From the NCBI GenBank assembly GCA_020832405.1, contig JAFIET010000029.1, positions 1 through 40,851 on the forward strand: DNA of 40,851 nt, written 5' to 3'. The number at the start of each line of letters is the position of its first letter. The first letter of the stretch is position 1. This document shows positions 1 to 40,851 of the stretch, one piece after another. The stretch comes from Balneolales bacterium (GTDB lineage Bacteria; Bacteroidota; Rhodothermia; Balneolales; Cyclonatronaceae). Position numbers and translations under genes: made by a program. Under the pieces are notes generated by a model. That model was given only the letters and a program-made list of their open reading frames with translations. It was not told where the DNA came from and searched no databases.

Positions 1-1023
1 GCCGATACCGGCGAAGTAATGGGCTGCGCGCTGAAGGCGCACACAAGCTGCATGTTTGGCACGGCAAAGTCTGGATGCTATCTGGGGATGGGCCCAGAGC
101 TGAGCGGCCGGCGCCTGCTGTGTCCGCTGCCGTTTCCGGAGCATCTGCTGAGGCAGACCGGCAGCCCCGTGCTCCGAAGCCTTTCCCCCGGGGACAAACC
201 CGAAATTGAGCAGCGTCTGCAGCAGCTGATGCAGGGCAAAACGGTTCATCACAAATATCAGAACGGAAACGTGTATGTGCTGGGCGGCTCGCCGGGCCTC
301 ACCGGCGCGGTAATTATGGCAGCGAAAGCGGCCTGGAGCACGGGCTGCGGCTCGGTTCAGGTTTTCACGACAGCGGAGGTGTCGCCCGCTTACGACGCGC
401 ACTTTGTGGACATCACCCGGAAGATTATCCCCGGCGACGGCAGCGGGCTTTTTAAAGCTGATGCGGTGCGCCCGGTTGCCGAAGTGCTGGAAAAGCGCCC
501 CGGCGTGCTGGTGCTTGGCCCCGGTTTGGGGACCCATCCCGAAACGGCCTCGGCTGTGCGGCAGCTGCTGAGGCTTGTGAAGGTACCCGTTGTGCTCGAT
601 GCCGACGGCTTCCGCGCCCTCGCCGGTCATACCGCGAAACTGCCCGAAAGCCTGCGCCTCATAGTTACGCCGCACCCTGGAGAGCAGGAGCAGCTGCATG
701 GTTTCCGGACGGCGGCGCCAGATCAGCTGCTCGAGGCCCTGGACAGTTTTCCGTGTTCAGAGCACATGGTGTACCTTGCTAAGGGGAGTCCGGCTCTCGC
801 CGGCACCAAAAACGAGATCAGCATAACGGCCTACGACCTGCGGCGCTTTGCACGAACAGGTTTCGGCGATGTGCTCGCGGGCCTGATTGCCGGGATGCTG
901 AGTCAGATTCCTGATACAGCCCTAAACCCCGGCCTGATGCTCGATGTGTGCAGGCTTGCCCTGCTCGAAAGTTATGAGCGGCTTGGCAGGCAGGTGAAGC
1001 CTTCAGCGGGAGGTATGCTTTGA
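1..1023 (+). CDS. nnr: NAD(P)H-hydrate epimerase/dehydratase (NnrE-NnrD fusion), 5' end missing
   Basis: This bifunctional enzyme repairs hydrated NAD(P)H: the N-terminal domain epimerises NAD(P)HX and the C-terminal domain dehydrates it with ATP or ADP. The reading frame is open from base 1, and its first residues (ADTGEV, then VTFG-like CMFGTAKSG) match the end of the YjeF N-terminal domain, so the gene begins outside the window and the ATG at 19 is not its start. The ribokinase-like dehydratase domain follows: YVLGGSPGLTGA, LVLGPGLG, VVLDADGF, LIVTPHPGE and the catalytic-region FGDVLAG. The stop overlaps the start of the VanZ-like gene by 4 bases (TTGA), which suggests translational coupling. 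Confidence in the family is high. Confidence 0.93.
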   Translation, partial: ADTGEVMGCALKAHTSCMFGTAKSGCYLGMGPELSGRRLLCPLPFPEHLLRQTGSPVLRSLSPGDKPEIEQRLQQLMQGKTVHHKYQNGNVYVLGGSPGLTGAVIMAAKAAWSTGCGSVQVFTTAEVSPAYDAHFVDITRKIIPGDGSGLFKADAVRPVAEVLEKRPGVLVLGPGLGTHPETASAVRQLLRLVKVPVVLDADGFRALAGHTAKLPESLRLIVTPHPGEQEQLHGFRTAAPDQLLEALDSFPCSEHMVYLAKGSPALAGTKNEISITAYDLRRFARTGFGDVLAGLIAGMLSQIPDTALNPGLMLDVCRLALLESYERLGRQVKPSAGGML

Positions 1024-1448
1024 AACTGCACGAATTTCTTAAGCAGATATCACCTGTGTTGCCCCTGTTGCTGTTTGGATGGATGATTCTCGCAATGTAT
1101 TTAACCCTGTTTCCGGGGGATATGCTGGTTTCAGCGGCCCGCTGGGGAAATCCCAAACTCGGGCACGTAATTTTGTTCGGGGGATGGACCTTCCTTTTTG
1201 GTATGAACATGATGGTTTTTTTTAACAAACCCCGTTTCCCTGTTTTTCTGATGATCCTTATAGGAATTATTTTTGGGGCAATAGTTGAATTGATGCAGTT
1301 TGCGATGCCTTACGGGCGTAGCGGAATGGTGTCAGATATAGGATATAATGCTGTAGGTGCGTCGCTTGCCGGACTTATGCTTTGGTTTTACCGCTCTAAA
1401 TTTATTCCCGCAGAATCACTAAATCCAAAAAAAACAGATTCAAATTAG
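1020..1448 (+). CDS. VanZ-like integral membrane protein
   Basis: This 142-residue protein has four predicted membrane helices, roughly at residues 13-32, 47-67, 73-92 and 108-126. The VanZ-family pattern is present: GHVILFGGW in helix 2, then ELMQF, GR, SDIGYN and a closing G-A-S-L-A-G helix. VanZ gives low-level teicoplanin resistance in some Gram-positive bacteria, but most homologues have no known role, and nothing here points to glycopeptide resistance. The start is a TTG at 1020 that overlaps the stop of the upstream nnr gene; no ATG in this frame would keep the first helix. It is probably co-transcribed with nnr. Confidence 0.8.
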   Translation: MKLHEFLKQISPVLPLLLFGWMILAMYLTLFPGDMLVSAARWGNPKLGHVILFGGWTFLFGMNMMVFFNKPRFPVFLMILIGIIFGAIVELMQFAMPYGRSGMVSDIGYNAVGASLAGLMLWFYRSKFIPAESLNPKKTDSN

Positions 1449-1621
1449 AGCATGTATCGCTTCTGTTCAGCTGCTTAATCTATTAATCACATGCGGATAA
1501 TGCTGTTTAATAAGAGCTTATGAGCGGTTTTTTTATTCTGAAATAATCAGGCATTATTTGTGTTTTGATAAATATGCAGTATATTCAACGACGTTTACTC
1601 AACTAACTCTATCGAATTGTC

Positions 1622-2278
1622 ATGGGTCCAAAGAAAAAACCGGAAAAAGATTTACGCAAAGATTATCAGATTACACTGCAAAGCAGTCTTGTAATTGCTC
1701 TTCTTGTTGCGGTCGGCTTGTTTAAATTCAATGTCGATTTCGGCGGCGAGTTTGTAATTGAGCAGATTGACCGAATTGAGCTCGAAATTGAAGACATCAT
1801 TCAAACTGAAATAATCGAGACTCCTCCGCCCCCGCCGCGTCCGCCGGTTCCCATTGAAGTACCAGACGATGCCATCATCGATGATGATCTTCTCGATATG
1901 GATGCCTTCCTTGATATGGACGCCGGTTTCGACGCACCACCACCACCACCACCGCCAGCAGATGATTTCGAAGACGAAATCTTCGTAGTTGTGGAAAACA
2001 TGCCCGAAATGATCGGCGGTCAGGCTGCCCTCTATGACGCACTTCGTTACCCCGATATGGCACGACGTGCAGGAATCGAAGGCCGGGTAATTATTCAGTT
2101 TATCGTGGATGAGCAGGGCCGGGTTCAAAGCCCGCAGGTAGTCCGCAGCGCTGGTGCCGGTGGCCTCGACGAAGCTGCTGTTGCAGCTATCTCACAGATG
2201 CGCTTCACACCGGGTATGCAGCGTGGTCGTCCGGTACGCGTACAGATGACGCAGCCGGTTATTTTCCGCCTTCAGTAA
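1622..2278 (+). CDS. TonB-like energy-transducing protein
   Basis: This is a 218-residue TonB-family protein. A short basic cytoplasmic tail (KKKPEKDLRKD) leads into one membrane helix at about 19-36. A periplasmic linker then holds two proline runs (about 68-77 and 106-112) separated by a strongly acidic stretch rich in Asp and Met. The C-terminal TonB domain at about 126-218 shows PDMARRAGIEGRVIIQF, DEQGRV and MRFTPGMQRGRPV, as in Bacteroidota TonB homologues. It should couple the proton-motive force, through ExbB/ExbD, to outer-membrane transporters; neither partner nor a TonB-dependent receptor is in the window. It stands alone, followed by a strong terminator. The acidic linker differs from the Pro-Lys linker of E. 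coli TonB. Confidence 0.88.
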   Translation: MGPKKKPEKDLRKDYQITLQSSLVIALLVAVGLFKFNVDFGGEFVIEQIDRIELEIEDIIQTEIIETPPPPPRPPVPIEVPDDAIIDDDLLDMDAFLDMDAGFDAPPPPPPPADDFEDEIFVVVENMPEMIGGQAALYDALRYPDMARRAGIEGRVIIQFIVDEQGRVQSPQVVRSAGAGGLDEAAVAAISQMRFTPGMQRGRPVRVQMTQPVIFRLQ

Positions 2279-2300
2279 TTTCCTTATCTGACCAACAAAA

Positions 2301-2333
2301 AAAGCTGCTTCCGAAAGGAAGCAGCTTTTTTTA
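2301..2333. terminator. Bidirectional intrinsic terminator after tonB
   Basis: A perfect 12-bp stem (AAAGCTGCTTCC with its complement) closes on a GAAA loop and is flanked by an A-run and a T-run. It lies between the TonB-like gene on the plus strand and the NUDIX gene on the minus strand, and could end transcription from both sides. Confidence 0.9.
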
Positions 2334-2432
2334 TGCCATGAAGCCGAAGAAGCTGTGTTTAGGATAGAGAGGGAAGCTGAAAAGCCGAACTCAGCCGGGC
2401 CGAAGGGTGCAGCTGCGACACAGCCGGCCGTT

Positions 2433-2873
2433 TCAGCTCAGGTTTCCTTCATCAAAAATAGAAGCGAAGCGGTTTAGTACTTCTTTCAGGTTTTCGAATC
2501 CGGCAATTTCACGGGCGCGCTTCAGCTCAATCCAGCAGACTTTTGTGATGCCTTCGTCAGTTTGGGGACTGAACTTTTTGGCGTTCGTCTGCATGGCGTA
2601 CCACCAGGTTGTTTTCTCGAAATCGCCCCATTTGTCGGTGTATTGGTGCAGCGTTGTTCCAAGCTCCGCTTTTATTTTGGGCAGGGGGCACCCGGTCTCT
2701 TCCGACACTTCCCGCGCGGCACATTCCGGGATGCTTTCGCCTTTGTCGAGCTTGCCCTTGGGCAAATCCCAGACGTCGTTGCGGTAAATCATGAGGACGT
2801 GCGGTTTTCCGTCGATCTGCGTGAATACAACGCCACCGGCTGCGGTAACGGGCTTGTAAACGGTTTCGGACAT
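2433..2873 (-). CDS. NUDIX hydrolase
   Basis: This 146-residue NUDIX hydrolase cleaves a nucleoside diphosphate linked to another group; its substrate cannot be read from the sequence. The complete NUDIX box lies at residues 40-62: G, five residues, E46, seven residues, then R54-E55-V-x-E58-E59-x-G61. The preceding TAAGGVVF and WDLPKGK segments are typical of the fold, and the overall shape resembles the Ap4A or housecleaning group. The reading frame runs further upstream, but that part overlaps the DUF1844 gene. The ATG at 2873, five bases after that gene's stop at 2878, gives a normal N-terminus and is preferred. The two genes are probably one transcript. Confidence 0.87.
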   Translation of the reverse strand: MSETVYKPVTAAGGVVFTQIDGKPHVLMIYRNDVWDLPKGKLDKGESIPECAAREVSEETGCPLPKIKAELGTTLHQYTDKWGDFEKTTWWYAMQTNAKKFSPQTDEGITKVCWIELKRAREIAGFENLKEVLNRFASIFDEGNLS

Positions 2874-2877
2874 AAGC

Positions 2878-3219
2878 TCAGTTTTCTTCTGTTTTGCCGG
2901 GAAAACCGATATCGCTGTCCGCTTTTTTTGCCTCTTCTTCAGCAACAAGCGTGCTGAGCTTCCCGCTTAATTTTGTGTAGAGGCTTTCCAGGTATTCACT
3001 TGTATCGCTGTTGAGGTTGCCGCTCGTGTAGGCCCGCAACATTTGAAGGGTATCGACTGCGAAACGGGCCGACTTCAGGTCCACTTCTTTCTGATTGTGT
3101 ACGGGGTTGGGCAGCTCGCCCATGTTCATCGAAGCGATTTTTTCGTACTGCTGAAGCAGCATCATAAACAGCAGCATGTGCTTTTTTTCTTCAGGCAGTT
3201 CTTTTAGAGGGAGTTCCAT
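2878..3219 (-). CDS. DUF1844 family protein
   Basis: This small cytoplasmic helical protein (113 residues) belongs to DUF1844, whose function is unknown. The family pattern is visible: a hydrophobic first helix (HMLLFMMLLQQYEKIA), MGELPNPVHNQKEVDL, then SARFAVDTLQMLRAYTSGNL and a C-terminal helix ending in an acidic, disordered-looking tail. The frame continues upstream for 25 codons with no family similarity, so the ATG at 3219 (MELPLKEL) is taken as the start. It lies directly upstream of the NUDIX gene and is probably co-transcribed with it. Confidence 0.75.
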   Translation of the reverse strand: MELPLKELPEEKKHMLLFMMLLQQYEKIASMNMGELPNPVHNQKEVDLKSARFAVDTLQMLRAYTSGNLNSDTSEYLESLYTKLSGKLSTLVAEEEAKKADSDIGFPGKTEEN

Positions 3220-3380
3220 ACAGCTTTGAAGCTTAATTTTGTATTTTAAAAAGTTTACCGGAAAGCGGGACCCCGGGCCGGTTCCGCTCAGCAATTAATT
3301 AATTTGAATGTGAATATACCGATTTGCAGCAAGTGATGCCCGAATGGCTGCAGTCCGGTTTTAACGATCCTTAATTCTAT

Positions 3381-4589
3381 ATGATAACAATTAAACCTTT
3401 CCGCGCCTGGCGGCCTGAACCCCAACAAGCAGCACGTGTAGCCTGCGTACCGTATGATGTAATCAATGCGGAGGAGGCAAGGAGCCTTGCCGGGGGGCTG
3501 CCCGAAAGTTTTCTGCATGTTATCAGGCCGGAAATAAATTTCACAGAAAGTATTGACGAGCACGCCGACGAAGTTTATGCGGCCGGTGCTGAAAAACTTA
3601 AAGAGATGTGCAGCAGCGGGTTACTTATTCAGGAAGCAGAGCCGGCACTGTATGTGTACCGGCTTGTCTGGAAGGGCCGCTCGCAAACAGGGCTTTTTAC
3701 CTGCGTGAGCGTTGCCGATTATGATGCTGACCTCATCCTCAAGCATGAACTCACCCGGCCTGATAAAGAAGACGACCGCACACGCCACATCCGGGAGCAG
3801 CAGGCGCACGCCGAGCCGGTGATGCTCAGCTGCCACGAAACCGACGAAATCACGGCCCTGCTCGCGGCGGCGGAATCTGCCGAACCGCTCTTCGACTTCA
3901 CCGCGCCAGACGGCGTGCAGCACACCATCTGGAAGCAGCCGGCAGCCGGCGAACTGTACCGGGCGTTTTCGGCACTGCCGGCGCTGTATGTAGCCGACGG
4001 GCATCACCGGTGCAAAAGTGCCTCACGGCTCGTTGAGCACATGCGGGAAACCAACCCAAACCACACCGGCGAAGAAGAATACAATTTTTTCCCGGCTGTG
4101 ATTTTCCCCAAGAATCAGATGGAGATCCTGCCCTATAACCGCGTAATCCACAAAGCGGATGCGGCCGCTTTTGAGCACTTCCGTTCTGAGATGAAGCTGA
4201 AGCCGACCGATAATCCGGTTCCCGGCAAAAAGGGCGATGTTTGCGTTTATTACAGGGGAAGCTGGTACACCTTCACCCTGCCGCAGCCGGGAGCTGCTGA
4301 CCCCGTGAGCCTGCTGGATGCCGCCCGTTTGCAGCAGTTTGTCTTTGAGCCTTATTTCGGAATCGGTAACCCGCGCACCGACGCCAATATTTCCTTTATC
4401 GGAGGAATCCGCGGCACGGCAGAGCTTGAAAAGCTTGTTGACAGCGGTAAAGCCGCGCTGGGCTTCAGTGTGTACCCGACCGGGATGCAGGAGCTGATGG
4501 ATGTTTCCGATGCAGGCCTGCTCATGCCGCCAAAGTCGACCTGGTTCGAGCCCAAGCTGCGCTCCGGCCTGCTCGTACATCTGTTTTAG
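3381..4589 (+). CDS. DUF1015 family protein
   Basis: This 402-residue protein belongs to DUF1015, whose biochemical role is not established. Recognisable blocks are the N-terminal IKPFRAWRP, VPYDVINAEEAR, FLHVIRPE, then KHELTRPDKEDDR, LYVADGHHRCKSA in the middle, and FFPAVIFPKNQMEILPYNRV. The ADGHHR segment is the most striking conserved site and looks like a catalytic or metal-binding centre; that is inference. In many bacteria this family sits beside serine-biosynthesis genes, and here serC follows 119 bases downstream on the same strand. A link to serine or phosphohydroxypyruvate metabolism is therefore plausible but unproven. There is no serA between them. Confidence 0.85.
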   Translation: MITIKPFRAWRPEPQQAARVACVPYDVINAEEARSLAGGLPESFLHVIRPEINFTESIDEHADEVYAAGAEKLKEMCSSGLLIQEAEPALYVYRLVWKGRSQTGLFTCVSVADYDADLILKHELTRPDKEDDRTRHIREQQAHAEPVMLSCHETDEITALLAAAESAEPLFDFTAPDGVQHTIWKQPAAGELYRAFSALPALYVADGHHRCKSASRLVEHMRETNPNHTGEEEYNFFPAVIFPKNQMEILPYNRVIHKADAAAFEHFRSEMKLKPTDNPVPGKKGDVCVYYRGSWYTFTLPQPGAADPVSLLDAARLQQFVFEPYFGIGNPRTDANISFIGGIRGTAELEKLVDSGKAALGFSVYPTGMQELMDVSDAGLLMPPKSTWFEPKLRSGLLVHLF

Positions 4590-4708
4590 GCTTCGTCATC
4601 CCCCGACGGGAGAAAAAAGCCGGGGAAAACCGGACAGCCCGGACCCGGCATCTTTACTTATTATTTGACACAGAACACATCACCCTACAAAAATATTTAA
4701 ACCAAGCT

Positions 4709-5779
4709 ATGACACGCGCACACAATTTTAGTGCAGGACCCGCCGTGCTTCCGCTGGAAGTACTGAAGGAAGCACAACAGGAATTTCTGGATTTTGCCGG
4801 CTCCGGCTCGTCCGTAATCGAGCTCAGCCACCGCGGCCCCGAATATGTGGAAGTTGACCGTCAGGCGCAGGAACGCCTCAAACGCATTTTGGGCCTGGGC
4901 GAAGACTTCGAAATTCTCTTTTTACAGGGCGGTGCAAGCCATCAGTTTATGATGGTGCCATTCAACTTTTTGGGCACCTCCCAAACCGCCGATTACATCA
5001 ACACCGGCACCTGGTCGAAAAAAGCAATCAAGGAAGCCAAACTGTTTGGGCGTGTAAATGTGGCCTATTCATCAGAAGAGCTGAATTTCAGCCGCGTACC
5101 CGAGAGCAGCGAACTGAAGCTCACGCCTGAGGCTGAGTACGTGCACTTCACGTCTAACAACACCATTTTTGGTACGCAGTTTCGCAAAGAGCCCGAAACC
5201 AATGGCGTGCCCCTGGTTTGTGACGCCTCCTCAGACTTCCTGAGCCGTCCGCTGGACGTAAGCCGGTACGGCCTCATTTACGCCGGTGCGCAGAAAAATG
5301 CGGGCCCTGCGGGACTCACCATCGTGATCGTCCGGAAAGACTTTCTCGCAAAAGGCAAAAAGGAAGGCATCCCAACCATTCTGAACTACAACACCCATGT
5401 GGGCACTATGTTCAACACGCCGCCGGTTTTCGGGGTGTACATGTTCAACAAGGTACTGGCCTGGATTGAAGCAAACGGCGGTCTTGCCGCGATGGAAGCC
5501 CGCAATGCGGCTAAAGCAAAGCTGCTCTATGATGAGATTGATGCCGACGACTTCTACATGGGCACGACTGAAGCTGCATCGCGCTCGCACATGAACGTTA
5601 CTTTCCGCCTGAAGGATGAAAGCCTGACCAAGACGTTCCTCGCCGAAGCAGAGAGCCGCAACCTCAAGGGCCTGAAAGGGCACCGCAGCGTGGGCGGCTT
5701 CCGGGCAAGCATCTACAATGCCTGCGAGCCGGAAAGCGTGGAAGCCCTCACAGCCTTCATGAAGGAATTCCGCCGGTAA
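4709..5779 (+). CDS. serC: Phosphoserine aminotransferase
   Basis: SerC converts 3-phosphohydroxypyruvate and glutamate to phosphoserine and 2-oxoglutarate in serine synthesis, and can also serve the pyridoxal phosphate pathway. At 356 residues it has the usual length. It opens with HNFSAGPAVLP, has the LQGGASHQF phosphate-binding segment, and carries the PLP-binding lysine K196 in YAGAQKNAGP. The C-terminal KGHRSVGGFRASIYNA stretch completes the fold. The ATG at 4709 gives the standard N-terminus. A strong terminator follows. The paired DUF1015 gene upstream is probably in the same transcript. No serA or serB is in the window. Confidence 0.97.
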   Translation: MTRAHNFSAGPAVLPLEVLKEAQQEFLDFAGSGSSVIELSHRGPEYVEVDRQAQERLKRILGLGEDFEILFLQGGASHQFMMVPFNFLGTSQTADYINTGTWSKKAIKEAKLFGRVNVAYSSEELNFSRVPESSELKLTPEAEYVHFTSNNTIFGTQFRKEPETNGVPLVCDASSDFLSRPLDVSRYGLIYAGAQKNAGPAGLTIVIVRKDFLAKGKKEGIPTILNYNTHVGTMFNTPPVFGVYMFNKVLAWIEANGGLAAMEARNAAKAKLLYDEIDADDFYMGTTEAASRSHMNVTFRLKDESLTKTFLAEAESRNLKGLKGHRSVGGFRASIYNACEPESVEALTAFMKEFRR

Positions 5780-5812
5780 ATCCGAAACGGATTTTTAGGG
5801 ATGAGATGACAT

Positions 5813-5848
5813 AAAAAGCCCCGGAACCACTGGTCCCGGGGCTTTTTT
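5813..5848 (+). terminator. Intrinsic terminator after serC
   Basis: A GCCCCGG / CCGGGGC stem (5818-5824 and 5836-5842) is extended by flanking A and T runs and followed by six T. It separates serC from the convergent outer-membrane protein gene and may act in both directions. Confidence 0.88.
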
Positions 5849-5873
5849 GGTATTAATGAAAATGCGGGGTTAC

Positions 5874-7052
5874 TCAGAAGCGGTAGGTGAAGCGCGCGTA
5901 GAAATCACTGATTTTACGGCTTTCTGATGCCGTGACCGGTTTGTAGAGATCCGTGCGGTAACGGATGCGCCACTCGAAATTGAGGGTGCTGCTGATGATG
6001 AAACGGTGCCGGAATTCGGCCATGGTTGTGTTTCCGCTGAAGCTTGAAGATACCAGCCAGTGCGGCTCGGTTTCGCCGTAGAGCACCCCAAACAAATGGC
6101 GCGGCAGCACTTCGTTGGCGTAGGCCGAAACCTGCCAGCCCGTAGCGGCACCGCCGATAAAGGTGCGGTCGCTGCTGATGCCGCCTGTTACGGTTTCAAC
6201 CTTTGGCGCATTGGGTACGATACCCAGCTCGCCCCCGGCCCAGAATTCACCCTGAGCAGGACTCAGCGGCAGGCGCATCATCGCGCGCCCGGTGATGGCG
6301 GTATAGCCCTTTAGGGAACCGCCTTCAGAGATCACATCTGAAGTATGGGAGACGCTCAGCTCGCGCTGTACCCAAAGTCCGTTGGTGTTGCGGTGCTCAG
6401 CATTAAAAAACCACGAAAGCCGCGCGCCGTCGGGCTGAAAGCTCATGGGGCTTCGTGCGGCGTGTGTGCTGCCCTTAGTACCGTTTCGGCTCAGGATACC
6501 GTGAAGCCGCCAGTTTGGGTGCACATCCCAGCGCAGCCAGAGCCCGTCGGTGTGTGAAATACTGAGGTTCGCAGCGTAGTAACGGTCAAGTCCTTTGGGG
6601 ATGAAACCCGCCAGTGCGAAACGCCCCTGAAAGCGCCCTGCCCGCAGCTGTAGTTTTGGGGTGATGCTGTAAGAGGCGAAAATCTCATCGAAGGTAGCGG
6701 TACCGGCCGGATAGCTGCCGCTGCCGGGGGTGTGATCCTGAAAAACAAAGCTGAAATCTCCCTGATTATCTGCTACCCGAACGGCGAGCCGCGCCTGCAG
6801 GTAAAAGTCGGGGGTAAAGGTGAGCCGGCTGCCGAGGTGCAGCCGCGCATTGATTGCAGAAACATTCCCGCTGCTGCCGTCCCTTTCCGTTGTAGAAACG
6901 GTGGTGAAAACGGGTCTGAAGGCGCCGTAAACCTGAAGCTGCGGATTAAATGCCGGGGAGTCCGAACCGGTGCTGCCGGTCTGTGCCTGAGAAATAAGCG
7001 GCGTGAAAAGAAGGACAGTTAAAGAAAGGAAAAACAAAATTTTGGGAATCAT
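5874..7052 (-). CDS. Outer-membrane beta-barrel protein of unknown function
   Basis: This is a secreted protein of about 392 residues with a Sec signal peptide (hydrophobic core ILFFLSLTVLLF, cleavage near SQA-Q). The mature part consists of alternating short amphipathic strands, for example LQLRAGRFQGRFA and FEWRIRYRTDLY, and ends in phenylalanine (YARFTYRF), the usual outer-membrane beta-barrel signature. The repeated aromatic strands resemble porin or phosphate-selective-porin-like barrels, but I recognise no specific family. The frame could begin at a TTG (7070); the ATG at 7052 places a clean signal peptide at the N-terminus and is preferred. There is no partner gene nearby, so its substrate is unknown. 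Confidence 0.72.
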   Translation of the reverse strand: MIPKILFFLSLTVLLFTPLISQAQTGSTGSDSPAFNPQLQVYGAFRPVFTTVSTTERDGSSGNVSAINARLHLGSRLTFTPDFYLQARLAVRVADNQGDFSFVFQDHTPGSGSYPAGTATFDEIFASYSITPKLQLRAGRFQGRFALAGFIPKGLDRYYAANLSISHTDGLWLRWDVHPNWRLHGILSRNGTKGSTHAARSPMSFQPDGARLSWFFNAEHRNTNGLWVQRELSVSHTSDVISEGGSLKGYTAITGRAMMRLPLSPAQGEFWAGGELGIVPNAPKVETVTGGISSDRTFIGGAATGWQVSAYANEVLPRHLFGVLYGETEPHWLVSSSFSGNTTMAEFRHRFIISSTLNFEWRIRYRTDLYKPVTASESRKISDFYARFTYRF

Positions 7053-7131
7053 GGCCTTTTGTATAATCAAAAATCAAAATGAGAAAATAAATCTAACCTC
7101 AAGGTAAGGATTTGCGCCAGGAATTATTATC

Positions 7132-7165
7132 AAAAAAAAAGCCGCCTCTGCAAAGCAGAGGCGGC
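7132..7165 (-). terminator. Intrinsic terminator of the cold-shock gene
   Basis: The 10-bp perfect stem GCCGCCTCTG / CAGAGGCGGC (7141-7150 and 7156-7165) has a five-base loop. On the minus strand it is followed by nine T, the classical form for ending the cold-shock transcript. Confidence 0.93.
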
Positions 7166-7191
7166 CGGAAAATTAAGCTTGAGAAGAACCC

Positions 7192-7404
7192 TTATTCAGG
7201 ATTTACGTTCTCAGCCTGAAGTCCTTTGGAGCTTTGTGTTACATTCATTGTAACGTATTGACCTTCCTTAAGGGTTTTGAAGCCTGGAAGATTGATAGCG
7301 CTATGATGTACAAAGACATCCGGGCCGTTTTCTTGTTCGATAAATCCAAAGCCTTTATCATCGTTAAACCATTTAACGCGGCCGGATACTTGTTCTGCTG
7401 ACAT
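7192..7404 (-). CDS. Cold-shock domain protein (CspA family)
   Basis: This 70-residue single cold-shock domain binds single-stranded RNA and DNA and acts as an RNA chaperone. It starts [18 protein letters not shown], with RNP1 (KGFGFI, residues 17-22) and RNP2 (VFVHH, about 30-34) intact, and ends in the typical GLQAENV strand. The frame is open for 23 more codons upstream, but the ATG at 7404 gives the standard family N-terminus; the upstream part probably belongs to the 5' leader. A long leader is common for csp genes. The gene is followed by a strong terminator and is monocistronic. Confidence 0.95.
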
Positions 7405-7717
7405 AATTACTAAAATTTGTGTTGTAAAATATTGCGGATACAATCTTGAAGCATACTCTGTACATTTATACATCTTAAGCGTTACAAAATTGCTTACCTA
7501 AATTACTCTTTTTATGGTCTAAAACAAAAAGTATTTGAGCTCCTGCCGCTAAAGCAACTAAAAACATCTATTAAAGCAGTTGGGAGCGGTATTTGCAATA
7601 TGATTATTATATTTTTGGACTCCAAAAAGAGGTTTGTCAGGTGAACGTTTTGGGAATGCGGGCGTCTAAAGTGGCGTAATCAGATAACATTTCTCATCCT
7701 TCAACAGGAGTTAAGCT
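7405..7717. other. Divergent intergenic region between csp and the Spy-like gene
   Basis: This 313-base AT-rich stretch must hold the promoters of the csp gene (minus) and the Spy-like gene (plus). A TAnnTTTG-like box occurs at 7610-7617, but the nearest TTTG (7592-7595) is only 14 bases away, too close for the known Bacteroidota arrangement, so no promoter is claimed. I see no RNA gene here. Confidence 0.4.
7706..7710 (+). promoter_or_regulatory. Shine-Dalgarno sequence of the Spy-like gene
   Basis: AGGAG lies seven bases before the ATG at 7718. It is notable because most genes in this window lack a clear ribosome binding site, so this gene may be translated strongly. Confidence 0.65.
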
Positions 7718-8491
7718 ATGAAACGAACAATCATTTTAAGTGTAGCCGCCGCCGTTTTGGTACTCTTTGCCGGTTTTGCTGATCTCAGTGCGCAGCAGCG
7801 CGGTCAGTCGGCTCAGTCAGGTAACCGTGGTGCCGACATTCATACTATGGCACTGATTTACGGCAACGAAATTAACCTCACCGAACAGCAGCAGGCTGAG
7901 ATTGCCCGCATTCGCGTTGATTTCCGCCGCGATATGCAGCAGCAGCGCTCTGAGTTTGCCGGTCGGCAGAACCGCCGTGCCCAGGCAGACAACCGCGCCG
8001 CTATGGCGGAAAGACGTACCGATATGCGCACCCGGATCGAAGCAGTACTAACCCCGGCTCAGCTCGAACAGATCGCACAAATCCGCAGTGAGCGCATGGA
8101 TAACCGGCAGGCACAGCAGGATCTGATGCGCACCGCCTACATTGAGGCCGTTGCAGAGGATATGGGGCTTGACGATGCCAAAACCCGGCAGCTTGTAGAA
8201 ATTCATGCAAACTTCCGCGAGGAAATGGCACCCGTACGCGAAGCCATGCAGAATGCCATGCGCACACAGGCAGAAATGAGCGAAACACGGCAGCAGCGGC
8301 AGCGCCTGCAGGTACACCGCGAGCAGCTGAATGAACAAATCCGGGAAGTACTTAGCGAAGAAGAATTCGCGCAGTGGACCGAAGAATGGAATCAGCTGAT
8401 GCCGCAAAACAGGCAGAATATGCAGGGCCGCGTTGACCGGCAGCAGCGGCCGGATGCCCCGGCAGAGCGCAACCGCCGGAACAACCGCTAA
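7718..8491 (+). CDS. Spy/CpxP-like periplasmic protein
   Basis: This 257-residue exported protein has a signal peptide (hydrophobic core about 5-20, cleavage after SAQ near residue 26). The mature part is almost entirely charged, Gln/Arg-rich helix. It shows the Spy/CpxP motif several times: NLTEQQQ at 53-59, VLTPAQLEQ at 110-118, a related GLDDAKTRQL at about 150-159 and VLSEEEFAQW at 211-220, so it looks like two such modules in tandem. Family members act as periplasmic chaperones or as envelope-stress or metal sensors. It precedes an ECF sigma factor, an anti-sigma candidate and a second, tethered Spy-like protein. A hairpin separates it from the sigma gene, so it may be partly uncoupled from them. 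Metal binding cannot be seen directly. Confidence 0.75.
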   Translation: MKRTIILSVAAAVLVLFAGFADLSAQQRGQSAQSGNRGADIHTMALIYGNEINLTEQQQAEIARIRVDFRRDMQQQRSEFAGRQNRRAQADNRAAMAERRTDMRTRIEAVLTPAQLEQIAQIRSERMDNRQAQQDLMRTAYIEAVAEDMGLDDAKTRQLVEIHANFREEMAPVREAMQNAMRTQAEMSETRQQRQRLQVHREQLNEQIREVLSEEEFAQWTEEWNQLMPQNRQNMQGRVDRQQRPDAPAERNRRNNR

Positions 8492-8516
8492 GCTTTATTC
8501 AGTACCTTAAGCCCGG

Positions 8517-8557
8517 GGAATCCGGCAGGCCATTGCCCGCCGGATTCCTCCTTTTAA
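8517..8557 (+). terminator. Terminator or attenuator between the Spy-like and sigma genes
   Basis: The perfect 10-bp stem GGAATCCGGC / GCCGGATTCC (8517-8526 and 8539-8548) is followed by TCCTTTT. The short, interrupted T-run suggests incomplete termination, so the sigma gene may be reached by read-through. A TTG that would extend the sigma reading frame lies in its loop and is therefore an unlikely start. Confidence 0.65.
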
Positions 8558-8598
8558 GTTTCAGCCAACTTTCCTCATTTCGTTTTCCCCCACCAGCC

Positions 8599-9135
8599 GT
8601 GTCCGTGCAAACCAGCCCTCAGCAGCAGCTCGATGATCAGCTCGAAGAGCTGTATCCCCGTATTGAGCGGTCAGTTCGGGCATATACCCTGGGCTCGGGG
8701 CTTGATTCGCAGGATCTCACACAAGAAGTGTTTCTCAAGGCGGTTCGCAACATCGGAAGTTTCGGAGGCGACGCCGCCCTGTACACCTGGCTTTTCAGAA
8801 TTGCGCGCAACACCTGCATCGACGCCATGCGGCGGCTGCGCACCCGGCGGCGCTACCACACCGACACGGAAATGGATGAAAGCCGCCTCGATGCCGATGA
8901 AGACACCGACCCCGTAAACAGCCGCGAATCTGTAAGAATGGTGCAGCAGGCTATCGCCAAGCTCGATCTCGAATACCGCGATTTAATTGTGATGCGCGAA
9001 ATCGAAGGCCTGCCCGTAGCCGATATCGCCGCTATAACCGGGCTCAAAGACGGAACCGTAAAAAGCCGGCTCTTCCGGGCGCGGCTGATGCTCAAAGAAT
9101 TGTTAACCAAAGCAGGATATGAACATGACACGTGA
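8599..9135 (+). CDS. ECF-family RNA polymerase sigma factor (module 1)
   Basis: This sigma-70 family protein of extracytoplasmic-function type has about 178 residues. Region 2 is seen as DSQDLTQEVFLKAVRNIGSF followed by YTWLFRIARNTCID, and region 4 as LDLEYRDLIVMREIEGL and GTVKSRLFRARLMLKELL. The frame could start at a TTG (8533), but that codon lies inside a hairpin loop and adds a hydrophobic stretch foreign to the family; a GTG at 8599 (or 8605) is more likely. The end overlaps the next gene, an anti-sigma candidate, so the two are translationally coupled. The flanking Spy-like proteins suggest it responds to envelope or metal stress; this is inferred from context. Confidence 0.9.
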   Translation: MSVQTSPQQQLDDQLEELYPRIERSVRAYTLGSGLDSQDLTQEVFLKAVRNIGSFGGDAALYTWLFRIARNTCIDAMRRLRTRRRYHTDTEMDESRLDADEDTDPVNSRESVRMVQQAIAKLDLEYRDLIVMREIEGLPVADIAAITGLKDGTVKSRLFRARLMLKELLTKAGYEHDT

Positions 9136-9577
9136 ACAACTTCAAGCCCTGATGTTTGACTGCCTCGAACACGACTGCAGCCCGCAGCAGCTGCAGCAGC
9201 TCGAACAGGCTCTGAACGCCTTCCCCGATCTGAAGGCCGAATGGCTGGCCCTTCAGCAGGATGCGGCACTGCCGGCACTCAGTGAGGCCTTCCCGCTTCA
9301 CGCGGCGCCGGAGGAAAACATCCGCGAGATCCGGGCAGCGCTGGGTACCGATTTCACCGCGGTTGTGATTTCCTGGTTCCCCAAATACATGGCTGCCGCT
9401 GCCGCCATGATGGTGGTACTCGCCGGCGCATGGCTGCTATCGCCGCAGACCTTCGATTTCGACGAAGACCACATCACCGACTGGATTTACCAGCAGGATG
9501 AGCGTCAGCTTTTCCATCAGGAGCAGCTGCTCGTTTCCGAATTCCCGTTTTACTTCAATCAGTCCGATAATGACTAA
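9125..9577 (+). CDS. Probable single-pass anti-sigma factor
   Basis: This protein of about 150 residues has a helical, Gln-rich cytoplasmic N-terminus (about 1-85), one membrane helix (about 88-105, rich in Ala and Met) and a short acidic periplasmic tail. It has no zinc-binding HxxxCxxC motif, so it is not a ZAS-type anti-sigma factor. The call rests on position: it overlaps the sigma gene at its 5' end and a membrane-tethered Spy-like gene at its 3' end, the same order as sigma, anti-sigma and sensor in CnrYXH-like systems. An ATG also exists at 9119, but AGGA at 9114-9117 is seven bases from the ATG at 9125 and only one from the other, so 9125 is preferred. Confidence 0.68.
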   Translation: MTREQLQALMFDCLEHDCSPQQLQQLEQALNAFPDLKAEWLALQQDAALPALSEAFPLHAAPEENIREIRAALGTDFTAVVISWFPKYMAAAAAMMVVLAGAWLLSPQTFDFDEDHITDWIYQQDERQLFHQEQLLVSEFPFYFNQSDND

Positions 9578-10085
9578 TACCACCCTCAAAGCCGCCCTTT
9601 CTTTCATCGGGCTTTTCGTTGCCGGTGTGGTGAGCGGCTATTTCCTGGCCGTTGTGAGCGGGGCCTCAACCGGCCTTCCTGCACAGCCGCCCGTTACTGC
9701 CGAAGCGCCGCGCCCTGACGTGCGAACCCCGGACGGCGAGTTCACTCCGGAGTTGCAGGCCCGTATCCGCGAAATGCAGGATCACATGATCACCAACCTC
9801 AACCTGAGCGAAGAGCAGCAGCAGCCCCTGTTCGAAATGATCCGCTACAACCACTACGAGCGCCGCAGCATGATGCAACAGAGCCGGCAGCAGTTTCGTG
9901 AATTGATGGATCAGCACGATGCTGCCTTCCATGAGCAGCTCCTTACCGTACTCGACGAGAGGCAGATTGTAATCTGGGATTCGCTCTACTCCCGCGAAGC
10001 CCAAATGAGGCGGCAGCAACAGCAGCAGCGGGGTCAGGGGCAGGGTGCAGGCTCGGATGGCGGCCGGGGCAGGAGTCAAAACTAA
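9570..10085 (+). CDS. Membrane-tethered Spy/CnrX-like periplasmic sensor
   Basis: This 171-residue protein has an N-terminal membrane anchor at about 8-28 and a periplasmic helical domain carrying one Spy/CnrX-type motif (NLNLSEEQQQPLFEM, about 76-90) and a second helix ending VLDERQIVIWD. The C-terminus is low-complexity, rich in Gln, Gly and Arg. Histidines at about 72, 95, 116 and 121 could bind metal, but that is speculation. The ATG at 9570 overlaps the anti-sigma stop by eight bases, so coupling is likely; an earlier in-frame ATG lies well inside that gene and is rejected. In Cupriavidus, CnrX is the metal sensor that works with CnrY and sigma factor CnrH; the same logic may apply here. 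Confidence 0.7.
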   Translation: MTNTTLKAALSFIGLFVAGVVSGYFLAVVSGASTGLPAQPPVTAEAPRPDVRTPDGEFTPELQARIREMQDHMITNLNLSEEQQQPLFEMIRYNHYERRSMMQQSRQQFRELMDQHDAAFHEQLLTVLDERQIVIWDSLYSREAQMRRQQQQQRGQGQGAGSDGGRGRSQN

Positions 10086-10177
10086 GCGTGTTTCAGAAGC
10101 AGGCCGCAGCCCGGCCACATCAGTGAGGGCACCACAGCCATCACAGCAAACATCCCTCACCATCCATCACAAAAATC

Positions 10178-10915
10178 TCAGCCTTCCGCCTCAGTCCGCA
10201 TCTTTTGGCATTCGCACTTCACCCCGTAATTCACGCACAGCTCGTGATCAGGCGGGGCCGAAAAACGGGCCTTGCAGCAGGCGCGCCCGTGATGGATCAT
10301 CAGGTGGCTCAGGTCAGTCCAGTTTTCGCGGGGGAAAAGCGCCATCAGGTCGCGCTCAATTTTTTCAGGATTGTTGTGCCGGCTCAGTCCGAAGCGGTTT
10401 GAAAACCGCCGCACATGCGTATCAACAACCACCCCAACATTTATCCCGAACGCGTTCCCAAGCACCACATTCGCCGTTTTCCGGGCGGCCCCGCGCATGG
10501 TCAGCAGCTCATCCATCGTCTGCGGCACCTCACCTCCAAACTGATCCCGCACGGTTATGGCGGTCTCCTTAACGGACTTCGCCTTGTTCCGGTAAAATCC
10601 GGTCGGGCGCACGGCCTCCTCCAGCTCCTCAAGGCTCGCTTCCGCAAATGCATCCACCGTCGGGTAGTCGCGGAACAGCTTTTCGGTAACCATATTCACC
10701 CGCACATCGGTGCACTGCGCGCTCAGAATGGTGGCAATCAGCAGCTCAAACGCGTTGCTGTAGTTGAGCTCACAGTGCGGGTTCGGGTAGTAAGTGTAGA
10801 GCTTGTTCAGAATTTCGAGGGCCCGGGCTTTCTGCTGCGCCGTTTTCCGGGGCAGCTTCATGCCGCGTGTGGAGGTCGGATCTTCGGGGATGACGGGTTT
10901 CTTGCTTGCTGCCAT
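10178..10915 (-). CDS. nth: Endonuclease III-like DNA glycosylase/lyase
   Basis: This 245-residue HhH-GPD glycosylase should remove oxidised pyrimidines in base excision repair. It has FELLIATILSAQCTD, the catalytic lysine K146 in RKTANVVLGNAFG, and the catalytic aspartate D165 in VVVDTHVRR. Two features are unusual. The HhH hairpin, normally LPGVGRK, reads MRGAARK. The C-terminal iron-sulfur loop, normally C-x6-C-x2-C-x5-C, has cysteines at 213, 214, 227, 234 and 236, with no cysteine at the second canonical place. It also has an N-terminal extension of about 25 residues compared with E. coli Nth. Function as a glycosylase is likely, but cluster binding is uncertain. It is probably the last gene of the minus-strand group. 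Confidence 0.88.
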   Translation of the reverse strand: MAASKKPVIPEDPTSTRGMKLPRKTAQQKARALEILNKLYTYYPNPHCELNYSNAFELLIATILSAQCTDVRVNMVTEKLFRDYPTVDAFAEASLEELEEAVRPTGFYRNKAKSVKETAITVRDQFGGEVPQTMDELLTMRGAARKTANVVLGNAFGINVGVVVDTHVRRFSNRFGLSRHNNPEKIERDLMALFPRENWTDLSHLMIHHGRACCKARFSAPPDHELCVNYGVKCECQKMRTEAEG

Positions 10916-11004
10916 AAAATGTGCGTTGCGCTGTATTTTGAAAAAATAAGGTGATGTGTTTTTTACAGGGTGATGCGCACCTTGCCCCGAATAAACGCCG
11001 GGGT

Positions 11005-13977
11005 TTAGCGCCTTCCGATCGGACTGTTGCGCCTTTCGAGGCGGTCAAAGCCCGGCAGGGCCTGGAACAGGCTCCGCATTTGGGAGTCGTTCACCCGGAG
11101 CGAAAACAGGAAGAATTTGAAATCCCCGAAGGGATTCCACTCGAAACTCATGGTCCAGCAGTGAAGGTTCCGGTCAACGCCGAAACGGGAGGGCGTGAGG
11201 TCTTTCTGAATGAAATCGTAGCCGAGCGAGGTCCGTATGCGCCAGCCGTCGGTGAGCTGAATCATGATGTTGTCGGCATTGAGCACCGCTGAGCGCACCT
11301 GATTGTTGAAGTTCACGAAGCGCCAGGAGTACGTAAACCGCAGCGAGGCCGACCAGGGCACGCGGAAGTCCGGCACGGGGTCCTGATTAAAGCCGGGATC
11401 TATGCCGCGGAACATGGTCTGATCGAAGGCGTCGTAGAACCGGGGGTAGTACATGGGGCCGGGCCTTATCTGCGGCCCCCCGCCGCGCCCGCCGCCGCTC
11501 ACCGTAGTGCTCGCGTTGATGTTGTACCTGGTGAGGCGCGCAAAGCGCCCGCTGTTTTCCCACAGGTATTCGTTGATGGCCACCCCGAGGGAATCCTGCG
11601 CATAGAAGTTGAAAGCCGCCCCCGCGTTGATGCGGATGTTTTGCAGGATGTTGGAGGAAAAGGTGAGGTTGAGTTCGCTCAGGCGGAACTGCTCAGCCGC
11701 AAAGTTGTAGCTGAGGGATGCGTTGAGGTTGTCGATGAGGCGCAGGTTGCGTTCGTTGCGTTCGCCGAGGGAGTCGCGGCGCACCTGCTTGGTTTCCAGA
11801 ATGTTGGACAGCGAAAAGCTGATGGCCCGCTGCTCACCCGCCCCGGGACCGCCCAGTACACCGCGCTCAAAAATAGAATAGCGGCGGGTGTTGCCCAGCG
11901 TATCGGTTTCAACTTCGCGGAAATAGCCCCAGAAATCCGAAGAAAAATCCGGCTGATAGGTGAAGGTTACCGACGGCCGCATGGTGTGCCGGAAGCGTTC
12001 AAAACTTCCGATCCGCGCTTCCGAAACCCCGTAAACAGCCGTGTTGAAACTCATAGAAGTGCTGAAGGTGCGCGCGGCCGTAAATCCCTGCTCGATGCGG
12101 TCTTCTACCCGGTTGGTTTCGGGGTTGAAGTCTTTCCGGATGGTGTCGGGGTACCAGAACTCGTTGATTCGCCCGCCCGCGGTGATGTTCAGAAACTCGC
12201 TTGTGGTAAGCTGCGTGCTGAGCTCGGCCCGCTGACTTAGCCCGTAGCGCACATGGCCAAGTTCACCGGTTGCCTCGCGGAATTTGGAGGGAGAAAACAG
12301 CGCTTCAAACCAATTGATGTCTGAAATCGGCTCTCCCTGACTGTCGCGTAGGGGCGTAAAATTGAAGCGGGATGAAAACTGCCCGCCGTAGGAAAGGCTC
12401 AGCGTTTCGTACCAGCGCTGATCGCTTCCGCCGCGCCGCCGTTCAAACGGGTTGAAGCGCCGGAAGCTGTAGTTCGCATTCGGCCCCTGAAACTGCACCT
12501 GATTGGTGGCGAAGTTCTGCGACTGCTGCATCGAAACGCCCAGGGTGTACAGCCCGTCAGGGTGCCGGTAGTTGAAACTCGCCCGCGAGCTTGTTGAAGT
12601 TTCGGCCCGTTCGTTGATGTCGTAGCTGTTGCGCCGGAAGTAATCGGCCGTACGCAGGTTGATGTTGGCCGAGAGGTTCGCAAAGGGGTTGATAGTCTGC
12701 TGATGGTTGATTTCCAGCCGCCGGTTAATGGTTCTGGAAAAATCCGGGTCGGTGCTTTCGAGGCCGCGCTCGCGCGAGTAGCCGATGCGCACGGAGCCGG
12801 TGTAGCTGCTGCGCAGGGCGTAGTTGGTGGTGCCGTCGGCGAAGAAGGTGCCGCTCGTGTACACGTTGGCCCGCACACTGCCCGTGAGGTAGTCGTTGAA
12901 GTACTGAAACCAGCCCACGTTTTCGATGCCGAGCCCGCGCGTTGACTGATCCTGAAGTACGAGGCTGGGCTCGAGCAGACCGCTGCGCCGCTGCTGAAGC
13001 CGCGAGGGCAGGTACCCGAACGGAAAGATGACGGGGTAGGGGATGTCGAGCAGGTACAGCTGCGCCCCCACGAAAAAGACTTCTTCCTCATCCACCATTT
13101 TCATCCGTCTTGCCCTGATGTAGTAGTGCGGATGGTCGAGATCGCAGCTGGAGAAAATGGCATCCTCAATAAAAACAACGTGCGGGGTAGGCGCTTTTAC
13201 GGCAGTACCGGTGAGGGTGCCCTGATCGATACCGACGCGGGCTACATCAAACTTGCCCTGCTCTGTAACGAAGTTGAACATGATGCGCCGGCTCGTGATT
13301 TCATCGCCGTCGCGGGTGAGGGTGGGGATGCTGAGCGTATCAACCGGTGCGGCGAACGGACCCTGCCGCGTAATCCAGCGGCGGAACAGGGCGGAGGCGT
13401 CGGTGGTATCGACCGGCAGGCGCCGGGCTTCGGCCGTAGCCAGGTTTTTCTCAAGGTCGAGGGTGATGGCGCCGGCCGTGAGCCGCCCCGAGGGATGCGC
13501 AACGCGCGCGTTGCCGTAAAGATCGGCCGTGCGCCTGCCGTCGAGCCGGATCACCAGCGAATCGCGGGCTGTGAAGCTGATTACATCGGTGAGGCCGCCT
13601 TCCTGCCCGGCTGCGCTTGCCTGCTGAGCCGGAGCCGGAGCTGAGCCGGGGGCGCCGTCGAAATCGGGATTGGTGATGAAGTCCGGCCGGCCGTCGGGGG
13701 CCGCCGCCGCCGGTAGCGTATCAGGCAGTGCCGGGGCTTCGGGCGGAGGGAGGGAGTCGGGCACGGCCGCAGCAGTGGTGTCGGCCGGCGCAAAGCGGAA
13801 ATGGGTTGTAGCGCCGTAGGCCGGATCAGGCCCGGCGGGCATCATCCCGATAACAAAAATCCCTGAAACAAACAGGCTTAGCAAAAAAAGGAGCGCTGCG
13901 GGTACAGCGCTCCGAATGGGGACCTGATTTTGAGAAACCGGCGGCAAGGGTAAGGATTTTGGCGTTAAAACTTTCAT
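11005..13977 (-). CDS. lptD: LptD-like outer-membrane LPS assembly protein
   Basis: This 990-residue protein matches the Bacteroidota form of LptD, which inserts lipopolysaccharide into the outer leaflet of the outer membrane. An N-terminal hydrophobic segment (about 24-46) acts as signal or anchor and is followed by a Pro/Ala-rich linker. An OstA-like jellyroll spans about 130-300 (SLVIRLDGRRTADLYGNARV), then the diagnostic IPYPVIFPFGYLP and RRSGLLEPSLV, and a large beta-barrel of aromatic strands. It has only two cysteines, C278 (SSCDLDHPHYY) and C940 (LHCWTMSFEW), compared with four in E. coli LptD; a disulfide between them is possible. It lies between a ROK kinase and nth on the same strand. 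Confidence 0.87.
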   Translation of the reverse strand: MKVLTPKSLPLPPVSQNQVPIRSAVPAALLFLLSLFVSGIFVIGMMPAGPDPAYGATTHFRFAPADTTAAAVPDSLPPPEAPALPDTLPAAAAPDGRPDFITNPDFDGAPGSAPAPAQQASAAGQEGGLTDVISFTARDSLVIRLDGRRTADLYGNARVAHPSGRLTAGAITLDLEKNLATAEARRLPVDTTDASALFRRWITRQGPFAAPVDTLSIPTLTRDGDEITSRRIMFNFVTEQGKFDVARVGIDQGTLTGTAVKAPTPHVVFIEDAIFSSCDLDHPHYYIRARRMKMVDEEEVFFVGAQLYLLDIPYPVIFPFGYLPSRLQQRRSGLLEPSLVLQDQSTRGLGIENVGWFQYFNDYLTGSVRANVYTSGTFFADGTTNYALRSSYTGSVRIGYSRERGLESTDPDFSRTINRRLEINHQQTINPFANLSANINLRTADYFRRNSYDINERAETSTSSRASFNYRHPDGLYTLGVSMQQSQNFATNQVQFQGPNANYSFRRFNPFERRRGGSDQRWYETLSLSYGGQFSSRFNFTPLRDSQGEPISDINWFEALFSPSKFREATGELGHVRYGLSQRAELSTQLTTSEFLNITAGGRINEFWYPDTIRKDFNPETNRVEDRIEQGFTAARTFSTSMSFNTAVYGVSEARIGSFERFRHTMRPSVTFTYQPDFSSDFWGYFREVETDTLGNTRRYSIFERGVLGGPGAGEQRAISFSLSNILETKQVRRDSLGERNERNLRLIDNLNASLSYNFAAEQFRLSELNLTFSSNILQNIRINAGAAFNFYAQDSLGVAINEYLWENSGRFARLTRYNINASTTVSGGGRGGGPQIRPGPMYYPRFYDAFDQTMFRGIDPGFNQDPVPDFRVPWSASLRFTYSWRFVNFNNQVRSAVLNADNIMIQLTDGWRIRTSLGYDFIQKDLTPSRFGVDRNLHCWTMSFEWNPFGDFKFFLFSLRVNDSQMRSLFQALPGFDRLERRNSPIGRR

Positions 13978-14158
13978 GAGCCGGTAATGTTTTGGCAGGC
14001 GGTCCGCGTCAGTACACGGGCCGCAAAATCCGGTACCTCAATTCGGCTGTACATGCCCCGGCACTGACTGTAAGGCCAAAGCCTGCAGGGCGGTGGCGCT
14101 GCTGTTTTCAGCCGGGATATGAAAAGCTGTTGACGCACAAAAAATCAGGAATGCTGCT

Positions 14159-15109
14159 TTAGAGATTTTCGAGGGCCAGGGTGCCGGCACCGAGCAGGGC
14201 CGCTTCATTGCCCAGCAGCTCCGGGATTACTTCAAAATCGCTTCGGAAAGGCGGCATCAGCCGTTCCATCGCCGCCTGAAAGCAGGGCTTGAGGATGTGA
14301 TCGCCGGCCTGTGCTACGCCGCCGCTGATCACAATTTTCCGGATATCGAGGGTGTGCACGTAGTTCACAATGGCGTAACCGAGCTTGCGGCCGGCATCAG
14401 CCAGAATATCGCGCGCCAGCTGATCGCCCCGGTTGGCTGCTTCGCTGAGCTGCCGCGGCGTCATTGCCTCAAAATTTCCGGCATAGGTTTTATACAGTTC
14501 GCTCTCCGGATTCTTGCGGATTTGGTCAGCCGCGCGCTGACTCAGGAACCGCTGCCCGAGATAGGCTTCGATGGCACCGGGCACCGTGCTGTTGCAGGCC
14601 GCGCCGGCGTAGTCGATAGAAACGTGCCCGAGCTCAGCCGCCGCGCCGGTGGCACCGCGGAAAATCTTGTTGTTAAAAATGATGCCGCCGCCCACGCCGG
14701 TGCCAAGCGTAATCATAATGAAGTGGTCGTAAGGCTTGCCCGAGCCAAAACGCGCTGAACCAAGCGCCATCAGGTTGGCGTCGTTTTCCACAAGTGCATC
14801 GAGGCCGGTTCGTTTTTTCATTTCGGCAGCAAGCGGAACCACGTTCCAGCCCTTGAGGTTGGGCGGATTTTGCACAGACTTACGGTCGAGGCTTATCATG
14901 CCCGGGGCACCAATGCCCACACCCAAAATGGTTCCCTCTGCATCGAGCTGCACTTCTTTGATGAGGCCCGCCATGCGGTCGAGCGTAGCCTCAAGCCCCG
15001 TGTCGGCTTCAGTCGGGATGGATACTTGTTTCAAAACACCTTTTTCGGGGTGTACAATGCCGGCCTTCATATTCGTGCCGCCAAGGTCAAAGCCAATGGA
15101 TACGTTCAT
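14159..15109 (-). CDS. ROK-family sugar kinase (probable glucokinase)
   Basis: This 316-residue sugar kinase of the ROK family probably phosphorylates glucose or a related hexose with ATP. The phosphate-binding loop DLGGTNMK (8-15), GVGIGAPGMI, the catalytic aspartate D110 in VENDAN and the adenosine loop LGTGVGGG (135-142) are all present, as is ELGH (159-162) for substrate and metal. The zinc-binding motif that usually follows, C-x-C-G-x2-G-C, is broken: it reads C172-N-S-T-V-P-G-A, so only one of three cysteines remains. Other residues of the site are intact, so it should still be a kinase. It lies 55 bases downstream of the DivIC/FtsB gene. Confidence 0.87.
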   Translation of the reverse strand: MNVSIGFDLGGTNMKAGIVHPEKGVLKQVSIPTEADTGLEATLDRMAGLIKEVQLDAEGTILGVGIGAPGMISLDRKSVQNPPNLKGWNVVPLAAEMKKRTGLDALVENDANLMALGSARFGSGKPYDHFIMITLGTGVGGGIIFNNKIFRGATGAAAELGHVSIDYAGAACNSTVPGAIEAYLGQRFLSQRAADQIRKNPESELYKTYAGNFEAMTPRQLSEAANRGDQLARDILADAGRKLGYAIVNYVHTLDIRKIVISGGVAQAGDHILKPCFQAAMERLMPPFRSDFEVIPELLGNEAALLGAGTLALENL

Positions 15110-15164
15110 AAAAGGATATTATTTGGGTTGATGAAGGGAGTAAGTAAGGGCGCGGGTCGTTCGC

Positions 15165-15467
15165 TTAGCGCCTTTCCCTGAACTCATAAATGACCTCGCC
15201 GGGCTTGCGCATGCCGTACTCTTCGCGGGCTATGCGCTCAAGCTGTGCGGGGTCGTTTTCCAGGGCCTCAATTTTTTCTTCCAGTATTTTGGTTTCAGCC
15301 TGCAGCAGCTCAGTCTGCTGTTTCAGATCGCTGTATTGTTTTTGAAGCTGATATCGGGTTAACAGGCTGTGATCATCAAAAAAACCAATCCAAATGAGCA
15401 CAAAGCCGGCCAGCAGAAACAGCAGGAAGCGGCTTTTCCATTGAAGGGGGTTGAAAACGGGTTTCAT
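15165..15467 (-). CDS. DivIC/FtsB-type septum formation initiator
   Basis: This 100-residue bitopic protein has one membrane helix (about 13-29), then a coiled coil of heptads (about 38-70: LQKQYSDLKQQTELLQ and onward) and the family end IAREEYGMRKPGEVIY. In E. coli, FtsB joins FtsL and FtsQ in the divisome; Bacteroidota homologues are named DivIC or FtsB. It is the first gene of a minus-strand run with the ROK kinase, lptD and nth, which may be transcribed together. Confidence 0.87.
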   Translation of the reverse strand: MKPVFNPLQWKSRFLLFLLAGFVLIWIGFFDDHSLLTRYQLQKQYSDLKQQTELLQAETKILEEKIEALENDPAQLERIAREEYGMRKPGEVIYEFRERR

Positions 15468-15776
15468 GGAGGGAAGGATTTTTAGAGGTTCACGGCCTTC
15501 TAAAATAGGGCTTAGTCGTATATTGTGAAAGCTGCGGTTTTGCCGCCGAGGCGCTCATTTTGTGCCATTTTGCCGAAATTTCCACAAAACCGGAAATCTG
15601 TACCGCTTCCCTTTTCTCTCAAAGCCTGCTTTATGATGCTGCGTCCCTTTTCTGCGCCCCGCCCCGCTTTCCGGGCCCCATCTCGCTGTGCCGGCGGCCT
15701 GACCGGAACCATGGACCGGTCTGTGAGGCCTTCCTCCGAAAACCCGGCACGCTCAGCTTTTTTTTCTTTTCGGGGG
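15468..15776. other. Region between the DivIC/FtsB and PLD-fusion genes
   Basis: This 309-base divergent region should contain the promoters for the minus-strand DivIC/FtsB gene and the plus-strand nuclease fusion. The nuclease reading frame is open through most of it but encodes no recognisable domain. I see no RNA gene or strong hairpin. Its right end has a T-run followed by CGGGGG that resembles sequences at 27149 and 38978. Confidence 0.4.
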
Positions 15777-17735
15777 ATGTGTTTCCGGCTGCTTCTGCTG
15801 CTGTTGCTCGTTGCAGTGTTTCCGGCTGCGGCCCTCTCCGTTCACCGGAACAGCGCCCCGGCCGATACTTCCACCGTGGAGTGGATGCAGTTTTTTTTCA
15901 ACATGCCGGCCGATACGAGCCTCTCCCGAAACGGCACCCGGGTAAACGACAGCCACGACCTCATCGGCACGCTCACCGATCTGATTGAGGCCGCCCGCTA
16001 CAGCGTGGATGTGGCCGTCTATGATTTTCAGAATCCGCGGGTGGGTCAGGCGCTGGCTGATGCCCGTGCGCGCGGGCTCCGGGTGCGGGTTATCATCGAT
16101 CAGGGCAACCGCGACCGCCGAGCCGACCTTACCGACAGCCTGTGGGAAATGCTGCGCGAAGGGGATGTAATTGTGATGGACGATAACGGAACGGTGTACT
16201 GGCCCGACGGCCGGATTGAGCGGAACCGCATCCCCGGTTCCACGAGTTTTATGCATCACAAATTCGCCGTGATTGATGCGCAAAGCCCCGACCCTGATGA
16301 CTTCTACACCTGGGCCGGTTCGATGAACCTCACCTACACCGGCCCCTACAACACCAACGTGACCTACGTGATAAAAGACAGCGGCATAACCCGGGCGTTT
16401 GAGGAGGAATTCAACATCATGTGGGGCAGCGAGGGCGCGCTGCCCGACCCTGCCCGTGCCCGCTTTAAGCGGCACAAGCCGAACGTTTCGCGGAATCAGC
16501 ACTGGGTGGGCGATACGCCCGTGGAGCTGTATTTCTCGCCCATGAACAGCGCGCGCACCAAGCCGGGCATCAGCGACCGCGTGGTTGAGCTGGTTGAAAA
16601 CGCCCGTTACGACCTCGCATTTATGGCGTTTTCCATAACGCCGGGCATTCCGATCAGTCAGGCCATCTGGGCGCGGAGTGCGCAGGCCGATGTAACGCTG
16701 AGCGGGGTGATCGACCGCGCTTTTTTTGGCCGCTACCGCGCGCAGGGCGAAATCTGGACCGTGCCCGAGGCCCGCATGTTTGGCCGCAGCGTGCTGCCCG
16801 GCCGCGAGCTGCGCAAGCTGCACCACAAAACCCTGCTGATCGACGCCTTCTCCGACGCCCCCGATGCGGTGCCCGTTGTGGTTACCGGCTCCTACAATTT
16901 CTCTGCCGCCGCTGAATTTGCGAATGATGAGTTCATGCTCATCATTCACTGCGGGCTTGTGGCCAATCAGTTTGTGCAGGAGTTTGCCGGCGTGAAGGCC
17001 CGTGCCCGGGGCGAGGCCGAGCCGCCGGTGCCGGCTATGAGCCCCGACGCATGGTACCGCGTGGCCTCCGTAACCGACGGGCAGCTGTTCGAAGTTGAGC
17101 TCACACCGAATTTTCGGTACCCCGTAAGCCTGATCGGTGTTGATGCCCCGCGCCTTTTTGCGGGCGCGGCAGACAGCTCGCACTATCATGCCGGTGCTTC
17201 TGCTGCGTTTTTGAACAACCTGCTTTCGGGGAAAGAAGTGCGGTTGGAGGGCCCTTACGGCGGGGTTCCGGAAAACCGCTTCAGCCGGTTTCATGCGTAT
17301 GTAACGGCGCGGGATTCAGCCGGCAACGAAATTTCGGTTAACCGGGAAATGCTGCTGAACGGCATGGCGGCCTACAGCCGGTTCAACGTGCAGCATCCGG
17401 ATTCTGCAGCGGCATGGCGGGCAGTAGCCGAACAGGCTGAGCGGGCCGGCCTTAACCTGTGGGCGCAGCCCGAGAAAATCGGCACCCGTGTGGGCCGCGC
17501 TACTGAGGACCTCTCGGCGCGGGTGCGGTCAGCGCCGGACTTCCCCATTAACCTGAACACTGCCCCGCTTGAGGATCTCGTGCTGCTGCCCATGATCGGC
17601 CCGGCCCGCGCACAGGCCATTATCGACCACCGAAACGCACACGGACCCTTTACTGAACTCGACCACCTGCAGCGCATCCGCGGTATTGGTCCGGCTATTG
17701 TGGAGCGCATCAGCGTTTTTGTGGTGCTGGAGTGA
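15777..17735 (+). CDS. Secreted PLD-type nuclease fused to an SNase-like domain and a ComEA-type HhH domain
   Basis: This is an exported multidomain protein of about 652 residues. A strong signal peptide (poly-Leu core, FPAAALS) follows the ATG at 15777; the frame is open further upstream, but those residues show no family pattern. Two phospholipase-D HKD motifs are complete: MHHKFAVID (H160, K162, D167) with GSMN, and LHHKTLLID (H349, K351, D356) with GSYN. Residues about 425-563 resemble a staphylococcal nuclease fold (LIGVDAP, later VNREMLLNGMA), but two catalytic positions differ (see findings). A helix-hairpin-helix domain like ComEA closes the protein (about 589-648: INLNTAPLEDL, IGPARAQAIIDHR, IRGIGPAIV). 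It probably cuts or handles extracellular or periplasmic DNA, though lipids cannot be excluded. Confidence 0.85.
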   Translation: MCFRLLLLLLLVAVFPAAALSVHRNSAPADTSTVEWMQFFFNMPADTSLSRNGTRVNDSHDLIGTLTDLIEAARYSVDVAVYDFQNPRVGQALADARARGLRVRVIIDQGNRDRRADLTDSLWEMLREGDVIVMDDNGTVYWPDGRIERNRIPGSTSFMHHKFAVIDAQSPDPDDFYTWAGSMNLTYTGPYNTNVTYVIKDSGITRAFEEEFNIMWGSEGALPDPARARFKRHKPNVSRNQHWVGDTPVELYFSPMNSARTKPGISDRVVELVENARYDLAFMAFSITPGIPISQAIWARSAQADVTLSGVIDRAFFGRYRAQGEIWTVPEARMFGRSVLPGRELRKLHHKTLLIDAFSDAPDAVPVVVTGSYNFSAAAEFANDEFMLIIHCGLVANQFVQEFAGVKARARGEAEPPVPAMSPDAWYRVASVTDGQLFEVELTPNFRYPVSLIGVDAPRLFAGAADSSHYHAGASAAFLNNLLSGKEVRLEGPYGGVPENRFSRFHAYVTARDSAGNEISVNREMLLNGMAAYSRFNVQHPDSAAAWRAVAEQAERAGLNLWAQPEKIGTRVGRATEDLSARVRSAPDFPINLNTAPLEDLVLLPMIGPARAQAIIDHRNAHGPFTELDHLQRIRGIGPAIVERISVFVVLE

Positions 17736-17776
17736 TCCGCCCGGAAGTTGGCACGCGTAAGGCACGGATTTTGGGA

Positions 17777-17823
17777 GACCGGACTGCTGACTGTTGACCG
17801 CAGACCGGAGACCGCTGACGGCT
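17777..17823 (+). repeat. Imperfect heptamer tandem repeat (GACCGCT type)
   Basis: Six consecutive seven-base units can be read from 17782: GACTGCT, GACTGTT, GACCGCA, GACCGGA, GACCGCT, GACGGCT, preceded by a partial GACCG. It lies between two convergent genes and does not code. Confidence 0.75.
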
Positions 17824-17863
17824 GTCCGCACAGTGCGCGCCTTCTCTTTTGACCGCTGCCTAT

Positions 17864-17953
17864 CCCCTAAAAAGCACGGAACCTGCCGTAGGTTTGGGAT
17901 TTTTCACAAGCACGAAAAACAGTGATGCCCACGGAGTTCACCCCCAAAAAAAA
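17864..17953 (-). repeat. Dispersed intergenic repeat, copy A
   Basis: Read on the minus strand, this copy starts with a T-run and GGGGG, contains CCGTGGGCATCAC, TTTTCGTGC, ATCCCAAACCTACGG and TTCCGTG, and ends TTTTTAGGGG. It matches copies at 31626, 31826 and 36709. It begins in the T-run of the terminator at 17946-17978, so it lies directly downstream of the protease gene in that gene's direction. Confidence 0.8.
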
Positions 17954-17978
17954 GCACGCACCGGTGAGATGCGTGCTT
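17946..17978 (-). terminator. Intrinsic terminator of the protease gene
   Basis: A nine-base perfect stem AAGCACGCA / TGCGTGCTT (17952-17960 and 17970-17978) is followed by eight T on the minus strand, downstream of the stop at 18020. Confidence 0.85.
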
Positions 17979-18019
17979 CCGTTTTGTGAGGTTGTTCTGA
18001 GATTTCCGGGAGGTTGGGC

Positions 18020-19375
18020 TTAGCGCGGAATGCCGGATGTGAGTTCGGAAACCCGCAGCTCGCCTGAGACGATTGCGCCGTTTTGGTATGTGCCTACCCA
18101 AACGTCGTACTGCCCGGTGCGCGGGTTATCGAAGCGGACGAAGGGGTTCAGGGTATTTGAGGTAGCGTCGTCGTTGCAGTGCCAGCTTCCGTCGGGTGCG
18201 TTGATGATGAGGGTGGTGTCGTTATCAGTATTGTCGGCCACGAAGAAGAAGTGCAGCAGCGAGGAGCTGCCATCCCAATGGAGGCGGAAATCGGGGGCGG
18301 TTGACGCATAGCCTACGCAGCCGCTGCCGAGGCTGAGGTTCCAGACATCGTTGAAGCCGCCGGCATTTATGCGCACGCGGTGCGGGTCGGGCGTGAAGCC
18401 CGCCTGCAGGTTCGCGGTACCGAAGTGCGGGCTGAGGGTCCAGTCGAGGCCGGTAGAAACGGGCTCTTCATAGTCATCATAATAGAAATCGTCCTCAAAA
18501 TCATCGTGATACTGAAACTCTTCGATGTAGCCTTCGGAGATTTCGAGGCGTCCGTGCACCGGATTCCCGGGGTTGAAAGTGCCGAGCCAGACCTGATAAC
18601 GTCCGTTAGCGGGGTTGAGGATGTTGACTCCGGGGTTGAGGTTGCCGGGATGGACGTCGTCGTTGCAGAAAAAGAAGCCAGCCGGGTCGCGCACGAGCAT
18701 GGTTGCGTCGCCGCCTTGTGCGCCGGCACGGAAGAAGAACTGAAGCTGATTGCCGCCACCGCTCCAATCGAGCTCTACGCTCGGGGGTGATGAGACAAAA
18801 CCTACACAGTTGTTGTCGGTTTCGTCCTCAAGGCTGATGGTGCCGCCTCCTGACGCCTGTACCGAATGCGGATCGGGCAGGAAACCGGAGCGCAGGCTCA
18901 CACTTCCGAAGGCCGGGCGGGCGCTGAGGCGCAGCTGTGCGGGGCTTGCGGTGAAGCGGAACGTGGCCTGATCTTCCTCAAACTGATCGCCGGCTGTGTC
19001 GAGCTCGGTAATCAGCAGTTTGCCGTCAATGAATTCTCCGTCGCGGTAGGTGCCCACCCAAATGTCGTAGCGGCCTTCGGAAGGATTAAAGAAAGTGATG
19101 CCGGGATTGAGGGTGCCGGAGCTTTCATCGTCGTTGCAGTACCAGCTGCCGTCGGGCGCGTTGATGATGAGGGTGGTATCGCCGGAATTGTCGGGCTGGA
19201 ACCGGAAGGTTACGTAGCTGCTGCTGCCGCTCCAGAACAGCTGTGCATCGGGCCGCTGATCGGCATGGCCGATGCAGTCGCTGCCGAGGTAGGATACATC
19301 AACCGAGCCGCCGGCGGTGATCTGCACGGTGTGGGGGGTCGGGTGTAAATCCTGCCCGAAGCCTGTGGGTGCCAA
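18020..19375 (-). CDS. C-terminal part of a frameshifted secreted protease: three CNDD repeats
   Basis: This is the 3' portion of the protease gene that starts at 20237, in a frame shifted by one base. It encodes three repeats of about 130-150 residues. Each carries a C-[VI]-G motif, a beta-rich stretch, then CNDD, LNP and a closing motif such as GRYDIWVGTY. Repeat 2 ends in an acidic, Tyr-rich linker before repeat 3. The repeats look like extracellular beta-sandwich domains of PPC type; each has two cysteines that could pair. The apparent ATG at 19375 is only an out-of-frame reading of sequence that codes upstream, so it is not treated as a separate gene. Joining the frames gives one protein of 738 residues. 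Real pseudogene, phase variation and sequencing error are all possible. Confidence 0.8.
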   Translation of the reverse strand: MAPTGFGQDLHPTPHTVQITAGGSVDVSYLGSDCIGHADQRPDAQLFWSGSSSYVTFRFQPDNSGDTTLIINAPDGSWYCNDDESSGTLNPGITFFNPSEGRYDIWVGTYRDGEFIDGKLLITELDTAGDQFEEDQATFRFTASPAQLRLSARPAFGSVSLRSGFLPDPHSVQASGGGTISLEDETDNNCVGFVSSPPSVELDWSGGGNQLQFFFRAGAQGGDATMLVRDPAGFFFCNDDVHPGNLNPGVNILNPANGRYQVWLGTFNPGNPVHGRLEISEGYIEEFQYHDDFEDDFYYDDYEEPVSTGLDWTLSPHFGTANLQAGFTPDPHRVRINAGGFNDVWNLSLGSGCVGYASTAPDFRLHWDGSSSLLHFFFVADNTDNDTTLIINAPDGSWHCNDDATSNTLNPFVRFDNPRTGQYDVWVGTYQNGAIVSGELRVSELTSGIPR

Positions 19376-20237
19376 AGTGCGGTTCGCCGTTTATATTGAG
19401 GGCAAGGCCGTGCTCAATGCCGCTGTCTCCGTGGATGTAATCCCAGGAGGTGTAGATATCTTCAGCTTGCATAACAGCTGCAATCAGCTGAATGCTGAGA
19501 ATGCTGCCAAGCCTGCCGCCGGTATCCTGTTCGGTACGCACATACGTTGGCAGACCGATAAAAAGGCCGTCTTTATCGAGGGCGATACCGCCGCTGCTGC
19601 CCGGCGAAAATTCGGCGTTGGTTCTGATCCACTCAGGCAGGCGCTGCCCTTGTATTTCTTCATACTTCACCGAAGAAACGATGCCCTGCGAGTAAACAAG
19701 CTCGTTATCGCCTATGCCGGGAAAAGAAAGGATGGAAATCGGTTCGCCCCGGTTAATTTCATAATCCATTTCGGGTAATTCCAGCGGCTCGAGAGCCAGC
19801 CAGTTACGGTGCGCTCCGAGGCGTACCTGCTCTGCACTAACCGCGTTGCCCTGCATATCGGTTGAGATCACGTAAACCGCGAAATCGTATTCCATAGAGT
19901 ACATCAGCAGGCTTGCTTTATAGGTCGGGCGGGCGGGTTCAAAAATATCGTGCAGGGTGTGAACTTCTATATTGGTGTGCCCCTGAACCACATGCCGGTT
20001 GGTGAATACAAACGGCATATCTTCGATTACAAAAATGGAACCCGAGCCGGTTGAAACAGGCGTAACGATCTGTGCTGCGGCAGTCGATAATGCGTTGATG
20101 TCAGGCCCTGAAGAAGTGCGCTGAGACTGCTGAGCTGAACTGCCCTTAGCGGTTTGCGCTTGTAGATCGGGGGTGGATGAAAATACTATTGCTACTGTTA
20201 ACAGCAGCCCGGCAAAGTGGTTTAGCAGTAGATTCAT
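19299..20237 (-). CDS. Secreted trypsin-like serine protease, N-terminal part (frameshifted)
   Basis: This is the 5' portion of an exported trypsin/HtrA-fold protease. A signal peptide with hydrophobic core at about 8-20 (cleavage near LQA-Q) precedes a catalytic domain with His82 (TNRHVV), Asp118 (MEYDFAVYV) and Ser215 (SPGSSGG). The apparent last residues, from PDP onward, are arginine-rich and unlike the other repeats: the intended continuation, visible in the next frame, is PHTVQITAGGSVDV. The break is at a run of six G (19333-19338 on the plus strand); five would restore one open frame through to 18020. The gene stands alone and ends in a strong terminator. It is close to HtrA-type proteases but has no PDZ domain. 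Confidence 0.88.
   Translation of the reverse strand: MNLLLNHFAGLLLTVAIVFSSTPDLQAQTAKGSSAQQSQRTSSGPDINALSTAAAQIVTPVSTGSGSIFVIEDMPFVFTNRHVVQGHTNIEVHTLHDIFEPARPTYKASLLMYSMEYDFAVYVISTDMQGNAVSAEQVRLGAHRNWLALEPLELPEMDYEINRGEPISILSFPGIGDNELVYSQGIVSSVKYEEIQGQRLPEWIRTNAEFSPGSSGGIALDKDGLFIGLPTYVRTEQDTGGRLGSILSIQLIAAVMQAEDIYTSWDYIHGDSGIEHGLALNINGEPHFGTHRLRAGFTPDPPHRADHRRRLG
19333..19338 (-). other. Frameshift site: six-base G/C homopolymer in the protease gene
   Basis: The coding strand reads CCCGACCCCCCACACCG. Deleting one C from the run of six converts PDPPHRAD into PDPHTVQI, which matches the repeat starts PDPHRVRI and PDPHSVQA elsewhere in the same gene. Confidence 0.85.
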
Positions 20238-20391
20238 AAGTCCTTTTTTGGGGTTGTAAATACGGTACGTGGGCTTAATTTAAGGAATTGTATTCTTCTA
20301 ATTTATCCGTAAAAAGTCGGGTTTAAAACAGGCAATTTTTAGTTGCGAATAAAAAAAGCGCAGCGGTGTATATAATAAATAAACGACAAGA

Positions 20392-20970
20392 ATGATGAAT
20401 GCGGAAGCAACGGAGATCAGGCCTGAAGTGGTAAGCCGGTTGAAGAACGGTGATAAATCAGCATTTCAGGAAGTGGTGAGCCGGCTGCAAAAGCAGGTTT
20501 ATTATCACGCGCTGATTGTTGTGCGTTCGCATGAAGATGCAGCCGATATTTCGCAGCGCGCCTTTATCGCGTTGTGGGAAAACCGCGCCCGGATAGATAG
20601 CACACGGCCGCTGTATCCCTGGCTGTACACAGTGCTGAAGCGGCTTAGCCTGAATCTGCTGCGCGATGCCGGCCGCCGGCCGTTTGACCGCCTCGACGAT
20701 AGGCCTGCATGGCTGAGCCCTGCTTCTGATGAACCGGGACCGCAGCAGCAGCTGGAACGAAGCGAGCAGGCGAAGCTGCTGAGCAGATGTCTCGGAAAAC
20801 TTAACCCCGGCGATCGGGAGATGCTGGTTCTGAGGGAGATCGAGGGCCTCAGCTATGCGGAGCTGTCAGAATGGCTGCAAATCCCGAAGGGCACGGTGAT
20901 GTCACGTTTGTATATGGCAAGAAAACGACTGAAAAAAGAACTGGAGGAAGCAGGATATGAGTACCCCTGA
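20392..20970 (+). CDS. ECF-family RNA polymerase sigma factor (module 2)
   Basis: This 192-residue sigma factor of the extracytoplasmic-function group has region 2 in EDAADISQRAFIALWENRAR and YPWLYTVLKRLSLN, and region 4 in LNPGDREMLVLREIEGL and GTVMSRLYMARKRLKKEL. Two neighbouring ATG codons (20392 and 20395) could start it. Its last codons hold the start of the next gene, the anti-sigma candidate, in an arrangement matching module 1. A YbjQ-family gene completes the presumed operon. The signal it responds to cannot be read from the sequence. Confidence 0.93.
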   Translation: MMNAEATEIRPEVVSRLKNGDKSAFQEVVSRLQKQVYYHALIVVRSHEDAADISQRAFIALWENRARIDSTRPLYPWLYTVLKRLSLNLLRDAGRRPFDRLDDRPAWLSPASDEPGPQQQLERSEQAKLLSRCLGKLNPGDREMLVLREIEGLSYAELSEWLQIPKGTVMSRLYMARKRLKKELEEAGYEYP

Positions 20971-21418
20971 TGAAACAAGCGAGAAGCTTCAGTACCTGAT
21001 GATGGCCGCACTCGACGGCGGGCTGAATACCAAAGAACAAGCTGAGTTCGAAGCACTGCTGCAGGCTGATGAAAGGGCACGGCTTGAATTTGAAACCCTG
21101 AAACGAAATCAAAACAGCATGAAAAATTTGAAGTTAACGGAGCCAACTCCGGAATTTTGGGACGCCTGGAATCAGCAGCTGTTTACACGCATTGAGCGGG
21201 GTGCCGGCTGGGTGCTGTTCACGCTTGGCGCCCTGGTAGTGCTGCTTTATGGCGCATGGATGATGCTGGAGGAGCTGCTTGCCGACCCCGAATTAGCCTG
21301 GTGGCTGAAAGCAGCTGTTGTAATGCTGGTTACCGGAACCCTTATCCTGCTGGTATCGCTGGTACGTGAGCGCTGGTTTCTGCACAAACAAGAACGCTAT
21401 AAAAATATAATCCGATGA
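20957..21418 (+). CDS. Probable two-pass anti-sigma factor
   Basis: This 153-residue protein has a helical cytoplasmic N-terminus (about 1-80; LMMAALDGGLN is typical of anti-sigma N-termini) and two membrane helices (about 84-103 and 116-135), with a short basic tail after the second. There is no zinc-finger motif. The role is inferred from position: it starts inside the sigma gene (14-base overlap) and has GGAGG nine bases before its ATG. Its stop overlaps the ATG of the YbjQ-family gene by four bases (ATGA), so all three genes are likely coupled. The two-helix topology differs from the one-helix candidate of module 1. Confidence 0.7.
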   Translation: MSTPDETSEKLQYLMMAALDGGLNTKEQAEFEALLQADERARLEFETLKRNQNSMKNLKLTEPTPEFWDAWNQQLFTRIERGAGWVLFTLGALVVLLYGAWMMLEELLADPELAWWLKAAVVMLVTGTLILLVSLVRERWFLHKQERYKNIIR

Positions 21419-21735
21419 AAATTGTAACGACTTCAGAAATAAGCGGCTTCGAAATTACCGAAACCATAGGGCTGGTGCGCGGCAATACGATTCGCGTACG
21501 GAACATTGGCCGGGACCTCCTGGCTTTATTGCGTATGCTTATCGGGGGCGAGGTGAACGAGTACACCAAAATGATGGCAGAAGCCCGTGAGCAGGCTCTC
21601 GACCGCATGACCGCTGAGGCTCAAAGCATGGGGGCTGATGCCATTGTGAATGTGCAGTTTACAACGAGTTTTATTATGTCGGGTGCGGCAGAAATTCTTG
21701 CTTATGGTACTGCGGTGAGGTTGAGACGTAAATAG
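21415..21735 (+). CDS. YbjQ/UPF0145 family protein
   Basis: This 106-residue protein of the YbjQ (UPF0145) family forms homo-oligomeric beta-rich rings in known structures and is sometimes called heavy-metal-binding, though its function is unclear. The family pattern is plain: a start of IVTTSEISGFEITETIGLVRG, then EAREQALDRM and GADAIVNVQF, and a hydrophobic C-terminal strand AEILAYGTAV. It begins inside the stop codon of the anti-sigma gene, so it belongs to the same operon as the second sigma factor. It could be a stress-response effector of that module; this is inference. Confidence 0.9.
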   Translation: MKIVTTSEISGFEITETIGLVRGNTIRVRNIGRDLLALLRMLIGGEVNEYTKMMAEAREQALDRMTAEAQSMGADAIVNVQFTTSFIMSGAAEILAYGTAVRLRRK

Positions 21736-21830
21736 GAAATGGCAGGTAAAAACAAAGTGGTTTTCAGCTGAAATTGCTTTGAATCGGGCGTTTGTAAAGT
21801 TATATTTCGGCATTAAAACTCTGAAATAGT

Positions 21831-22313
21831 ATGCTCCTTTCAAAAGCCTGTATCTACGGAATCCGTGCTTCGCTGTACATCGCGGCTGTTCGCCACGATG
21901 AGCGAAAATTCGTACCCATCCACATCGTCAGCGACAGGCTTGAACTGTCGTTTCATTTCCTTACCAAAATTCTGCAGCAGCTCACAACTGCGGGCCTGCT
22001 GGAGTCATACAAAGGGCCTAACGGCGGGGTTACCTTCAGCCGTGATGCAAAGGAAATAAAGATCATCGAAATCATTAAAGCGATCGATGGCGATAAGCTT
22101 TTTACGGAGTGTATTCTGGGGCTGCCGGGCTGCGGACACAACCGCCCCTGCCCGATTCATGAAAAATGGGGGCAGACCCGTGAAGGGCTGAAGATTCTGT
22201 TTGAAAACACCAGCCTCCATGAAATTGCAGATAAAGCCGCCCGCGAAAACCTGCGGCTGTCTGATAAGCTCACGATGGAAGAAATTCTGAAGGGCGGCAT
22301 CATAAGCAGCTGA
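21831..22313 (+). CDS. Rrf2-family transcriptional regulator with a possible Fe-S site
   Basis: This 160-residue Rrf2-family winged-helix regulator has ACIYGIRASLYIA, then LSFHFLTKILQQL (recognition region), GLLESYKGPNGG (wing) and IIEIIKAIDG. Three cysteines follow, C94, C101 and C107 (spacing C-x6-C-x5-C), in the place where IscR and NsrR hold a [2Fe-2S] or [4Fe-4S] cluster. It is therefore likely to sense iron-sulfur status, nitric oxide or redox stress. The gene is monocistronic and ends in a strong terminator facing the convergent AbgT-family transporter, so its own promoter lies in the 95 bases upstream. Its targets are not visible here. Confidence 0.88.
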   Translation: MLLSKACIYGIRASLYIAAVRHDERKFVPIHIVSDRLELSFHFLTKILQQLTTAGLLESYKGPNGGVTFSRDAKEIKIIEIIKAIDGDKLFTECILGLPGCGHNRPCPIHEKWGQTREGLKILFENTSLHEIADKAARENLRLSDKLTMEEILKGGIISS

Positions 22314-22316
22314 ATT

Positions 22317-22348
22317 AAAAAAAGCAGATCCGAGGATCTGCTTTTTTT
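22317..22348. terminator. Bidirectional terminator between rrf2 and the transporter
   Basis: The stem AAAGCAGATC / GATCTGCTTT (22321-22330 and 22335-22344) has a four-base loop, with A and T runs on both sides. It separates two convergent genes. Confidence 0.9.
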
Positions 22349-22385
22349 ATGATTGAAAACGGGAGGAAGGCAGTTTACAGACAGC

Positions 22386-24086
22386 TTACCGGGTGCTGAT
22401 ATCGTAGTAGATTTCCGCGCCGGGTCCGGGCGGGATTCCTAACAGGAAAATCATCACAAAGAAGAGCAGCATCCACCCGATCAGGAAAAGGATACTATAG
22501 GGCAGCATCATGCTGATGATGGTGCCTATGCCGAGGTTTTTGTCGTATTTGGTGGCAAAGGCAAGGATGAGGCCGAAGTAGCTCATCATCGGGGTGATGA
22601 TGTTGGTTACTGAATCACCGATGCGGTAGGCAGCCTGAATTACTTCCGGACTGTACCCGATCAGCATGAGCATGGGCACAAAGATGGGTGCCGTAACGGC
22701 CCACTGTGCGGAAGCTGAGCCGAGCATCAGGTTCACGAAGCCGGATATGAAGATGAAAAACACAAACACCAGCGGACCTGTCAGGTTCATATTTTGAAGG
22801 AAGTTGGCGCCGTTAACGGCGAGAATCTGCCCGAGGTTGGTCCAGCCGAAGTAAGCCACAAACTGTGCGGCGAAAAACACGATCACGATGTAGAGCCCGA
22901 GGGTACTCATCGATTTGGCCATGCCGTCAATCACATCGCGTTCAGAGCTGATGGTGCCCGTTATGCGTCCGAAAACCACACCCGGAATGATAAACCCGAT
23001 AAAAATGAGGGCCACAATCCCGTTCAGGAAGGGCGTAATCGTAGCCGGGAAATCTGTCACGGTCGGATCCGGATTCCGCAGCACCCCCCACTCGGGAATT
23101 ACCATTAGGGCAAGTACTCCAAACATGGCAACTACGGAGATAAAAGTCCAGAACAGCCCTTTGCGTTCAAGAGCGGTGAGCGGCTCCATGCCTTCGTTGG
23201 CATCGAGCTTTTCTGATGCGATGGAGGGGTCGTAAGGTCCGAGTTTTGGCTCCACAATATAAACAGTGACCCACGTACCAAGGGTGGAAATCACAAAAAC
23301 GCTCACGAACATAAAGTAGTAGTTCACGGCGGCATGCACATCGTAGGTCGGGTCGATGAGGCGTGCAGCTTCCTGTGTGAGACCGGCCAGCAACGGATCG
23401 ATGGTGCCAAGCAGCAGGTTGGCGCTGTAGCCGCCCGAAACCCCGGCGAAGGCCGCAGCCATACCCGCCAGCGGATGGCGCCCGAGCGAGTAAAACACGA
23501 CAGCACCGAGCGGCACCAGTACCACATAGCCCAGCTCAGAGGCCGTATTTGAAATAATCCCCGAAAATACAATGGCAAATGTTACAAGAATCTTCGGCTG
23601 AAGCACAAAGTAGATCGGTTTCTTGATGAGCCGCAGAATGACCGGGTCGCTGTCGTTAATAGTTGGCTGAATGGTGAGTGCTTTGAGCACAATCCCGCGG
23701 ATGGAGGTCTTGATCAGCCCGGAGTGCTCGGCTACACCTACACCAAGCAGGGCAACAAGCACGGTACCGAGTGGTGCAAAGCCCGTGAAGTTGGTTACCA
23801 GATTGGCAATGATACGGCGCAGGCCTTCGGCATTCATCAGGCTTACGGCTTCGATGATGCCGTCGGGCGAGCGCCCTCTTGTACCCTCAGGCCGCGGATC
23901 TTCAACGGCAAGGCCAAGAAGATCGGCCAGACCGCTAATTAAAATTACCCCGACGCAAAACAACGCAAACAGCGTAACCGGATGCGGCAGCAAGTTGCCA
24001 AGCCATTCTACAGCGTTCAGAAAACGGGTGAACCAGTTGCTCTGTGTGCTGCCGCCGGTGTTGGGGGAACCCTGATTGGAACTCAT
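22386..24086 (-). CDS. AbgT-family transporter
   Basis: This 566-residue integral membrane protein has about a dozen hydrophobic helices. It matches the AbgT family, which includes AbgT (p-aminobenzoyl-glutamate uptake) and MtrF (antimicrobial export). Recognisable parts are WLGNLLPHPVTLFALF at the start, TGFAPLGTVLVALLGVGVAEHSGLI, and later PMMSYFGLILAFATKY. The substrate cannot be assigned: members of this family have been reported as folate-breakdown importers and as sulfonamide-antimetabolite exporters. No folate or pABA gene is nearby. A predicted amidinotransferase-fold hydrolase lies further upstream, with a lipoprotein between. Confidence 0.9.
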   Translation of the reverse strand: MSSNQGSPNTGGSTQSNWFTRFLNAVEWLGNLLPHPVTLFALFCVGVILISGLADLLGLAVEDPRPEGTRGRSPDGIIEAVSLMNAEGLRRIIANLVTNFTGFAPLGTVLVALLGVGVAEHSGLIKTSIRGIVLKALTIQPTINDSDPVILRLIKKPIYFVLQPKILVTFAIVFSGIISNTASELGYVVLVPLGAVVFYSLGRHPLAGMAAAFAGVSGGYSANLLLGTIDPLLAGLTQEAARLIDPTYDVHAAVNYYFMFVSVFVISTLGTWVTVYIVEPKLGPYDPSIASEKLDANEGMEPLTALERKGLFWTFISVVAMFGVLALMVIPEWGVLRNPDPTVTDFPATITPFLNGIVALIFIGFIIPGVVFGRITGTISSERDVIDGMAKSMSTLGLYIVIVFFAAQFVAYFGWTNLGQILAVNGANFLQNMNLTGPLVFVFFIFISGFVNLMLGSASAQWAVTAPIFVPMLMLIGYSPEVIQAAYRIGDSVTNIITPMMSYFGLILAFATKYDKNLGIGTIISMMLPYSILFLIGWMLLFFVMIFLLGIPPGPGAEIYYDISTR

Positions 24087-24223
24087 GGAGATAAGGTTTC
24101 GGGAAGGATAAGGGGATCAGATTGATGATTTCAGCCGCCGGAACCGATCAACAGGTGCAGCCGGCGTTTTTGGTGATGTGCTCCCTGCTCTCAAAAGGGC
24201 TTGAAGCCATCACACGAAAACAT

Positions 24224-24257
24224 AAAAAAAAGCCTGCACCCGTTTGGATGCAAGCTT
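24224..24257 (-). terminator. Intrinsic terminator of the lipoprotein gene
   Basis: A 12-bp stem with two G-U pairs closes on a four-base loop (24230-24241 and 24246-24257) and is followed on the minus strand by eight T. Confidence 0.85.
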
Positions 24258-24316
24258 TGAAACTACAAAAAAATGGTTCAGAATAAAATAAAACCGTGAG
24301 GGCTTGTGGCTGGCAC

Positions 24317-24937
24317 TTAGTTGAGCCGGATTGAATCGGAAGCCTGAAGCCACACCGCCCGCCAGCTTTCGGTGAAAGGATTGTTTTCGGGCGGCATATC
24401 GCGGTAGCAAACAGAAAGCGCCACAGCACCTGATGCAGTATAACGGCAAACCAGCATCGCATCGCCGGCGAAATGAGCCACTTCCAGAGCTTCTCTGCCG
24501 TGTATGCGGATGTTACGGGAGTCAACCTCATTCGTGGCAGGATCAACGGGCCAGAAGCCGGCAGGCTCGCCCGCATCCCGTGCCTTAAGCCAGCCGCTGA
24601 GAATACGCTCCCGCGCAAATGCGCGACCGTCGAGCCGGCCCGGGTTGTCAAAAACCGTTACTTCAAATGCGAAGGCAGGCAGGCTGATTTCCCCACCGGT
24701 TTGAGGCATATAAAGCCGCACATCAGGGCCGGTGATGCTGAGCCTGCGTCTGAAATCGGCGCTCTGCCCCTGAAGGTCAAGCCGGCCGCTGGTCGGATAT
24801 TTAAACGCAAAACCTTCTCCCAAAAACTGCTGAACATCTGAGGTGGGGGGCTCACCGGGCCGGTTGTCTGAGCAGGCATTCAGAATCAGCGTGGCCGAAA
24901 GCAGGGTAAGTACCAAAATAAAGGCGCGGAAGTTCAT
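24317..24937 (-). CDS. Predicted lipoprotein of unknown function
   Basis: This 206-residue protein starts with a type II signal peptide: MNFRAFILVLTLL, then the lipobox LNAC with the lipid-bearing cysteine at residue 22. The frame is open for 26 more codons, but the ATG at 24937 gives a standard lipoprotein start and is preferred. The mature domain is compact, with beta-strands and a few aromatic residues (EGFAFKYP, FAFEVTVFDN, REALEVAHFAGDAMLVCRY). I recognise no family. It is preceded by a hairpin from the neighbouring gene and ends in its own terminator, so it is a single-gene unit. Confidence 0.65.
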   Translation of the reverse strand: MNFRAFILVLTLLSATLILNACSDNRPGEPPTSDVQQFLGEGFAFKYPTSGRLDLQGQSADFRRRLSITGPDVRLYMPQTGGEISLPAFAFEVTVFDNPGRLDGRAFARERILSGWLKARDAGEPAGFWPVDPATNEVDSRNIRIHGREALEVAHFAGDAMLVCRYTASGAVALSVCYRDMPPENNPFTESWRAVWLQASDSIRLN

Positions 24938-24992
24938 GTTTTTCAATAATGAAGAAGTGATAATATGATGGCAAAATAACAGATGATGTTTA

Positions 24993-25047
24993 AACAAGAA
25001 AGCCCCGGCATACATTCACTTCCGGGCGTGAATGAAGCTGCCGGGGC
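24993..25047 (-). terminator. Probable terminator of the amidinotransferase-fold gene
   Basis: A GCCCCGGC / GCCGGGGC stem (25002-25009 and 25040-25047) holds an inner CATTCAC / GTGAATG stem (25013-25019 and 25028-25034). On the minus strand it is followed by an imperfect T-run, TTTCTTGTTT. This is weaker than the other terminators here. Confidence 0.6.
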
Positions 25048-25075
25048 CACATTTAAATCTTGTTTGAGGCTTAGC

Positions 25076-25972
25076 CTACCACAGCAGCAGTTTCATGCAA
25101 AAAACGCTGCCGCCTGACTTGAGAAACTCACCGGTTTCCACTTCGATGATTTCAAACCCGGCATCCTTCAGCGCTCTGGTGGTTTGTTTCGCGCCGCTCT
25201 GGATAATCACGTGCTTGCCGTCGGGGCATGTAGCGTTACAGGCAAACTGCTGAAGCGCTTCTTCTTCAGGTGCTTCAATCACGTTCTTGAAAAGACTGCG
25301 GATCAGTTTTAAGCCTTCCGGCTCAAAAGCCTTGGGGTAAATGAGCACGCTGTCTTCATTCAGCACGCAGAAGCAGGTGTCGAGGTGGTAGAACTGCGGC
25401 TTGTGCAGGGCCAGTGCGACAACCGGCACTTCAAAAGTTTCGGAAATAAAATCGTAGGCATCCTTAGAAGTACGGAAACCGTAGCCGCCCCAAAGCAGCC
25501 GGCGGCCGGGGTGCCAGATGCCGTCGCCCATCCCTTCAAAAATCGGCAGAATTTCGCCGTCGAGGTGGTGGCGGGTGTAGCCCTGCTCGTCGTACCAGTC
25601 CGCAAAGTGCGGTACCTCCGGCTGCCGGTACGGGGAGTTCATTATGCTCATAATCACCTCATTGGTGCCGTCGGGCTTGCAGTAGGGCAGGCTTTGGTTG
25701 GCGCTGAACACCATATCGGGCAGGCCGGGCTTGCCTTCCATTTCCACGACTTCCAGGCCGGTTTGGGCGAAGGCATTACGAACCTGCTCCCACTGCTGCA
25801 TGGCTTTTGCTTTATTTACCTTGCCCACGAAGCCTTCCATGTGGGGGTTAATCACGTAATCAATCGAAAAGTGGTCGGGGCGAACCATCAGTACACGGCC
25901 GGGAGCGGGGAGATCCGGCAGATCTGAAAGTTTAAACTTAAGCTGTGATGCGCTGGTAATGACGTTTGACAT
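25076..25972 (-). CDS. Amidinotransferase-fold hydrolase (dimethylargininase-like)
   Basis: This 298-residue enzyme belongs to the amidinotransferase/guanidino-modifying superfamily. The pattern fits: RPDHFSIDYVINPHM, LPDMVFSANQ, EGMGD (E146, D150), YHLDTCFCVL with His196, and a C-terminal catalytic cysteine C292 in SGGSVFCM. The closest group appears to be dimethylarginine dimethylaminohydrolase (releasing citrulline from methylated arginine), but arginine deiminase-like or other guanidine hydrolase activity cannot be excluded. It does not show the N-terminus typical of the CtlX citrulline hydrolase group. It is transcribed alone and ends in its own hairpin. Confidence 0.82.
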   Translation of the reverse strand: MSNVITSASQLKFKLSDLPDLPAPGRVLMVRPDHFSIDYVINPHMEGFVGKVNKAKAMQQWEQVRNAFAQTGLEVVEMEGKPGLPDMVFSANQSLPYCKPDGTNEVIMSIMNSPYRQPEVPHFADWYDEQGYTRHHLDGEILPIFEGMGDGIWHPGRRLLWGGYGFRTSKDAYDFISETFEVPVVALALHKPQFYHLDTCFCVLNEDSVLIYPKAFEPEGLKLIRSLFKNVIEAPEEEALQQFACNATCPDGKHVIIQSGAKQTTRALKDAGFEIIEVETGEFLKSGGSVFCMKLLLW

Positions 25973-26221
25973 GTTTTTGAAATTATGATGAGCGTTTAAG
26001 TGCAGGCTTTGGGATAATGAGCGTTATTGCCCGCAAATGCGTTTCAATAGTTCCAAAACACAGCTCATTTCCCGTCGAATCAATTGGTATTATGCGGCCC
26101 GGGCGGCTGCCTTTTTGCAGCACTGCCCAAAACCTCAAAAGATACGTATTTTATACTGTGAAACCCGCGCAGCAAGCCGCCTGAAGCCTGTTTCTTCATC
26201 CAACTTAATTCCCTGCTTTTC

Positions 26222-27136
26222 ATGTTAACACCTCAGCTGCTCAGCCAAATAAGCCCCTTCGAACTCCGCGCCCGGCAAATTGTGGAGGGCTTCCTTACCG
26301 GCCTCCATAAAAGTCCTTATTATGGTTTCAGCGTGGAATTTGCCGAACACCGGCCCTACAACCGGGGCGACGAAATCCGGCATATCGACTGGAAGGTCTT
26401 CGGCAAATCAGAGCGCTACTTCATCAAGCAGTATGAGGAGGAAACCAACCTGCGCTGCCATGTGGTGCTCGATGTGAGCAGCTCCATGCTGTTCCGCTAC
26501 CACGGGCAGTGGACCAAGCTCGGCTACGGCGCCCATCTCGCGGCGTCCCTCTTTTATATGATGCACAAACAGCGTGATGCCTGCGGCCTGGTTACCTTCG
26601 ATCAGGATCTCGGGGAGATGCTGCCGGCCAAAGCCTCGGCTTCACACCTGCGCTTCCTGCTCACCCGCCTGGAAGAATTCACCAAAAGGGAGCCCTCGGC
26701 CGGGCTGAACCGCCGGACCGCCTCCGCAGAGGTGCTGCACGAAATAGCCGAGCGCCTGCACCGCCGGAGTCTGGTAATCATCATCAGCGACCTGTTCGAA
26801 AATATGGAAGGCCATGAGCAGCTGCTCAACGCGCTCAAGCATCTGCGGCACCGCAAGCACGAAGTGGTGCTGTTCCACATGCTCGAAAAACGCAGCGAGC
26901 GCGACCTCGACTTCCCCGACGGACGCTACCTCTTTCAGGACCTCGAAACCGGCGATGAAATGGACCTCACGCCTTCGGAAATCCGCTCCGCCTACAAAGA
27001 AGAGATCGACAAATACGCCTACTCTTTCAAAATGGCGTGCAGCGAAGCCCATATCGATTATGAGGAGGTAGATACCGGCGCCTCCTTCGATCTCGCCCTG
27101 CTCGCCTACCTCAACAAGCGCAAACGCCTGGGGTAG
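26222..27136 (+). CDS. DUF58 domain protein
   Basis: This 304-residue DUF58 protein carries a degenerate von Willebrand A-like domain. The diagnostic N-terminal segment is complete (RPYNRGDEIRHIDWKVF, residues 44-60), followed by DVSSSML (84-90), a MIDAS-like site. These proteins are often encoded beside MoxR AAA+ ATPases and are thought to help assemble or activate protein complexes. No moxR gene lies in the window. The ATG at 26222 gives a normal N-terminus. The polymerase IV gene follows 88 bases downstream on the same strand. Confidence 0.87.
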   Translation: MLTPQLLSQISPFELRARQIVEGFLTGLHKSPYYGFSVEFAEHRPYNRGDEIRHIDWKVFGKSERYFIKQYEEETNLRCHVVLDVSSSMLFRYHGQWTKLGYGAHLAASLFYMMHKQRDACGLVTFDQDLGEMLPAKASASHLRFLLTRLEEFTKREPSAGLNRRTASAEVLHEIAERLHRRSLVIIISDLFENMEGHEQLLNALKHLRHRKHEVVLFHMLEKRSERDLDFPDGRYLFQDLETGDEMDLTPSEIRSAYKEEIDKYAYSFKMACSEAHIDYEEVDTGASFDLALLAYLNKRKRLG

Positions 27137-27224
27137 GTCCCCGCTGCTCTTTTTCTGTTTCGGGGGATGGCATCCCAAACCTGACCCCGTTTTCCGGCTG
27201 AACCCGCAATCGACCCTCGTTATT

Positions 27225-28340
27225 TTGGAGCCTTCCATACCTCTGCGCAAAATCGTCCATATTGATATGGATGCCTTCTTTGCTTCGGTAGAGCAGCTTG
27301 ATGCCCCGGAGCTGCGCGGCAAACCCGTGGTGGTGGGCGGCTCGCCGGAAGGCCGCGGCGTGGTGGCCGCTGCAAGCTACGAAGCCCGCCGGTACGGCAT
27401 CCGGTCGGCCATGCCCGCATGGAAAGCAGCAAAACTGTGCCCGCAAGCCATTTTTGTGAAATCCCGCTTTGAGCGCTACAAAGAAATTTCGGAGCAGATC
27501 CGCGAAATCTTTTTCAGCTTCACCGATCTGGTGGAGCCGCTCTCCCTCGATGAAGCCTACCTTGATATCACCGAAAACAAGCGTGGCATTGCCTCTGCAC
27601 GAAAAGTGGCTCAGCTCATCAGGCAGGAAATAAAGGAAAAGACCGGGCTCACGGCATCAGCCGGTATTGCGGTGAACAAATTTGTGGCCAAAATTGCCAG
27701 CGACCTCAACAAGCCGGACGGCCTCGCGGTGATCACCCCCGAAAAAATGATCCCCTTCCTTGAACAGCTTCCGGTGGGGAAGTTTCACGGCATCGGCAAG
27801 GCGACCGAGGCCAAAATGCATGGCATGCATCTGTTTACCGGGGCCGACCTCAAAAAGCTCTCTGAGCCGGAACTGCTGCGGCATTTCGGCAAGGCCGGGC
27901 ACTTTTACTACAACATCGTGCGCGGCATCGATAACCGCCTGGTGAAGCCCAACCGTATCCGGAAATCGGTCGGGGCGGAAAATACCTTCTCCGAAGATTT
28001 GCAGACCCTGCCCGAAATGACCGAAAAGCTCGAAGCCATCGCTCAAAAAGTGAGTGATCGCATGAAGCGCGCCGGTGCGCTGGGGCGCACCATCACCCTG
28101 AAAGTGCGCTATGAAAATTTCGAGTCTGTTACCCGTTCCCGTACCCTCGATACCCTGACCGACCGCCCGGATGTGCTCACGGAAACGGTACTCGGCCTTT
28201 TGGAAGAAACAAGGGCAGGTATCAGGGCAGTGCGCCTGCTCGGGATCTCTGTTTCCAACCTAAACCTCACCGGTGAAGATGACGAAGATGATGACAGGCG
28301 TGAATCTTTTACCGGAATACAGCTGGATTTATTTGGCTGA
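27225..28340 (+). CDS. dinB: DNA polymerase IV (Y-family)
   Basis: This 371-residue translesion polymerase can bypass damaged bases and often acts in the SOS response. The catalytic acids are in place: D14 and D16 in HIDMDAFF, and D109/E110 in SLDEAYLDI. The YEARRYGIRSAMP segment, the HhH-type GKFHGIGKATEAKMHG and the little-finger domain with RKSVGAENTF are typical. The protein ends in QLDLFG, a clamp-binding peptide for the beta sliding clamp. The start is a TTG at 27225: the next ATG lies inside the catalytic motif. I see no clear LexA box upstream. Confidence 0.96.
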   Translation: MEPSIPLRKIVHIDMDAFFASVEQLDAPELRGKPVVVGGSPEGRGVVAAASYEARRYGIRSAMPAWKAAKLCPQAIFVKSRFERYKEISEQIREIFFSFTDLVEPLSLDEAYLDITENKRGIASARKVAQLIRQEIKEKTGLTASAGIAVNKFVAKIASDLNKPDGLAVITPEKMIPFLEQLPVGKFHGIGKATEAKMHGMHLFTGADLKKLSEPELLRHFGKAGHFYYNIVRGIDNRLVKPNRIRKSVGAENTFSEDLQTLPEMTEKLEAIAQKVSDRMKRAGALGRTITLKVRYENFESVTRSRTLDTLTDRPDVLTETVLGLLEETRAGIRAVRLLGISVSNLNLTGEDDEDDDRRESFTGIQLDLFG

Positions 28341-28661
28341 ACTGCCGTCTGAACGCCGTCTGACCTTGTTCAAAGGTTGTGATTTCACACACAAATCCGC
28401 CTGAACGTAGTGTATATGAAGAACGAAAATCGTTGTGAAAAATATTTGCACAAAAAGCCTGCTAATGCAGGAATGTATAAAATATAATGTTGGGGTTGTG
28501 TTTTGAGGCATTGCTGTATATTGTGGGATAGAAACCTGATATTAATACATCTATACAAGTTATATACAGCGGCTTATTTTGCAATCTGATGGAAATAAAT
28601 TGCAGTACCTCCAGAAAAGCGCTATTCTGAATATGTTATCCTTCATAAAAACCAAATCAAT
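28341..28661. other. Intergenic region between dinB and the T9SS-exported protein
   Basis: This 321-base region is AT-rich toward the right. Just after the dinB stop there is a short direct duplication, GCCGTCTGA twice (28344-28352 and 28355-28363). A small hairpin CCTGC-TAAT-GCAGG (28458-28471) has no plus-strand T-run. I see no open reading frame or RNA gene and no convincing promoter, although the promoter of the large downstream gene must lie here. Confidence 0.4.
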
Positions 28662-31460
28662 ATGACATACATTTTCAGAGCCATTTTAACGGTTTCTTTG
28701 CTGGCCATGGCACAGCTTGCTACCGCGCAGACGAGCTTATCTGCAAGCATGAACACAAGTGGGGCAGCGCTCAATAGCGACCCTCTCCCCGAAGTTTGCA
28801 CAGGCACCTGGACTCAGGCCGCTGAAGGTACCTTCAACCAGGGATTTACCTATCAGTTTACCTCAACCGGTAATGTTGTACGCCTTGAAGTGCAGCTGCT
28901 CGACCCCAAAGACGGCCTCGTAGCCTTTGCACAAACCTACAATCCGAATTTCAATGAAGTTCAGATGGACCCCATGGGCGATCAGCGTTTTCAGCGTTCG
29001 TTCGCGGGTCAGTCTTCCGGTAACCTTTTCCGGGTAGCCGTAAAATTTGCCTTCGCTGGCGGCCTGGTAACTTCTACCATTATTGATCATAATATTGGTG
29101 ACTGTGAAGTTGAAGCCCCTGCTGACGGCATCAACTTCCCGATTACATTTAACGATCCGGACCTCGATTATCAGCTTGTCGATTTTGGCGGCAATGAGTC
29201 GCAAATCGTTCAGGATCCGACCGATGCCTCAAACATGGTCGTTGAGTCCATTAAAACCCAGGGCGCTGCTACCTGGGCCGGTACAACTGTAGCCAACGAG
29301 ACCGGCATGTCAGGCCCGATCCCGTTCAGCGAAGGGAATACCATTTTAACGATGCGTGTTTGGTCGCCCGTCGCTAACATCCCCGTTCGTATGAAAGTGG
29401 AAGACCACACCAACGTAACCGTAAGCGTGGAAACCGAAGCGACCGTTACCGAAGCCGGAGTTTGGCAGACCCTTACCTTTAATTTTGCAAATCAGGCGCC
29501 GGGTACCGAATTCATCAACTTCAACAGCTCGTACACCAAAATTAATGTGTTCTTCAATTTTGGAACAGAAGGCACAGACCTGACCTATTACTGGGACGAC
29601 ATCGTGTTCACAGGCGGTGGTGGTGTAGATCCTCCTCCGGGCTCAGGCATCACGCTTCCCGTTACCTTTGAAGACACTGACCTCGATTATCAGCTTGACG
29701 ACTTTGGCGGAAATGCGTCACAAATCGTTACTGACCCTACCGATGCCGGCAACCGCGTTGTGGAGTCAACCAAAGGTGCAAATGCCGAGCTTTGGGCCGG
29801 TACAACCGTAGCCCGTAACGACGGCTTCGAAAATCCGATCCCGTTCAGCCCGGGCAACACCACCATGAGCGTACGCGTATGGTCGCCTATCGCGAACATA
29901 CCCGTTCGCATGAAAGTGGAAGACCACACCAACGGCGCCCTGGCCGTTGAAACCGAAGCAATGGTAACCGAAGCCGGCGTATGGCAAACCCTCGAGTTTG
30001 ACTTTGCGCAACCCGCCCCCGGCACGCCCGCCATTAACTTCAACAACAACCACACCATGGCTTCGATGTTTTTCAACTTCGGAACCCCGGGTGCTGAAAC
30101 AGGCGCGCTTACCTACTACTGGGATGACGTCACCTTTACCGGCGAAGACAACGGTACCGATCCCCCACCGGCATCCGACATCGAACTTCCGATTACCTTC
30201 GAAGATCCTGAGCTCGATTATGAAATCGTGGATTTCGGCGGAAACGAATCAGCCATTGTAACAGACCCTACTGATGCGAACAACCGCGTTGTTGAGAGTC
30301 TGAAAACAACCGGCGCAGCAACCTGGGCCGGCACAACCGTAGCCGACGCCTCCGGCTTCTCAGAACGGATTCCGTTCACTCCGGGCAACACCACCATGAC
30401 CCTCCGTGTATGGTCGCCGGTTGCTAACATTCCCGTACGCGTAAAAGTGGAAGACCACACCGACGTAACCGTGAGTGTTGAAACCGAAGCCACCGTAACC
30501 GTTGCCGGCGAATGGCAAACCCTCACCTTCGATTTTGCCAATCAGGCGCCGGGTACCGAGTTCATCAACTTCGAGAAGAACTACACCAAAGCTTCAGTTT
30601 TCTTCAACTTTGGCAGCGAAGGTACAGGCCTCGTATTCTACTGGGATGACTTCGCCTTCGGCGACGGCCCCATCGTTGAGCCCCCCACAAACCTGAGCCT
30701 GCCCGTTACGTTCGAGCAGGACCTCGACTGGAGCACCATCTTTGTGGATTTCGACGGCGGTGCAGGCAGCGTGGTTGCCAACCCCGACCCAAGCGGAATT
30801 AACACAAGCGGCAACGTAGCCAAAATTGTGAAAGGCGAGGGCGCCCCTTGGGCCGGAACGAGCTTCTTCCTCAACGAACCGCTTGAAATCGGAGATGAGC
30901 CAATGTCCATCCAGGTTTGGGCCCCGCGCGCCAACACCCGCCTCCTCTTCAAAATTGAAAACGCGGCCGATGCCGGTCAGTTCTTCGAAGCAGATCAGAC
31001 CATTCCGGTAGCAGGCGAGTGGGTGGAAATGACCTACAACCTCAGCGGCGCGAATCAGGCACACAGCTACGACCGTATTGTACTCATTTTCGACCTCGGC
31101 GATATCGGCGACGGCAGCGAAGACTTCACCTGGTACGCCGATAACATCGGCTGGGTAGGCACTACAAGCATCAACCCTGAGTTCGCTGATGCCCCCGTAC
31201 AGGTGAGCCTCGGCCAGAACTACCCCAACCCGTTCAACCCCACAACGCTCATTCAGTTTACCATGCCGGTAAGCGAGCAGGTACGCATAGATGTGTACAA
31301 CCTGATGGGTCAGCGGGTCGCAACCCTGGTTAACGAAACCGTAGCCGCAGGAACCCACACCGTTTCCTTCGATGCCGGCGCACTTGCCAGCGGCCTGTAC
31401 CTCTACCGCCTCCAGAGCGGCTCGGTAAACCTCACCCGCAAAATGATGCTGGTGCGCTAA
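28662..31460 (+). CDS. T9SS-exported protein with four carbohydrate-binding-like repeats
   Basis: This is a 932-residue secreted protein. A signal peptide (cleavage after TATAQ-like LATAQ, about residue 23) is followed by a beta-rich domain (about 45-150) that includes C46 and C148. Four jellyroll-like repeats then start near 157, 330, 507 and 678: the first three are close copies (shared DYQLVDFGGN-like start, WAGTTVA, NIPVRMKVEDHT, YYWDD), the fourth is divergent. Linkers between repeats hold PPPGS or DPPPAS. The C-terminal type IX secretion sorting domain (849-932) has the hallmark YPNPFNPTT and ends in KMMLVR. It is probably surface-displayed or secreted through T9SS. No catalytic domain is recognised, so it may bind polysaccharide; this is inferred. 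Confidence 0.85.
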   Translation: MTYIFRAILTVSLLAMAQLATAQTSLSASMNTSGAALNSDPLPEVCTGTWTQAAEGTFNQGFTYQFTSTGNVVRLEVQLLDPKDGLVAFAQTYNPNFNEVQMDPMGDQRFQRSFAGQSSGNLFRVAVKFAFAGGLVTSTIIDHNIGDCEVEAPADGINFPITFNDPDLDYQLVDFGGNESQIVQDPTDASNMVVESIKTQGAATWAGTTVANETGMSGPIPFSEGNTILTMRVWSPVANIPVRMKVEDHTNVTVSVETEATVTEAGVWQTLTFNFANQAPGTEFINFNSSYTKINVFFNFGTEGTDLTYYWDDIVFTGGGGVDPPPGSGITLPVTFEDTDLDYQLDDFGGNASQIVTDPTDAGNRVVESTKGANAELWAGTTVARNDGFENPIPFSPGNTTMSVRVWSPIANIPVRMKVEDHTNGALAVETEAMVTEAGVWQTLEFDFAQPAPGTPAINFNNNHTMASMFFNFGTPGAETGALTYYWDDVTFTGEDNGTDPPPASDIELPITFEDPELDYEIVDFGGNESAIVTDPTDANNRVVESLKTTGAATWAGTTVADASGFSERIPFTPGNTTMTLRVWSPVANIPVRVKVEDHTDVTVSVETEATVTVAGEWQTLTFDFANQAPGTEFINFEKNYTKASVFFNFGSEGTGLVFYWDDFAFGDGPIVEPPTNLSLPVTFEQDLDWSTIFVDFDGGAGSVVANPDPSGINTSGNVAKIVKGEGAPWAGTSFFLNEPLEIGDEPMSIQVWAPRANTRLLFKIENAADAGQFFEADQTIPVAGEWVEMTYNLSGANQAHSYDRIVLIFDLGDIGDGSEDFTWYADNIGWVGTTSINPEFADAPVQVSLGQNYPNPFNPTTLIQFTMPVSEQVRIDVYNLMGQRVATLVNETVAAGTHTVSFDAGALASGLYLYRLQSGSVNLTRKMMLVR

Positions 31461-31526
31461 ACCGCCCAATTCTCCCCAACCCGAAATTCTGTTTGATTGG
31501 TTGATTGATTGAGGGATGATTGACTA

Positions 31527-31568
31527 AAGCCCCTTTTCTGCCCTAAAAAGCGGAGAAGGGGTTTTTTT
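31527..31568 (+). terminator. Intrinsic terminator of the T9SS-exported protein gene
   Basis: A 12-bp stem with two G-U pairs (31530-31541 and 31550-31561) is followed by seven T. Upstream, 31490-31524 contains an irregular TTGATTG-type microrepeat. Confidence 0.85.
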
Positions 31569-31625
31569 ATGGACTGATGCAGGCACGGCACGCGGAACAG
31601 CGGGTTTCGGGGTGGTCTCACGCGG

Positions 31626-31715
31626 TTATTTTTAGGGGAAACGCCGTGCGCATCAAGGTCTTTCGTGGCAGTGAACGATCCCAAACCTACGGCTGGTCTC
31701 CGTGGTTTTTAGGGG
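31626..31715 (+). repeat. Dispersed intergenic repeat, copy C
   Basis: It reads TTATTTTTAGGGGAAACGCC, then CGTGCGCATCA, GGTCTTTCGTG, ATCCCAAACCTACGG, TGGTCTCCGTGG and ends TTTTTAGGGG. The block TGGTCTC...GGTTTTTAGGGG also lies directly before it (31613), 81 bases from its second occurrence, which defines a unit length of about 81 bp. It follows the terminator of the T9SS-exported protein gene in the same direction. Confidence 0.82.
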
Positions 31716-31734
31716 CAGCGGGATCCATCCCCTC

Positions 31735-31812
31735 CCTTTGCACCTCTGCGTCTCTGCGAGAGATAAAAAATCTGCGCTAATCCGCTCCGATCCGGGTCAT
31801 CCGCGTGCCATC
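31735..31812 (+). repeat. Imperfect short tandem array (TCTGCG / TCCGCG type)
   Basis: A first part repeats TTTGCACC, TCTGCGTC, TCTGCGAG. An A-rich spacer follows, then TCTGCGCTAA, TCCGCTCCGA, TCCGGGTCA, TCCGCGTGCCA. It joins repeat copies C and B and does not code. Confidence 0.65.
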
Positions 31813-31825
31813 AAACATCGGGATT

Positions 31826-31896
31826 TGACGCAGGTTTGGGATTATAGCACCAGCACGAAAGACCGTGATGCGCAAGGCGTTTTCCCCCAAAAATAA
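31826..31896 (-). repeat. Dispersed intergenic repeat, copy B
   Basis: Read on the minus strand it has TTTTTGGGGGAAAACGCC, TGCGCATCACGGTCTTTCG, TGCTGGTG and ATCCCAAACCTGCG, aligning with copies A, C and D. After that point it diverges. It directly follows the sucC terminator in the direction of sucC. Confidence 0.8.
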
Positions 31897-31929
31897 GAAA
31901 CCCGGCCTGCCATTGAGCAAGCCGGGTTT
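31889..31929 (-). terminator. Intrinsic terminator of sucC
   Basis: The stem AAACCCGGC / GCCGGGTTT (31898-31906 and 31921-31929) is followed on the minus strand by an imperfect T-run TTCTTATTTTT. Its T-run merges with repeat copy B. Confidence 0.82.
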
Positions 31930-31967
31930 TTGGGAACAGGGTGGTTACCGAATATTCGGGGCGGTTT

Positions 31968-33173
31968 TTACGCCAGGGCCTTGGTAACTTCGGCGGCGGC
32001 TTCTTTCAGCAGCACGGCAGACACGACGTTGAGGTCGCTGTTGTCGATGATTTCCTTGGCTTCTTCGGCGTTGGTGCCCTGCAGGCGCACTATAATGGGC
32101 ACGTTGGCCACTTTGGCGGCAATTTCGGGGTCTTTCACGGCTTCGAGTACGCCGTTGGCTACGCGGTCGCAGCGCACGATACCGCCGAAGATGTTGATCA
32201 GAATCACTTTCACGTTCGGGTCTTCGAGGATAATCTTGAAGCCGTTTTTCACGGTTTCCACATTGGCGGTACCGCCCACATCCAGGAAGTTGGCCGGGTC
32301 GCCGCCCGCCAGCTTGATGATATCCATGGTAGCCATCGCCAGACCGGCGCCGTTTACCATGCAGCCCACATTGCCGTCGAGCTTGATGTAGTTGAGGTTA
32401 AACTTGCCGGCTTCCACTTCGGAGGCGTCTTCTTCGGAGAGGTCGCGGAGTTCGAGCAACTCTTTATGGCGGAACAGCGCGTTGCTGTCGAAATTGATTT
32501 TGGCATCGAGGGCAATCACGTCGTTGTCGGGTGTAAGCACCAGCGGATTGATTTCGAAGATAGAAGCATCAGTCGCTTCGAATGCCTGATACAGCGACAT
32601 GATAAATTTTACGCCTTTTTTGAAGGCATCGCCTTCGAGGCCCAGGGCGAACGCAAGGCGGCGCGCCTGATTCGGGTACAGCGTGTGGCCCGGCTCAACC
32701 CATTCTTTCACGATAAGTTCGGGGGTTTCTTCGGCTACCTTTTCGATTTCGACACCGCCCTCGGTGGAAACCATAATCACGTTTTGCCCCTTGGCGCGGT
32801 CGAGGGTGATACCGAGGTAAAACTCGTGGGCGATATCAACACCGTCGGTAACATACAGGCGCTGCACCTGCTTGCCCGCATCGCCGGTCTGAATGGTAAC
32901 CAGGGTATCGCCGAGCAGGTCTTCGGCTCCTTTTTTAACTTCTTCGACGGTTTTGCAGAGCATCACGCCTCTTACGCCGCTTTTTACGGTACGGCCTTTG
33001 CCGCGGCCGCCTGCGTGAATCTGTGCCTTCAATACAAATAATGTGGCCCCTTTGGCTTTCAGCTCTTCCGCAGCTGAAACCGCTTCCTCAACAGAAAAAG
33101 CAGGAATGCCGGCCGGTACTGCAACCCCGTACTGTGTGAGGATTTCCTTGGCCTGATACTCATGAATGTTCAT
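31968..33173 (-). CDS. sucC: Succinyl-CoA ligase beta subunit
   Basis: SucC pairs with SucD to interconvert succinyl-CoA and succinate with nucleotide triphosphate formation in the citric acid cycle. The 401-residue protein opens with NIHEYQAKEILTQYGV, has the ATP-grasp stretch KAQIHAGGRGKG, FEINPLVLT for metal and nucleotide binding, and the C-terminal NIFGGIVRCDRVANG ligase segment. sucD is not adjacent, so the two subunits are encoded at separate loci. It is monocistronic, with its own terminator. Confidence 0.97.
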   Translation of the reverse strand: MNIHEYQAKEILTQYGVAVPAGIPAFSVEEAVSAAEELKAKGATLFVLKAQIHAGGRGKGRTVKSGVRGVMLCKTVEEVKKGAEDLLGDTLVTIQTGDAGKQVQRLYVTDGVDIAHEFYLGITLDRAKGQNVIMVSTEGGVEIEKVAEETPELIVKEWVEPGHTLYPNQARRLAFALGLEGDAFKKGVKFIMSLYQAFEATDASIFEINPLVLTPDNDVIALDAKINFDSNALFRHKELLELRDLSEEDASEVEAGKFNLNYIKLDGNVGCMVNGAGLAMATMDIIKLAGGDPANFLDVGGTANVETVKNGFKIILEDPNVKVILINIFGGIVRCDRVANGVLEAVKDPEIAAKVANVPIIVRLQGTNAEEAKEIIDNSDLNVVSAVLLKEAAAEVTKALA

Positions 33174-33300
33174 AACAAAATAATACTATAGGTTGGTAGG
33201 GAATCTCTGTTGTGTAATACTATCGTGGGGCTAAAATAAAACTTTATACGCACTTCACATATCAAAAATGTGAGCTTGTTTGCAGGCAGCAGGCCTGAAC

Positions 33301-33338
33301 CAAAAAGGCGGCGCACATCACAGGGATGCACGCCGCCT
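33301..33338 (-). terminator. Intrinsic terminator of the 609-residue protein gene
   Basis: AGGCGGCG / CGCCGCCT (33306-33313 and 33331-33338) with an inner CATC/GATG pairing is followed on the minus strand by five T. Confidence 0.8.
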
Positions 33339-33367
33339 CAATAAGGGGAACGTTGCAGGGGGGATGC

Positions 33368-35197
33368 TCAGGAGGCCTCAGCTGCGGTACCGGCGGGCTC
33401 AAACATGCGGTCGAGCCTGCGGCGCTGATCGTAAACCGTTTCCGCCAGCGAATCGAGGTTTTCACCCTCGTAAGGCTTCTGTTGTGAGAGCAGGTAGCAG
33501 CTGTCCATACCTTTTTCGAGATTGGCTTTCATTTTCAGCAGTTTACGATAACCGGCTTTGTCGTCGCCGGTGAGGGCGAGCATGCGGCCGAGGTAATCGA
33601 CGTACTGCGTAATCTCTTTGGCAAACATGTGCGGGCGGTCAGCCGCTACGATGCTGTTGTCGTGCTGACCGCTGCGGCCATAAATGTGATCGACCATTTC
33701 ATCGAGGTTGTAGGTGCGCTTGAAATAAGCCAGGTTCGGACCCGGGCACACCGACTGCCGCCCGTGTGTTTCCGGCACAATGCCAAGGCGGATGAGCGCT
33801 GAGAAGCCCAGGTTGTTGCACAGGCAGTCTTTATCGAGCACCTGATCGATGAGCGCTTTTTTCGCAGTTTCATCGGCCTGCTGCTCCTTGATGGACTGAA
33901 TCTTGAGCAGTTGATACTGTGCCGAAGCCGTGCAGATCGGGTTTTCGGTGAATTCCGTGTTGTAGGCCAGGAACCCTTTCGGGCACTTGGAGCCGGGCTT
34001 GCCTTTTTCGATCTGTTCGCGGTTGTAGCGGCTTGAGCCGGTATTGCGCACGTTGTTGAACGGCACGCCAAGCGGGGAAACGTTGCTGAGGTAAAAATCT
34101 TCTTCAACGGCATCGCTCAGCAGGGTCATGGTTTCGGCATCCACGCAGGTAGCTTCGGGAACAAGCAGGAAAGGGCTGCCCCAGCCGGTGCCGTCAACGC
34201 CGTAGTGTTCGAGCAGGCGGCGCATTTCGCCGTTGGTGCCGATGCCGCCCTGTACCGTAATGGCCGGGGTGAGGTCGGCTTCGGTAAGCTCCGGCCACGC
34301 CATGTTATTTTCTGCGTAATAGGCTTGAATCATCGGGAGGAAGGTCTGTGCCAGTTCGCCCTTCTTTTCGGCAAACTCTTCAAGCACGGTCGGCAGCAGG
34401 ATGCCGTCAGATGCAAAGGCATGCCCCCCGCAGTTGATGCCCGATTCAATCCGGAACTCGGCTACTTCGATGCCTTTCTTGGCCAGAAACTTGCCCTGAA
34501 TAAGGGCGGAGCGGAAATCGCTCACTTTCAGGATCACGCGCTTTTTGGGCCGCGCGGCACTTGTACGGTAAAAGCTGCTGAAGGCCGGCAGGTAGCCGTA
34601 CAGGCGCGGGTTGAAACCCGCTGACAAAATAACGGAGCCATCAACCGGACTTTCGGCAAATCCGCGGAGTGCGGTGCTCGCATCGCTGTAATCAGATGGC
34701 AGGGGAAGGCCGTCTTCGCCGTTGCGCAGCACATCAACCTTCGACATAATGTTGACCTGAATTTCGCCCGGCACCATGCGTGCGGTGAGCTCTTCTTCAA
34801 GCAGCCCGCGCGTTGTGCTGTCGCTCATAAAATAGAGGTCCTTATAGGCTTTGCGCAGCGGATGCTCATTCGGGAGCAGTTCGAAGTAACGGTCCTTCTC
34901 AGAATCGGTGAACAAACGCTGCTGCTTAACGGCCTCAAATCTGTTCTGAACAATGGTATGCATCATCTCAAGAAAAGCCCGTACCCGTCGGCTGCGGCCG
35001 TCGGCAGCGGTGCGGCCGATATTCTGGTAAGGGAGCTGATAGAGGGTGCTGTAATGCTTGCGCACCTTCTCCAGCAGGAGATCATCCACAATGGATACAA
35101 CCGAGCTGATACCGAGGTGCGCAACCCGTATCGGGCTGTCGATGGTAAAGCCGATGCCCATTACGGGAATATGAAACTGGTGCAAATTTGCTTGCAT
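33368..35197 (-). CDS. Large cysteine-rich protein of unknown function, barrel-like
   Basis: This 609-residue cytoplasmic protein belongs to no family I can name. Residues 313-348 (ITVQGGIGTNGEM, then GTGWGSPFLLVPE) look like the phosphate-binding end of an FMN-binding TIM barrel such as nitronate monooxygenase or FabK. An earlier stretch, 252-260 (SGINCGGHA), recalls the glycine-rich GGH site of those enzymes. Eight cysteines occur, at 256, 351, 405, 422, 458, 460, 484 and 567, five of them clustered in 405-484 (SKCPKG, PICTAS, DCLCNN, VCPGPN), which suggests iron-sulfur binding. There is no signal peptide or membrane helix. It is divergently transcribed from a U32-family gene. A flavin/iron-sulfur oxidoreductase is my best guess, with low certainty. 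Confidence 0.7.
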   Translation of the reverse strand: MQANLHQFHIPVMGIGFTIDSPIRVAHLGISSVVSIVDDLLLEKVRKHYSTLYQLPYQNIGRTAADGRSRRVRAFLEMMHTIVQNRFEAVKQQRLFTDSEKDRYFELLPNEHPLRKAYKDLYFMSDSTTRGLLEEELTARMVPGEIQVNIMSKVDVLRNGEDGLPLPSDYSDASTALRGFAESPVDGSVILSAGFNPRLYGYLPAFSSFYRTSAARPKKRVILKVSDFRSALIQGKFLAKKGIEVAEFRIESGINCGGHAFASDGILLPTVLEEFAEKKGELAQTFLPMIQAYYAENNMAWPELTEADLTPAITVQGGIGTNGEMRRLLEHYGVDGTGWGSPFLLVPEATCVDAETMTLLSDAVEEDFYLSNVSPLGVPFNNVRNTGSSRYNREQIEKGKPGSKCPKGFLAYNTEFTENPICTASAQYQLLKIQSIKEQQADETAKKALIDQVLDKDCLCNNLGFSALIRLGIVPETHGRQSVCPGPNLAYFKRTYNLDEMVDHIYGRSGQHDNSIVAADRPHMFAKEITQYVDYLGRMLALTGDDKAGYRKLLKMKANLEKGMDSCYLLSQQKPYEGENLDSLAETVYDQRRRLDRMFEPAGTAAEAS

Positions 35198-35418
35198 GAT
35201 GTTGATATCTATAAAATTAGAGGCGTTTGATTAGCAGGTGTGCTTCAGCCGGGTTCAGTTCAGACGGGCTAAAGACATAAAGCACCTGATTTTAAAATTA
35301 TAATTTTAATATTAGATTTAAAAATCAAGTTTTGTTAATTTTCGAATCCCAAAAAAGCGGTTGTAAGGCCGCTGTGGCACATTTTTGTAACATTCTTTCG
35401 TAATTACCTGATTTTATT

Positions 35419-36654
35419 ATGCTTCAGCCGGTAGAAATTATGGCGCCGGTCGGCTCTCCTGAGTCGCTCACCGCCGCGCTCAATGCAGGTGCTCATTCCG
35501 TCTATTTCGGTATCGAGCAGCTGAACATGCGGGCGCGCTCATCCACGAACTTCACCCTTGAAGACCTTTCCGACATTGCGGCCCGCTGCGGGGCGGCGGG
35601 GGTTAAGACCTACCTTACGCTCAACACCATCCTCTACGATCACGACCTGCGCCTGATGCGCCGCATCATCGATACGGCCAAAGCAAGCGGCATCACCGCG
35701 GTGATTGCCTCCGACCATGCCGCCATGGCCTACGCGAAGCAGGCCGGACTGCCGGTGCATATTTCCACACAGGCGAACGTCACCAATATCGAAACGGTCG
35801 CGTTCTACGCCGCCTTTGCCGATGTAATGGTGCTCTCGCGCGAGCTCAGCCTCAGTCAGGTGAAGCACATCACCCGGGAAATCGAACGGCAGCAGATCAC
35901 CGGTCCCTCCGGCAGGCTGGTGCGCATCGAAGTTTTTGCGCACGGCGCGCTCTGCATGGCGGTGTCGGGCAAATGCTACCTCAGCCTGCACTCGCACAAC
36001 TCCTCGGCCAACCGCGGGGCCTGCATCCAAAACTGCCGGCATCAGTACATCGTAACCGACAAAGAAGACGGCGCCGAACTCGAAATCGACAACGAGTACA
36101 TCATGAGCGCCAAAGATTTGTGCACCATCGATTTCCTCGATAAAGTGATTGACGCCGGGGTGCGCATCCTCAAAATTGAGGGCCGCGGCCGCTCCGCCGA
36201 TTATGTAGATACCACCGTGCGCTGCTACCGCGAAGCCGCTGAAGCAGTGGCCGACGGCAGCTTCAGCCCGGAGAAGGTCGCCGGCTGGAAGGCCCGGCTT
36301 TCGACCGTCTTCAACCGCGGTTTCTGGGATGGCTACTACCTCGGCCGCAAAACGGGCGAGTGGAGCGATACCTACGGCTCGCAGGCAACGGAGCGCAAAA
36401 TATTTCTCGGGCGGGGCATCAAATACTACGAACAGGCCGGTGCAGGCGAGTTTCAGCTCGAGACCGGAAGCCTGCAGCTCGGCGACACTATTCTCGTAAC
36501 CGGCCCCGGTACCGGCGTTGTGCGGCACACCGTAACCGAACTGCGCGAGGCCGATCAGCCCGTAACGGAAGTAAAAAAAGGCAGCCATTTCTCCATCGCC
36601 ATCCCCGAAAAAATCCGCGCGAGCGACAAACTCTACAAGCTGCAGCCCGCGTAA
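35419..36654 (+). CDS. Peptidase U32-family protein (TrhP/YegQ-like)
   Basis: This 411-residue U32-family protein has the N-terminal EIMAPVGSPESLTAALNAGA and the signature EVFAHGALCMAVSGKC, followed by SANRGACIQNCR. These four cysteines, C179, C186, C202 and C206, hold an iron-sulfur cluster in characterised members. ILKIEGRGRSADYV is also typical. Despite the peptidase name, known bacterial members act in hydroxylation of tRNA (TrhP), 23S rRNA (RlhA) or ubiquinone (UbiU/V). The TrhP type, which makes 5-hydroxyuridine at the tRNA wobble position, fits best but is not certain. A ferredoxin gene follows. Confidence 0.88.
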   Translation: MLQPVEIMAPVGSPESLTAALNAGAHSVYFGIEQLNMRARSSTNFTLEDLSDIAARCGAAGVKTYLTLNTILYDHDLRLMRRIIDTAKASGITAVIASDHAAMAYAKQAGLPVHISTQANVTNIETVAFYAAFADVMVLSRELSLSQVKHITREIERQQITGPSGRLVRIEVFAHGALCMAVSGKCYLSLHSHNSSANRGACIQNCRHQYIVTDKEDGAELEIDNEYIMSAKDLCTIDFLDKVIDAGVRILKIEGRGRSADYVDTTVRCYREAAEAVADGSFSPEKVAGWKARLSTVFNRGFWDGYYLGRKTGEWSDTYGSQATERKIFLGRGIKYYEQAGAGEFQLETGSLQLGDTILVTGPGTGVVRHTVTELREADQPVTEVKKGSHFSIAIPEKIRASDKLYKLQPA

Positions 36655-36708
36655 GAAACGATGGCGCACAATGGGCAGCCCTGAACCCGGCTTCACGGTT
36701 TGTTCCGC

Positions 36709-36800
36709 TTTTTTTTATTTGGGGGAAACTCCGTGCACATCACGGTCTTTCCTGCCAGTTCAAAACTCACAAGCCTGCGGAAAACGCCTTGCTTTTTGGG
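36709..36800 (+). repeat. Dispersed intergenic repeat, copy D
   Basis: It begins with a T-run and GGGGGAAACTCCGTGCACAT, continues CACGGTCTTTCCTGCCAGT and TCACAAGCCTGCGG, and ends CCTTGCTTTTTGGG. It aligns with copies A, B and C over its whole length, with more substitutions in the second half. It lies about 55 bases after the U32 gene, in the same direction. Confidence 0.75.
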
Positions 36801-36894
36801 TTTTGGTGATCCCCGAAGTCATTTCTGTAAAAAAACACTGCACGCTTCCATCCTCCAAAAGCATCCCCAAAACCTAAGTCAGACTCAGTTTTCC

Positions 36895-37125
36895 GTGATC
36901 CGCATCTTTTTTCAGCGCAACAAATGCATCGGCTGCAATGCCTGCGTAGAGGCGGCCCCGAACCGCTGGCGGGTTTCCCATAAAGACGGCCGCTGCACCC
37001 TCGTTGAGGGCGAAGCCCGGCGCGGCGGACAGCTCTTCATCGCCCGCGTGGGCGAAGACGAGCGCGAAGCCAACGAGCAGGCCGCCCGGAACTGCCCGGC
37101 GGGCATCATCCGCATCGAAGGCTGA
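36895..37125 (+). CDS. Small 4Fe-4S ferredoxin
   Basis: This 76-residue ferredoxin carries electrons through one [4Fe-4S] cluster. The binding cysteines are in KCIGCNAC (residues 11, 14 and 17) and the distant NCPAG near the C-terminus. The pattern is like the single-cluster ferredoxins found with Bacteroidota oxidoreductases. The open frame extends upstream through repeat D, but a GTG at 36895 (IRIFFQRNKC) gives the normal length and is preferred. It lies downstream of the U32 gene, and may supply electrons to it or to the divergent 609-residue protein; this is inference. No second cysteine cluster is visible, and one extra cysteine lies in GRCTLV. Confidence 0.85.
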   Translation: MIRIFFQRNKCIGCNACVEAAPNRWRVSHKDGRCTLVEGEARRGGQLFIARVGEDEREANEQAARNCPAGIIRIEG

Positions 37126-37309
37126 AGGCCGAAACCGGCATAGCTGTTCGGGCAGCCGGGGGGAGGTGACGTATCTCCCCGAATTTATATGGATGCACGA
37201 TGAAGCCCGACCATCCCCGGTAAAAAACTCCCTTAGCCGGATCCGGCTTTGTGCATAAAAGCGAAAAGGCTTACCATAAAGCTCGTTTTCGAAAATCAAC
37301 CGATTCGCC

Positions 37310-38545
37310 TTGAATAAACCGCACTACCAAACCGGACTCAAACAAAACTGGCCGCAGTTTTCACTGCTGGTGCTCATCAATGCCTTTGTCGGGGGTATGG
37401 TCGGCCTTGAGCGCACCATCCTGCCGGAGCTGGCCGAAACGGAGTTCGGTATTGCGGCCCGTACCGCCATCTTTTCCTTCATCATCGTTTTTGGCTTCAC
37501 CAAGGCGGCGGCCAGCTACGCAGCCGGACGCTTCTCGGCCCGCTACGGCCGCAAAAACATGCTGATTGCCGGCTGGCTGTTCGGTATCCCCGTGCCCTTC
37601 GTGCTGATGTACGCCCCGGACTGGAACTGGATTATCGCCGCCAACGTGCTGCTGGGCATCAATCAGGGCCTGGCCTGGTCAGCCAACGTGATCATGAAAA
37701 TAGATTTGGCCGGCGAAAAAGACCGCGGTCTGGCCATGGGCCTCAACGAATTTGCCGGCTATCTGGCCGTGGCCGTTGTGGCTTTCCTTACCGGCTGGAT
37801 AGCCGCCGAATTTGGCCTGCGCCCCTACCCGTTTCTGCTGGGCATCGGCCTGTCGGTGCTCGGGCTGCTGCTCACCATTTTCTTTGTGAAAGACACAGCC
37901 GGCTTTGTTCAGACGGAGTCAGCCCGGAGCGCGCTCGAACAAACCCGAAAACCCGTGTTTATGGAAGTGAGCTGGGCCAATCGCAGCCTGATGTCGGTTT
38001 CGCAGGCCGGTTTGCTCACCAACTTCAAAGACGGCATGGCCTGGGGCATTTTCCCGATCTTTCTGCTGGCGGCGGGTCTCAGCCTGCCGCAGGCCGGGCT
38101 GGTGATTGCCGTGTACCCCGCCTGTTGGGGCCTGTTTCAGGTGGCGACCGGCAAACTGTCTGACTACACCGGGCGCCGCGGTATGCTCACCGGCGGCATG
38201 ATGGTTCAGGGGCTGAGCCTGCTGGCCTTCACCTATGCGGGCGGTTATGGCGGCTACCTGCTCACCGCCGCCCTGCTCGGCATTGGCACGGCCATGGTGT
38301 ACCCGGTTTTCCTCGCCGCCATCGCGGATCTTGTGCACCCGGCTGACCGCGCCGAAAGTGTGGGGGTGTTCCGGCTGTGGCGCGACAGCGGCTATGCCTT
38401 TGGTGCGCTGTTCGCCGGGCTCATAGCCGACCGCTTCTCGATAGAGGCGGCCATGCTCGCAACGGCCGCCCTGCTGTTGCTCTCCGCCGCCGTGATTGCC
38501 CTGAAGTACCGCAATGCCGCACCAAAAACCGGGGTTCAGCCTTAA
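37310..38545 (+). CDS. Major facilitator superfamily transporter
   Basis: This 411-residue protein has about 12 hydrophobic helices and MFS features: the loop after helix 2 reads GRFSARYGRKNMLIAGW, and there is a conserved MGLNEFAGYLAV in helix 5. The family is often found in FCB-group genomes but its substrate is unknown; I would not name a drug or sugar. The start is a TTG at 37310. The SRP RNA gene follows, after a gap of about 160 bases. Confidence 0.88.
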   Translation: MNKPHYQTGLKQNWPQFSLLVLINAFVGGMVGLERTILPELAETEFGIAARTAIFSFIIVFGFTKAAASYAAGRFSARYGRKNMLIAGWLFGIPVPFVLMYAPDWNWIIAANVLLGINQGLAWSANVIMKIDLAGEKDRGLAMGLNEFAGYLAVAVVAFLTGWIAAEFGLRPYPFLLGIGLSVLGLLLTIFFVKDTAGFVQTESARSALEQTRKPVFMEVSWANRSLMSVSQAGLLTNFKDGMAWGIFPIFLLAAGLSLPQAGLVIAVYPACWGLFQVATGKLSDYTGRRGMLTGGMMVQGLSLLAFTYAGGYGGYLLTAALLGIGTAMVYPVFLAAIADLVHPADRAESVGVFRLWRDSGYAFGALFAGLIADRFSIEAAMLATAALLLLSAAVIALKYRNAAPKTGVQP

Positions 38546-38706
38546 AAAAAACTGCTGCTTCCCTGAAATACAGCACAAAGGAGCAAGAATTAAACCTTAC
38601 TGTCTTAATGGTCGTGCGCAGCTCCAAACTTCAAACACCAAACCCGCGAATCCGAAACGCGCGCTATCCCTCCTTGCTATCCGGTCGGTTTAAGCGTATA
38701 TTTGGT
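38546..38706. other. Upstream region of the SRP RNA gene
   Basis: This stretch follows the MFS gene and carries no gene or clear terminator. The SRP RNA promoter is expected here but no confident -35/-10 pair is seen. Short frames crossing it are shadows. Confidence 0.35.
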
Positions 38707-38813
38707 GTTCGGGGTAAGTGCTGCACGACCAGCTCCCTCTGAACTCCGCCAGGACCGGAAGGTAGCAACGGTAGGAGGTCGTAGCGGTGCGATGTGGTTA
38801 GCTTACCCCGAAC
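38707..38813 (+). ncRNA. ffs: Signal recognition particle RNA, small bacterial type
   Basis: This 107-base RNA has closing 12-bp complementary ends (GTTCGGGGTAAG and CTTACCCCGAAC) and the SRP apical core with CCAGGACCGGAAGGTAGCAACGG, the binding site of Ffh. It lacks the Alu domain, as in most Gram-negatives. A T-run follows directly and a second strong terminator lies 20 bases on. The upstream 160 bases should contain its promoter, which I cannot define. Confidence 0.96.
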
Positions 38814-38832
38814 TTTTTTCATAGTAGTCAAG

Positions 38833-38864
38833 AACCCCTGTGATAGCCTCGCAGGGGTTTTTTT
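38833..38864 (+). terminator. Intrinsic terminator after the SRP RNA
   Basis: AACCCCTG / CAGGGGTT (38833-38840 and 38852-38859) is followed by a T-run. It backs up the T-run at the end of the RNA. Confidence 0.88.
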
Positions 38865-39030
38865 ATGCCCGTATGCCGGGGCAGGTCACGGCGCGCATCA
38901 CCCTGCACCATCATCCATAGTCCGCTTTTTCCCCAAAAAAAATACCCGGTTACCATTTCGGTGCCGGGTATTTTGTGTTTCGGGGGGATGTGTTTCCGGG
39001 CCTGAACCCGAATTCGCAGCCTGACCCAGC
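38865..39030. other. Intergenic region between the SRP RNA and pruA
   Basis: It holds the pruA terminator (38933-38977). A T-rich, G-rich motif at 38978-38999 (TTTCGGGGGGATGTG) nearly repeats the sequence at 15767-15788. No gene is present. Confidence 0.5.
38933..38977 (-). terminator. Intrinsic terminator of pruA
   Basis: AATACCCGG / CCGGGTATT (38941-38949 and 38964-38972) with an inner ACC/GGT pairing is followed on the minus strand by eight T. The plus-strand side also has T, so some bidirectional action is possible. Confidence 0.85.
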
Positions 39031-40656
39031 TTAACCCATGTAAGGGTAGCGCCAGTCCGTTGGCGGGTTCAGGTTTTCTTTGATGGAGCGGGCCGAGAGC
39101 CAGCGCAGCAGGTTCTGCATGCTGCCGGCCTTATCGTTGGTGCCCGATGCGCGTCCGCCGCCGAAAGGCTGCTGATTTACGATGGCACCGGTCGGCTTGT
39201 CGTTGATGTAGAAATTACCCGCTGCATTCTTCAGGCGGTCGGCCATCATGCTAAGTGCGTAGCGGTCCTTGGCGAAAATGGCCCCGGTGAGGGCGTAGGG
39301 CGAGGTCGTGTCGCAGAGCTCGAGAGCTTCGTCGAGTTTGTCATCCTCATACACATAAATGGTGAGGACCGGCCCGAAAATTTCTTCTTCCATGGTTTTG
39401 AACCGCGGGTTGCTTGCCAGGATGATGGTCGGCTCGATGAAGTAGCCCACCGAATCGTCGTAACCGCCGCCGGCGATAATCTCGGCCTCGCTGCTTTCCT
39501 TCGCAAAATCGATGTATTTGGTGATGCTGTCGAAAGCTTTTTTGTCGATCACGGCACCCATAAAGGTATCGAACTCCTCCACATCACCCATTTTGATCTG
39601 CGCCACTTCGGCGAGCAGGTCTTCGCGCAGGGCATCCCACTTGCTCGCGGGCAGGTACATGCGGGAGGCCGCCGAGCATTTCTGCCCCTGATACTCGAAG
39701 GCACCGCGCAGGGCCGCGATTGAAACCTCGCGCACATCAGCGGTCGGGTGCATGAAAATGAAATCCTTGCCGCCGGTTTCGCCCACAATGCGCGGGTAGG
39801 TTTTGTATTGATGGATGTTGGTGCCGATGGTGCGCCACATGTGCTGGAAAGTTCCGGTTGAGCCGGTGAACTGCAGGCCGCACAGGTTCGGATCGGCGAA
39901 AACAGCATCGCCCACATCGGCGCCGTCGCCGGGCAGGAAGTTGATCACACCCGGAGGCATGCCGGCGCGCTCGAGCACTTCCATCACAAAATAGCTGGAG
40001 TAAACCGAGCTTGTGGCCGGCTTCCAGATTACCGCGTTGCCGCAAAGCGCCATCGAAGTCGGCAGGTTGCCCGCAATCGCAGTGAAGTTGAAGGGCGTAA
40101 CCGCAAACATGAAGCCTTCGAGGCCGCGGTACTCCACCCGGTTCCAGGTTTCTTTCGGCGATGACGGCTGATCGCCCATGATGCGCGTGAGGTACTCCAC
40201 ATTAAAACGGAAGAAATCGGCCAGCTCGCCAACCGCTTCAATTTCGGACTGATGCGGGGTTTTCGACTGACCCAGCATGGTGGCCGCGTTGGCCCGGTAG
40301 CGCTCGGGTCCGGTAATGATATCGGCAGCTTTGAGCAGAATCGCAGCACGGTGCTCCCAAGGCATATTGGCCCAGGCTTCGCGCGCCTCAAGGCAGCTCT
40401 TGATGGCGAGCTTCACCTCATCCGGCCCGGCCTTGTGCACCACACCGAGCTTGTGCTTGTGGTTGTGCGGCATCACCACATCCTGCGTGCGGCCGGTGTA
40501 AATCCGCTTGCCGCCGATAATGACCGGGATTTCCACCTCTTTCGAGCGAAGCTCAGCCAGGGCCTGCTTCAGTTTATCGCGCTCGGGCGTGCCCGGCGCA
40601 TAGCTCAGATAGGGCTCATTGTACGGTTTGGGGACTTCAAAATAGGCTGTTGACAT
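39031..40656 (-). CDS. pruA: L-glutamate gamma-semialdehyde dehydrogenase
   Basis: This 541-residue aldehyde dehydrogenase oxidises glutamate gamma-semialdehyde (from pyrroline-5-carboxylate) to glutamate with NAD+, the last step of proline breakdown. The family pattern is clear: PHNHKHKLG at the N-terminus, FNFTAIAGNLPTSMAL, FTGSTGTFQ, the general base E293 in VGETGGKDF and the catalytic cysteine C327 in YQGQKCSAASRMY. The monofunctional form lacks a PutA proline dehydrogenase domain; that enzyme is not in the window. It ends in a strong terminator and is probably monocistronic. Confidence 0.97.
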   Translation of the reverse strand: MSTAYFEVPKPYNEPYLSYAPGTPERDKLKQALAELRSKEVEIPVIIGGKRIYTGRTQDVVMPHNHKHKLGVVHKAGPDEVKLAIKSCLEAREAWANMPWEHRAAILLKAADIITGPERYRANAATMLGQSKTPHQSEIEAVGELADFFRFNVEYLTRIMGDQPSSPKETWNRVEYRGLEGFMFAVTPFNFTAIAGNLPTSMALCGNAVIWKPATSSVYSSYFVMEVLERAGMPPGVINFLPGDGADVGDAVFADPNLCGLQFTGSTGTFQHMWRTIGTNIHQYKTYPRIVGETGGKDFIFMHPTADVREVSIAALRGAFEYQGQKCSAASRMYLPASKWDALREDLLAEVAQIKMGDVEEFDTFMGAVIDKKAFDSITKYIDFAKESSEAEIIAGGGYDDSVGYFIEPTIILASNPRFKTMEEEIFGPVLTIYVYEDDKLDEALELCDTTSPYALTGAIFAKDRYALSMMADRLKNAAGNFYINDKPTGAIVNQQPFGGGRASGTNDKAGSMQNLLRWLSARSIKENLNPPTDWRYPYMG

Positions 40657-40851
40657 AAAGCGTAAGAAATTAATTTTAAATAGTTAAATGCGGGTTGAGA
40701 CCGTGTCGAATCAGGAATTGTTTCTTAGGTGGCAAAATACGGCTTAGGGCCGCAACCTCAAATTTAATGCTTGTTCAGGCCCGGCTTTCAAAACCCGCCG
40801 GCAAAAGGCTCCGGCCGGCAACCCTAAGGCTCTGCGCGTTCCCGCTCTTTT
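40657..40851. other. Window edge upstream of pruA
   Basis: These 195 bases hold the pruA upstream region, with an AT-rich stretch next to the start. I see no gene, hairpin with T-run or RNA. Confidence 0.4.

Follow-up and report, generated by a model that had tools for sequence, protein, structure and literature searches.

To our knowledge, the anaerobic synthesis of unsaturated fatty acids in bacteria that lack FabA is documented in only a few cases. Both PfaD and FabX act on acyl-ACP, and FabX requires O2 in vitro.

FabX, whose role in acyl-ACP metabolism is established, belongs to the nitronate monooxygenase (NMO) family and carries FMN together with a [4Fe-4S] cluster whose ligands are C300, C304, C308 and C320. 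Residues G22–I28 and Asn99 contact FMN, His182 is catalytic and the position of the cluster after the barrel has been proven structurally (PMC8626469). A second NMO-family protein, UfaA (NGO1024) of Neisseria gonorrhoeae, is reported to serve anaerobic unsaturated fatty acid synthesis with an electron acceptor that is unknown, and shares ~36% identity with a FabX from Bacteroidales (PMC11300592).

The DNA analysed here (the window) is the whole 40,851-nucleotide stretch of a Balneolales contig, and it encodes a 609-residue protein of a widespread, unnamed bacterial family, most likely an enzyme with a flavin and an iron–sulfur cluster, distantly related to FabX. Our best explanation, to which we assign a probability of roughly 0.5, is an NMO-superfamily flavoenzyme, remotely related to FabX, that provides unsaturated fatty acids through dehydrogenation/isomerisation of acyl-ACP without O2.

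The gene, its predicted fold and candidate cofactor sites

Positions 33368–35197 form a single open reading frame on the minus strand, comprising 609 codons plus a stop and opening with an ATG at 35197. The frame is kept over its full length in homologues at 48–88% identity, and is therefore regarded as real beyond chance. Its immediate neighbours are sucC downstream and a divergent U32 peptidase gene upstream. The peptidase gene is followed by a single-cluster ferredoxin (Fer4_15; window 36700–37125, plus strand), an adjacency kept in two genus mates (L129 and L131), and this ferredoxin is a possible electron partner of the window protein. Elsewhere in the window, an Rrf2 regulator is encoded at 21831–22313 on the plus strand, and a regulator of the same type adjoins the family gene in Balneolaceae and at one other locus (L128).

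An AlphaFold2 model computed from a 69-sequence alignment (pLDDT 89.3, pTM 0.90) divides the protein into an N-terminal barrel and a cysteine-rich C-terminal domain, with the following features, all on the minus strand.

33368..35197, minus strand: coding sequence of the 609-aa protein, stop included (open reading frame and full-length homologues)
34115..35197, minus strand: N-terminal TIM barrel, residues 1–361 (AlphaFold2 model, Foldseek)
Barrel strands, minus strand: residues 8–10, 32–35, 146–151, 188–192, 220–225, 245–251, 312–317 and 336–339 (AlphaFold2 model)
35150..35167, minus strand: strand-1 loop PVMGxG, residues 11–16 (conservation; aligned by eye with 'GVGIS' of FabX, outside the hhalign match)
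34751..34753, minus strand: Asn149, invariant, equivalent to FabX Asn99, which contacts FMN (conservation, profile alignment)
34421..34432, minus strand: Cys-Gly-Gly-His 256–259, with His259 corresponding to the catalytic His182 of FabX (invariant; hhalign)
34238..34249, minus strand: Gly-Gly-Ile-Gly 317–320, predicted FMN phosphate loop after strand 7 (model, conservation, profile)
34163..34177, minus strand: strand-8 loop Ser-Pro-Phe-Leu-Leu 341–345, aligned with 'T-R-F' of NMO proteins (model, conservation, profile)
33368..34114, minus strand: C-terminal cysteine-rich domain, residues 362–609 (model pLDDT 86.5; best Foldseek E 0.93)
33983..33985, minus strand: Cys405, predicted cluster ligand (invariant; aligns to FabX-like C319)
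33932..33934, minus strand: Cys422, predicted cluster ligand (invariant; aligned with C332 of the FabX-like family)
33818..33826, minus strand: Cys458-Leu-Cys460, predicted cluster ligands (invariant; KDCLC aligned with KTCLC)
33746..33748, minus strand: Cys484 in a CPGPN motif (invariant; a counterpart was looked for and none was found)

The original prediction had singled out a GGIG stretch, a GGH site and five clustered cysteines. All are present, as QGGIG at residues 316–320, CGGH at 256–259 and cysteines 405, 422, 458, 460 and 484 (C256, C351 and C567 being further cysteines), and in a 41-sequence alignment that covers both deep subfamilies of the family, and with them several phyla, C256, H259, G317, G318, G320, C405, C422, C458, C460 and C484 are invariant. 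The suggestion of a TIM barrel is borne out by the model, in which GGH comes after strand 6 and GGIG after strand 7 of an eight-stranded barrel, the placement known from NMO-family FMN enzymes, and the five cysteines lie within one C-terminal domain, the opposite of a barrel-less structure with scattered cysteines.

Foldseek searches against the PDB returned FabX 9lt8 (E 2.1e-9), PfaD and FabX 9lt5 and 7e1q as top matches, followed at lower ranks by trans-acting enoyl reductases and then NMO; PA1024 was also a fold match. TM-scores normalised to FabX lay between 0.61 and 0.67 with a high rmsd, values that fit a shared core with large insertions. Searched alone, residues 362–609 had no match in the PDB (best E 0.93). 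The eight strands, the position of NMO-family structures as the most similar folds and the invariance of H259, G317, G318 and G320, in register with the FabX-like profile A5 introduced below, indicate that the modelled domain is very probably an NMO-type FMN barrel. The reading of the protein as an FMN enzyme gains support from its best solved match, FabX, an NMO-family FMN enzyme, with FMN itself as the predicted cofactor.

Relationship to FabX and FabX-like proteins

Family models place the protein nowhere, in agreement with its initial description as having no assigned family. It matches no Pfam or NCBIfam model at E<=10, its 69 homologues show nothing consistent in either collection, and PF03060 (NMO) is absent among the 25 Pfam families listed for those homologues (E<=1). 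The family falls below the TIGR02814 (PfaD) cut-off, gives neither a cut-off score nor a profile match with TIGR03151 (FabK), and compares with FabK at E 0.053 over 49 columns, no meaningful match. PDB sequence searches with the window protein yielded nothing useful. No relative was detected in viral contigs or in phage and plasmid collections, no match appeared in a viral fold library and no paper on the family was found in open-licence full text. One genome holds a second, broken family copy (L147; G142:C1 near 4371173-4372459) beside an intact one.

A relationship emerged from comparison of three profiles, representing the window family (A4), long FabX-like proteins of Bacteroidota (A5) and true FabX proteins of Bacteroidota (A6). 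With hhalign, A4 matched A5 over 269 columns at E 1.3e-5. The score of 50.4 compares with no more than 23.3 in any of 60 column shuffles and with 25.1 when the profile was reversed. The alignment brings into register N149/N113, CGGH/AGGH, GGIG/GGIF, SPLGVPFNN/STTGYPMRM, C405/C319, C422/C332 and KDCLC/KTCLC. A5 in turn matched A6 at E 4.6e-42, and A6 matched solved FabX at E 8.8e-73; the direct comparison of A4 with A6 is borderline (E 0.0068 over 113 columns, score 29.9 versus shuffles up to 28.0). Between the window protein and FabX there was no phmmer match and thus no significant full-length similarity, and the FabX ligand spacing CX3CX3CX7-11C after the barrel is absent from the family. 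Together, the A4–A5 match and the comparisons with FabX and FabK identify a distant superfamily member that lies nearest the FabX-like proteins and is not FabX by membership. As judged from profiles and model, the window protein belongs to a new branch within the NMO superfamily that has a predicted cluster domain of its own, a family new within a known superfamily, in which the arrangement of candidate cluster ligands is new and the C-terminal domain is unmatched.

The FabX-like group itself (A2 and A5; L170–L177, L195 and L196; Bacteroidota) carries clustered C319, C332, C358, C360, C368 and C371 without the FabX ligand motif, occurs in nearly all sampled genomes of family f26 and also looks uncharacterised.

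The cysteines could instead bind zinc or form disulfides, leaving a flavoenzyme without an iron–sulfur cluster. Such a protein would accord with a ligand spacing unlike that of FabX, with the lack of any match between the window protein and Fer4-type Pfam models and with a C-terminal domain that has no solved counterpart, but four of the five cysteines align with cysteines of the FabX-like family, and the true FabX cluster occupies the same post-barrel position. Disulfides are, moreover, unlikely because the N-terminus opens directly with the barrel and a signal peptide is absent by eye. We regard zinc or disulfides as quite improbable and consider it likely that the window protein carries an iron–sulfur cluster, as the cysteines had originally suggested.

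Genomic context and distribution

In a Desulfobacterales clade, the family gene lies in a fab operon in the order acyl-CoA dehydrogenase, fabG, acpP, fabF, fabH, family gene and PlsC-like acyltransferase. The full operon is confined to this clade alone, with parts of it at just 3 of 16 further loci; the idea that it is a general feature of the family was accordingly discarded. No polyunsaturated fatty acid (PUFA) or polyketide synthase was seen adjoining the family gene. Four Desulfobacterales bearers (G426:C50, G429:C25, G428:C118 and G433:C94) encode very long open reading frames, each containing several hot-dog domains of the FabA-like type; these are probably synthases of the PUFA or polyketide type and have no link to the family gene.

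Other lineages show a different setting. Balneolaceae loci combine the family gene with RIC, hemN, CtaA and Rrf2, one of them also with nosD, nosL and an ABC transporter, and overall the gene adjoins RIC, hemN, nosDFY or nirK in this group. Several Balneolaceae loci also place it next to a 422-aa membrane-like protein (L135:4665-5933, minus strand) that has no Pfam match at 1e-6 and is NnrS-like by eye. In Bacteroidia, the gene occurs beside a cbb3 oxidase and hemN (L118), beside nirK (L126 and L128) and immediately after a nosF-nosY-type pair (L236 and L237). Markers of anaerobic respiration were present at 8 of 41 Bacteroidia loci versus 1 of 19 control stretches, a neighbourhood signal for an anaerobic link that is suggestive only. 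An upstream enrichment of FNR boxes was rejected, the 7 one-mismatch sites (2.6 expected) including several inside neighbouring coding sequences.

The recurrence of denitrification and iron–sulfur repair genes, rather than lipid genes, in Balneolaceae and Bacteroidia would suit an NMO-type redox enzyme outside fatty acid synthesis, be it a quinone reductase, a thioester reductase of another pathway or a component of the anaerobic or nitrosative stress response, and NMO and PA1024 are also among the fold matches. Such a role is nevertheless somewhat unlikely, given the fab operon clade, the mutual exclusion with FabX-like genes described below and the acyl-ACP substrates of all its nearest relatives by profile and by fold.

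The phylogenetic spread is wide. Among 394 genomes sampled from the window's phylum, 141 (about a third) carry the family, which was also found in Thermodesulfobacteriota, Fidelibacterota, Ignavibacteriota and Nitrospirota. Full-length homologues occur in 49/60 close relatives, at 79 loci of other species and, within the class of a Desulfobacterales bearer, in 19 of 107 genomes. The co-occurrence counts that follow are raw and ignore shared ancestry. Oxygen-independent hemN is present in 120/141 bearers versus 149/253 non-bearers (Fisher 4e-8, kinship ignored), and with FabX-bearing genomes left out the comparison becomes 120/141 versus 67/165 (4e-16, kinship ignored). Within family f4, the gene is present in 28 of 28 hemN-positive genomes versus 6 of 17 hemN-negative ones.

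The 141 bearers and the 88 genomes with FabX-like genes show zero overlap among the 394. The two strongest FabX-like matches in Desulfobacterales bearers were set aside as FabK-type proteins without the cluster domain. The FabA cut-off was passed in none of 118 genomes, nor in any of 14 bearers from several phyla. Among 41 relatives, all 19 genomes without a fatty acid desaturase carry the gene and all six without the gene have a desaturase (chance ~0.017, hypergeometric, kinship ignored). This complementarity holds in the 41 relatives and breaks down across the phylum: 53 of 394 genomes have no family gene, no FabX-like gene and no PF00487 desaturase. A universal rule was therefore dismissed. 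A search of the window's own genome found FabK and a FabZ-like match, and no FabA, FabX-like gene or desaturase.

These patterns bear on the chief rival reading, a cluster-containing enoyl-ACP (or enoyl-CoA) reductase that works in the saturating direction with ferredoxin or NAD(P)H electrons, like PfaD, the trans-acting enoyl reductases or FabK. PfaD and the trans-acting enoyl reductases rank close to it in fold, the fab operon suits a reductase equally well and a ferredoxin lies near the gene in the window and in the two genus mates. However, canonical FabK is already present in the same genome and in at least some Desulfobacterales bearers, so that a second housekeeping reductase would be superfluous; across genomes the family replaces FabX-like genes and not FabK; and neither the PfaD nor the FabK model matches it. 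We therefore consider a saturating reductase unlikely.

Proposed reaction and comparison with known systems

The fab operon clade, the co-occurrence with hemN, the exclusion of FabX-like genes, the absence of FabA and the 19/19 desaturase-free relatives lead us to favour a role in acyl-ACP chemistry, with the O2-independent synthesis of unsaturated fatty acids as the most likely one. Action on acyl-ACP or acyl-CoA is rather likely, and for that specific synthesis the odds fall slightly short of even. Dehydrogenation/isomerisation as in FabX, with a non-O2 acceptor, is preferred, since the family goes along with anaerobic traits and FabX-like genes are missing from every bearer genome.

In the proposed mechanism, FMN would be held in the barrel, and C405, C422, C458 and C460 would hold a [4Fe-4S] cluster near enough for the passage of single electrons. 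His259 would abstract the alpha-carbon proton from a medium-chain acyl-ACP, with FMN accepting the hydride. The trans-2-enoyl product would be converted to a cis-3-enoyl form and re-enter FAS II, giving rise to unsaturated fatty acids. Most tentatively, the cluster may pass the electrons on to a non-O2 carrier, which would permit oxygen-free working; the direction of the reaction and the electron acceptor are the least certain parts of the proposal.

The family is strongly conserved, occurs in ~1/3 of the sampled genomes of its phylum and has no Pfam or NCBIfam entry, and its predicted C-terminal cluster domain is without counterpart among solved structures. It offers a concrete candidate for oxygen-free unsaturated fatty acid synthesis in FabA-less bacteria, and it is tentatively put forward as the founder of a new enzyme family with this activity in bacteria that lack both FabA and FabX. 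If this reading is true, the enzyme may let bacteria build unsaturated membrane fats without oxygen.

Among known systems, FabK of the same genome (L106) has the superfamily fold in common with the window protein but lacks a cluster domain and measures 315 aa, in keeping with the early remark that 609 aa is well above FabK. PfaD and the trans-acting enoyl reductases (6lkc, 4yx6, 4z9r and 4cw5) resemble the window protein in length and barrel and are close fold matches, whereas the family has no TIGR02814 match and its cysteine set is new. The long FabX-like proteins (A5) share the colinear 269-column match and four cysteines, and differ in being ~420 aa long, in lying clearly inside Pfam NMO while the window family lies outside, and in having their own pair C368 and C371.

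The best fold match, Helicobacter pylori FabX (7e1q, 9lt5 and 9lt8), shares the NMO-type barrel, a His after strand 6, a GG phosphate loop and a cysteine-rich domain after the barrel. At 609 aa versus 363 aa, the window protein differs from it in insertions in the barrel half, a long helical C-terminus, an extra invariant Cys256 beside the predicted catalytic His and candidate ligands arranged as C405-X16-C422-X35-C458-X-C460 instead of CX3CX3CX11C. UfaA shares pairwise identity with a Bacteroidales FabX, in contrast to the window protein with its lack of detectable pairwise FabX similarity, and it serves as the role model for the proposed anaerobic function.
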